Source: Candidatus Staskawiczbacteria bacterium (GTDB lineage Bacteria; Patescibacteriota; Minisyncoccia; Minisyncoccales; Staskawiczbacteraceae). Taken from it: DNA of 44,955 nt. This document shows positions 1-44,955 of the stretch, piece after piece; the stretch's first letter is position 1; the number at the start of each line of letters is the position of its first letter. The stretch covers positions 1 to 44,955 of the forward strand of contig CAIMWV010000032.1 in the NCBI GenBank assembly GCA_903845295.1, given 5' to 3'. Both the position numbers and the translations under genes were made by a program. The notes under the pieces are model-generated. The model was given only the letters and a program-made list of their open reading frames with translations, did no database searches and was not told where the DNA came from.

Positions 1-22
1 ATATTAATTAATTATAATAATT

Positions 23-1150
23 ATGAAAGTAGAAATTTTAAAAGAAAATCTAAAAAACGGGCTGGGTGTAGTTGAAAAAATTGTTGGGAAAAATCTATCT
101 TTGCCTATTTTAGACAACGTTTTGATAAGCACCGAAGACAATTTTTTAAGCTTAAGTTCCACAGATTTAGAAACAGCCATAAAATTGTGGATATTAACCA
201 AAATTATAAAAAAAGGCAAGGTGGTGGTGCCCGCTAAATTCTTTTCAAGTTTTGTCTCTTTGTTGCCCAACGAAAAAATTATATTAGAAGAAAAGAAACA
301 GGGATTGTATATTGAGTGTAAAAGTTTTAAAAATCAGATCCAGGGATTTAATCCAGAGGAATTTCCATTAATTCCAGAATTTAAAAATTTAGAGTTTTTA
401 GAAGTCGATAATAAAAAGTTTTGCCAGGGATTGGCTCAAATAGTAGACGTTGCATCTCCTTCGCAATCAAGGCCAGAAATATCTGGTATTTATTTTATTT
501 TCTCAAAAAACCTGATAAAAATAGTCGCCACAGACAGTTTTAGGTTAGCTGAAAAAAATATTACTTTAGAGGAGCCGGTTAAAAAAGATATTTCTTTTAT
601 TTTGCCCCAAAAACCAGCCAGAGAAATAATTAACACTTTGGGAGAAAAAGAGGGGAAAATAAAAATATATTTTTTGCCGAACCAAACAATGTTTGAGTTT
701 CCGATGAAAGAAGTCCCCCACCCGCAGGTTCAAATTATTTCCAGGTTGATTGAGGGGGAATATCCGAATTATGAAGAGATTATTCCTAAAAAATTCAAAA
801 CACACGTTATTGTAAAAAGAGACGAGTTTTTAAATCAGATTAAAGCAGCGTCGCTTTTTTCAGGTAAAATTAATGAGGTAAAAATCAAAATAAACCTGCA
901 GAATAAAGAAGTTGAAATATCCGCCCAAGACCCGGATATCGGCGAAAGCAAATCCAGTATTCCAGCCAAAATCGAGGGCGAGCAGATAGAAGCGTCTTTT
1001 AACCACAAATTTTTAACAGATGGATTATCAAATATTAAAAGTTCGGAGATTATATTTGATTTAAGCAAAGAAGAAGGGCCATGCATATTAAAACCGGTGG
1101 GAGACGCAAGTTATATTTATGTGGTAATGCCCATTAAATCTGCGCAGTAA
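23..1150 (+). CDS. dnaN: DNA polymerase III subunit beta (sliding clamp)
   Basis: 375 aa ORF with clamp-like sequence (MKVEILKENLKNGLGVVEKIVGKNLSLPILDNVLI ... YVVMPIK). Confidence 0.96.
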   Translation: MKVEILKENLKNGLGVVEKIVGKNLSLPILDNVLISTEDNFLSLSSTDLETAIKLWILTKIIKKGKVVVPAKFFSSFVSLLPNEKIILEEKKQGLYIECKSFKNQIQGFNPEEFPLIPEFKNLEFLEVDNKKFCQGLAQIVDVASPSQSRPEISGIYFIFSKNLIKIVATDSFRLAEKNITLEEPVKKDISFILPQKPAREIINTLGEKEGKIKIYFLPNQTMFEFPMKEVPHPQVQIISRLIEGEYPNYEEIIPKKFKTHVIVKRDEFLNQIKAASLFSGKINEVKIKINLQNKEVEISAQDPDIGESKSSIPAKIEGEQIEASFNHKFLTDGLSNIKSSEIIFDLSKEEGPCILKPVGDASYIYVVMPIKSAQ

Positions 1151-1158
1151 TATACAAT

Positions 1159-1194
1159 AAAAAAACAGCCCAGAAAGCGTAGGGCTGTTTTTTT
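1159..1194. terminator. bidirectional intrinsic terminator between convergent dnaN and PBP genes
   Basis: AAAAAACAGCCC-agaaagcgta-GGGCTGTTTTTTT. Confidence 0.8.
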
Positions 1195-1195
1195 A

Positions 1196-3436
1196 TTATT
1201 GATTATTTGTATTCGGGTTAATTGCACAAGGTTGACCTGTTACAGTGCTATATCCTAAAGCTGAAGTACAACCTTGGGGCAAATTAGCTGGAATTTGATA
1301 TTGGCCGTTTTTTATCAGCCAATTATTAATTCCTGATTGCCACAAAAAATATTGAGGGTCAGCTGTGGGGTCTTGCGGCTGGGGACCCAAAGGATCATTT
1401 TTATTAACATAATATAAAATAGTGTTGGTGTCTCCCGGCGGTAATTGTCCTAATAACACGGGACTTCTGTTTGTAATCGGATCGGGCGGAGTAAAATTTT
1501 CAACTGGATTTGATGCCACTATTTTTTGCATAACTTTATTCCACATAGGGGCTGCGATTCCCACACCCTCATCTTTTGTCGGAGAATTATCATTATTTCC
1601 GGTCCACACCCCAACCACAATAAATGGCGTGTATCCCATAGTCCAGCCATCGATAAAGTTTTGTGTGGTACCGGTTTTGGCGGCCACCTGAAAACCCGGC
1701 AAATATAAAGGAGAGTTGGCACCGAAAATCGGGGCTCTTGCATTATTATCAGATAAAATATTATTAATTTGTCTTGCAATCTGCGTGTCTAAAACTTTTG
1801 TCGGCTGTTCCTGGTTTTGTTCAATAATATTGCCGTCCGCATCAGTGATTTTTAAAATACTTATCGGCGGGATATAACTTCCCTCTGCCGCGAAAACCCC
1901 GTAAGCCGATGTCATTTCCAATAAATTAACATCTCCGCCCCCTAAAACTAAAGATAACCCATAATTATTAGTATCAGTAAGAGTTGTGATACCTAAGTCT
2001 TTCGCTGTTTTTAAAGAATCTGGTATGCCGGCCAAATAAAGGGTTTTAACCGAGGGAATATTCAAAGAACAATCAAGCGCCGTGCGCAGAGTTACTGGTC
2101 CCCTGTTTCTTCCATCGTAATCTTGCGGGTTATAACATGCGCTGCCATTTGTGCCAACCACAGCATCTCCGCTTGGATCGCAGTTGGGGTTAAATTCAGT
2201 TTTTACATCCCACAGCACAGTATCCGGAGTATACCCTTTTTCAAGAGCGGTGGCGTAAACGAAAGGTTTGAAAGAAGAACCTGGCTGGCGCTGGCCCATT
2301 GTGGCCACATCATATTTGGGGTCGAATAAACAACTTCCGGGCGCTTTTTCATCACAACCCGCCGGATATGGTGGGGCAAAATAGTCCTTTGAGCCGATTA
2401 AAGCTAAAATTTCACCCGTTTTAGGGTTTATAACAACCATTGCTGCATTATTCGCATTCTTGCTTGCGTTTGTTTTATCTGAGTCTTTTATCACTTGCTC
2501 CGCGTACTGTTGGATATCCCAATCCAAAGTAGTGTAAATCCTCAATCCTTTTTCCTTCAAATAATCCTCTCCATATTTATTATCTAAATATTTTTTAACA
2601 TACATCACAAAGTCAGGCGCCTTTATAGAGGCGGTTGATTCAGAAAAATTTATTTTTTCCGCTTCAGCCTCTTTCAGCTGTCCGCTTGTCATATATCCTA
2701 ATTTTTGCATTTTTTCTAATACGATATTTTTTTTCTGCAGCAATTCTGATTTATTGGGTCCGTAAGGGGAATAATAGCTCGGAGCTGAAATCATGGCAGT
2801 CAAAGTGGCAGCTTCAGCCGGAGAAAGGTCAGACGCAGGTTTGTTAAAATAGGTTTGGCTGGCGGCTTCAGCTCCATAAGCGTTTTCACCAAAAGGAATT
2901 TCATTTAAATACCAGTCAAAAATCTGGTCTTTAGAATATTTTTCTTCCAGCTCTACGCTTAAAATAATCTCTTTAATTTTTCTGGATATGCTTTTTTGGT
3001 TGGTAAGGTAAACAGAGCGGATAAGCTGTTGGGTTATGGTAGATCCTCCCTGGCTCCTTGATCGGGATGTCAAATCAATCCATGCGGCCCTCAATATCCC
3101 TTGAAAATCCACTCCCCCATGCTGGTAAAATCTGGAATCTTCCGAGGATAAAATAGCATGCTTTAAATTGTCTGAAATTTTATCAAAAGAAACTATTTCT
3201 CTTTTTTCTTCGCCGTAAATATCATATAAAAGAATTTTTCCCGTACGATCATAAATTTTAGTTGATTGTATAAAGGGAGTTTCTGTAAATTTTTCCGGCT
3301 GTGGCAAGTCCCAAGTGTAATAAATAAACAACACCAAAAGCAATAAACATCCTCCCAAAAACAAAAACGCCAGATATTTTCCGATGGCGGTTAATTTTTT
3401 ATTTTTACTAAAACCGTCAACTATTTTTGTTTTCAT
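1196..3436 (-). CDS. Class A penicillin-binding protein (transglycosylase/transpeptidase)
   Basis: N-terminal TM, GT51 motifs (EDSRFYQHGGVD, RSQGGSTITQQL), transpeptidase motifs (QPGSSFKP, AAKTGTTQNFIDGW). Confidence 0.95.
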   Translation of the reverse strand: MKTKIVDGFSKNKKLTAIGKYLAFLFLGGCLLLLVLFIYYTWDLPQPEKFTETPFIQSTKIYDRTGKILLYDIYGEEKREIVSFDKISDNLKHAILSSEDSRFYQHGGVDFQGILRAAWIDLTSRSRSQGGSTITQQLIRSVYLTNQKSISRKIKEIILSVELEEKYSKDQIFDWYLNEIPFGENAYGAEAASQTYFNKPASDLSPAEAATLTAMISAPSYYSPYGPNKSELLQKKNIVLEKMQKLGYMTSGQLKEAEAEKINFSESTASIKAPDFVMYVKKYLDNKYGEDYLKEKGLRIYTTLDWDIQQYAEQVIKDSDKTNASKNANNAAMVVINPKTGEILALIGSKDYFAPPYPAGCDEKAPGSCLFDPKYDVATMGQRQPGSSFKPFVYATALEKGYTPDTVLWDVKTEFNPNCDPSGDAVVGTNGSACYNPQDYDGRNRGPVTLRTALDCSLNIPSVKTLYLAGIPDSLKTAKDLGITTLTDTNNYGLSLVLGGGDVNLLEMTSAYGVFAAEGSYIPPISILKITDADGNIIEQNQEQPTKVLDTQIARQINNILSDNNARAPIFGANSPLYLPGFQVAAKTGTTQNFIDGWTMGYTPFIVVGVWTGNNDNSPTKDEGVGIAAPMWNKVMQKIVASNPVENFTPPDPITNRSPVLLGQLPPGDTNTILYYVNKNDPLGPQPQDPTADPQYFLWQSGINNWLIKNGQYQIPANLPQGCTSALGYSTVTGQPCAINPNTNNQ

Positions 3437-3639
3437 CTTTTATAAATATTATTAAATTATACTACCGAAAATCATTTTAAAAAAGAAGTTTAAAAATACA
3501 AGGCTAAAGCACCCCATTAAATAAAAACACCGCCGTTGACCCAAGAACTGCCCGAGTCAACCCAGCGGAGTTTTTATTTATCTGCTGCCTGCTTGATTCT
3601 TCAGAATCGCAGCAAATAAAGCTGGCAGTTATAATTTTA

Positions 3640-3798
3640 TTATTCCTCCTCTTCTGGAGTATCGTCATCATCGGCGGCTATATCATCGTCGCCATCACTG
3701 TTGGTATCATCATCACTGTCGTCATCTGTATTATCCCAATTAGTGTCGTCGAAATCATCGTCTTCATTAATAAGCCTGGTTAAAAATTCCTCTTCCAT
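3640..3798 (-). CDS. 52-aa Asp/Glu-rich acidic microprotein
   Basis: ORF below the supplied track cutoff: MEEEFLTRLINEDDDFDDTNWDNTDDDSDDDTNSDGDDDIAADDDDTPEEEE*; followed by a terminator-like compound hairpin (3519-3580). Confidence 0.6.
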   Translation of the reverse strand: MEEEFLTRLINEDDDFDDTNWDNTDDDSDDDTNSDGDDDIAADDDDTPEEEE

Positions 3799-3888
3799 TT
3801 TTTATTTTTTTACTTTTATAAAAAATCAGTTTGTCCTTCTGTTTTTTAAAAAGTAGTTAATTTTTAATTATCTTGTTTTCCTTATCAT

Positions 3889-3949
3889 AAATTGCGAAGG
3901 AGGGAGGAATGAAAAAACTTGGTTTTACATTCCGACCGACGAGCAATTT
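3889..3949 (+). repeat. dispersed hairpin element, copy 1
   Basis: AAATTGC-gaaggaggga-GGAATG...CATTCC-gaccgacga-GCAATTT. Confidence 0.5.
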
Positions 3950-4115
3950 ATATCCATTATATTTTTTCACGAACTATTGTCAACCCTTCACTTTTCCACA
4001 GCTTAAAATTTACTTAAAATAAGGTTATTTTGTGTTTATTTACCGATAATTGTCTATATACATCTTTAAAAGTGAAGGGTCAATAGCATTTTTTCCACAC
4101 CAGCGCTTAACTGCA

Positions 4116-4613
4116 CTAATAGGTTTTTAATGCGGCGCAAATCGCCACTCCTAAAGCATCAAAAGCGTCGTCTTTTTTCCTATTATTTTTTGTCAAATCA
4201 AAGCAGTCTATATTAATGGTTTTTTCGATCATTTTCTGGACCTGCTTCTTTTCCGCCCTGCCGTATCCTGCAATTGTCATCTTTACCTGCAACGGAGTAA
4301 ATTCATAAACCTGCAGTTTTTTTTCTGCGGCAGCCAGTAAAATAACTCCTTTAGTCTGGCTTACGGGCATTACAGTTTTTAAATTTTTAAAGAAGAATAA
4401 ATTTTCAACAGACATTATCTCCGGTTTATGCTTTTCTATTAGCTTTGTTACTTCTTTGTATATTTTTTTTAACCTTTCTCCGGTTGTAAAAAATTTATCC
4501 GTGATTATGCAGCCAAAATCAACAACTTTGAGGCATGGCTCCGATCCCCTTTGTTTTTTAATAATGGCATAACCCGTTATCACTGACCCCGGGTCGATGC
4601 CTAAAATTATCAT
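4116..4613 (-). CDS. ruvC: Crossover junction endodeoxyribonuclease RuvC
   Basis: MIILGIDPGSVITGYAII ... DDAFDALGVAICAA. Confidence 0.95.
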   Translation of the reverse strand: MIILGIDPGSVITGYAIIKKQRGSEPCLKVVDFGCIITDKFFTTGERLKKIYKEVTKLIEKHKPEIMSVENLFFFKNLKTVMPVSQTKGVILLAAAEKKLQVYEFTPLQVKMTIAGYGRAEKKQVQKMIEKTINIDCFDLTKNNRKKDDAFDALGVAICAALKTY

Positions 4614-4659
4614 GAGAATTATTTAATTCCGCAGAATTACAGCTATGTAATAAGCAGTT

Positions 4660-5385
4660 CTAATTTTTAATGTTTGAGTATATGTCGTTTACGGCATCAT
4701 TTTCATCTAATGCCTCAAAAAGTCTTTGCGCCTGCTCTTTTTCTTTTTCGGAAATAATAACTTCTTCTTTGGGAACATAATCCAAAGATGCAGAGTTTAT
4801 TTTTATTTGTTTTTCTTCCAGAGCCTTTTTTACCGGTTCAAAATCTTCTGGTTTTGTATAAACATTTAAATTATTTCCTTCCGATTTAATATCATCAGCT
4901 CCCAATTCGATTGCCAGCATTTCCAAATCTTCTTTTGTTTTTCCTTCGTCCGAAATAGTTATAACTCCTTTTCTGTCAAACATCCACCTGACAGCTCCCT
5001 CTCCCGCCATTTTCCCGCCATTCTGGTTCAAGATAGATTTTATTTCGCCTAATGTCCGGTTTGAATTATCAGTGATGCCGTCAATTATCAGGGCGATTCC
5101 TCCCGGACCAAACCCTTCGTAAGAAACTCCCTCTAAAGTTTCGCCGGCCAATTCTCCAGTACCTTTCTTGATAGCCCTTTCAATATTTTCTTTGGGCATA
5201 TTCACATTTTTGGCCTGTTCTATCGCAGTCTTGAGCTTGGCGTTTGTCAACGGATCTCCCGACCCCCCTCCTTCCTTTACTGCTATTGTAATCAGCCTGC
5301 CATATTTAGAATATATTTTTCCTTTTTTAGCATCATTGGCCATCTTGGTGGCCATGACTGTTTTTGCATGACTATGTCCTGACAT
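4660..5385 (-). CDS. yebC: YebC/PmpR family protein
   Basis: MSGHSHAKTVMATKMANDAKKGKIYSKYGRLITIAVKEGG. Confidence 0.95.
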   Translation of the reverse strand: MSGHSHAKTVMATKMANDAKKGKIYSKYGRLITIAVKEGGGSGDPLTNAKLKTAIEQAKNVNMPKENIERAIKKGTGELAGETLEGVSYEGFGPGGIALIIDGITDNSNRTLGEIKSILNQNGGKMAGEGAVRWMFDRKGVITISDEGKTKEDLEMLAIELGADDIKSEGNNLNVYTKPEDFEPVKKALEEKQIKINSASLDYVPKEEVIISEKEKEQAQRLFEALDENDAVNDIYSNIKN

Positions 5386-6601
5386 GTTGTTTTTTAGAAA
5401 ATTTTAATTTTATTAATAGCACGATTGCAGCCAGAATCACAGTCGTTATTAAAACCATAAAAAATAAAAACCAAGGATTTGCTGTTTTGTCCCCTTCGGG
5501 AACCTCTTGGTTTATGTTTAAACTTTGGCTGATATCTGCTGTATCATTATTTTTAACAGAATTTTTTGTTTTTGACAAGGTTTTGGAAGCAGTTTTTGTT
5601 TGGGCGGCAGTGATAATATTTTTAGCTCCGGGGGTTAAAGTCGAGCTCCAAACCCAACCGGAAACAACTTTATTATACGATTGGTTCAAGGGAGCCTTGG
5701 TAAAAGCCATAGAGTCGGAAATTTTTGCATCGGGCGTCAGTAAATTTAAGCCGTCTTGGTCATTGTTCAGCATTATTTTAGTGTCGGGTCTTTTAAAAAT
5801 CAAAAATCCATTGGCTAAAATTTTTGCCTGCCCTGAGCCTGCCGAAGGGTTAATTGTATAGGTTATTATTGTTCCTGTTGTGTCTTGGATTTGCCAGCCG
5901 GATAAGTCCACATCAGAACTATTGGAATTATATAATTCAATCCATTCGTCGGTTTCATCTGGCCCTTCGGGATTTGGCAGAATTTCATTTATAAATACGC
6001 CGCTTGGATAAGTTATTGCAGGAGCAGCTTTTATTTGCTCATTTGTCGTTTCCATTGGCTCTGGGGTCGTTGTTTCTAGAGAAGTGGTATTTTCCACCAC
6101 AGTGTTATTTTGGGCCTCTGGAGAGCCTCTTGGCGCTTGGCTTGTCTGCCATCCGGAAGAGGTTTTTTCCATTGTCTGTTTGGTTGTGTTATTCCCGGCA
6201 AACCATTTTCCCGTGCAATTAACTTCGTCAATTAAATTATTTAAATTATCATATAACCTTAAATCCACTCCGCTGTTTGAAAGCGCTCCGGTGTAAATTA
6301 AGCCGGCTGTAATATCCGGGACAGAAGTGTCATCAGTCCTTTCCATCAGATAAAAACCATCAGCAGAGATTGCGCCTTTTAAATTTATTTTCAGTTTTCC
6401 GTCGCCAGATTGGATACTCCAGCCTGACAAATCAACCTGGCTTGCCGTATTATTTTTTAATTCCATCCATTCATCGTTCGCCGAGTTTGTGCTTCCCATC
6501 CAGGCAATTTCATTGATAACAACATCCGAAGAATTTGCTGCAAAAACAATAGACGGGCATAAAAATAAAACAAGAAAAAATATAAGTACCAGACCCTTCA
6601 T
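5372..6601 (-). CDS. Secreted/membrane-anchored lamin-tail-domain (LTD) protein, two LTD repeats
   Basis: Signal-like N-terminus, two VINEIAWMGS/VFINEILPNPEGPDETDEWIELYN modules, C-terminal TM; start chosen at MKGLVLIFFL. Confidence 0.85.
   Translation of the reverse strand: MKGLVLIFFLVLFLCPSIVFAANSSDVVINEIAWMGSTNSANDEWMELKNNTASQVDLSGWSIQSGDGKLKINLKGAISADGFYLMERTDDTSVPDITAGLIYTGALSNSGVDLRLYDNLNNLIDEVNCTGKWFAGNNTTKQTMEKTSSGWQTSQAPRGSPEAQNNTVVENTTSLETTTPEPMETTNEQIKAAPAITYPSGVFINEILPNPEGPDETDEWIELYNSNSSDVDLSGWQIQDTTGTIITYTINPSAGSGQAKILANGFLIFKRPDTKIMLNNDQDGLNLLTPDAKISDSMAFTKAPLNQSYNKVVSGWVWSSTLTPGAKNIITAAQTKTASKTLSKTKNSVKNNDTADISQSLNINQEVPEGDKTANPWFLFFMVLITTVILAAIVLLIKLKFSKKQHVRT
5826..5850. 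repeat. palindromic repeat inserted in-frame in the LTD gene
   Basis: GCCTGCCCTGAGCCTGCCGAAGGGT, encoding PSAGSGQA within an LTD strand-turn. Confidence 0.55.
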
Positions 6602-6664
6602 ATTATTGTATTTTATTACAAAAGTAGTATAAAAGAAATACAAATAATAATTAACAGAATAACC

Positions 6665-7348
6665 ATGGATAAACGCAAAATTTTGTTTTCAATAATCTTC
6701 ATTGTTTTAGGGCTGATTGCTTTTCAGGTGTCTATAGACCGGATTGTAGGATCTAATCAAAACTTTACCCTGTTTGAATTTTTAGGGCCCATCGGCGGAA
6801 TGTTTTTGGGGCCTGTTTTAGGGGCTATATCTGCTTTTTTTGTCAGGGCCCTAAACTTGATTATTGCCCGCCAGCCATTAGATTTTTTGACAATAATCAG
6901 ATTTTTACCGGCGATGCTGGCGGCGGCTTACTTCGGTTTGAAACAGAAAAAAACAGCCATCATTTTTCCTGTCTGCATTATTTTATTCTTATTAAACCCG
7001 ATCGGCAGGCAGGCATGGATGTATCCATTAATCTGGCTGATTCCTTTTATAGCTACTTTCGGCAAAAAGAGGTTAATTTTTAACAGCTTGGGAGCCACAT
7101 TTTGCGCTCATGCCGTAGGCTCTGTGATTTTTCTTTATTCGTTTGGTTTAACTCCCGCAATCTGGATGGCTTTAATCCCGGTTGTTTTTATGGAAAGAGG
7201 ACTTTTTACTTTGGGAATTTGGTTGAGTTGTTTAGTTTTTAATACTGTTTTAGATAAACTGACCAATCTAAAAATAGTTTCCTCTTTGAAACCATTGGTT
7301 AACCAAAATTATCTCGTCTCTGCAAAATTTTTCAAACAGTTCGCATGA
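6665..7348 (+). CDS. Polytopic membrane protein (possible ECF-S-like), unknown function
   Basis: 227 aa, multiple hydrophobic helices. Confidence 0.7.
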   Translation: MDKRKILFSIIFIVLGLIAFQVSIDRIVGSNQNFTLFEFLGPIGGMFLGPVLGAISAFFVRALNLIIARQPLDFLTIIRFLPAMLAAAYFGLKQKKTAIIFPVCIILFLLNPIGRQAWMYPLIWLIPFIATFGKKRLIFNSLGATFCAHAVGSVIFLYSFGLTPAIWMALIPVVFMERGLFTLGIWLSCLVFNTVLDKLTNLKIVSSLKPLVNQNYLVSAKFFKQFA

Positions 7349-8091
7349 TTGTAAAGGCAATCAAAACAAGGCCGTTAATCCCCCCAAAAGATGATTTGCT
7401 TTCTGTAATTAAGGAAAGCTTTTTTAAGTTTAAATTAAAAGAAAAATCCGTAATAGTGGTGACTTCGAAAGTAGTTTCCATATGGCAGGGAAGATGCATA
7501 AAAATAGACGATAAGGTAAACAAAGATGAATTAATTAAAAAAGAAGCAGATTTTTATATTGGCAGAGACAAAAAATCATTGAACAGCGTGATGCTGACGA
7601 TTAAAGATAATCTTTTAATCCCAACATCAGGCATCGATGAAAGCAATGCAAAAGGATATTATATTTTGTGGCCGGAAAAAACATTTTCATCGGCTAAAAA
7701 AATATATGGTTTCATAAAAAAAGAATACAAGCTAAAAAAGTTTGGAGTTATAATTTCCGACAGCCATACGACTCCATTAAGAACCGGAATTATGGGAATC
7801 GGGCTGGCATATTATGGTTTTTATCCTTTGAGAGATTACAGGGGCAAAAAAGATATTTTTGGGAGAGAGTTAAAGATGTCCCAGACAAATATAGTTGATT
7901 CTTTGGCGGCAACTGCGGTTTATATGATGGGAGAAGGGGCCGAACAAACACCTATTGCTGTTATGGAAGATGTCGGCAACATTGAATTCAAAATAAGCAA
8001 TATTAACAAGCCAGATCCGTTGAAAATAAATATTGATGAAGATATTTATTCTCCCCTGCTCAGATCAGTAAAATGGCAAAAAGGCAGATAA
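7345..8091 (+). CDS. F420-0:gamma-glutamyl ligase (CofE)-like protein
   Basis: IISDSHTTPLRTGIMGIGLAYYGF, VDSLAATAVYMMGEGAEQTPIAVMED. Confidence 0.8.
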   Translation: MIVKAIKTRPLIPPKDDLLSVIKESFFKFKLKEKSVIVVTSKVVSIWQGRCIKIDDKVNKDELIKKEADFYIGRDKKSLNSVMLTIKDNLLIPTSGIDESNAKGYYILWPEKTFSSAKKIYGFIKKEYKLKKFGVIISDSHTTPLRTGIMGIGLAYYGFYPLRDYRGKKDIFGRELKMSQTNIVDSLAATAVYMMGEGAEQTPIAVMEDVGNIEFKISNINKPDPLKINIDEDIYSPLLRSVKWQKGR

Positions 8092-8097
8092 TAATTT

Positions 8098-8135
8098 AAA
8101 AGCATATCAATTAGAGGAAATGATATGCTTTTTTA
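8098..8135 (+). terminator. intrinsic terminator
   Basis: AAGCATATCA...TGATATGCTTTTTT. Confidence 0.8.
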
Positions 8136-8222
8136 TTGCTTTACTTTCAAAATCCTCGGTGTTAATATTATTTTGAATTTAAGATGTTCTTTCCCAACAA
8201 ATCAAGATAAGGAGAGCAGGCC

Positions 8223-9338
8223 ATGGAAACGACTGCATCGGATATAAACAGTAAAATGGTTGTTGCTAACGAAAAAATGCGGGAGATTGTGAGGAGGGCA
8301 GAAATTTATGCCCCCTACAACCGGCCGGTTCTTTTGACAGGAGAAACCGGAACGGGAAAAGAAGTGCTGGCCAGGTTTATACATGAAGCCAGTAAAAGAA
8401 AAGGGCCGCTTGTGGCCATAAATGTGGCGAGTATTTCAGAGAGCTTGATTGAAAGCGAACTTTTCGGCCACGAGAGAGGATCCTTCACGGGAGCAGTGGC
8501 AAGTAAAAAAGGCCTCTTGGAACTGGCGGACAATGGAACAGTTTTTTTCGATGAAATTGCTGAAATGACTCTGCCTTTCCAGGCAAAACTGCTACGCGTA
8601 GTCGACGGGAATGGCTCATATAGGTTCCGGCGTGTCGGCGGGACAAGTGAAATTGTCTCGGATTTCAGGATTATCTGCGCCTCAAACCGGCCGCTTGAAG
8701 ACCTGATTTCCGAAGGAAAGTTTCTTAAAGATCTGTTTTACCGGATGCAGGTATTCCGGCTTCATTTGCCTCCATTGCGCGAAAGGCAGGAAGACATTGT
8801 TGCCCTGACGCGGCATTATTTGGAGAAAATTTGCGCGGAGTTCGGCAAAAAGCCGCTGCAAATCTCACTGGATGTTTGGGCGGGGTTGATAAGCCGTCCG
8901 TGGGCCGGCAATATCAGGGAGCTGATGACGGTTATCGCCAGAGCAGTCGCCTTGTGCAGAGAAGATGTTTCAGAGCTTAAACCGGAACATTTTGACCTCG
9001 ACACAATGGCTGATGAAAAGCCCGGGCCAAAGGAAAAAACTGGGCTGCCTGAATTGGAAAGGTTGTTGGCTCTGCGGGGAATAAGCCCGGCATCCAATGC
9101 CGGTATTTCTGACAAAAAATCTCAGCAAGGGAAAACTATAGAGCAGATAAGGGCCCAAAAAGAAGCTTTCATCGCAGCTCTTGAAAAGAATAACTGGAAT
9201 ATAACCAAAACCGCAGAAGCTTTAGGGATTGCATGCAGTACATTAAGAAAAGATATTAAGACTCTCAAAATAGTTTCACCAAAAGGCTGTTGGAAACGCG
9301 GCCGGCCAAAAAAGTCCTCCGTCTCGCCATCTACATAA
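8223..9338 (+). CDS. Sigma-54-type AAA+ activator with C-terminal Fis-like HTH, no N-terminal sensor domain
   Basis: GETGTGKEVLARFIH, ELFGHERGSFTGA (GAFTGA-loop variant), FFDEIAEM, C-terminal NNWNITKTAEALGIACSTLRKDIK; SD AAGGAGAG. Confidence 0.93.
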   Translation: METTASDINSKMVVANEKMREIVRRAEIYAPYNRPVLLTGETGTGKEVLARFIHEASKRKGPLVAINVASISESLIESELFGHERGSFTGAVASKKGLLELADNGTVFFDEIAEMTLPFQAKLLRVVDGNGSYRFRRVGGTSEIVSDFRIICASNRPLEDLISEGKFLKDLFYRMQVFRLHLPPLRERQEDIVALTRHYLEKICAEFGKKPLQISLDVWAGLISRPWAGNIRELMTVIARAVALCREDVSELKPEHFDLDTMADEKPGPKEKTGLPELERLLALRGISPASNAGISDKKSQQGKTIEQIRAQKEAFIAALEKNNWNITKTAEALGIACSTLRKDIKTLKIVSPKGCWKRGRPKKSSVSPST

Positions 9339-9360
9339 AGTTTGCACTCGCAAACTGAAT

Positions 9361-9385
9361 CTCTGTTTTCGGACAGAGTTTTTTT
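9361..9385 (+). terminator. intrinsic terminator
   Basis: CTCTGT-tttcgg-ACAGAG-TTTTTTT. Confidence 0.8.
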
Positions 9386-9487
9386 ATTTAAAGAGTATTA
9401 ATGCATAATTAAATGTTTAATGCTTTACAAATTATTTGTAGAGGAATAAACTTAAAGAAATAAATATCATTAAAATAATTAAAAAAT

Positions 9488-9796
9488 ATGATCGACATAA
9501 AAACAAGGGAAGGCGGCCAGGAGCATAGTGAGAAGTCAAGGTTTACTACAGAAGAAATAATAAGGCAGTCGGTCGAACCCGGAGAAGATCTCCGTGAAAC
9601 AATAAAAATAGCGAGAGAAGAGGCGGATCGAACAGGTAAAAAAGTTTATTTTACTCATAATGTAGAAATGGTTATTACTCCGGGAATATCTGACAAAGAG
9701 GCTATGGAACAATATAACGAAAAGTTAGAGCATGATACAGCGCTTCATGAACTTGAATGGATGCTTGAGGATTTGGAAGCTAAAAAAAAGAAATAA
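9488..9796 (+). CDS. hypothetical protein
   Basis: 102 aa ORF followed by an intrinsic terminator. Confidence 0.6.
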   Translation: MIDIKTREGGQEHSEKSRFTTEEIIRQSVEPGEDLRETIKIAREEADRTGKKVYFTHNVEMVITPGISDKEAMEQYNEKLEHDTALHELEWMLEDLEAKKKK

Positions 9797-9816
9797 CTAC
9801 GCAAAATAGTATAAAC

Positions 9817-9845
9817 AAAAAAATCCGCACTCGCGGATTTTTTTT
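9817..9845. terminator. bidirectional intrinsic terminator
   Basis: AAAAAATCCGC-actc-GCGGATTTTTTTT. Confidence 0.8.
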
Positions 9846-10857
9846 ATAAGAGGTTGGATTGTTTTTTAAGATGTTTGAGATTTAAGTGTTCGTAGGCTAA
9901 GTTGGTGGCAACTCTGCCCTTCGGAGTTCTTTCAATAAGCCCGCATTGCATTAAATATGGCTCGTAAATATCTAAAATAGTGTCTTCTTCCTCCATTGCG
10001 GCCGCAGATAAAGACTGTAGCCCGACCGGTCCCCCGTTAAATTTTTCAATTAAAGCCCGCAATATATTTCTGTCGCTGGGATCCAATCCCATTAAGTCTA
10101 CTTCCAAAGAATCCAGAGAATTTTCTGCGATTTCTTTTGTAATAATTTCAGCTCCCTGGACTTGGGCAAAATCCCTCACTCTTTTTACAAGGCGGTTAGC
10201 CACCCTTGGAGTGAATCTTGAGCGCTTTGCTATGGCTTCCACAGCCCCAGGCTCCATTTTTATTTTCAAAAGCTTTCCCGATCTCTCAATTATTTTCTGG
10301 ATGTCCTCCTTGCTGTAAAAATTAAGCTGGAAAGTGGCTCCAAAACGGTTTCTCAAGGGGGCTGACAATAAGCCGGGCCTTGTTGTAGCCCCTATAAGCG
10401 TGAACTTCGGCAGCTTTAGTTCCATTGTACGCGCCATAGGCCCCTTTCCAAGAACCAGATTCAGTTTATAATCTTCCATGGCAGGATATAAATATTCTTC
10501 TATGGTTTTGTTTATCCTGTGGATTTCATCTAAAAACAAAACATCCCCCTCGGCCAAATTGGTTAAAATTGCAGCCAAATCTCCAGCTCTTTCCAGTGCC
10601 GGGCCGGAAGTTGACCTTATCGTTTTTCCCATTTCATTTGCCACAAGATAAGCCAAAGTAGTCTTGCCCAGCCCCGAATTGCCATAAAATAACAAATGAT
10701 CTGGGCTCTGGAGTCTTTGTTTGGCAGCTGTTATAATTATCCTTATATTTTCCTTGATTTTGTCCTGCCCGACATAATCTTGCCAAGAACTCGGCCTTAA
10801 AGCCGAGTCTAATATTATGTCTTCCTTCTTGGTTTTTTCCGGCATGATACTTGACAT
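9844..10857 (-). CDS. ruvB: Holliday junction branch migration helicase RuvB
   Basis: LRPSSWQDYVGQDKIKENI, GNSGLGKTTLA, LDEIHRI, GATTRPGLLSAPLRNRFG. Confidence 0.96.
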   Translation of the reverse strand: MSSIMPEKTKKEDIILDSALRPSSWQDYVGQDKIKENIRIIITAAKQRLQSPDHLLFYGNSGLGKTTLAYLVANEMGKTIRSTSGPALERAGDLAAILTNLAEGDVLFLDEIHRINKTIEEYLYPAMEDYKLNLVLGKGPMARTMELKLPKFTLIGATTRPGLLSAPLRNRFGATFQLNFYSKEDIQKIIERSGKLLKIKMEPGAVEAIAKRSRFTPRVANRLVKRVRDFAQVQGAEIITKEIAENSLDSLEVDLMGLDPSDRNILRALIEKFNGGPVGLQSLSAAAMEEEDTILDIYEPYLMQCGLIERTPKGRVATNLAYEHLNLKHLKKQSNLL

Positions 10858-10879
10858 ATGCGTTAAAAAATGCTACAAT
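10851..10879 (+). promoter_or_regulatory. sigma70-like promoter
   Basis: TTGACA (10851-10856), 17 nt, TACAAT (10874-10879). Confidence 0.65.
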
Positions 10880-10885
10880 TGAAAA

Positions 10886-11065
10886 TATTGATACTATAGA
10901 TTATTTTTACGTATTATATACTGTAAGCGGCTCTAGAGTTGGAGGTATTTATTTGGATTTGCCTCAGCTTCGGATAATCTTGCTCCGGCTCGATTATTCC
11001 TCAGGCAAGTCTTTATTTATGTCCCAGACATAAGAGTACCTCCAACTCTAGAGCCGCTTTAATTT
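10886..11065 (+). ncRNA. candidate structured RNA closed by a perfect 23-bp stem
   Basis: Arms 10925-10947 and 11037-11059 are exact reverse complements; internal hairpins TTGCCT/AGGCAA and TTATGTC-cca-GACATAA; promoter directly upstream. Confidence 0.45.
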
Positions 11066-12410
11066 ACAAATTTTTGGCATCTTCTACGGCAGTTTTTTCT
11101 TCATCTGCTTCTACAACCCTCATAACTTCTTCCATTGTTGTTTTTCCCAGAGCTACATCAATTAAACCGGATTGGTACATCGTTACCATTCCTTTTTTTA
11201 TGGCTAAATCCTTGATTTCAGAAACCGGGGGATTTTTTAAGATAAATCTTTCTATTTCAGAATCAACTAAAAATGCTTCGAATAATCCTTGTCTTCCTTT
11301 GTATCCTGTGAAGTTGCAGGCTTGGCACCCCTTCTCTTTGGGCTTAGTAACCATTATTTTTTCAAATTCAGGGATTTTTATATTTTTAGGTAAATTTTTT
11401 AAGCCTTTTTTTATTTCTGACAGCTCTTTTGCAGTCGGTTTTACAAGCGTTGAGCATTGTTTGCAGACTTTTCTGACTAATCGCTGGGCTACGGCCATTT
11501 TTAAACCGGAAGCGATTGACGATGGATCTACGCCAAGGTCTACAAGCCGCGGAATAGTCCCTGCCGCGTCGTTGGTATGCAATGTAGATAATACCAAGTG
11601 GCCGGTTAAAGCTGCTTGCAGGGCTATTTTTGAGGTTTCTAGGTCTCTAATTTCACCAACCAAAATAACATCAGGGTCTTGCCTTACAATTGAGCGGAGG
11701 CCGTCGGAAAAATCATATCCTTTATCAGGGGCCACCTGCGTCTGGGAAATTCCCTTCAAATGATATTCAATCGGGTCTTCAATTGTTATAATTTTAATTT
11801 CGGGATTCTGTATTTTTTTTAAAAAAGCATATAGGGTGGTTGTTTTTCCAGAGCCCGTGGGGCCGGTAACAATTATCATGCCATTAGGCTTGTTAATCTC
11901 TTCTTCAAAAGTTTTATAAAGGTCGTCTCGCAATCCCAAATCCTCTAAGGAAATCAAGCTTTTTGGATTTAAAAGCCTCATTACAATTGATTCTCCGTAT
12001 TCTGCCGGCAAGCTGGAGGTTCTAACCTCAATAAGCAAATCTTTAACCTCAATTGTAAATCTGCCGTCTTGCGGCTTGTCTGTAACATTTAATTTTAATT
12101 TCGAAAGAAGTTTTAAGCGGGAAACTAAATGGTGGTATGCATTATGGTCAAAAAAAACAACATCCTGTAAGATGCCGTCTAATCTTATTCTTAACCTTGC
12201 CTCATCTTCTTGCGGCTCAATGTGGACATCGGAGGTATCAAGGGTTATTGCTCCATACAAAATAACATCCAAAAGCTCTGTGATATTTTCGACAAGATAC
12301 TCTTGAATTTTCTTTTTAAATCCCTCAATATCTTTCACCTGGGTCTCCACCTCGTCGATAATTTTTGGAGAAATTGTTACGGACCCTAATAATTTTTTTG
12401 TTTCCTCCAT
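11064..12410 (-). CDS. pilB: Type IV pilus assembly / type II secretion ATPase (PilB/GspE family)
   Basis: GPTGSGKTTTLYAFL, LRSIVRQDPDVILVGEIRD, zinc-binding Cys pairs (CKQC, CQAC). Confidence 0.92.
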   Translation of the reverse strand: MEETKKLLGSVTISPKIIDEVETQVKDIEGFKKKIQEYLVENITELLDVILYGAITLDTSDVHIEPQEDEARLRIRLDGILQDVVFFDHNAYHHLVSRLKLLSKLKLNVTDKPQDGRFTIEVKDLLIEVRTSSLPAEYGESIVMRLLNPKSLISLEDLGLRDDLYKTFEEEINKPNGMIIVTGPTGSGKTTTLYAFLKKIQNPEIKIITIEDPIEYHLKGISQTQVAPDKGYDFSDGLRSIVRQDPDVILVGEIRDLETSKIALQAALTGHLVLSTLHTNDAAGTIPRLVDLGVDPSSIASGLKMAVAQRLVRKVCKQCSTLVKPTAKELSEIKKGLKNLPKNIKIPEFEKIMVTKPKEKGCQACNFTGYKGRQGLFEAFLVDSEIERFILKNPPVSEIKDLAIKKGMVTMYQSGLIDVALGKTTMEEVMRVVEADEEKTAVEDAKNL

Positions 12411-12424
12411 AGTTTTAGCTTAAC

Positions 12425-13204
12425 TTATTTAATATTATCTATTATAATTTTTAGATCAGCGCCGTTTTTCATTAAATCCGAAGCTATTTGAAAAATTTCT
12501 GCCGTTAATTTATTTCTAAAATTTCCGGTATAAAATACTAATCCAGATAAAAGGCACATAGCCGGTTCTTTTTTTAAAAATTTTTCATTTATATCTTTTA
12601 TCAGAGTAAAGACGGTCTCTGTTAAAGAAAGATCTCCCAATAAGTTAATTTTACCAAATTTTTTGTTATCTTGCCCATTGTCCGCACTGAGCGAAGTTAA
12701 AGTATCTATATTCAGGATAGGAGAATCCAGCAGAAATCCGAAAGAATTTAACCTGCTTGATAATTCTTTTTGGTAATCTTTTACGCCGACGGTTATAATA
12801 AGGTCTGGCTTTGTCTCGGAGAAGTAAAATGAAATGTTATCTTTCTTTATATTACCACTTTCCAATGTTAAGTGTATCTTAAGAGCATCATTATTTTTCT
12901 CGTAATAGATTTGGGATATCTGGGCGATATCGTTTGGAACCGAAATCACAAAATTTTTAGGATAAGAAATAAAATCTAAAGATGGAGCTAGAAATTTGAG
13001 GTTTTCGGGCAGGGTGTCTATAATCAGGTTTACATTTTTGCCTAATTCTTTTAAAGTATAAAAAAGAGCCAATGTGGAAGTTATTGCTTCCGGCTCTTCA
13101 GAAGTTATTAAATAAATATTTTTGGAATCTGAAATAATTTGTCCCGCCTGTTGGCGAGGATCTTCGATTCCTAATCGGGATTTTGATTCTGTTATATCTT
13201 CCAT
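12425..13204 (-). CDS. DHH-phosphoesterase-like protein (divergent)
   Basis: 259 aa; NIYLITSEEPEAITSTLALFYTLKELGKNVNLI resembles the N-terminal DHH fold. Confidence 0.5.
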   Translation of the reverse strand: MEDITESKSRLGIEDPRQQAGQIISDSKNIYLITSEEPEAITSTLALFYTLKELGKNVNLIIDTLPENLKFLAPSLDFISYPKNFVISVPNDIAQISQIYYEKNNDALKIHLTLESGNIKKDNISFYFSETKPDLIITVGVKDYQKELSSRLNSFGFLLDSPILNIDTLTSLSADNGQDNKKFGKINLLGDLSLTETVFTLIKDINEKFLKKEPAMCLLSGLVFYTGNFRNKLTAEIFQIASDLMKNGADLKIIIDNIK

Positions 13205-13266
13205 ATTTTTAAGTTATTTTACACTATTCGATTTTGTTTTTTTAGTCAAATATTTTAATCCACAAT

Positions 13267-13713
13267 ATGAAAAAATATATTACGACCAGTTATAAACAGA
13301 TGCAAAAACTTGGAGAAAGAACTGCCGAACAAATTTTAAATACAATCGGAGGAAAAACAGCCATTGTTTTAGGACTACAAGGCAATCTTGGCGGCGGGAA
13401 AACAACTTTTTTGCAGGGATTTGCCAGGGGGCTGGGGATAAAAGATAAAATATTAAGCCCTACGTTTGTCATCCTTAAAAGATTTCAAGTGCCGGGTTTT
13501 AGATTTAATGATTTCTACCATATCGACTGCTACAGACTGAAAGATGAAAAAGATATTTTAGAGCTGGGGTTTAAGGATATTATTAAAGATGCGAGGAATA
13601 TTGTGGCGATAGAATGGCCGGAAAAAATTAGAAAGGCCCTGCCCAAAGGTGTTATTCTTATAAAATTCAAATTTATCGGAGAAAATAAAAGAGAAATTAA
13701 TTTTAAAATATGA
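13267..13713 (+). CDS. tsaE: tRNA threonylcarbamoyladenosine biosynthesis ATPase TsaE
   Basis: GNLGGGKTTFLQGFARGLGI, SPTFVI, HIDCYRL, EWPEKI. Confidence 0.92.
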   Translation: MKKYITTSYKQMQKLGERTAEQILNTIGGKTAIVLGLQGNLGGGKTTFLQGFARGLGIKDKILSPTFVILKRFQVPGFRFNDFYHIDCYRLKDEKDILELGFKDIIKDARNIVAIEWPEKIRKALPKGVILIKFKFIGENKREINFKI

Positions 13714-13724
13714 TATAGTAAAGA

Positions 13725-14600
13725 ATGGAAAAGAGATTGCTTATTATTGATTCAAACGCATTGCTACACCGGGCGTTTCACGCGTTACCGCCCTTGGCAA
13801 ATAAATCCGGGCAGGAAACTGGAGCTGTTTACGGATATTTACTGACTTTGTTTAAAGCCATAAATGATTTAAAACCAAACTATATCGTTGCTTGTTTTGA
13901 TACAAAAATGCCGACATTCAGGCACGAAATGTTTAAGGATTATAAGGCGCAAAGGCCGGTAACGCCAGCGGGAATTGTTTCACAAATACCGATTGCAAAA
14001 GAAGTTCTGGAAACTTTTAAAATTCCTGTTTTTGCGAAAGAAGGGGTTGAGGCAGATGATTTAATTGCGACCATTTGCGCCAAAACTCCCGATATGGAAA
14101 TCTATATTATTTCTGGAGACTTGGATAACACACAGTTAGTTAATAAGAACATAAAAGTTTATACTTTAGGAAAGGGTATTAAAGATACGGTTATTTATGA
14201 TATAAATAAGGTGAGGGAAAGGTTTGGCGTAGAGCCAAACCAAATGGTGGATTTTAAGGCTTTGACTGGAGATTCGTCTGACAACATCCCCGGAGTCGAA
14301 GGTATCGGCAAAAAAACGGCGGCAGAAATTATACAAAAATATGGGAATATAAAAAACCTTTATGAAGAACTTTCCACAGACACGGCGGTTTTAAAACCGA
14401 AAGTGAAAGAAATGCTGAAAAAAAATAAGGAATCGGCTTTGATGTCACGCGATTTGGCCCAAATGAAAAATGATGTTGATATAGATTTTAAAATTGAAGA
14501 TTGCAGATTTGGGGATTTTGACCAAAATAAAGTTGAGGAAATTTTCAGGAAATTGGAATTCATTAGCCTTATAGCCCGCCTACAATCCCTGAGAATTTAA
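13725..14600 (+). CDS. Stand-alone 5'-3' exonuclease (Pol I N-terminal domain)
   Basis: LLIIDSNALLHRAFHALPPL, DTKMPTFRHEMFKDYKAQRP, EADDLIATI, GDSSDNIPGVEGIGKKTA; no polymerase domain follows. Confidence 0.92.
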   Translation: MEKRLLIIDSNALLHRAFHALPPLANKSGQETGAVYGYLLTLFKAINDLKPNYIVACFDTKMPTFRHEMFKDYKAQRPVTPAGIVSQIPIAKEVLETFKIPVFAKEGVEADDLIATICAKTPDMEIYIISGDLDNTQLVNKNIKVYTLGKGIKDTVIYDINKVRERFGVEPNQMVDFKALTGDSSDNIPGVEGIGKKTAAEIIQKYGNIKNLYEELSTDTAVLKPKVKEMLKKNKESALMSRDLAQMKNDVDIDFKIEDCRFGDFDQNKVEEIFRKLEFISLIARLQSLRI

Positions 14601-14623
14601 AATCTTGGTCGTTTGAAAATGAG

Positions 14624-14660
14624 CTTGCACCCTTCAATATAAAAATATATAGAAGGCTGT
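14624..14660 (+). repeat. long-range inverted repeat, left copy
   Basis: CTTGCACCCTTCAATATAAAAATATATAGAAGGCTGT, near reverse complement of 16397-16433. Confidence 0.6.
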
Positions 14661-14815
14661 CAGGAAATTGGAATTTAATTCCTTAATAAACAGATTGCCA
14701 TCATTAAATAATAATTAAACGATAATAAAGCGGCATTATCGCAAATTGTGCCTAATATATCGACACATTGGCATAAATTGTGAAATGAATTTTTCCGGTC
14801 CGCTCATAAATTCAT

Positions 14816-15382
14816 ATGGCCAAACGTACAACAGAAATCGCTATTCCTATGGTTTTAGTCGGTGTTTTTGCCGCAGTTGTTTTTTTAGCTATTGGTTCTG
14901 AACAATCAGGGCCCGTTTTTTATATTGTTATTTTATTTCTTGCTGTTTTTGTGTTTTTTTTCGGTCTTGCGACCGGCCAGAATCTTACTTCTCCCCTCCA
15001 AAAATTATTAGGCAAGGCAAAAGAACTTAGTGAAGGAAATTTATCTACCAGAGTTTATTTAGAAACCAAAGATGAACTTGCAGAATTGGCTGATACCTTC
15101 AATAAAATAGCAGAAGAGCTTGAGACAAGCCACGAACAAGAAGTAAATTCAGAAAAATCTGTTGGTATAAAAGTGCAAGCCAAAACTCAAGAATTAGAAG
15201 AAACAATAAGTGCATTAGAGCAAAAGGTAAAAAACAGGACTATAGAGTTGGAAAGACTGGTTGAAGAATCAAATAAATTGCAAACAGACGTAAAAGAGAA
15301 AGAAGAAGAAACAACTCAGCTTAGAAAAGAATTAAATGATTTGAATCAAAAAATTAGTAAACGAGCAGGGTCCAAAGGGTGA
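14816..15382 (+). CDS. HAMP-domain membrane protein with coiled coil, no output domain
   Basis: Two N-terminal TMs, HAMP (LTSPLQKLLGKAKELSEGNLSTRVYLETKDELAELADTFN), coiled coil. Confidence 0.85.
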   Translation: MAKRTTEIAIPMVLVGVFAAVVFLAIGSEQSGPVFYIVILFLAVFVFFFGLATGQNLTSPLQKLLGKAKELSEGNLSTRVYLETKDELAELADTFNKIAEELETSHEQEVNSEKSVGIKVQAKTQELEETISALEQKVKNRTIELERLVEESNKLQTDVKEKEEETTQLRKELNDLNQKISKRAGSKG

Positions 15383-15417
15383 CCCAGCAAAGAGTTATAA
15401 ATAATAACATATAATAT

Positions 15418-16296
15418 ATGCCAGAATTGCCGGAAGTAGAGACAACGGTTAAAGGTTTGAATTCAAAGGTCCTTAAAAGGACCTTTGTTGATGTTTGGTC
15501 TGATTGGGGGAAAATAGTAAAAAAACCAAAAGATTTTGAACAATTTAAAAAAGAAATAAGAAACAAAAAAATAAAAAAAATATGGCGGAGAGCCAAAAAT
15601 ATAATTTTTGATTTATATGATGGCTATTCTCTTCTGGTGCACCAGAAGATGACAGGACATCTTCTGGTTGGGTGTTGGGTGTTAGATAATGGACATTGGA
15701 AACCGGCTGAAAAGGGGCCATTGAATGACCCGTATAATCGTTTTCTTCATCTGATTTTCTTTTTTGATAATGGGAAAATGATGGCACTTTCTGATGCAAG
15801 GAAATTTGCCAAGGTTGAGTTATGGAAAACAGATGAATTGTTAAATTCAAAGGAATTTAAAAATCTGGGGCCGGAACCATTGGATAAAAGTTTTACTTTT
15901 GAAAAATTCAAAGAAACTTTGAAAGGCAAAAAGGGCAAGATAAAACAGGTTTTGATGAACCCGGAAATAATTGCAGGCATAGGAAATATATATTCTTCGG
16001 AAGCTCTTTGGCAGGCAAAAATTCATCCCGAAAAAAATATTGCAAGTTTGGATGAAAAAGAATTAAAATCACTATACGAAGGTATAAAAAAAGTTTTAGG
16101 GTTAGGAGTTAAATTAGGTGGAGAAAGTTTTTCTGATTATAGAAAACCCGATGGCAGTAAAGGAGATTTCGATACCGAAAGAAAAGCATATAGAAAAGAG
16201 GGGCAAAAATGCCAGAGATGCGGAACCAAGATTAAGCGCATTAAAGTCGGCCAGCGCAGCGCATTCTTCTGTCCTAATTGCCAACCCTTCGACTAG
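15418..16296 (+). CDS. mutM: Formamidopyrimidine-DNA glycosylase
   Basis: MPELPEVETTVKGL; C-terminal zinc finger CQRCGTKIKRIKVGQRSAFFCPNCQ. Confidence 0.96.
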   Translation: MPELPEVETTVKGLNSKVLKRTFVDVWSDWGKIVKKPKDFEQFKKEIRNKKIKKIWRRAKNIIFDLYDGYSLLVHQKMTGHLLVGCWVLDNGHWKPAEKGPLNDPYNRFLHLIFFFDNGKMMALSDARKFAKVELWKTDELLNSKEFKNLGPEPLDKSFTFEKFKETLKGKKGKIKQVLMNPEIIAGIGNIYSSEALWQAKIHPEKNIASLDEKELKSLYEGIKKVLGLGVKLGGESFSDYRKPDGSKGDFDTERKAYRKEGQKCQRCGTKIKRIKVGQRSAFFCPNCQPFD

Positions 16297-16353
16297 GGCT
16301 TCGACTGAGCTCAGCCGAATGTCCTCAGGGTTGGTGCTGAGTTAATCGAAGCA
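16283..16353. repeat. palindromic repeat/hairpin overlapping the mutM stop codon
   Basis: GCTTCGACTGAGCTCAGC...GCTGAGttaaTCGAAGC. Confidence 0.5.
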
Positions 16354-16396
16354 CTAAAAGTTATAATGATTTATTTTATATAAGGGGAAGATTCTT

Positions 16397-16433
16397 ACAG
16401 CCCGCTATATATTTTATTAATGAAGGGTGCAAG
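16397..16433 (-). repeat. long-range inverted repeat, right copy
   Basis: ACAGCCCGCTATATATTTTATTAATGAAGGGTGCAAG. Confidence 0.6.
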
Positions 16434-16440
16434 ATAAAAA

Positions 16441-17385
16441 ATGATATATTTTATTTACGGAGAAGATTCATATCGATCCAAAAGAAAGTTAGAGGAAATA
16501 ATTTTGGGATATAAAAAAGTCCATAAATCCGGGCTGAGTTTAATTTATATTAATGTTGATAATAAAGATTTTAAGGATTTTTACAGCGAGCTTAAAATTA
16601 CTTCGATGTTTGCAGAGAACAAGCTGATAGTTTTGAAAAATGTTTTCAGCGATGCAAAGTTCCAGGAAGATTTCTTGGAAAATATCAAAAATTTAGAAGA
16701 TATAAAAGACATTGTTGTTGTTTATGAGGACTGCCCCCCTGACCAGAGAACCAAATTTTTTAAAGCGATGCAAAAACATGCTAAATGCCAGGAATTTGAT
16801 TATTTGCAGCCGGCTGCGCTTAAAAAATGGGCCATCCAAGAACTTGAAAAAAATAAAGCAAAGATAAATGCAGATGCCTTAGATATGTTGATAGAGTTTG
16901 TCAGAAGCGATTTATGGCAGATGACAAACGAAATAAATAAGTTATCAAGCTACAGAAAAGATTCGGCCATTAAAAAAGAAGATGTTGAACTGCTGGTAAA
17001 ACCTAATATCGAAAATGATGAAAAATTGATTTTTAAGACAATAGATGCAATAGCTTCAAAAGATAAGAAGCTGGCATTGTCATTATTGCATAAGCACTTA
17101 GATGACGGGGAAAATCCCCTAAGATTGCTTTCAATGATTGCTTATCAATTCAGAAATCTTTTGATAATAAAAGAACTCCAGGATATGCAAAAGCCATACG
17201 GCATAATAATGAAGAAAAGCGGGCTTCATCCTTTTGTCGCCCAGAAAAGCTATTATTTATGCAGCCAATTTTCAATGCCTAAACTAAAAAAAATCTACCA
17301 CAAGATTTTTCAGGTAGATTCGGATATTAAAACGGGAAAGATCGAGCCGGAATTGGCGCTGGACTTGTTGCTTGCGGAAATTTAA
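16441..17385 (+). CDS. holA: DNA polymerase III subunit delta
   Basis: MIYFIYGEDSYRSKRKLEEII ... DLWQMTNEINKLSSY ... IEPELALDLLLAEI. Confidence 0.9.
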   Translation: MIYFIYGEDSYRSKRKLEEIILGYKKVHKSGLSLIYINVDNKDFKDFYSELKITSMFAENKLIVLKNVFSDAKFQEDFLENIKNLEDIKDIVVVYEDCPPDQRTKFFKAMQKHAKCQEFDYLQPAALKKWAIQELEKNKAKINADALDMLIEFVRSDLWQMTNEINKLSSYRKDSAIKKEDVELLVKPNIENDEKLIFKTIDAIASKDKKLALSLLHKHLDDGENPLRLLSMIAYQFRNLLIIKELQDMQKPYGIIMKKSGLHPFVAQKSYYLCSQFSMPKLKKIYHKIFQVDSDIKTGKIEPELALDLLLAEI

Positions 17386-17394
17386 AAAAACAAT

Positions 17395-17424
17395 AAAAAA
17401 TCTAGGACTAACCTAGATTTTTTT
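17395..17424. terminator. bidirectional terminator
   Basis: AAAAAATCTAGG-actaa-CCTAGATTTTTTT. Confidence 0.8.
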
Positions 17425-17676
17425 CTCTAACATTTTTGTTAATCTTGATTTCCTGCGCGAAGCGTTATTTTTTTTGATTACTCCAACCTTGGCGGCTTTA
17501 TCTAATGCAGAATATATATTGGGAAGAAGTTTTATTGCTTCTGTTTGTTTTTTTGCCAAAATCAAAGAATGGGCTTCTTTTACAAGTTTCTTTATTTTAT
17601 TTTTGTAGACCAGATTCTGCTCTTTTCTTCTTGCAGACTGTCTGATAGCTTTTTTAGCGGATTTTGTTATTGCCAT
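17413..17676 (-). CDS. rpsT: 30S ribosomal protein S20
   Basis: MAITKSAKKAIRQSARRKEQNLVYKNKIKKLVKEA; start adjusted from the ORF track. Confidence 0.93.
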   Translation of the reverse strand: MAITKSAKKAIRQSARRKEQNLVYKNKIKKLVKEAHSLILAKKQTEAIKLLPNIYSALDKAAKVGVIKKNNASRRKSRLTKMLEKKI

Positions 17677-17807
17677 AATTTTATAAAATAAACATATCAT
17701 ATTATTATTATTTTTGCAATAGTCACCCCCTATGTGTTATTATATTATCTGCACCTTGTTAACTTAACCCTCAATTTAAACCTCGAAAAGAAAAGGATGG
17801 TAGAGCC

Positions 17808-19370
17808 ATGAAAATACTTTTTGTGTACCCGGAGTTTGAGGTCACGTTTTGGAGCTGGATATTCTTGCTGAAATTTGTTGGCAAGAAAGCAGCTTTCCCT
17901 CCTTTGGGTTTGCTAACGGTATCAGCCATGCTTCCAAAAGCGTGGTCGAAGAGGTTGATTGACCTAAACATTCAGAAGATTACCGACAAAGACATTGCGT
18001 GGGCCGACTACGTTTTCGTCGGCGGCATGTCAACGCAGAGCCATTCTGCAAAAGAAGTTATTCTGCGTTGTAATAATTTGGGTATCCCTGTAGTTTTAGG
18101 TGGCCCAATCCTTGAGAACATAGAAAGCTGCGAAAGCTTCCCCGGAGTAAGCCATTTTCTACTGGGAGAAGTAGAAAATACCTTGCAGGAGTTTTTGGAA
18201 GACTTACGGGTTGAAAAAGCAAGAAGGATTTACCCAGCCAAGAATTTTCCGGATGTTAATACTTCGCCAATTCCTTTGTGGGAGTTAATCGATATTAGAA
18301 ATTACGCAACCTTAATGGTTCAGTTTTGCAGGGCTTGTCCGTTCAATTGTAGTTTTTGCAGAATAGTAGACATCAATGGCCGCATCCCGCGGCCGAAGTC
18401 GCCAGAGCAATTCCTGAGCGAACTTGATGCTATATACCAAACGGGATTTCGCGGGCCAATCATGGATGCCTCTGATAATATCATTGGCAAAAGGAAAAAC
18501 GCAAAAGAAATGCTGCGCCAGTGCGCCAAATGGCAGAAAGATCGCGGATATCCGTTTGAGTTTACGGTGGAGGCCGACATTACTCTCGCTGATGATCCAG
18601 AACTCATGGATTTAATGGTTTCAGCCGGAATCAAGAAGGTTTTTTTGGGGCTGGAAACGCCCAATAAAGCCGCACTAGAAGAATGCGGTAAACTGCAAAA
18701 CGTAAGCCATGACATGGTAGAGTGTGTCAGGATACTACGGCGTCACGGGCTTCATCCGCTGTCAGGGTTTATTGTCGGTTTTGATGCCGACGATCCCCAG
18801 ACTTTTGCCAGAATGATGATTGAATTCATCCAGGAAACAGGGATAGTTTTTCCGATGGTGGGCATCCTTTTAGCGCCGCCGGGAACAGCTTTGTACGCCA
18901 AACTTAAGGCAGAAGGCAGAATATTGTCAGAATCAGCGGGTAATAACATCGGGGGCGTGACTAATATTGTTCCCAAAATGCCACTTAAGACTCTTCTGCA
19001 CGGATATAAGCAAATTTGGAAGATGGTCTATTCCCCCAGGAAGTACTATGAAAGAATCCTTGTTTTTTTGGAGGAATACAACGCCTCGAAAAAGGTTGCT
19101 AGGAAAATAAACACAAGAACACTTATAACAGATTTAAGAGCTCTTTTTCTGTCTGTGGTTTTGATAGGCATGTTTGGCGGGTTTGAGACCAGTTACTATT
19201 ACTGGAAAACTCTGCTGGTAACATTCTTCAAAAATCCGCGGGCATTCTACGATGTGGTGGCTCTCTGGATCTACGGATTCCATTTTCAAAGGATTGCCAG
19301 GCACATTGTCATACCAGACCATAAAAAGATTTCCGAAACGTTAAAAACGCTAGGGCCTTCTCAGGTCTAG
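17808..19370 (+). CDS. B12-binding-domain radical SAM protein
   Basis: N-terminal B12-binding-like domain; CRACPFNCSFC (CxxxCxxC); LGLETPNKAAL; SD AAAAGGATGG. Confidence 0.92.
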   Translation: MKILFVYPEFEVTFWSWIFLLKFVGKKAAFPPLGLLTVSAMLPKAWSKRLIDLNIQKITDKDIAWADYVFVGGMSTQSHSAKEVILRCNNLGIPVVLGGPILENIESCESFPGVSHFLLGEVENTLQEFLEDLRVEKARRIYPAKNFPDVNTSPIPLWELIDIRNYATLMVQFCRACPFNCSFCRIVDINGRIPRPKSPEQFLSELDAIYQTGFRGPIMDASDNIIGKRKNAKEMLRQCAKWQKDRGYPFEFTVEADITLADDPELMDLMVSAGIKKVFLGLETPNKAALEECGKLQNVSHDMVECVRILRRHGLHPLSGFIVGFDADDPQTFARMMIEFIQETGIVFPMVGILLAPPGTALYAKLKAEGRILSESAGNNIGGVTNIVPKMPLKTLLHGYKQIWKMVYSPRKYYERILVFLEEYNASKKVARKINTRTLITDLRALFLSVVLIGMFGGFETSYYYWKTLLVTFFKNPRAFYDVVALWIYGFHFQRIARHIVIPDHKKISETLKTLGPSQV

Positions 19371-19436
19371 GGACGAGCACTCGTCCCCTTTTTTTTACTT
19401 TGTTTACATTTTTAATATAAATAAAAAGCAAAATAA

Positions 19437-19473
19437 CCCCGCACTAATTTTGTTAAACAAAATTAGTGCGGGG
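19437..19473. repeat. 18-bp-arm perfect palindrome
   Basis: CCCCGCACTAATTTTGTT-A-AACAAAATTAGTGCGGGG. Confidence 0.85.
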
Positions 19474-19499
19474 TCCTCGCTTGCTTCGCTTGCTCGGAT

Positions 19500-19528
19500 T
19501 TGACACTAATTTTTATAAATAGTAAAAT
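19500..19528 (+). promoter_or_regulatory. sigma70-like promoter of the 19564 gene
   Basis: TTGACA-17 nt-TAAAAT; spacer carries a third CACTAATTTT copy. Confidence 0.6.
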
Positions 19529-19563
19529 TAATAAATTAATAACTAAATTTATTTTAAAAAAAT

Positions 19564-21153
19564 ATGACCGCAGAAACTCCTAATCAGAATAATAAGAATC
19601 CGGAAGCTTCTTCGCAACAATTGCCGCCAGATGTAGAAGAAACATTAGTTCCACCAGAACCAACACCGGCAGCAAAGGTGACATCAGAAGCGGAGGCAGA
19701 ATCGGTAGCAGAGGCAGTACCTGAACCCGAGCCAGAACCAGCGCCGGAAGCGCCGGAGCCAATACCAGAAACTCCAGAAGCGCCACTACCAGAAGCGCCA
19801 GGAGAGGAAACGCCAACAGAAGAACAACCGCCAGTAGAAGCAGCACCAGAACAAGCAGGGGAGTCAATACCAGAAGCAGTGCCAGAGCCAGAAGCGGCGC
19901 CGGCAGAAGCGCCAGCAGCAGAAGTAGAACCAGCACCAGAAGGAGAAGAACCAGCAGCAGAGACACCGGAAGTGCAACCATCGCCCGCAGAGGCGCCTGC
20001 GGAAGCACCAGAACCAGCAGAAGCACCGGCAGAAGTGCCAGAGGCACGATTATTACCAAGAAACGTTAAAGAAGAACAAAAAGCAAAGGAACAAGCCATA
20101 GATCAAGCAATAGAAATTTTAAAAGATCCAAAAGTGATGGAAAGAAGTCCAAGAGAGATAGTAGACGCCTTTAGAGAGGCAACAGGTGAAGAACTGATAC
20201 CAAAAAGAGAGCGAATGGCAGAGGCAAATTTTAAATCCAGAGGCATGAGAATTATAAGAGGAAAAGATGCTGTAGAAGTATATAGGAAGCAACTTATAGA
20301 AAAAGAACAGGAAAGGATTATCCAGGAAGAGCATTCTAAAGCCCTTGATACTTTATGGAAGAGAAATCCTAATGTGAAGCCGGAAAACAGGGAAAAATAT
20401 TTAGCTGAAATTAAAATGGCATTAGGGATAAAAGAAGCCGGCGATAATATTGCACTTGATAAATTAATTAATGAAGGTTATGCAGTTGAAAATAGTAAAA
20501 GAGGGCTCTTTGGTTTCGGCAAATTAAAAATACCTACAGTAGATGGTAAGGGAATTTTAACATATGCTAATGGGAAGGATCTTTTAGGGCAGAACGAAGT
20601 AGTGGCGAGAGCCAGAATGCTGGGTGAGGCGCAGGGAAGGGCAAATCTAAAAATTGATGGAGGAAGGGAAATATTAAAAGCAGAAAGGCAAGCTTGCACA
20701 AGAACCATAATCGGACAAACGGTTGAAAGATATGAAGAGGACAGAGAGGCGGGAGAAAAAATCGATTATCGTGAATCTGAATTGGCCCCATTGGAAGATA
20801 AAGTCCATAATCTTGGCGGGCATACCCATGACATTTTGCGCCCAAAATTGTCAAAGATAATAAGAAGAAATCAATTAACCTTAAAAGCATTCGGAGAAAG
20901 ATTGCCTAAGAAGGAATGGAATAGGATAATGGAGCTTAAACAAGCGGCAGGCGAGTTATTGCAAACATGGATCGATGAACAACCAAAAAGTAAGCCCGAG
21001 AAAAAAAACAAAGCAAAGAATAAGGGGGAAAAACCGGTGACAAAACCAGGAGGAAAAAAACCTTCAGAATCAGAGAGCAAACCTTCTAAAAGGGAAAAAT
21101 CAGAGAAAAAAGAAACTCCAAAGAAGCCCGCACCGAAAAAAAAGAAGAAGTAG
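19564..21153 (+). CDS. Protein with Pro/Glu/Ala-rich N-terminus and Lys-rich C-terminus
   Basis: 529 aa; imperfect PEAPAEAPEP-type repeats, helical middle, KKPAPKKKKK tail. Confidence 0.8.
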   Translation: MTAETPNQNNKNPEASSQQLPPDVEETLVPPEPTPAAKVTSEAEAESVAEAVPEPEPEPAPEAPEPIPETPEAPLPEAPGEETPTEEQPPVEAAPEQAGESIPEAVPEPEAAPAEAPAAEVEPAPEGEEPAAETPEVQPSPAEAPAEAPEPAEAPAEVPEARLLPRNVKEEQKAKEQAIDQAIEILKDPKVMERSPREIVDAFREATGEELIPKRERMAEANFKSRGMRIIRGKDAVEVYRKQLIEKEQERIIQEEHSKALDTLWKRNPNVKPENREKYLAEIKMALGIKEAGDNIALDKLINEGYAVENSKRGLFGFGKLKIPTVDGKGILTYANGKDLLGQNEVVARARMLGEAQGRANLKIDGGREILKAERQACTRTIIGQTVERYEEDREAGEKIDYRESELAPLEDKVHNLGGHTHDILRPKLSKIIRRNQLTLKAFGERLPKKEWNRIMELKQAAGELLQTWIDEQPKSKPEKKNKAKNKGEKPVTKPGGKKPSESESKPSKREKSEKKETPKKPAPKKKKK

Positions 21154-21162
21154 ATTCCAATG

Positions 21163-21187
21163 AAAAAGCCCGCTAAGCGGGCTTTTT
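21163..21187. terminator. bidirectional terminator overlapping the uvrB stop
   Basis: AAAAAGCCCGC-taa-GCGGGCTTTTT. Confidence 0.8.
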
Positions 21188-23128
21188 CATGTTTAACTTT
21201 TTGATTAAATCGCGGATTTCAGCCGCTCTTTCAAAGTCCAGATTTTTGGCAGCTATTTTCATCTCCTTTTCCAGAAGTTTTTTGTCATGAACCATCCAAA
21301 ATTCAGAATCAATATCTTCTTTCTTGGAAAATCCCCAATCTCTTATATCTATGATAATTGTTTTTGGAGTTATTTTATTTTTTCTGTTGTAATCTTCCTG
21401 AATTTTTCTTCTTCTTTCCACTTCGTTAATAGCCGATTGCATTGAGAAGGTCATTTTATCTGCATACAAAATGACGCGTCCATTAAGATGTCTTGCCGCC
21501 CTGCCCATTGTTTGTATCAAAGTTGTTTTGTTTCTTAAAAACCCTTCTTTGTCAGCATCTAAAATTGCAACCAATGAAACTTCCGGCAAATCAATCCCCT
21601 CTCTTAAAAGATTGATTCCCACCAGCACATCATATTTTCCCTCCCTGAGATTTTTTAAAATTTCAGGCCTTTCCATTGTTTTTATTTCAGAATGCAGATA
21701 CTGTGTTTTAATTCCCCTTTCGACTAAATAATCAGAAATTTCCTCAGCCAGTCTTTTTGTCAGAGTTACCACCAAAACCCGCTGTTTTTTAGAAACCTCT
21801 TTTTTTATTTCTTCAATCAAATCTTTAATTTGGTTTTCAGTTTTTTTGATTTCAATTGCCGGTTCTAAAAGTCCGGTCGGCCTTATCAGCTGTTCTGCGA
21901 TATGCCTGCCTGATTTTTGTTTTTCAAAATCAGCCGGAGTGGCTGACACATAAATTGTCTGCTTCTGCCTTTTTTCAAACTCTGCAAAAGTTAAGGGACG
22001 GTTATCAATTGCTGACGGCAATCTGAATCCAAAATCAATCAAGGTTTGTTTCCTGATTTTATCCTGCACCGACATGGCGCGGATCTGGGAAATTGAGATA
22101 TGTGATTCGTCAATAAACATTAATGAACCATTGGGGTTGAAATAATTGAAATAATCAACCAGAGAAAATGGCGCTTGTCCCGGTTTTCTGAATTCCATGT
22201 GGCTGGAATAGTTTTCAATGCCATGGCACCAGCCGGTTTCTTTTAACATTTCCAAATCATAGTTTGTTTTTTGTTCCAACCTTTCAGCTTCCAGCAGCTT
22301 ATTTTGTTTTTTCAGTTCTTTTAATCTTTGCTCTAATTCTAATCTTATATTATTAATAGCGATATTAACTTTATCTTGCGGAGTTACCCAAAAATGGGCC
22401 GGAAATAATTTTATTTTATCGCCTGAAGTCTTATATTTTTGGCCGAGGCCAGGAGCTGTTTCAGAGATTTTTTCTATTTTATCTCCTGAGAATTCCACGC
22501 GCAATATTTTTTCTCCGGTTACAATATAAATTTCAACCAAGTCTCCCCTGACCCTGAAAGTGCCCGGCTTAAAATCAATGTCGTTTCTTTGATATTGCAG
22601 ATTATTCAAAAGAATTAGAAAATCTTTTCTTTTAATCCCTTGTTTCAATTTTATTTCCAGAGAAATATTTTCATAATTTTCCGGCGAGCCGATGTTGTAA
22701 ATGCAGGAAACAGAAGCAACCACTATCACATCTTTCCTTGTCGTTACGTCCTGGACTGCCGCATGCCTTAACCGGTCAATTTCCTCATTTATTTTTGCGT
22801 CCTTTTCTATATATGTATCTGATTGCGGGATATAGGCCTCCGGCTGGTAATAATCATAATAAGAAACAAAATAATGGACCGCATTATTGGGAAAAAATTC
22901 CTTGAACTCCTGGTAAAGCTGTGCGGCCAAAGTTTTATTGGGGGAGATAACCAATGTCGGCTTCTGCATTTCTTCGATAACCTTGGCCATCGTAAAGGTT
23001 TTGCCCGATCCCGTAACGCCTAAAAGCACCTGGTCTTTGACCCCGGCTTTTAGATTATGAGCCAGCTGTTTTATTGCCTTCGGTTGGTCTCCCTTGGCTT
23101 CAAATTTTGATACTAATTTGAATTTCAT
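21173..23128 (-). CDS. uvrB: Excinuclease ABC subunit B
   Basis: LLGVTGSGKTFTMAKVI, YYDYYQPEAYIPQSDTYIEKDA, GINLLREGIDLPEVSLVAILDADKEGFLR. Confidence 0.97.
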   Translation of the reverse strand: MKFKLVSKFEAKGDQPKAIKQLAHNLKAGVKDQVLLGVTGSGKTFTMAKVIEEMQKPTLVISPNKTLAAQLYQEFKEFFPNNAVHYFVSYYDYYQPEAYIPQSDTYIEKDAKINEEIDRLRHAAVQDVTTRKDVIVVASVSCIYNIGSPENYENISLEIKLKQGIKRKDFLILLNNLQYQRNDIDFKPGTFRVRGDLVEIYIVTGEKILRVEFSGDKIEKISETAPGLGQKYKTSGDKIKLFPAHFWVTPQDKVNIAINNIRLELEQRLKELKKQNKLLEAERLEQKTNYDLEMLKETGWCHGIENYSSHMEFRKPGQAPFSLVDYFNYFNPNGSLMFIDESHISISQIRAMSVQDKIRKQTLIDFGFRLPSAIDNRPLTFAEFEKRQKQTIYVSATPADFEKQKSGRHIAEQLIRPTGLLEPAIEIKKTENQIKDLIEEIKKEVSKKQRVLVVTLTKRLAEEISDYLVERGIKTQYLHSEIKTMERPEILKNLREGKYDVLVGINLLREGIDLPEVSLVAILDADKEGFLRNKTTLIQTMGRAARHLNGRVILYADKMTFSMQSAINEVERRRKIQEDYNRKNKITPKTIIIDIRDWGFSKKEDIDSEFWMVHDKKLLEKEMKIAAKNLDFERAAEIRDLIKKLNMKKPA

Positions 23129-23175
23129 GTATTATTATAATAAGCAAAGGTATATACTATTAATATAATAAAAAT

Positions 23176-24384
23176 ATGGACGGAAATAAAGGAGAACAAC
23201 CTAAAGATAACACAGAACCTCAAATTTCTGAAGAAACAGAGCTTGCCCGATCAGCAGCTCAGATTACACTGGCAAGAGCCGGTAATTATGAGGAATTATG
23301 GGCAGAAACAGAACAGGAGGGAGACAAAAAATTTATTGAAAAGACAAAACAATTATGGAAAGAATTTGCAGTTCATGGGAGAGTTATAATAGATAGAGAA
23401 ACTAAAAAACCAAAACTTTTGAATTTTAGCGACATAGACGGGAAATGCGCGATAAAATTATTGGAATTGGCGGGAATCAATACCAAAAATGTACAGTATG
23501 TCGAGCCGGGTGATTCTAAATCAGGGGCAATTAATTTAGATACTAGTGATGAAGGGGGCAGATATGGTTTGGTTATAGAAGATGGAGGGCAAACAGCCTT
23601 TTTAGACCACCACACAACCGAAGCAGGAAAATTGACCTCGGCAACCGAAATTACCTACAAAACTTTAGTTAGTTTAGGTTTGTTAAAAAAGGAACAATAT
23701 TTAGATAAAGCGGTGGAGTTTGTTAATCGGGTAGATAATTGCGATTACGCCGTGACAATGGCTGATTTCAAAGTTTCCTGGAAAAGGCTGCTTGGTGTAC
23801 AAAGATTTCTTTCAGCTGAAGCCCTGCTGGATTTTTTTAGAAAAGGAAGGAATCCTTCAGAAGACCTAACTGCCGCTGATTTTAAGGATAAGAATTGGGG
23901 GTTGATAAAATCGGTGAAAGCCAGAGAAAAAGGCAAACCCGATATAATAATCAATAGAAGCGAAGAACAGGCAAAAACGGTTAGGGAATCTTTGGAAGCG
24001 TTGGAAAAAATGGGGAAAGAGGGGTTTATCGTTGATTCAAAAAATTACGGGAAAATAGCCGTTGATATCGGCAAAAAAGTTCCAGCCGGTTTTGATGCCG
24101 CCCGAGCGGTTGGTTGTGAAACATATGTTATCTGGAATCCGGAAGAAAATAGTTTTTTTATAACGGCCAGAAAACCATTACCAGATTTTCCTCAAGGAAT
24201 CAAAATCAGAGAATTTATGTGTTTGAAGCCCAGGCTTCCTAGCGGAAGGCATGGGGAACCTCTGACTTTAACCCTTGGCGAGGTGCTTGATAAGATGACT
24301 GACGGGAAAATTTGGACGACTGCGACCGGCAGACTCGAAGATTATTTAGAAGAAGAAGAAAAGAAAAAGGAACAAAAGCAATAA
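23176..24384 (+). CDS. DHH-motif phosphoesterase-like protein
   Basis: GGQTAFLDHHTTEAGKLTSATEI, FVNRVDNCDYA. Confidence 0.6.
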   Translation: MDGNKGEQPKDNTEPQISEETELARSAAQITLARAGNYEELWAETEQEGDKKFIEKTKQLWKEFAVHGRVIIDRETKKPKLLNFSDIDGKCAIKLLELAGINTKNVQYVEPGDSKSGAINLDTSDEGGRYGLVIEDGGQTAFLDHHTTEAGKLTSATEITYKTLVSLGLLKKEQYLDKAVEFVNRVDNCDYAVTMADFKVSWKRLLGVQRFLSAEALLDFFRKGRNPSEDLTAADFKDKNWGLIKSVKAREKGKPDIIINRSEEQAKTVRESLEALEKMGKEGFIVDSKNYGKIAVDIGKKVPAGFDAARAVGCETYVIWNPEENSFFITARKPLPDFPQGIKIREFMCLKPRLPSGRHGEPLTLTLGEVLDKMTDGKIWTTATGRLEDYLEEEEKKKEQKQ

Positions 24385-24397
24385 ATTTATTTATATT

Positions 24398-24958
24398 ATG
24401 ATAGCATTTTTAGAGGGTAAAATTATACTGAAAAAAGAAAAATTTATTATTCTTGAAGTCAATAATATTGGCTATAAGGTTTTTTTATCCCGCCAAACCT
24501 TGCTGACATTACCGGAAATCGGAGAAAACATCAAGCTGTTTTGCTATCAAAATGTTAAGGAGGAAGCGCTGGATCTTTACGGGTTCCCAACTTATGAGGG
24601 GTTGGAATTTTTTGAGACGCTGATGGATATCAGAGGTGTCGGACCCAAATCAGCTTTGGATATTTCAGCTCTTGGTTCCTTAGATAAAATAAAAGACAGG
24701 ATTTTAAAACAGGATGAGAAAATCTTTGAAGGAATTCCTGGCATAGGAGAAAAAAAGGCAATGACAATAATCTTAGAGTTGACGGGAAAAATAAAAATGC
24801 TGGGGCAGAAAAAAGGTTCTGCAGACGAAGCTGAGGGAGCTTTGATGCAGCTTGGATTCTCAAAACAGCAGGCAAAAGATGCCCTAAGCCGTGTTCCCGG
24901 CAATGTAAAAAATCCGGAAGAAAGAATAAAACAAGCGTTAAAAAATTTGGGCAAATAA
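24398..24958 (+). CDS. ruvA: Holliday junction branch migration protein RuvA
   Basis: MIAFLEGKIILKKEKFIILEVNNIGYKVF, IRGVGPKSALDI, IPGIGEKKAMTIILEL. Confidence 0.95.
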   Translation: MIAFLEGKIILKKEKFIILEVNNIGYKVFLSRQTLLTLPEIGENIKLFCYQNVKEEALDLYGFPTYEGLEFFETLMDIRGVGPKSALDISALGSLDKIKDRILKQDEKIFEGIPGIGEKKAMTIILELTGKIKMLGQKKGSADEAEGALMQLGFSKQQAKDALSRVPGNVKNPEERIKQALKNLGK

Positions 24959-25002
24959 ATGCTACTTGCATTACTACTGAAATATGTGAGTAGGGAAATA
25001 AG

Positions 25003-25176
25003 ATGAGAGTTTTAAAAGAAAAAAATATAAGAAAACTTACTAAAATGGGAGCTGGGTTTAGTATGGGTTTAACCTTGCCGATTGAAATTATAGATAAATT
25101 GGGTTGGAAAGAACATCAAAAAGTTGTTGTTAAGTTGTCTGGCAAAAAGATTATTATTCAAGACTGGCAGAAATAA
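25003..25176 (+). CDS. AbrB/SpoVT-like small DNA-binding protein
   Basis: 57 aa: MRVLKEKNIRKLTKMGAGFSMGLTLPIEIIDKLGWKEHQKVVVKLSGKKIIIQDWQK*. Confidence 0.6.
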   Translation: MRVLKEKNIRKLTKMGAGFSMGLTLPIEIIDKLGWKEHQKVVVKLSGKKIIIQDWQK

Positions 25177-25438
25177 AGTAGGTGTTAAAAATTTAGGGAA
25201 ATAATTGACAAGAATATTGAGTTGGCATAAAATAAAAATAATCATGAACTGCGGAATTTCCAAGAATATAATTAACCTCATCATTATTAACCTCTCTTAG
25301 AGAAGGAGCGTTTTTGCAAATAAAAAAGTAAAGCGCCTCTTCTCAAAAAGAGGTTTTGTTTTTTATAAACCCTTTTTGAGGAGTTTCTGCGCGTGGCAGA
25401 AGCTCTTACAGGTCGTTGTCAATCAAGGAGACAGGAGC

Positions 25439-25888
25439 ATGGAAGCAGACAGAAAGTTTTTCACTGCGGTCGGCGATTGCAGCTCATCAAAGCTGCCGGG
25501 GCATGATTGCAACACGCATGTGATTTTGAAGGTGGAAATCCTGAGAACGGGAGAAGCTAAGCGCGGCCACGATTCTGGGATAGGCCACTTAGATGCGTTT
25601 AACAGAACGCTCAGGCCATTAATCATTCCTAGCTTTGGCCGGCTGAAGACCGTTGAGGTAGTTGATTTCTGCGCATCTGCCAGGAGCGACGGTTCGCTTG
25701 ATGTCGCAATAACCGTCGGAGACAAAGGCGGCGGGGATGGGAAGTGGACCGGGAAGTCCGCAAAACCTGATTGTGCCATCGCCATTCTTGATGCGTTGGT
25801 TGATGCGTATGATCTGGCGCTTTGCGATTTGTTGGTTGCAACACCAGTTGCAACATCCAAAAGCAAGGAGGCGGTTGTTGCAGTCTAA
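25439..25888 (+). CDS. Stand-alone LeuA/citramalate-synthase-type allosteric (LeuA_dimer) domain
   Basis: GIGHLDAFNRTLRPLI...LKTVEVVDFCASARSDGSLDVAITVGDKGGGDGKWTGKSAKPDCAIAILDALVDAYDLAL resembles the C-terminal regulatory domain; no TIM barrel; SD AAGGAGACAGGAGC. Confidence 0.7.
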   Translation: MEADRKFFTAVGDCSSSKLPGHDCNTHVILKVEILRTGEAKRGHDSGIGHLDAFNRTLRPLIIPSFGRLKTVEVVDFCASARSDGSLDVAITVGDKGGGDGKWTGKSAKPDCAIAILDALVDAYDLALCDLLVATPVATSKSKEAVVAV

Positions 25889-25972
25889 TCCCCTATTCCA
25901 TGTTCGTTAGCGTATGGCCGTGTCGTGTATGCACGGCTTTTTTTTATTCGTTTCTTATGATAAATTAAAACA

Positions 25973-27199
25973 ATGACTCTGAAAAAAATAATTAAGAAAA
26001 TCACGCCGAAATTTTTATTGCAGGCTTATCACTTTTGTTGGGCTTTATCGGGAGCTGTTGTTTTTGGTTTTCCGGGATACAACAAGAATTTGAAAATAAT
26101 CGGAGTGACCGGCACGAGCGGAAAATCTACTACAGTTGATTTTATAACCAGAATTTTAGAACAAGCAGGTTATAAAGTAGCTTCTGTTTCTTCGATCAGA
26201 TTCAAAGTCGGAGAGAAGGAGTGGGAAAATAAATACAAAATGACGATGCCCGGCAGATTTGTTATACAAAAACTTTTGAGCCAGGCAAAAAAAGCCGGGT
26301 GCAAGTACGTTGTTTTGGAGGTCACATCAGAAGGCATCAGGCAGTTCCGCCATAAATTTATAAATTTTGACACAGCCGTTTTTACAAATTTAACTCCGGA
26401 GCACATTGAGAGCCACGGCGGTTTTGAAAATTACAGAAATGAAAAGTTGAAGTTATTCAGGGCGACAGAAAATATTCATATTATCAATACAGACGATGAA
26501 AATGCCAAATATTTTTTAGATATTCCGGCAAAGAAAAAAGTTGTTTTCAGCCTTAAAGATGCAAAGAATATCCAAACACAAAACGGCATCAGTTTTGAAT
26601 TTCAAGGCCAAAAATTTCAACTTAATCTGTCAGGAGAATTTAATATCTATAATGCCCTGGCGGCGATTTGCGTTGCCAAAGCTTACGGAGTCAGTTTGGA
26701 GGTTTGTAAAAAAGCATTGGAAAGTGCAAAAGGAATTTCGGGAAGAATGGAAATCATTTCTGAAAGCCCATTTAAGGTTATAGTTGATTATGCGCATACT
26801 CCCGAACAGCTTGAAGCAGTCTATAAAACCTTTAAGGATGAAAGGTTAATTTGCGTATTGGGTTCTTGCGGTGGCGGGAGAGATAAATGGAAAAGGCCCG
26901 AGCTGGGAAAATTAGCCGGCAAATATTGCAAAGAGATTATAATTACAAATGAAGATCCCTATGATGAAAATCCAATGGAAATTATAAATCAAGTTGCAGA
27001 AACCGCCGGTAAAAATGCTAAAAAAATATTAGACAGGAAAGAGGCTATAGGATCAGCAATAAAATCGGCAAAGCCGGGAGATGTTGTTGTGATTACAGGA
27101 AAAGGGTCGGAGCCATGGATGTGTCTGGAAAACGGCAAAAAGATTCCATGGGACGACCGTGAAATTGTCCGTAAAGAAATTTCAAAATTAAAAAAATAG
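25973..27199 (+). CDS. Mur ligase family protein (MurE-like)
   Basis: IIGVTGTSGKSTTVDFITRILEQAGYK, NLTPEHIESHGG, VDYAHTPEQLEAVYKTF, GCGGGRDKWKRPELG. Confidence 0.9.
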   Translation: MTLKKIIKKITPKFLLQAYHFCWALSGAVVFGFPGYNKNLKIIGVTGTSGKSTTVDFITRILEQAGYKVASVSSIRFKVGEKEWENKYKMTMPGRFVIQKLLSQAKKAGCKYVVLEVTSEGIRQFRHKFINFDTAVFTNLTPEHIESHGGFENYRNEKLKLFRATENIHIINTDDENAKYFLDIPAKKKVVFSLKDAKNIQTQNGISFEFQGQKFQLNLSGEFNIYNALAAICVAKAYGVSLEVCKKALESAKGISGRMEIISESPFKVIVDYAHTPEQLEAVYKTFKDERLICVLGSCGGGRDKWKRPELGKLAGKYCKEIIITNEDPYDENPMEIINQVAETAGKNAKKILDRKEAIGSAIKSAKPGDVVVITGKGSEPWMCLENGKKIPWDDREIVRKEISKLKK

Positions 27200-27246
27200 T
27201 TTATATTTTTTACCGCTTCAGGCGGTTTTTGTTTGTATAGACCTTG

Positions 27247-27274
27247 ACTCTCCACCAATTAATTGGTGGAGAGT
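27247..27274. promoter_or_regulatory. 28-bp perfect palindrome abutting a TTGACA box
   Basis: ACTCTCCACCAATTAATTGGTGGAGAGT followed by TGACAATTAAATTAAAGTTGGTAAAGT. Confidence 0.55.
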
Positions 27275-27374
27275 TGACAATTAAATTAAAGTTGGTAAAG
27301 TATCATTAATCCTTTGTCTGCTAAAACTGGACATGAGGTTCCTCTGGTTGCCGGAGGGGAAAGGCGGGTGCATT

Positions 27375-27815
27375 GTGAAAGTTTTATGCATAGATAGCGA
27401 TGGCTCAACTGTAAGTTTCATGCTGGAAACAGCTCTTAGGAATGTTTGCATTAAGGCCGGGATTCCTGTCGAAATCAACAGCGGATCCTGTTCAGCGCCA
27501 GCCGGAAGGATACATGAAAATTGTTTCAGGGCTTTGACTGAAGCGGGCCTGAAACCGAAAGACCGGCCATGCAAACGTGCTGATTCTATCCCTGATTTGC
27601 ACGAATATGTGTTGGTCATCGGCTCATTGTCAATTCAGGAAGAAGCGACAACGAAGCTGATCGGCGACGGTCCCGGCCCCGCAGTCATTTTGACGGGGCT
27701 GCAAGAACCGGCAAATGACAGCTTGGAGGAATATCAAAGATGCATGAAGGCTGTTATTCTCGCTGTTTCAGACCTTTTGCTTAAGGTAGACGCATTGCGC
27801 ACGGTCATCTCATGA
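27375..27815 (+). CDS. Low-molecular-weight phosphotyrosine phosphatase-like protein with altered P-loop
   Basis: VKVLCIDSDGSTVSFMLETALRNVCIKAG.PVEINSGSCSAPAGRIHENCFRALTEAGL; GTG start after GGAGGGG. Confidence 0.6.
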   Translation: MKVLCIDSDGSTVSFMLETALRNVCIKAGIPVEINSGSCSAPAGRIHENCFRALTEAGLKPKDRPCKRADSIPDLHEYVLVIGSLSIQEEATTKLIGDGPGPAVILTGLQEPANDSLEEYQRCMKAVILAVSDLLLKVDALRTVIS

Positions 27816-27931
27816 TATTCGGTCTTTGATGGGGAACAGTCCGCTGCTCCCTTTTTTTGTAGTTTGATTTTTATTTCAATTTATGGTAAGGTATAAAAGA
27901 GATATGAAAGTCTCTTTTTTATTTTACTATT

Positions 27932-28075
27932 ATGGAAAAAGCAATAAAATTTTCCAATTCTATCAGAAAATTTGTCCGCAGGCAAAAGGCGCAGATAAGG
28001 CGTCAGTTTTCAGATGCAAAGAAACAGGAAGAATTGATTAAAGAGATATATAATAAACTTAATCCGGTTAAATAA
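27932..28075 (+). CDS. 47-aa basic small protein
   Basis: MEKAIKFSNSIRKFVRRQKAQIRRQFSDAKKQEELIKEIYNKLNPVK*, directly upstream of the NIF3 gene. Confidence 0.55.
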   Translation: MEKAIKFSNSIRKFVRRQKAQIRRQFSDAKKQEELIKEIYNKLNPVK

Positions 28076-28077
28076 TC

Positions 28078-29046
28078 ATGAAAATTGCTGATATACAAAA
28101 ATTAGCCATAAAAATGGGCATTGAGTCTGATTTCAGGGGCAAAAAAGGTGTACAAAAATTATTGGATTCAAAAAAGCAGAAATTTGATAAGCTTTCCGGC
28201 AAAGAAAAGGAAGAATTTGATAAAGATGCGCTGGAAAATCCTTATTTAGATTCCGGAGTTTATAATATCGCCCAGGACAAAGAGATAAAAAGAGTTTTGG
28301 TCGGGATAGATATAGGTCCCGATGAAATTTTGATTGCGAAAGAATTGAGTGTTGAGCCGGGTCGAAGCATTGATTTGGTTATCGCCCATCATCCGGTTGG
28401 AAAAGGATTGGCCCAGCTGGCGGATGTTATGGAATTGCAGGCAGATGTTTATAATTATTATGGCGTACCGATAAATGTTGCGGAAGGACTGATGAGAGAA
28501 AGAATTTCAGAGGTTGCCAGAGGCGTGAATGCATCAAATCATCAGAGAACAGTTGATGCGGCCAGGCTTTTGAAAATTAATTTGATGAATTCCCATACAC
28601 CTTGCGATAATTTGGCAGCCAAATTTTTGAGGGATTTTATAGATTCAAAATTAAAGAAAATAGAGAGAGTCGGCGAACTGGTAAGCGCATTGAAAGAAAT
28701 CCCGGAATATAAAGAAGCAATGAAGATCGGGGTCGGTCCTAAAATATTCGTTGGTTCTCCGGAAAACCATTGCGGAAAAATTGCCTTGTCTGAAATTACC
28801 GGCGGAACAGAAGGCTCGTCAAAACTTTACGAAAAAATGGCGCAGGCCGGAGTTGGAACCGTTGTGGGTATGCACATTTCAGAAGAGCACAAAAAAGAAG
28901 CGGAACTGGCCCATATCAATATTGTAATAGCCGGCCATATTTCTTCTGATTCTTTAGGAGTCAATTTATTTATGGACGAATTGGAAAAGAAAGGGATTGA
29001 AATTATCCCCTGTTCTGGTTTTACCAGATTTTCAAGAGTCAAATAA
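28078..29046 (+). CDS. NIF3 / GTP cyclohydrolase I type 2-like protein
   Basis: LVIAHHPVGKG, NLMNSHTPCDNLAAKFL, VVGMHISEEHKKEAELAHINIVIAGHISSDSLG. Confidence 0.85.
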   Translation: MKIADIQKLAIKMGIESDFRGKKGVQKLLDSKKQKFDKLSGKEKEEFDKDALENPYLDSGVYNIAQDKEIKRVLVGIDIGPDEILIAKELSVEPGRSIDLVIAHHPVGKGLAQLADVMELQADVYNYYGVPINVAEGLMRERISEVARGVNASNHQRTVDAARLLKINLMNSHTPCDNLAAKFLRDFIDSKLKKIERVGELVSALKEIPEYKEAMKIGVGPKIFVGSPENHCGKIALSEITGGTEGSSKLYEKMAQAGVGTVVGMHISEEHKKEAELAHINIVIAGHISSDSLGVNLFMDELEKKGIEIIPCSGFTRFSRVK

Positions 29047-29256
29047 GCTTATTTTTGAAAAGCCGCCCTTCAATCGAGGCGGTTTTTTCATAAATTAAAT
29101 ATTTGACTTGCATAATATATAATTGTAATATTTTAGCAGACCTAGAGCTTTTCTCCGCCAGTGCGGCAAAGAGCTTTAAGGTTCCGAAGGAGTATTGTGC
29201 GCCTTCGGTTGTTCTTTTCACTTTTGATTTGCGCGCCAACGCAGGAAGGAGCGGAG

Positions 29257-30846
29257 ATGATCAGCTTAGGTTATCTGCTTAGGCATCCCCGCTCTGTTCA
29301 GATCGGGGACACTTCTTTTTTTTCATCTAAGACTCCGTGTCTAAGAACTTTGGACACTTTCTGTTGGTGGTTGAGACGGCAACGTTGGTTTCAGCCGTTT
29401 CTCAAGGAAGACAATTTCGGAAAGCTTCGCCACAACCAGGTAACCGGCCGGTGCTTAACAGCTCTTTATTTGTTAAGGTTAAAGCAAGAATACTTCGACA
29501 AAATGGATGACGGACGGGAACCGGATTGGGTGAAATCTTTCTCTGCTGAAATGGTCCGCTATTTTGACAAAGAATGGACAATTGAGGGCGCACCCAACCA
29601 ATCGCGGATAGTTCCCTTACTTCCTTTTGCCGGCATCGGCTATGTTGTTTTTCTGGACGGGTTCACTGAACAGACCGGCGAGGTTTTCGGCCTACACCGG
29701 CTTATGGGAATTCGGCAGCTTGCTTCTCTTCATGACCCGACGCTGATCGGCGGAAAATTCCGCGAGTGCCCATTGCCGTTTCTGCATACCCGATACATCC
29801 ACGTGTTAGATACAATGGCGCTGGCGACACTCATGGGGACAAGATGCGGATTGGATCAAAGCGACTTCATCCATTTGCGTGTTGCCGCACAAACCCACGA
29901 CGCCTTAACTCCAGCCGGCGGAGATTCGGTAAAGGTTATAGATTTCGACGGCTTGGATGAAGACAAACGCTATCCGGAGCTTTTTTCCCGCCCTGAATGG
30001 CCGGCATTCCGCGACAAGTACGGTTTGAACGAAGAGAAATTGGCTGCCGTAATATTGGGGAAGGGCCTTCTTGGAAAGATGCTGGACCTTTGCGATAAGT
30101 TAGCTTATGTCGGCCGTGACCTTTGGATGTTTTTGGGCAAGAATCCGCCCGGCCACGAAGCGTCACATCTTTTCCAGGACGAATACGACTGGATAATGCA
30201 CATCTTGAAAAAAGATCCTTATCCGTGTTCAGCGTGGAGCCATACCAGGATCATAAACAACGAATTGGTAATCACTGACAAAGAAAAGCTGGCAAAATTC
30301 TTGAAACTGCGTGCTTTGATGTTCAAGATCTTGTATAACAATGCTTCCTCCAGATATTTTGAGGCCGGGTTTGTGGCCGAACTTGCTAAAGTCCTTTACG
30401 ACGATGGGATTTTGACAAAAAAGAATCTGGTGGAAATGCGCGACGAAGAGCTTTTCATGATAATGGAAAACGCGCTCGGCATGCCGCACCATTATATAAT
30501 GGGCGATATCTCTCACAGTGAAGAACCAAGGGTGCAGCTTTTCGGCACAGCTGAACAGGCACTCCAGTTTGAGCGGGAAACAGGTAAAACTCATCCTGGC
30601 ACAATGACACATCTGGATGTCGCGCCCAAGCCCTCTGTCGGTTGCCTCCATACTTTCAAGGTCATGGAAAAAGGACGGGTGATGCCGTTCGCCGATGCTG
30701 ATCCGGCTATGGCGGATGTAATTGGAAGCATATTTGTTGACCCGAAGCCCTATCATATATTTTCTTACAATCTGGCTAAATTGTGCCGCAACCAAGCTTT
30801 GGCAACGCGGCTTATTTCCAGCCGGAACATGAGAATTGGAATCTAA
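29257..30846 (+). CDS. HD-domain phosphohydrolase-like protein
   Basis: HTRYIHVLDTMALATLMGTRCGL ... VAAQTHDALTPAGGD; SD AGGAAGGAG before ATG 29257. Confidence 0.75.
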   Translation: MISLGYLLRHPRSVQIGDTSFFSSKTPCLRTLDTFCWWLRRQRWFQPFLKEDNFGKLRHNQVTGRCLTALYLLRLKQEYFDKMDDGREPDWVKSFSAEMVRYFDKEWTIEGAPNQSRIVPLLPFAGIGYVVFLDGFTEQTGEVFGLHRLMGIRQLASLHDPTLIGGKFRECPLPFLHTRYIHVLDTMALATLMGTRCGLDQSDFIHLRVAAQTHDALTPAGGDSVKVIDFDGLDEDKRYPELFSRPEWPAFRDKYGLNEEKLAAVILGKGLLGKMLDLCDKLAYVGRDLWMFLGKNPPGHEASHLFQDEYDWIMHILKKDPYPCSAWSHTRIINNELVITDKEKLAKFLKLRALMFKILYNNASSRYFEAGFVAELAKVLYDDGILTKKNLVEMRDEELFMIMENALGMPHHYIMGDISHSEEPRVQLFGTAEQALQFERETGKTHPGTMTHLDVAPKPSVGCLHTFKVMEKGRVMPFADADPAMADVIGSIFVDPKPYHIFSYNLAKLCRNQALATRLISSRNMRIGI

Positions 30847-31077
30847 AGCGTCCGCTATTTAGTGGACGCTGTTTTTTTTATTCCAAACCAAAACGCCATC
30901 TTTTAATTGAGGCGGTTTTTTGGTATAATAACTAAATTAAATTTTTACAACTAAAAGAATAAATTTATAAGCTCCACGAGGAACTTTTTTGTTTAAAATA
31001 AATCTGTATTTTGCCTTATTTAGTCGATTCATTGTTTTACGGGGCAATTATTATAATTAATATATTAAAAAAATAGC

Positions 31078-31179
31078 GTGGATTCTGGATATATATTATT
31101 AATAGGTTTGGGATCTTTTATCATCGGTATTTTTTTTGGAATTTATCTATCGCGCGCAAATAAAGCATTTCATAGCTAG
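31078..31179 (+). CDS. 33-aa single-TM small protein
   Basis: GTG start: (V/M)DSGYILLIGLGSFIIGIFFGIYLSRANKAFHS*. Confidence 0.4.
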   Translation: MDSGYILLIGLGSFIIGIFFGIYLSRANKAFHS

Positions 31180-31260
31180 TTGTATGCAACTTTTATTTCT
31201 CCTTAATTCTCAGACAAGCCGCCTTTCAATTGAGGCGGTTTTTTGGTAGGATTATTTTAT

Positions 31261-32148
31261 ATGAAATATAAAGAACCTAAAATTATTAAAGAAAAAAAAG
31301 TTAAAAAAGAAGCCAGCATCAAATTCTGGAAAGTTTTTTTTATTCAAGGAGGATTATTTTTATTGACTTCTGTCTTAGCAGTTATCGGCGCTTATGAGTT
31401 GAATAAATTAGCCCAAATTAAAAAGATTTATCTGCCGACAACCTCACTGCAGGATTTTTTATTTTCTTTTTTGTTTGTAATGTTTTTTGTTTTGCTGTTT
31501 GTTTTATATCGGAATAAAAAAGTAAATAAGTTCAAAGAAATAATTTACAAAGGGCTTTTTATAATCACTGTTTTCTGGGGAGGAATGACTGTTTTAAATT
31601 TGTTTATGCCGGTGTTTGTTGCTATTTTGGTAATGGGAATTTTAATTGCGCTTTGGCTTGAATTTGCCAAAGTTTGGGTTCATGATGTTTTAATGGTATT
31701 GGGACTAGCCGGAGCAGCCAGTTTTTTCGGGCTGGGTTTTACTCCTTCGGTTGTTGTTGCGCTTTTATTGATTTTTTCTGTTTATGATTTTATTGCAGTC
31801 TATAAGACAAAACACATGGTTTTGATGGCAAAAGAAATGATAGATAAAAAAGTTATTTTAGGATTCATAATCCCGAAAGAGATTAAATATTTTAAAGGAA
31901 AATTGTCAGAGATCAAGCCCGGAGGAAATTTCATGATTTTAGGCGGAGGGGATGTTGTTTTTCCAAGCTTGCTGGCAGTTTCAGTCGTCCCTTCGGGGGT
32001 TTTGAAAGCTTTGGTTATCGTCTTATTTTCCTTGGCAGGTTCTTTTTTCAGCTATTGGTTGTTTATGAAAGAAAAAGAGCCTATTCCGGCACTGCCCCCG
32101 ATTGCCTTATTTGCCATAATAGGATATCTTTTAACTCTGTTATTTTGA
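31261..32148 (+). CDS. Presenilin/signal-peptide-peptidase-like intramembrane aspartyl protease
   Basis: Polytopic; SVYDFIAVYKTKHM (YD), MILGGGDVVFPSL (GxGD-type), PIPALPPIALFA (PALP). Confidence 0.85.
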   Translation: MKYKEPKIIKEKKVKKEASIKFWKVFFIQGGLFLLTSVLAVIGAYELNKLAQIKKIYLPTTSLQDFLFSFLFVMFFVLLFVLYRNKKVNKFKEIIYKGLFIITVFWGGMTVLNLFMPVFVAILVMGILIALWLEFAKVWVHDVLMVLGLAGAASFFGLGFTPSVVVALLLIFSVYDFIAVYKTKHMVLMAKEMIDKKVILGFIIPKEIKYFKGKLSEIKPGGNFMILGGGDVVFPSLLAVSVVPSGVLKALVIVLFSLAGSFFSYWLFMKEKEPIPALPPIALFAIIGYLLTLLF

Positions 32149-32167
32149 TTGTTTAATAGTCTAACTT

Positions 32168-32239
32168 GCCCCTATATTTCAATGGATAGAATTTAGGCTT
32201 CCGAAGCCTGAGATGCAGGTTCGAATCCTGCTGGGGGCA
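32168..32239 (+). tRNA. tRNA-Arg(CCG)
   Basis: Acceptor GCCCCTA/TGGGGGC; anticodon loop TTCCGAA; T arm GCAGGTTCGAATCCTGC; discriminator A; CCA not encoded. Confidence 0.93.
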
Positions 32240-32421
32240 CATAAAATATTTGGAGGCACTGAAAGTGCCTCCAAATATTTATTCACCCAGTGTGGTGAAA
32301 ACCCGCTCCCCGAATCGCGACGAGCCGTAGGGTTGCGAGATTTATCCGCGAAGCGGAAAATCCCGACCTAGGCGAGGAGGCGATGCCTTCGGGCAACTTT
32401 TCGAATCCTGCTGGGGGCACA
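32220..32421 (+). mobile_element. putative att-flanked 180-bp segment at the tRNA-Arg 3' end
   Basis: TTCGAATCCTGCTGGGGGCACA at 32220-32241 and 32400-32421, offset exactly 180 bp. Confidence 0.55.
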
Positions 32422-32571
32422 AATAATAAATTCTTCAAATATAGCTAAGAGGTAAAAACTCTTGAATTTTTTAATAAATTGTGCCAGATTTATTTATTGC
32501 CGGAATTATTGTAATCCGGCGATCTCTGACGCGGGAGGGTCGCGGTATCGCAGCACTTTAAGGAGAAAAAC

Positions 32572-32805
32572 ATGAAGAGGACAGTACTTGATTTCAGGAA
32601 CCTCATATCAAAGAAGTATGGGTCGACAGAACAATTTCTCCAGAAATCAGAAGCTCATCTGGCATTCTGGAGAAAGTTAAATAATATCGGTTGGAGGAAT
32701 GCGGAGGCTGAGCCTCCGGAGACTGTGCCCAACGTCGACGCTACAGTCGAGCTTGCAACCCGCGAGTGGGAGCAACTCGAGGCCGAGCTTCAACAGCTTG
32801 GATAA
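32572..32805 (+). CDS. hypothetical 77-aa protein (SD-led cassette)
   Basis: AAGGAGAAAAAC-ATG; terminator-like hairpin downstream. Confidence 0.6.
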   Translation: MKRTVLDFRNLISKKYGSTEQFLQKSEAHLAFWRKLNNIGWRNAEAEPPETVPNVDATVELATREWEQLEAELQQLG

Positions 32806-33032
32806 TCAAGATTGTCCTTCTCAATATGAGCCCTTTGCAGAGCCTATTTCTGTTCGGGCTTCTTTTTTTATAAGGTGGAAATATTGTGGAGAACAAGTTG
32901 GAAAACTGTTTATTTTGTGTGGATATCCATACCTCAAAATTTACCTATAATTTTTATTTCATGATAGAATAAAATTGATAATGAACCGATAAAAAGGTCG
33001 GATATTTATTAGTAAAACATCTAAAAATAAAT

Positions 33033-33305
33033 ATGGCTAATTTCGTTACAAAAAAAGACGGAGCAAAAGAAGCTTTTAATCCGGAAAAAATTAAAAGAGT
33101 GGTCGGTATAGCTGCAGCAGACGCCGGCCTTGCAAACGACAAAGCGGCTAGTATAGTAGAACAGGTTTTAGCTACAGTGATGCAGACAACTGCAGACAAA
33201 GAGGAAATAACAGCCGCAGACCTTAAGAAAATTATCCTTGATAAACTAGATATCATATCGCCTTCTGTTTCGCAGGCTTGGAGAAACTACGAAAAAACCA
33301 AGTAA
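33033..33305 (+). CDS. Stand-alone ATP-cone-like domain protein
   Basis: FVTKKDGAKEAFNPEKIKRVVGIAAADAGL ... ITAADLKKIILDKLDIISPSVSQAWRNYEK. Confidence 0.75.
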   Translation: MANFVTKKDGAKEAFNPEKIKRVVGIAAADAGLANDKAASIVEQVLATVMQTTADKEEITAADLKKIILDKLDIISPSVSQAWRNYEKTK

Positions 33306-33505
33306 AAGACAAAAAAGCCCGGAAGATTATATCTTTGAGGGCTTTTTTAGTAAAAATTAACAACAATCTTGTCTAATAATGAGCTGAATTTGACATATAT
33401 AAATAACTCTATAGTATTAAAAGTGATTATCTGAAGTTTTTGATAATCCGCGAGCAAGGGTGTCGCATTTTTGCACTTTGTCAGCACCCAAGGGAGGAAA
33501 ATAAA

Positions 33506-33769
33506 ATGTTTGATGAAATCATAAGGCCGGGAGTTAAGATCACTTTCGATTGCACGACAAAATGTCTATTGCTCTCCAGGTATGGGAAGCAGATTCATTG
33601 GGGAGACGGCGTGGTTTCTGAGCCGGCAGAATTCATTCTCAGGCTGTCTGATTTCAATAGATTCGTTGAAATCATGGCCAAGACACGCGGCTATAAGCTT
33701 GACTCAGAAACGTCTATTTCCGCCTCCGCCGGCGAGACAACGTGGTCGCGGGTATTCCTTATGAGATAA
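33506..33769 (+). CDS. hypothetical 87-aa protein (SD-led cassette)
   Basis: GGGAGGAAAATAAA-ATG; structured 5' leader. Confidence 0.6.
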   Translation: MFDEIIRPGVKITFDCTTKCLLLSRYGKQIHWGDGVVSEPAEFILRLSDFNRFVEIMAKTRGYKLDSETSISASAGETTWSRVFLMR

Positions 33770-33853
33770 CATAGATAATTCAAATCTCATTTTATTTTTG
33801 ACTAAAACATGTCTCGTACGCACAAGGTGTCCGAGGCTTTTTATTTTGCGGGG

Positions 33854-33881
33854 TTGACACATGCTGTTTTTAGAATAAAAT
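33854..33881 (+). promoter_or_regulatory. sigma70-like promoter of candidate ncRNA
   Basis: TTGACA-16 nt-TAAAAT. Confidence 0.7.
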
Positions 33882-33887
33882 GACAGA

Positions 33888-34218
33888 TATGAGGGGGTGC
33901 GAGACTAGGTCTGCCGTTCAATAATTCTTTCACAACGAAATGCAGAAATTTTGAGAGAAAATTCGGAAAATGGAGGAGGCTTGCCCTTGTGGCAAGCCGG
34001 CGAAATTTTACAAATTTGGAGCCAAAATTTCAAGTTGTAGTTGAGGGAATTATTGATCGGCAGACCTTGAATTCTCAAGGACATAATAGCTTGCAGCGAA
34101 GGCGGAAAAAGTATATATCTGAATTCATTGTCCGAATTTAGGCTCGAGAAACAAACCAACGTCGTTGCAAAATATTAGCCCCCTCACCAAAGCCCGTCAG
34201 AGGAATCTGGCGGTTTTT
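33888..34218 (+). ncRNA. candidate large structured RNA, class not recognised
   Basis: End pairing GAGGGGG (33891-33897)/CCCCCTC (34179-34185); AGGTCTGCCG/CGGCAGACCT and CAATAATTC/GAATTATTG stems; apical GCTTGCC/GGCAAGC; terminator CCGtCAGAggaaTCTGgCGGTTTTT. Confidence 0.65.
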
Positions 34219-34286
34219 GATTGCTCAAAAGTACTTTTTTTGATAGGATATAATAAAGGTCATATTAAAAATATAAACATAAAAAT

Positions 34287-34619
34287 ATGGTTATAAAGAA
34301 AAAAATCAGCAAAAAAGCTGTAAAAAAAGTTGCGCCTAAAGTTGTGTCCAAGGCCGCAGTGAAAGAGAAAGAAGGAAAATTAATAGGTAAAATAACCCAT
34401 TATTTTTCCAATATTGAGGTGGCTGTTATTGATTTGACAGCCCCGCTAAAGGTTGGAGACAATATCAGGGTGGTCGGAGGCCAGGAAACTGATTTTGAGC
34501 AAGAGGTTAGTTCTATGCAGATTGATCACAAAGAAGTGAAATCAGCTAAAAAAGGCGATTCCGCAGGGATGAAAGTGAATGAAAAAGTTCACGAGGGATA
34601 CAAAGTTTATAAAATTTAG
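34287..34619 (+). CDS. Small protein resembling a translation-factor beta-barrel domain
   Basis: GKLIGKITHYFSNIEVAVIDLTAPLKVGDNIRVVGGQETDFEQEVSSMQIDHKEV. Confidence 0.65.
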   Translation: MVIKKKISKKAVKKVAPKVVSKAAVKEKEGKLIGKITHYFSNIEVAVIDLTAPLKVGDNIRVVGGQETDFEQEVSSMQIDHKEVKSAKKGDSAGMKVNEKVHEGYKVYKI

Positions 34620-34677
34620 AATTTAAAATTCAAAATTTTGATATCGCGCTTCGCGCGATGAGTTTATTTTTATTAAA

Positions 34678-35658
34678 ATGACAGATAGCATACAAGAAGA
34701 AATTGAGGATAAAGTTATCGATTGCATTAATTCGGGGGTTGGCGGCCGATTGGTAATTTTTAAGCCGGAAAAAGCGCCTTTTGGAGCTGATTTAGCTGTG
34801 GAAAGAAGGGAAAAATATAAAGAAAAGGAAATATATTTTCAGATTAACAGCCTTGTCGGTCCTGCAAAAGATAATAATTTTGTAAAAGATTTTTTGCAGG
34901 AAAGTGTTAAAACAGACAAGAATTTTTACTTGCTTTTCGTTTATTTTGATGAAATTAAACAAAAGCTCAGCGATTATATTTGGCTGGTACCGTCTTTGCA
35001 ATTCAGAGATATTACAAAAGTTGTGAAATCTTCAGACGGGCAAAATTTGTTGAGATTTGAAGCTCCGTTAAATTTCAAGGATAAAAATGAATATTCAAAA
35101 TTCATAGTAGACACAAAGGAATTGGGTAAGCTGATATTAGATGCGCTTGAAAAAGGCGGTAAGTTTGACTTCAAGAAAATGGGTTTTAAAGAGAGAATGA
35201 CAATAAATTTAGAGAGTTTGAAAGAATTTTTATGCGAAGCGCGCGGTAATACTTATGCTGCAAATGCCAGTCCCGTTGATAACCCGCGGCTTTTGGCGTC
35301 GATACAGCTGGAATTTCAAAAAGGAAGTTATTCTTACAGGGATGTCTATTTTTCCGGCGATAAAAAATTTATTGGCCAGGAAATTGTTTATCAAGATTCA
35401 AAACCGGTGTGGGGTATGAACTACATTGGAAACTCAATCGGGAAATTAGAAACAAATTTTTTGAAAGAATCTTTGCTTAAACTGGTCAAAGTATGCCGGT
35501 TCGGAGGGGTTTGCGAATATGAAATGAGAGAATATAAATACAAGGACCAAGGCCAGGGAAATTTAGAAGGGTTTTCAGGCAAAGAGGAGATTTTTTTAGA
35601 AGATAAAAATATTTATAAGTTAAACTATCAGGGCGGATTAATTTCAGAAAAAATATAG
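34678..35658 (+). CDS. hypothetical protein
   Basis: 326 aa ORF with native AT-rich codon usage. Confidence 0.65.
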   Translation: MTDSIQEEIEDKVIDCINSGVGGRLVIFKPEKAPFGADLAVERREKYKEKEIYFQINSLVGPAKDNNFVKDFLQESVKTDKNFYLLFVYFDEIKQKLSDYIWLVPSLQFRDITKVVKSSDGQNLLRFEAPLNFKDKNEYSKFIVDTKELGKLILDALEKGGKFDFKKMGFKERMTINLESLKEFLCEARGNTYAANASPVDNPRLLASIQLEFQKGSYSYRDVYFSGDKKFIGQEIVYQDSKPVWGMNYIGNSIGKLETNFLKESLLKLVKVCRFGGVCEYEMREYKYKDQGQGNLEGFSGKEEIFLEDKNIYKLNYQGGLISEKI

Positions 35659-35675
35659 AAACAGATTAGCCATTT

Positions 35676-35740
35676 ATAATTGGCAGCGAACGAGGAAAAA
35701 AAGAATTTATTCTTATTTTCCGAGAGAGCGAACCAATTAT
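35676..35740 (+). repeat. dispersed hairpin element, divergent copy
   Basis: ATAATTGG-cagcgaacga-GGAAAAaAAGAAT/ATTCTTaTTTTCC-gagagagcgaa-CCAATTAT. Confidence 0.35.
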
Positions 35741-35810
35741 ATGAATATATAATTAATCTTTCAGTCGTAATGCAAAAATAAATTTTTTCATTCCTCCTCC
35801 TCTCATAATT

Positions 35811-37070
35811 ATGAAGTTTGCAGCAGATTTTCATATACATTCAAAATACTCCAGGGCCGTTTCGCCCTTAATGGATTTGGAAAATTTAGACAGATGGGCG
35901 AAGATAAAAGGGCTTAAAGTTTTGGGTACTGGCGACTTCACCCACCCCAAATGGTTTGAGGATATAAAAAAAGAATTAGAGCCGGCTGAACCCGGTCTTT
36001 TTAAACTGCACGGTTCGGATTCTGGCACAAGATTCATTTTAACTTCGGAAATAAGTTGTATTTATTCTAAAGGAGGAAAAGTCAGAAAGGTCCACATTAT
36101 TGTTTTTGCCCCGTCGATAGATGCTGTAGAAAAAATAAATTTAAAATTAAGCCAGATTGGAAATTTGAAAGCAGATGGCCGGCCGATTTTAGGGCTGGAC
36201 GCAAAAGAATTGGCAAAAATTGTTTTAGATATAGATGAAAATTGTTTGGTAGTGCCCGCCCATGCCTGGACGCCCTGGTTTTCTGTCTTTGGTTCAAAAT
36301 CGGGATTTGATTCTTTAGAAGAATGTTTTGAAGATTATACAAAATATATTTATGCCATTGAAACAGGGTTATCTTCTGATCCAGCAATGAATTGGCGTCT
36401 GTCTCAACTGGATAAGATTACTTTGATTTCCAACAGCGATGCCCATTCTCTCCCCAAAATTGGCAGGGAGGCAAATGTCTTTGATACCGAATTAAGTTAT
36501 GAAAGCATCGCAGATGCTTTGAAAAAAAAGGATAAGAATAAATTCTTGTATACCATTGAATTTTTTCCCGAAGAAGGCAAATATCATTATGACGGCCACC
36601 GCTTATGCAATCTGAGCCTGGCCCCGCAACAATCAAAAAAATACAATAATATTTGTCCCAGATGTGGAAAACCCCTGGTAATAGGGGTTTTAAACAGAGT
36701 AGAGGTGCTTGCCGACAGGCCCGAGGGGTTCTTGCCAAAAAATGCAATTCCATTTAAAAGTCTGATTCCATTAAACGAAGTGATTGCTGAATCAATCGGC
36801 TTTTCTGTCCTGTCAAAAGAAGTTTTGAAACATTACAATAATTTAATAAAAAATTTGGGAAACGAGCTGAAAATATTACTGGAATCGACAGAAAATGAAA
36901 TAGCAGAAAAATCCTTGCCGGAAATTGCAAAAGCAATTATAAAAATGCGCGAAGGAAAGGTTTCTATTGAGCCCGGATACGACGGCGTTTACGGGAAAAT
37001 CAAAATTTTTTCGGATAAAAATAAATCAGACGGGATGAAATCCAGCATAAGCCAAAAAACTTTATTTTAG
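35811..37070 (+). CDS. PHP-domain endonuclease Q-like protein
   Basis: ADFHIHSKYSRAVSPLMDLENLDRWAKIKGLKVLGTGDFTHP, VPAHAWTPWFSVFG, SNSDAHSLPKIGREA, zinc motif ICPRCGKPL. Confidence 0.85.
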   Translation: MKFAADFHIHSKYSRAVSPLMDLENLDRWAKIKGLKVLGTGDFTHPKWFEDIKKELEPAEPGLFKLHGSDSGTRFILTSEISCIYSKGGKVRKVHIIVFAPSIDAVEKINLKLSQIGNLKADGRPILGLDAKELAKIVLDIDENCLVVPAHAWTPWFSVFGSKSGFDSLEECFEDYTKYIYAIETGLSSDPAMNWRLSQLDKITLISNSDAHSLPKIGREANVFDTELSYESIADALKKKDKNKFLYTIEFFPEEGKYHYDGHRLCNLSLAPQQSKKYNNICPRCGKPLVIGVLNRVEVLADRPEGFLPKNAIPFKSLIPLNEVIAESIGFSVLSKEVLKHYNNLIKNLGNELKILLESTENEIAEKSLPEIAKAIIKMREGKVSIEPGYDGVYGKIKIFSDKNKSDGMKSSISQKTLF

Positions 37071-37116
37071 GGGATGGTTGACTGTTTGGCCATTTTAGGT
37101 ACAATTTAGTGAAGAG

Positions 37117-37145
37117 TTGACATCTCAAAGTATGGGGTATATAAT
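37117..37145 (+). promoter_or_regulatory. consensus sigma70 promoter upstream of greA
   Basis: TTGACA-17 nt-TATAAT, exact consensus. Confidence 0.75.
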
Positions 37146-37219
37146 TATATCGCTCGTAGAAAATAGATAAGCTACGACATATTTACTTTTTTCTCACTTA
37201 TAATTATAATATAATAATC

Positions 37220-37696
37220 ATGGACGGAAAAACTTTTTACATAACCAAGAAAAAACTGCAGGAGCTCAAAAAAGAGTATGAAGAGTTGCTGGATATTGAG
37301 CGTAAAAAAGCTCTGGGTCAGGAAGCGCCTAAAATTTTAGAATCCGAAGATTTAAATCCCGAGTTTGTAAGCTTTCAGGAGGATATAGGCTTCTTGAGGT
37401 CTAGAATTGATGAATTTAAAAATATTTTAGAGCACCACGACTTAATTAGAATCCCTGCAAAAGATAAGCAGGGTATTGTCGGATTGGGAGCAAAAGTTAA
37501 AATAGACGTAGATGGGCAAAAAGATGAGTTTGTTATAGTGGGCACCCTTGAGGCGAATCCAGCCCTGGGAAAAATCAGCAATGAATCGCCCGTTGGTAAA
37601 GCTCTTTTGGGCCACAAAGTCGGAGACGAAATAGTCGTTTCTTCTCCGATAAAGATAACTTATAAAATAAAGAGCATAAAATACGAAATTAGTTGA
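37220..37696 (+). CDS. greA: Transcription elongation factor GreA
   Basis: YITKKKLQELKKEYEELL ... NESPVGKALLGHKVGDEIVV. Confidence 0.92.
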   Translation: MDGKTFYITKKKLQELKKEYEELLDIERKKALGQEAPKILESEDLNPEFVSFQEDIGFLRSRIDEFKNILEHHDLIRIPAKDKQGIVGLGAKVKIDVDGQKDEFVIVGTLEANPALGKISNESPVGKALLGHKVGDEIVVSSPIKITYKIKSIKYEIS

Positions 37697-37734
37697 TAAA
37701 AAGAGCAGTTTTTTGCTCTTTTTGTTTAAACACA

Positions 37735-38376
37735 ATGGATGAAATCATAAAATTTTTTTCAAATATAGGAAAATTAAAGGGCCTTCCCAGGCGAGGTTGG
37801 GTTATAAGAGACATTAAAAATCCGGAGAGTATCGCTGAACATACATTCAGGGTAGCCATTATGGCATGGGTTTTAGCCGTCCAGAAAAAATATAAACTTA
37901 ATCTGGAAAAAATCATTAAAATGGCCCTGATACATGATATATGCGAGGTTTATTCCGGAGATACAACTCCCTATGATTCAATTCTTCCTAAAAACAAAAA
38001 AAAGAGGCAGGAGCTCTTAAAAACATGGCCAAGGTTTTCTGAAGAAGAAAAGAAAATATTAGCAGAAAGAAAATATAAAAAAGAGAAAGACGGATTGGAA
38101 AAACTGATAAAAGATTTGCCGCCGAAATTGAAACAGGAAATAATGAATCTTTGGCTGGACTATGAAAAAGGACTGAGCCCGGAGGGAAAGTTTTTCAGAC
38201 ATGCCGACAGGATAGAAACCTTTCTGCAGGCATCGGAATATTGGAGAGGCCACAAAAATTTCCCCGTAAAACCATTTTGGATACAAGCAAGAGAGCTCCA
38301 TGATGATCCGGTTTTGCTGGAATTTATCGAGCAGATAGATAAAGAATTCCATAAAAATAAAAAACCAAAAAACTAA
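37735..38376 (+). CDS. HD-domain hydrolase (YfbR-like)
   Basis: NPESIAEHTFRVAIMAWVLA, MALIHDICEVYSGD; start adjusted. Confidence 0.88.
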   Translation: MDEIIKFFSNIGKLKGLPRRGWVIRDIKNPESIAEHTFRVAIMAWVLAVQKKYKLNLEKIIKMALIHDICEVYSGDTTPYDSILPKNKKKRQELLKTWPRFSEEEKKILAERKYKKEKDGLEKLIKDLPPKLKQEIMNLWLDYEKGLSPEGKFFRHADRIETFLQASEYWRGHKNFPVKPFWIQARELHDDPVLLEFIEQIDKEFHKNKKPKN

Positions 38377-38380
38377 TATA

Positions 38381-38608
38381 ATGCTTTCTTTAGACGCGAT
38401 AGCCCAAATAGGCATAACAATTTTTGGGGTAAGCGCCATAATTTTGGTGGCAAGAAAAAATAAGTGGGGCTTTGTGCTGGGATTAGTTTCTCAGCCTTTT
38501 TGGTTGATTACGTCTTATTTGAACAGACAATGGGGAGTTTTTCTTCTAAGCGCAGTTTATGTATTCAGCTGGGCATATGGCATATATGAATGGTTTTATA
38601 AAAAATAA
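38381..38608 (+). CDS. Small membrane protein (PnuC-like fragment)
   Basis: 75 aa with about 3 TM: KNKWGFVLGLVSQPFWLITSYLNRQWGVFLLSAVYVFSWAYGIY. Confidence 0.6.
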   Translation: MLSLDAIAQIGITIFGVSAIILVARKNKWGFVLGLVSQPFWLITSYLNRQWGVFLLSAVYVFSWAYGIYEWFYKK

Positions 38609-38661
38609 TCTTCAATAAAATCAAAAATCCCCGTACGGGGCTTTTTTGTTTACATTCTCTC

Positions 38662-38721
38662 TTGCGGCATTCGGTCGGAATACAAAAGTATTCTCTTGTA
38701 TTCCTCCCTCATTTGCAATTA
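38662..38721 (-). repeat. dispersed hairpin element, copy 2
   Basis: Minus strand TAATTGCAAATGAGGGAGGAATAC...GTATTCCGACCGAATGCCGCAA. Confidence 0.5.
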
Positions 38722-38811
38722 TAATGTATTAATAATTAAAAAAAGACCGGTCGATTAGCAATTTTTTCGTAAATTTCAGTAGAAAAAGATTGCTGAGCGA
38801 GCGGTCCTGAT

Positions 38812-39456
38812 ATGGCAACTTTTATAAATAAGGTTATAAAAACAATGATAACAAGCGACTTTTTCCTGAATTTAGGCTGGGGTTTTTTGTCACCGGTGTT
38901 TGCGATATTCATTTTAGAAAAAATTTCAAATACTGGGCCGGTGCATGCGGCGGAAATCGCCGGACTTTCAGCTCTTTTTTATTGGATACCAAAATCCTTA
39001 TTTGAAATACCAGTTGCTATTTATTTAGATAAAAACAAGGGAGAAAAAGATGATTTTTGGGCCATGATAGTAGGATTTTTTATATTGGCTGCGGTTCCCA
39101 TAGGATATCTTTTTTCTACCGTTCCTTGGCATATTTATCTTTTTCAGGTAATTTATGCCTTAGGAATGTCAATGGCTCTTCCTTCATGGATGGCAATATT
39201 CACCCGCCACATAGACAAAGGCAAAGAGGCGTTTGAGTGGGGAATGGAAAGCTCTGCTATCGGCATGGGAGCCGGTATAGCTGGCGGATTGAGCGGAATT
39301 TTGGTCGCCCTACTCGGTTTTAATGCACTTTTCATTTTTGTAAGTGCTTTTACGTTGCTCTCAATAGTTATAATGTTATTTATAAGAAAGCATATTTTTT
39401 CAAGAGATGGCCATTTCGTTATTTTTTCCGGACAAAAACCAATTGTAGAACCCTAA
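38812..39456 (+). CDS. Half-size MFS-like membrane protein
   Basis: 214 aa, about 6 TM, MFS-like; stop precedes polX. Confidence 0.7.
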   Translation: MATFINKVIKTMITSDFFLNLGWGFLSPVFAIFILEKISNTGPVHAAEIAGLSALFYWIPKSLFEIPVAIYLDKNKGEKDDFWAMIVGFFILAAVPIGYLFSTVPWHIYLFQVIYALGMSMALPSWMAIFTRHIDKGKEAFEWGMESSAIGMGAGIAGGLSGILVALLGFNALFIFVSAFTLLSIVIMLFIRKHIFSRDGHFVIFSGQKPIVEP

Positions 39457-39466
39457 TAAAATATTC

Positions 39467-41200
39467 ATGAAAAACCAGGAATTAGCAAAAATATTTAATG
39501 ATATGGCAAGATTCCTTGAGGCTGAAGGAGTGGCTTTTAAGCCTTATGCATATGAGAGGGCTGCTTTGTCTTTGGAAGCATTAAATAAGGACGTGGCAGA
39601 AATTTATAGAGATGGCGGAACTAAAGCGCTGTTGCAAATTCCTGGAGTCGGCAAAGCCATTGCAGACCATATTGAAGAATACCTGAAAACAGGAAAAATA
39701 AAACACTATGAAGATTATAAGAAAAAATTTCCGTTGAAATTAGATGAATTGGTGAAAGTTGAAGGAATGGGGGTCAAAAAAGCAAAAATATTATATCAAA
39801 AGCTGGGAATTAAAGATTTAAAGGATTTAGAAAAAGCGGCTAAAGGCCATAAAATAGCTCCCCTTTTCGGTTTTGGAGAAAAAACTGAAAAAAATATTTT
39901 GCAGGGATTAGAATTTTTAAAAAGAGACAAAGGCAGATTTCTGTTGGGCCAAATTTTACCGACTGCAAGAATTATTGAACAGAGATTGAAGGGGTTGAAA
40001 GAAGTGGAACAGATTAGCATTGCGGGATCCGTGCGCAGAAGAAAAGAAACAATCGGAGACGTTGATATTCTGGTTGTTTCAAAAAAGCCGGCTGAGGTCA
40101 TGGATTTTTTTGTAAAAATGGACGGCGTTGAAAAAATTTGGGGAAAGGGAGGCACCAAGGCTTCCATAAGGATGAAAGAGGGTTTTGATATTGATTTGAG
40201 AGTGGTGCCTAAAAAAAGTTACGGTTCAGCCCTTCAATATTTTACAGGAAATAAAGAACATAACATTATTACAAGAAAAATTGCCATTGAAAAAGGATTA
40301 AAGCTTTCAGAGTACGGAATTTTTAGGGGCAAAAAAATAATTGTAGGGAAAACTGAAGAAGAGGTTTATAAAGCAATCGGCCTGCCGTATATTGAGCCGG
40401 AACTTAGGGAAAATGAGGGAGAGATTGAGGCTGCATTAAATAATCAATTGCCCAAGATAGTCGGTTATAAAGATATAAAAGGCGACCTTCATTGTCATAC
40501 AAGTTTTGAGGCAAAGTCGCATGGGAGGAATTCAATGGAAGAAATGGCCAAAGCGGCAATGAATATGGGATATGAATATATCGGTATTTCAGACCACACA
40601 AAATTTTTGAGAATTGAAAGCGGACTGGATGAGAAACAGTTATTGAAACAGCACGAAGCAATTAAAAAAATAAATGATAAATTTAAAAATCAAAGTATCA
40701 ATTTTAAAGTTTTACACGGGTGTGAGTCCAACATTTTAGATGATGGGTCTATTGATATCAAAGATAAAGTTTTGGAAAAGTTAGATTATGTCATTGCCGG
40801 TGTGCATTCGAATATGAAAATGGAAAAAAAGGAGATGACTCAGAGAATAATAAGGGCAATGCAGAATCCAAATGTTGATATAATTTCTCATCCGACCGGA
40901 AGATTGATCGGCCGCAGAGACGAGTACCAGATGGATTTTGACAAAATTTTGGAAGTTGCCAGAAAAACAGGGACGATTCTGGAGATTAATTCTTCTCCGG
41001 ATAGATTGGATTTAAGAGATTTATATATAAGAAGAGCAAAAAATCAGGGAGTAAAAATGATAATAGATACAGACAGCCACCAAAAAGAGCAAATGGGGCA
41101 GATAGAGTATGGAATTGCACAGGCGAGACGTGGTTGGGCAGAAAAAGAAGATATTATAAATACGAACTCAGTAGAAAAATTATTAGAGTATTTTCATTAG
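39467..41200 (+). CDS. polX: PolX family DNA polymerase/PHP exonuclease
   Basis: HhH motifs (IPGVGKAIADHIEEYL), SIAGSVRRRKETIGDVDILV, PHP (GDLHCHTSFEAKSHGRNSMEEMA). Confidence 0.95.
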   Translation: MKNQELAKIFNDMARFLEAEGVAFKPYAYERAALSLEALNKDVAEIYRDGGTKALLQIPGVGKAIADHIEEYLKTGKIKHYEDYKKKFPLKLDELVKVEGMGVKKAKILYQKLGIKDLKDLEKAAKGHKIAPLFGFGEKTEKNILQGLEFLKRDKGRFLLGQILPTARIIEQRLKGLKEVEQISIAGSVRRRKETIGDVDILVVSKKPAEVMDFFVKMDGVEKIWGKGGTKASIRMKEGFDIDLRVVPKKSYGSALQYFTGNKEHNIITRKIAIEKGLKLSEYGIFRGKKIIVGKTEEEVYKAIGLPYIEPELRENEGEIEAALNNQLPKIVGYKDIKGDLHCHTSFEAKSHGRNSMEEMAKAAMNMGYEYIGISDHTKFLRIESGLDEKQLLKQHEAIKKINDKFKNQSINFKVLHGCESNILDDGSIDIKDKVLEKLDYVIAGVHSNMKMEKKEMTQRIIRAMQNPNVDIISHPTGRLIGRRDEYQMDFDKILEVARKTGTILEINSSPDRLDLRDLYIRRAKNQGVKMIIDTDSHQKEQMGQIEYGIAQARRGWAEKEDIINTNSVEKLLEYFH

Positions 41201-41201
41201 A

Positions 41202-41675
41202 ATGCCAAGAGAAAAATCAGCGGGAGCTATAATTTTCAGAACAGAAAATGGTATAAAATACTATCTGCTTTTGCATTATGCACCGTCTGAACCGGGCAAG
41301 AGGGGGCAATGGGGATTTGCAAAAGGGCATGTTGAAGAGGGAGAAACCGAAGAAGAAACGGCGAGAAGAGAGGTTGCCGAAGAGACCGGCATCAAGGACC
41401 TTAAAATAATATCGGGGTTCAAAGAATTGGAAAAATATTTTTTCAGAAAGAGCTATGGGCTGGAAGGCGCGGCAAGGAAAAAAGCGCCATGGGTTTTTAA
41501 AATGGTTATTTTTTTCCTGGCAGAGACGAAAAACAAGGAAATAAAAATTTCTTCCGAACATACAGGATTTTTATGGCTGCCGATTGATGAAGCGCTAAAA
41601 AAAACAACATTTAAGAATTCTAAAAAATTATTGAAAGACGCAAATGACTTCATTGTTTCAAGAAAAAGTATTTAA
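41202..41675 (+). CDS. NUDIX hydrolase (Ap4A-hydrolase-like)
   Basis: GFAKGHVEEGETEEETARREVAEETGI. Confidence 0.92.
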   Translation: MPREKSAGAIIFRTENGIKYYLLLHYAPSEPGKRGQWGFAKGHVEEGETEEETARREVAEETGIKDLKIISGFKELEKYFFRKSYGLEGAARKKAPWVFKMVIFFLAETKNKEIKISSEHTGFLWLPIDEALKKTTFKNSKKLLKDANDFIVSRKSI

Positions 41676-41922
41676 GATTGTAGCAAAAATTCCCAAAGGT
41701 GAAACAATGACCTATAAGCGTGTAGCATTATTCGCAGGAAAGCCCAGGGCATACAGAGCCGTGGGCAATATTTTAAATAAGAACGCGGATCCGAAAATTC
41801 CCTGTCATAGAGTTATGAGATCTGACGGGAAAATAGGCGGATATAACCGCGGAGCAGAAATTAAAGAATCTTTACTTAAGAAAGAGGGCGTGGTAATAAG
41901 AAACCGTAAGATTGTTCATTGA
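41644..41922 (+). CDS. MGMT/ATL DNA-binding-domain protein retaining PCHR
   Basis: 92 aa; GETMTYKRVALFAGKPRAYRAVGNILNKNADPKIPCHRVMRSDGKIGGYNRG. Confidence 0.88.
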   Translation: MTSLFQEKVFKIVAKIPKGETMTYKRVALFAGKPRAYRAVGNILNKNADPKIPCHRVMRSDGKIGGYNRGAEIKESLLKKEGVVIRNRKIVH

Positions 41923-41966
41923 GGCCGTTCATTGACATTTCACCCCAAACACGAAAGGAAGCTGAC

Positions 41967-43394
41967 ATGTGCGGAATCATCGGACTGATCAAAAAAACTG
42001 GGGACGCGATATACGATGCATTAGTTTTGCTCAGCGCCGAGAATAATCGGGGCGAGCAAGCTTGCGGAGTAGCTGCGTTTGACGGAAGAATAATCCGTCG
42101 TTACTGCGGATTGGGAAAGGTTTCAGAGGTTTTTGGCCAAAGAGACCAGAAGAAATGGTCTAAGCTGGTTGGATCAGCTGTAATAGGGCATGATCTCTAT
42201 TCCACTAATGATCCTGCCGCCCGAAATGGTCCGCAGTCAAAAACAATGCATCCTCTTTTTTTCAATTTTCACGGACGTCGCGGAGCGATCGGCCACAACG
42301 GAAACCTAGTTAGGCTTGATGGTCTGAGGTCGCGAGCGGAAAGGGCCGGATATAATTTTCGGTCTAAAATATCCGACACAGAGGTGATTGTGGCGATGCT
42401 TTCAACCGCACCGGAAAAGGATTTTTTGGAGGCCCTAGTCCGCATATCACGCGAGCTTGAAGATAAGGGAGCCTTTTCATTGGTGATCTTATTTAGGGGC
42501 AAGCTGATTGGCATAAGATGCGGCATCAGACCGCTATGTATCGGCAAAAAAATCGGTAGAAGCGGAGATAGCGATAGTTATATCTTGGCTTCTGAAAGTT
42601 GTGTTTTTCCAGCCCTCGAGGCGACAAGATTTTTGAGAGAAGTTGCTCCTGGCGAGCTGGTTATGCTTGGGCCAGGCGGTTACGAAAGATCTATAAAATG
42701 GGGTACGCGCAAAAGGCCGGGCTTCTGTGTCTGTGAATTCCTTTACTCCGCAAGGCCCGCTAGCTGCTTTTTTGGAGTAAGCGTTTCAGATTTCAGATAC
42801 AGGGCGGGACAAATGTCAGCCAGAAAACATCCGGTTAGGGCTGATGTTATTGTGCCCATTCCTAATTCCGGCAGGCATTACAGCGATGGCTTTTCTTCTG
42901 AGTCTAAAATTCCAACAAGGGAGGCTATAGAAAAAAGCCATTATGATATCAGGAACAGATCGTTTATGGAAGAAAGGGAAGTTAATCGGGGAGAAACGCA
43001 GAGGAGAAGGCTCCAGGTAATACGGAGCGCCATGGATGGAAAATCCGTTTGTGGCACAGAAGACACTGTCTTTAGGGCATCTGTTGCTCCTATGGTGGTA
43101 AGGATGGCAAGGGAACATGGGAATGCGAGAGAATTCCATCTGAGGATTTGCTCGCCGCCTGCTTGCTTTACATGCCATCTTGGATTGGACACTTCTACTA
43201 AAGAAGAACTTGTCGCATCGAACATGACCGTTGAAGAGATTAGGGATCGGATTATACATTCTGATTCCTTGGAGTATCTCACCATAGAAGAACTGAGGGA
43301 AGTTATAAGATGGCTTGGGCTTGATCCAGATGATTTTTGCCTCGGCTGTTTCACCGGAGAATATCCGGTCGATCCTCCAGCAAAGAAGCAGTAG
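41967..43394 (+). CDS. purF: Amidophosphoribosyltransferase-like protein (divergent PurF)
   Basis: MCGIIGLIKKTGDAIYDALVLLSAENNRGEQACGV; VPIPNSGRHYSDGFSSESKIP; C-terminal FCLGCFTGEYPV; SD AAAGGAAG. Confidence 0.85.
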   Translation: MCGIIGLIKKTGDAIYDALVLLSAENNRGEQACGVAAFDGRIIRRYCGLGKVSEVFGQRDQKKWSKLVGSAVIGHDLYSTNDPAARNGPQSKTMHPLFFNFHGRRGAIGHNGNLVRLDGLRSRAERAGYNFRSKISDTEVIVAMLSTAPEKDFLEALVRISRELEDKGAFSLVILFRGKLIGIRCGIRPLCIGKKIGRSGDSDSYILASESCVFPALEATRFLREVAPGELVMLGPGGYERSIKWGTRKRPGFCVCEFLYSARPASCFFGVSVSDFRYRAGQMSARKHPVRADVIVPIPNSGRHYSDGFSSESKIPTREAIEKSHYDIRNRSFMEEREVNRGETQRRRLQVIRSAMDGKSVCGTEDTVFRASVAPMVVRMAREHGNAREFHLRICSPPACFTCHLGLDTSTKEELVASNMTVEEIRDRIIHSDSLEYLTIEELREVIRWLGLDPDDFCLGCFTGEYPVDPPAKKQ

Positions 43395-43396
43395 AA

Positions 43397-43437
43397 ATAA
43401 AAAGACCCACCTTTGGAAGGCAGGTCTCTTTTTTTGC
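43397..43437 (+). terminator. intrinsic terminator
   Basis: AAAGACCCACCTTTGGAAGGCAGGTCTCTTTTTTT. Confidence 0.7.
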
Positions 43438-43441
43438 TTTT

Positions 43442-43789
43442 CTATTTTTTTACTTCTTCTACGATTTTTATAAATACTTCAGGGTATTTATTGGCTAATT
43501 CGGATAAAACCTTTCTGTCCAGTTCTATTTTATTTTTTTTCAGTCCGTTAATCAGCCTGCTGTATGTAATTCCATTTTGCCTTGCCAGCGCATTTATCTG
43601 AAGATTCCATAAGTTTCTGAAAGTTCTTTTCTTCGCTTTTCTATCTCTGTATGCATAAGTCCAAGCATGCCTTAATGCGTCTTTTGCTGCTTTAAATTTT
43701 GATTTCCTTGCCTGCCTGAAACCCTTGGCATGCTTCATTATATTCTTTCTATGCTTGCGGGCTTGTACGGCTCTTTTTATTCTTGACAT
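43442..43789 (-). CDS. rplT: 50S ribosomal protein L20
   Basis: MSRIKRAVQARKHRKNIMKHAKGFRQARKSKFKAAKDA. Confidence 0.96.
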   Translation of the reverse strand: MSRIKRAVQARKHRKNIMKHAKGFRQARKSKFKAAKDALRHAWTYAYRDRKAKKRTFRNLWNLQINALARQNGITYSRLINGLKKNKIELDRKVLSELANKYPEVFIKIVEEVKK

Positions 43790-43795
43790 GGTTTT

Positions 43796-43981
43796 TTATT
43801 TAAAATATTTTTTAAGTTTTTGCGCTTCATTTTTTGCCAGAGGAATCCATTTGCGGCCCTTTCTTTTTTGTTCGCCTGTTCTTTTTGATCTGTAGTGATT
43901 TTGACCGGTTGCCCTCCTCAAAATTTTGCCGTTTTTTGTTATTCTGAATCTTTTTGTTAAGGCCTTATGTGTTTTATTCAT
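43796..43981 (-). CDS. rpmI: 50S ribosomal protein L35
   Basis: MNKTHKALTKRFRITKNGKILRRATGQNHYRSKRTGEQKRKGRKW; start adjusted. Confidence 0.92.
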   Translation of the reverse strand: MNKTHKALTKRFRITKNGKILRRATGQNHYRSKRTGEQKRKGRKWIPLAKNEAQKLKKYFK

Positions 43982-43982
43982 A

Positions 43983-44489
43983 TTATTGCTTGGAGACAAT
44001 CATTGTGAAACCTCTGGGCTCACGTTTTAATTCTCTCTCTGTTTTAATTGGTATTAACGAATTTAAATTTTCTAAAAATAATTTTACCTTTTCTGCAGCA
44101 AATCCTCCCATTGCTTTCTCCCTGCCCCTCAGCGCCATGTTTATTTTTACTTTATTTCCTTCATCCAAAAATTTTTTTGCCTGTTTAGCCCTTGTTTCCA
44201 TATCATGGGGAGAGATATTAAAAGTTAATCTTATTTCCTTTAATTCTCCTCCCTTGGGCTTGGCAATCTTTTTTTCTTTTTTTTGCTGTTGGTAAAGATA
44301 TTTTCCGTAATTGGCGATTCTGCAGACCGGCGGTTCAACTTTTTCTGTAACCTGGATTAAATCCAGGCCTTTTGATTTCGCCAAATCAATGGCTGCAAAA
44401 ATATTCATAATCCCGAGCTGTTCGCCGGTTTCTGAAATAACCCTTACCTCTTTTGCCCTTATGAAATTGTTTATCAGTATTTTATCGAT
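43983..44489 (-). CDS. infC: Translation initiation factor IF-3; start probably non-canonical
   Basis: ATG at 44408 is internal; the upstream frame encodes IDKILINNFIRAKEVRVISETGEQLGIM, matching the IF3 N-terminus, with no in-frame ATG/GTG/TTG seen; ATC 44489 is one candidate start. Confidence 0.88.
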   Translation of the reverse strand: MDKILINNFIRAKEVRVISETGEQLGIMNIFAAIDLAKSKGLDLIQVTEKVEPPVCRIANYGKYLYQQQKKEKKIAKPKGGELKEIRLTFNISPHDMETRAKQAKKFLDEGNKVKINMALRGREKAMGGFAAEKVKLFLENLNSLIPIKTERELKREPRGFTMIVSKQ

Positions 44490-44542
44490 ATTATTTGACT
44501 TAAATTTGTATTGTTTACACTGAGCCCATAAGGGCGAATGTG

Positions 44543-44892
44543 TGGAAGTGGCGAGATTGAACTCGCGTCTGAAAAGTTTTTAAAAGCAATTCTACAAGTT
44601 TAGTTAATTTTTATGTTCGAGCGTTAAATAAAGAATTAACAAAATTTTTAGCGCCTTATCTCCTTAGTTTCGATAATCTGTCGGAGATCCAGATTATCTA
44701 TCCTAATAATATAACACCCTTGGTCCGTTTATTAGGAGTCAACGGTAAGGATGCCGCATTAAGCGTATGCTAATGCTGGTTGTCTATTAAATAAATTAGT
44801 AGCAATTATGTTTTTTCTCAGAAGATTAATGAGCTCCAAGAAAGCTCAACTTGCCTTGTTTTAAAGAACTAGTCATCGAAACAATCATCCCC
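44543..44892 (-). ncRNA. ssrA: tmRNA
   Basis: 5' GGGGATGATTGTTTCGATGAC; 3' CAGACGCGAGTTCAATCTCGCCACTTCCA; tag GCT...TAA encodes ATNLFNRQPALAYA (44762-44803), resume codon about 90 nt from the 5' end. Confidence 0.92.
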
Positions 44893-44955
44893 GCATTTGC
44901 GGAAATTACTCCGATAATTCGCGCCTAACCTCAAGGTCAGAATCTCTCTTTTTTA

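Follow-up and report, generated by a model that had tools for sequence, protein, structure and literature searches.

A predicted homodimeric noncoding RNA family of Patescibacteria, one copy of which carries an inserted hairpin repeat

Positions 33854–34218 of the window (the whole 44,955-nt stretch of DNA analyzed here) hold a genuine structured noncoding RNA (ncRNA) gene that, judged against its homologs, is a composite feature, a core RNA with an inserted hairpin, here called the rod. Comparison among homologs supports the RNA gene, its secondary structure, a pseudoknot pairing, the conserved self-complementarity of two segments (S1 and S2), and the insertion of the rod. We consider it likely that the core RNA represents a new structured ncRNA family that would be transcribed from its own strong promoter, end at its own terminator, form a homodimer through S1:S1′ and S2:S2′ contacts, and most probably act in trans, with the rod-bearing copy still functional. 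That this approximately 135-nt, single-copy ncRNA of a large Patescibacteria branch would function only as a homodimer or chain, with an interface whose letters may change freely provided that they still form a palindrome, is a reading that we also favor, with somewhat less assurance. If true, it would be an unusually small natural bacterial trans-acting RNA made of two identical strands.

The sequence-only reading of this DNA had described one structured ncRNA of about 330 nt with the rod as part of it. An independent noncoding RNA gene is indeed present, but the family RNA measures only about 135 nt plus a terminator, and the rod is foreign, a dispersed repeat inserted in this genome's copy only. 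The rod (33906–34068, with no strand assigned; ends TAGGTCTG...CAGACCTT) lies in the loop of hairpin P2, and its arms (AGGTCTGCCG...CGGCAGACCT) and capping stem (GCTTGCC-cttgt-GGCAAGC) contain the letters quoted in that reading. When 58 relatives were searched at the nucleotide level, the stretches up to 33906 and from 34066 were found to adjoin in same-genus relatives, and the middle piece matched other loci, both elsewhere in the host genome and in other genomes. Bounded by ends of the kind TAGACCTG...CAGGTCTA, the rod makes a long hairpin (∼160 nt), copies of which, 160–169 nt in size, stand at unrelated loci. A model built from 15 copies located it at about 11 separate places in the host genome and found further copies in 9 of 37 other genomes searched. 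Its ends are mostly TA...TA, the window copy having TT at its 3′ end. Dispersed copies, inverted terminal repeats, TA-type flanks, and an empty site in relatives are all observed, as for MITE-like elements; in architecture, the feature compared here, the rod resembles ERIC, Correia, and MITE-type repeats, being a dispersed hairpin of ∼160 bp with inverted ends bounded by TA. The copies at unrelated loci and the ∼11 genomic places thus mark the rod as a dispersed repeat, a MITE-like hairpin that inserted into the P2 loop, and on this comparative evidence the rod is an inserted element and not part of the RNA family. That the whole 330-nt unit, rod included, forms one ncRNA class is scarcely credible: rod and core do co-fold without conflict, but this reading is refuted by the absence of the rod from the other aligned family members, its presence at ∼11 places in the same genome and in relatives, and its TA-type ends.

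The insertion made the P2 loop some 160 nt longer and left P1–P4, the pseudoknot strands, S1, and S2 intact. Since these elements are unbroken, the rod-bearing RNA is probably still functional, and because the length of the P2 loop also varies in other homologs (L060, L142, and L143), the insertion was probably tolerated. Further rod copies are found at G000:C12:17353–17512, C25:6910–7076, C7:5510–5669, and C30:31830–31994, among others, and their inner asymmetric loop (GAGGAGG/CCGACGA) around the capping stem is well kept. Complementarity of the arms is retained while the ends drift, which suggests possible selection on the hairpin form of the rod itself. In L073 (G032:C26), another, independent sequence with rod-type ends (TAGACCTGCTG) lies directly behind P1, at the expected terminator site. 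L060 (G005), L142, and L143 all have P2 extended by other sequence; in L060, its flanks GAGACT...TTGAATTCTC are those of the insertion in the window, perhaps a remnant of an excised copy.

The core RNA covers 33891–34185 minus 33906–34068, that is, about 135 nt plus terminator, and corresponds to a continuous RNA of ∼137 nt in relatives when the flanks are joined in alignment. A covariance model search of the host genome returned a single copy, the one at 33854–34218. The gene is preceded by a sigma-70 type promoter on the plus strand (33854–33881), TTGACA at 33854–33859 and TAAAAT at 33876–33881 separated by a 16-nt spacer, which is present where the sequence-only reading had placed it and agrees with the consensus at 11 of 12 positions. 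Within the 50 nt before P1, a TTGACA/TATAAT score of at least 10 out of 12 is reached in 67 of 72 homologs, as compared to 3 of 360 shuffled upstream regions. The Rho-independent terminator proposed earlier is likewise present (34194–34218, plus strand; CCGTCAGAGGAATCTGGCGG-TTTTT), and 67/72 homologs have a U-tract no more than 60 nt behind P1. No open reading frame (ORF) of note was seen on the RNA strand of 33854–34218, in line with the earlier statement that none was convincing. Folding of the 339-nt strand yields −124.7 kcal/mol versus −84.9 kcal/mol (SD 6.1) for shuffled sequences (z = −6.5), which exceeds chance, although the value is probably due largely to the rod, a separate inserted element, since the rod by itself folds at −68.3 kcal/mol. 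A striking fold in a single genome can thus stem from an inserted repeat.

Comparison across homologs supports a three-way junction in which P1 encloses the small hairpin P2 and a long arm, P3–P3b–P4, all on the plus strand. P1 pairs GAGGGGG (33891–33897) with CCCCCTC (34179–34185), the paired ends noted in the sequence-only reading, and is supported by folding and by covariation, all seven pairs being doubly changed among 72 homologs. P2 (GAGA, 33901–33904, with TCTC, 34073–34076) is supported by covariation. P3 comprises 15 bp (34085–34099 with 34162–34176), 14 of which show double changes; past an internal loop follows P3b (GG, 34104–34105, with CC, 34156–34157), taken from the covariation alignment of 72 homologs, and then P4 (34119–34126 with 34134–34141), again supported by covariation. 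A further hairpin, CCTTGA-attc-TCAAGG, had been proposed: its letters are there, but it is not conserved as a hairpin, and in relatives they belong to the 3′ side of P2 (GAGA/TCTC) and to the beginning of GGACA, one of the pseudoknot strands. The pseudoknot and the two conserved self-complementary segments had gone unseen in that reading.

The covariation that the sequence-only reading had suggested looking for in homologs proved strong. In a MAFFT alignment of 15 sequences (A1), which was fitted to no structure, 18 of 41 pairs carry changes on both sides, a number reached by none of 500 shuffles, and sliding the structure along this alignment lowers pairing from 94% to 38–56%. Among 72 homologs, 36/41 pairs show both-side changes, with 416 double-change cells versus a mean of 101 for shuffled and 62–101 for slid versions, although this alignment (A3) was fitted to the model, so that its pair percentages lean towards the structure. 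Within the P4 loop AUUGUCC (34127–34133), UGUCC (34129–34133) pairs with GGACA (34079–34083). Both strands are invariant near the host, GGACA in all 15 nearest sequences, and change together in other lineages, giving GGAUA/UAUCC (L097), GGCAG/CUGCC (L125, L127, and L145), and GGCAA/UUGCC (L144). From these compensatory changes we conclude that GGACA/UGUCC is a pseudoknot, either intra- or intermolecular. It could be formed between molecules, because within one molecule the 8-bp P4 would have to bend sharply to bring its loop back beyond P3 to GGACA.

The two self-complementary segments flank P4, S1 on its 5′ side (34111–34118; GUAUAUAU in the window copy) and S2 on its 3′ side (34143–34148; CUCGAG), and in both the letters vary while self-complementarity is kept. 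Of 72 homologs, 53 have a perfect palindrome of 8 nt at S1, in 25 different sequences (shuffles: mean 3.3, maximum 9). Variants of S1 include GUAUAUAC, GCAGCUGC, GGAUAUCC, GGAAUUCC, AGGUACCU, GAAGCUUC, UGAGCUCA, GCGUACGC, and UAGGCCUA. Counted independently of base pairs, a Watson–Crick palindrome of at least 6 nt is present at S1 in 65/77 sequences (shuffles: mean 16, maximum 26). S2, with variants CUCGAG, CCUAGG, CCCGGG, CUUAAG, GUUUAAAC, and ACAAGCUUGU, is a Watson–Crick palindrome in 36/77 (shuffles: mean 12, maximum 20) and, when G–U pairs are allowed, in 57/77 (shuffles: mean 27, maximum 40); in some lineages it is nonpalindromic (L087, L100, L105, and L107). A scan of the whole RNA for palindromes placed S1 and S2 at the top two positions, and did so again in 39 sequences of less than 75% identity. 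These shuffles leave relatedness in place, and simple inheritance is argued against by the 25 different S1 palindromes. Nine homologs matched by the second covariance model only, and used in making neither model, served as a held-out set; seven of them carry an S1 Watson–Crick palindrome of at least 6 nt and an eighth does so with G–U, and AGACGTCT, AGAGCTCT, GAGATCTC, and GGGTACCC are new S1 palindromes among them.

The two central, adjacent bases of S1 are complementary in 69 of 72 homologs. Since adjacent bases are unable to pair within one molecule, the constraint on S1 is best read as pairing between two identical copies. Pairing of S1 with S2 was rejected, the segments not being complementary, as was a tiny hairpin at S1, since its complementary central bases are adjacent and no hairpin loop could pair them; a restriction or protein site at S1/S2 was rejected because the sequence is not kept. 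A DNA-level signal in place of an RNA dimer contact, for example the target of a dimeric protein, is correspondingly improbable: palindromes are typical of such binding sites, but at least 25 different ones occupy the same RNA position in related genomes, where a protein site would keep its sequence, and elsewhere in the gene evolution follows base-pairing of the RNA. The self-duplex energies predicted for S1 and S2 show an anticorrelation (rho −0.42, p = 0.008; 39 sequences with relatedness still in), as expected if both serve one interface and each compensates for the other. In the host's genus, S1 is rich in A and U, with weak self-pairing (about −0.4 to −10 kcal/mol), so that S2 would carry the contact there.

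The most likely contacts between two RNA molecules would be S1:S1′ and S2:S2′. Were both to form in the same pair, a four-way junction of P3, S1, P4′, and S2 would arise on each side of a two-fold axis, each monomer's P3 meeting the P4 of its partner and the two junctions being linked by two short parallel helices. With two sites on one RNA, chains would be equally buildable. Dimerization itself, a closed dimer in preference to a chain, action in trans, and any partner are points that we infer. The homodimer would most likely act in trans, either as a regulator or by serving a protein, or components of RNA polymerase or the ribosome, as scaffold or binding partner, a role guessed from the single copy number, the strong promoter, and the independence from the neighboring gene. 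The comparative record of this small RNA class describes a dimer interface at two sites, a prediction that short transcripts can test directly.

Functional RNA oligomers have rarely been observed in nature, and few natural RNAs are known as homodimers (PMC7357161). Descriptions of the first large homo-oligomeric bacterial RNAs are recent (PMC12286853); in OLE, ROOL, and GOLLD, as is predicted for the core RNA, contacts between identical copies are conserved by covariation, and OLE is a two-fold dimer (PMC12286853). Covariation of intermolecular contacts, the mark of homo-oligomeric RNAs, is seen here as S1 and S2 self-complementarity kept through sequence change. In contrast to these RNAs of hundreds of nucleotides, with other folds and hosts, the core RNA is about 135 nt long, has no Rfam relation to them, and is predicted to join by two open palindromes beside P4. 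The hatchet ribozyme homodimerizes through a palindromic internal segment (ACGU), as is predicted for the core RNA, but its palindrome is not strictly conserved and is dispensable for catalysis (PMC7357161), whereas the core RNA conserves self-complementarity over 6–8 nt at two sites. Self-complementary segments also drive dimerization of retroviral DIS/PAL and oskar kissing-loop RNAs (PMC7357161), as predicted here; those are genomic or messenger RNAs that mostly use apical loops, whereas the core RNA is a bacterial ncRNA with its segments in an internal junction.

No match for the RNA region was obtained with Rfam 15 at gathering scores in the window, 10 near loci, and 20 distant loci, and permissive searches (to E = 5–10) of the window copy and two distant members gave only subthreshold chance matches. 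The Rfam scan recommended in the sequence-only reading was therefore negative, only tmRNA (44540–44892) and tRNA being matched elsewhere in the window. No match to the region was found in a phage collection, and no description of such an ncRNA in Patescibacteria turned up in the open-access papers searched. That reading had also set RNase P, SRP, and 6S RNA aside, and none of the models tried fits the core RNA. RNase P was rejected since the core RNA matches neither its model score nor its P4/J core and the genome's RNase P RNA (RF00010) lies at another locus (G000:C10:7265–7623). For 6S RNA (RF00013), neither the host genome nor, up to E = 10, the RNA region gave a match; the large open internal bubble that separates closing and apical stems in 6S RNA is absent, and the fold instead has a three-way junction, a pseudoknot, and a P3 of 15 bp. 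Neither the small nor the large SRP RNA (RF00169 and RF01854) was detected in the host genome or in 19 and 13 genomes of the order (among G000–G041). The SRP domain IV core pattern is absent from the host genome and, with three mismatches allowed, gave only two partial, unconvincing matches in two relatives; these bacteria may lack an SRP RNA or have one so divergent that Rfam fails to recognize it.

These searches bear on the proposal that the core RNA is a highly divergent 6S or SRP RNA, a known housekeeping RNA that escapes the models. Like 6S RNA, the core RNA is single-copy, strongly promoted, terminated, and paired at its ends, and as neither RNA was found (6S in the genome, SRP in 19 and 13 relatives), both roles are formally vacant. 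The covarying structure, however, lacks the open-promoter-like internal bubble of the 6S type as well as the tetraloop and A-rich asymmetric loop of SRP domain IV, neither Rfam model matches even at E = 5–10, and the palindromes and pseudoknot fit neither RNA. 6S RNA is not known to contain a pseudoknot or palindromes of this kind. Genomes of the order in which no core RNA was detected (e.g., G038 and G041) are also without detectable SRP RNA, so that there is no sign of replacement. We regard this proposal as quite unlikely. The earlier suggestion of a possible new RNA class holds insofar as the family has no Rfam match; with no related family and an interface kept as self-complementarity at two sites, the core RNA would form such a class, and its biochemical role may yet prove familiar.

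Two covariance models, built from 15 near sequences and from 72 sequences, were used to follow the family. With the first, the RNA was detected, always as a single copy, in 24 of the 36 genomes belonging to the host's taxonomic family and in 79 of 247 of its order (Ca. Staskawiczbacteria and relatives); the second found the core RNA in 86/247 genomes of the order, again one per genome. Samples of the class and phylum contained matches only in members of the order and in a single genome (G316) from a different family within the class. Some taxonomic families have the RNA in nearly every genome, others apparently in none, and all 12 matches of a pattern scan were to Ca. Staskawiczbacteria. Patescibacteria, tiny uncultured bacteria whose regulatory RNAs are hardly charted, with 6S and SRP RNAs undetected in the genomes searched, thereby gain an order-wide ncRNA of their own.

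The surroundings of the gene are partly conserved. Among 60 homologs scanned, 27 have a tRNA-Arg gene on the same strand no more than 300 nt upstream; in the window, tRNA-Arg(CCG), identified by tRNA scan, stands 1.6 kb upstream (32168–32240, plus strand). The upstream protein gene varies (methyltransferase, NIF3, and others). Downstream lies, by similarity, a gene for a free-standing EF-Tu domain-2-like protein of about 110 residues (34287–34619, plus strand), and both neighbors are outside the RNA. In 70/71 homologs, the RNA and the downstream gene share a strand, the gene usually lying 40–130 nt after P1 and the terminator between the two, an arrangement consistent with a cis-acting leader (attenuator or riboswitch) whose terminator would be conditionally read through. 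The gene that follows is, however, not always of one kind, EF-Tu domain-2-like relatives in 35 and the unrelated SLOG/LOG-type in 28 of 71 homologs, and the upstream gene and tRNA are also codirectional, so that gene order alone may explain the orientation. The P1 3′ strand and the terminator share no bases and hence offer no obvious alternative pairing; no mutually exclusive terminator/antiterminator pairing was seen in an unsystematic inspection of homolog sequences by eye. In many homologs a −10-like box, often preceded by TG, stands behind the terminator, in an AT-rich region and with no shuffle comparison. We therefore hold a cis-acting leader to be unlikely, if less so than a divergent 6S or SRP RNA; an independent RNA gene in a conserved neighborhood would fit better than a leader of one gene, and the best reading, on comparative grounds, would be a homodimeric RNA that acts in trans and is expressed constitutively. 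Positions 33380–33830 of the window, which lie between the RNA gene and the neighbors usually found upstream of it, contain a promoter-like site, a hairpin (GGGTGTCGC...GCACCC), and a strong ribosome-binding site, as well as an 87-codon ORF (33506–33766) that has no Pfam match and is followed by a terminator-like hairpin.
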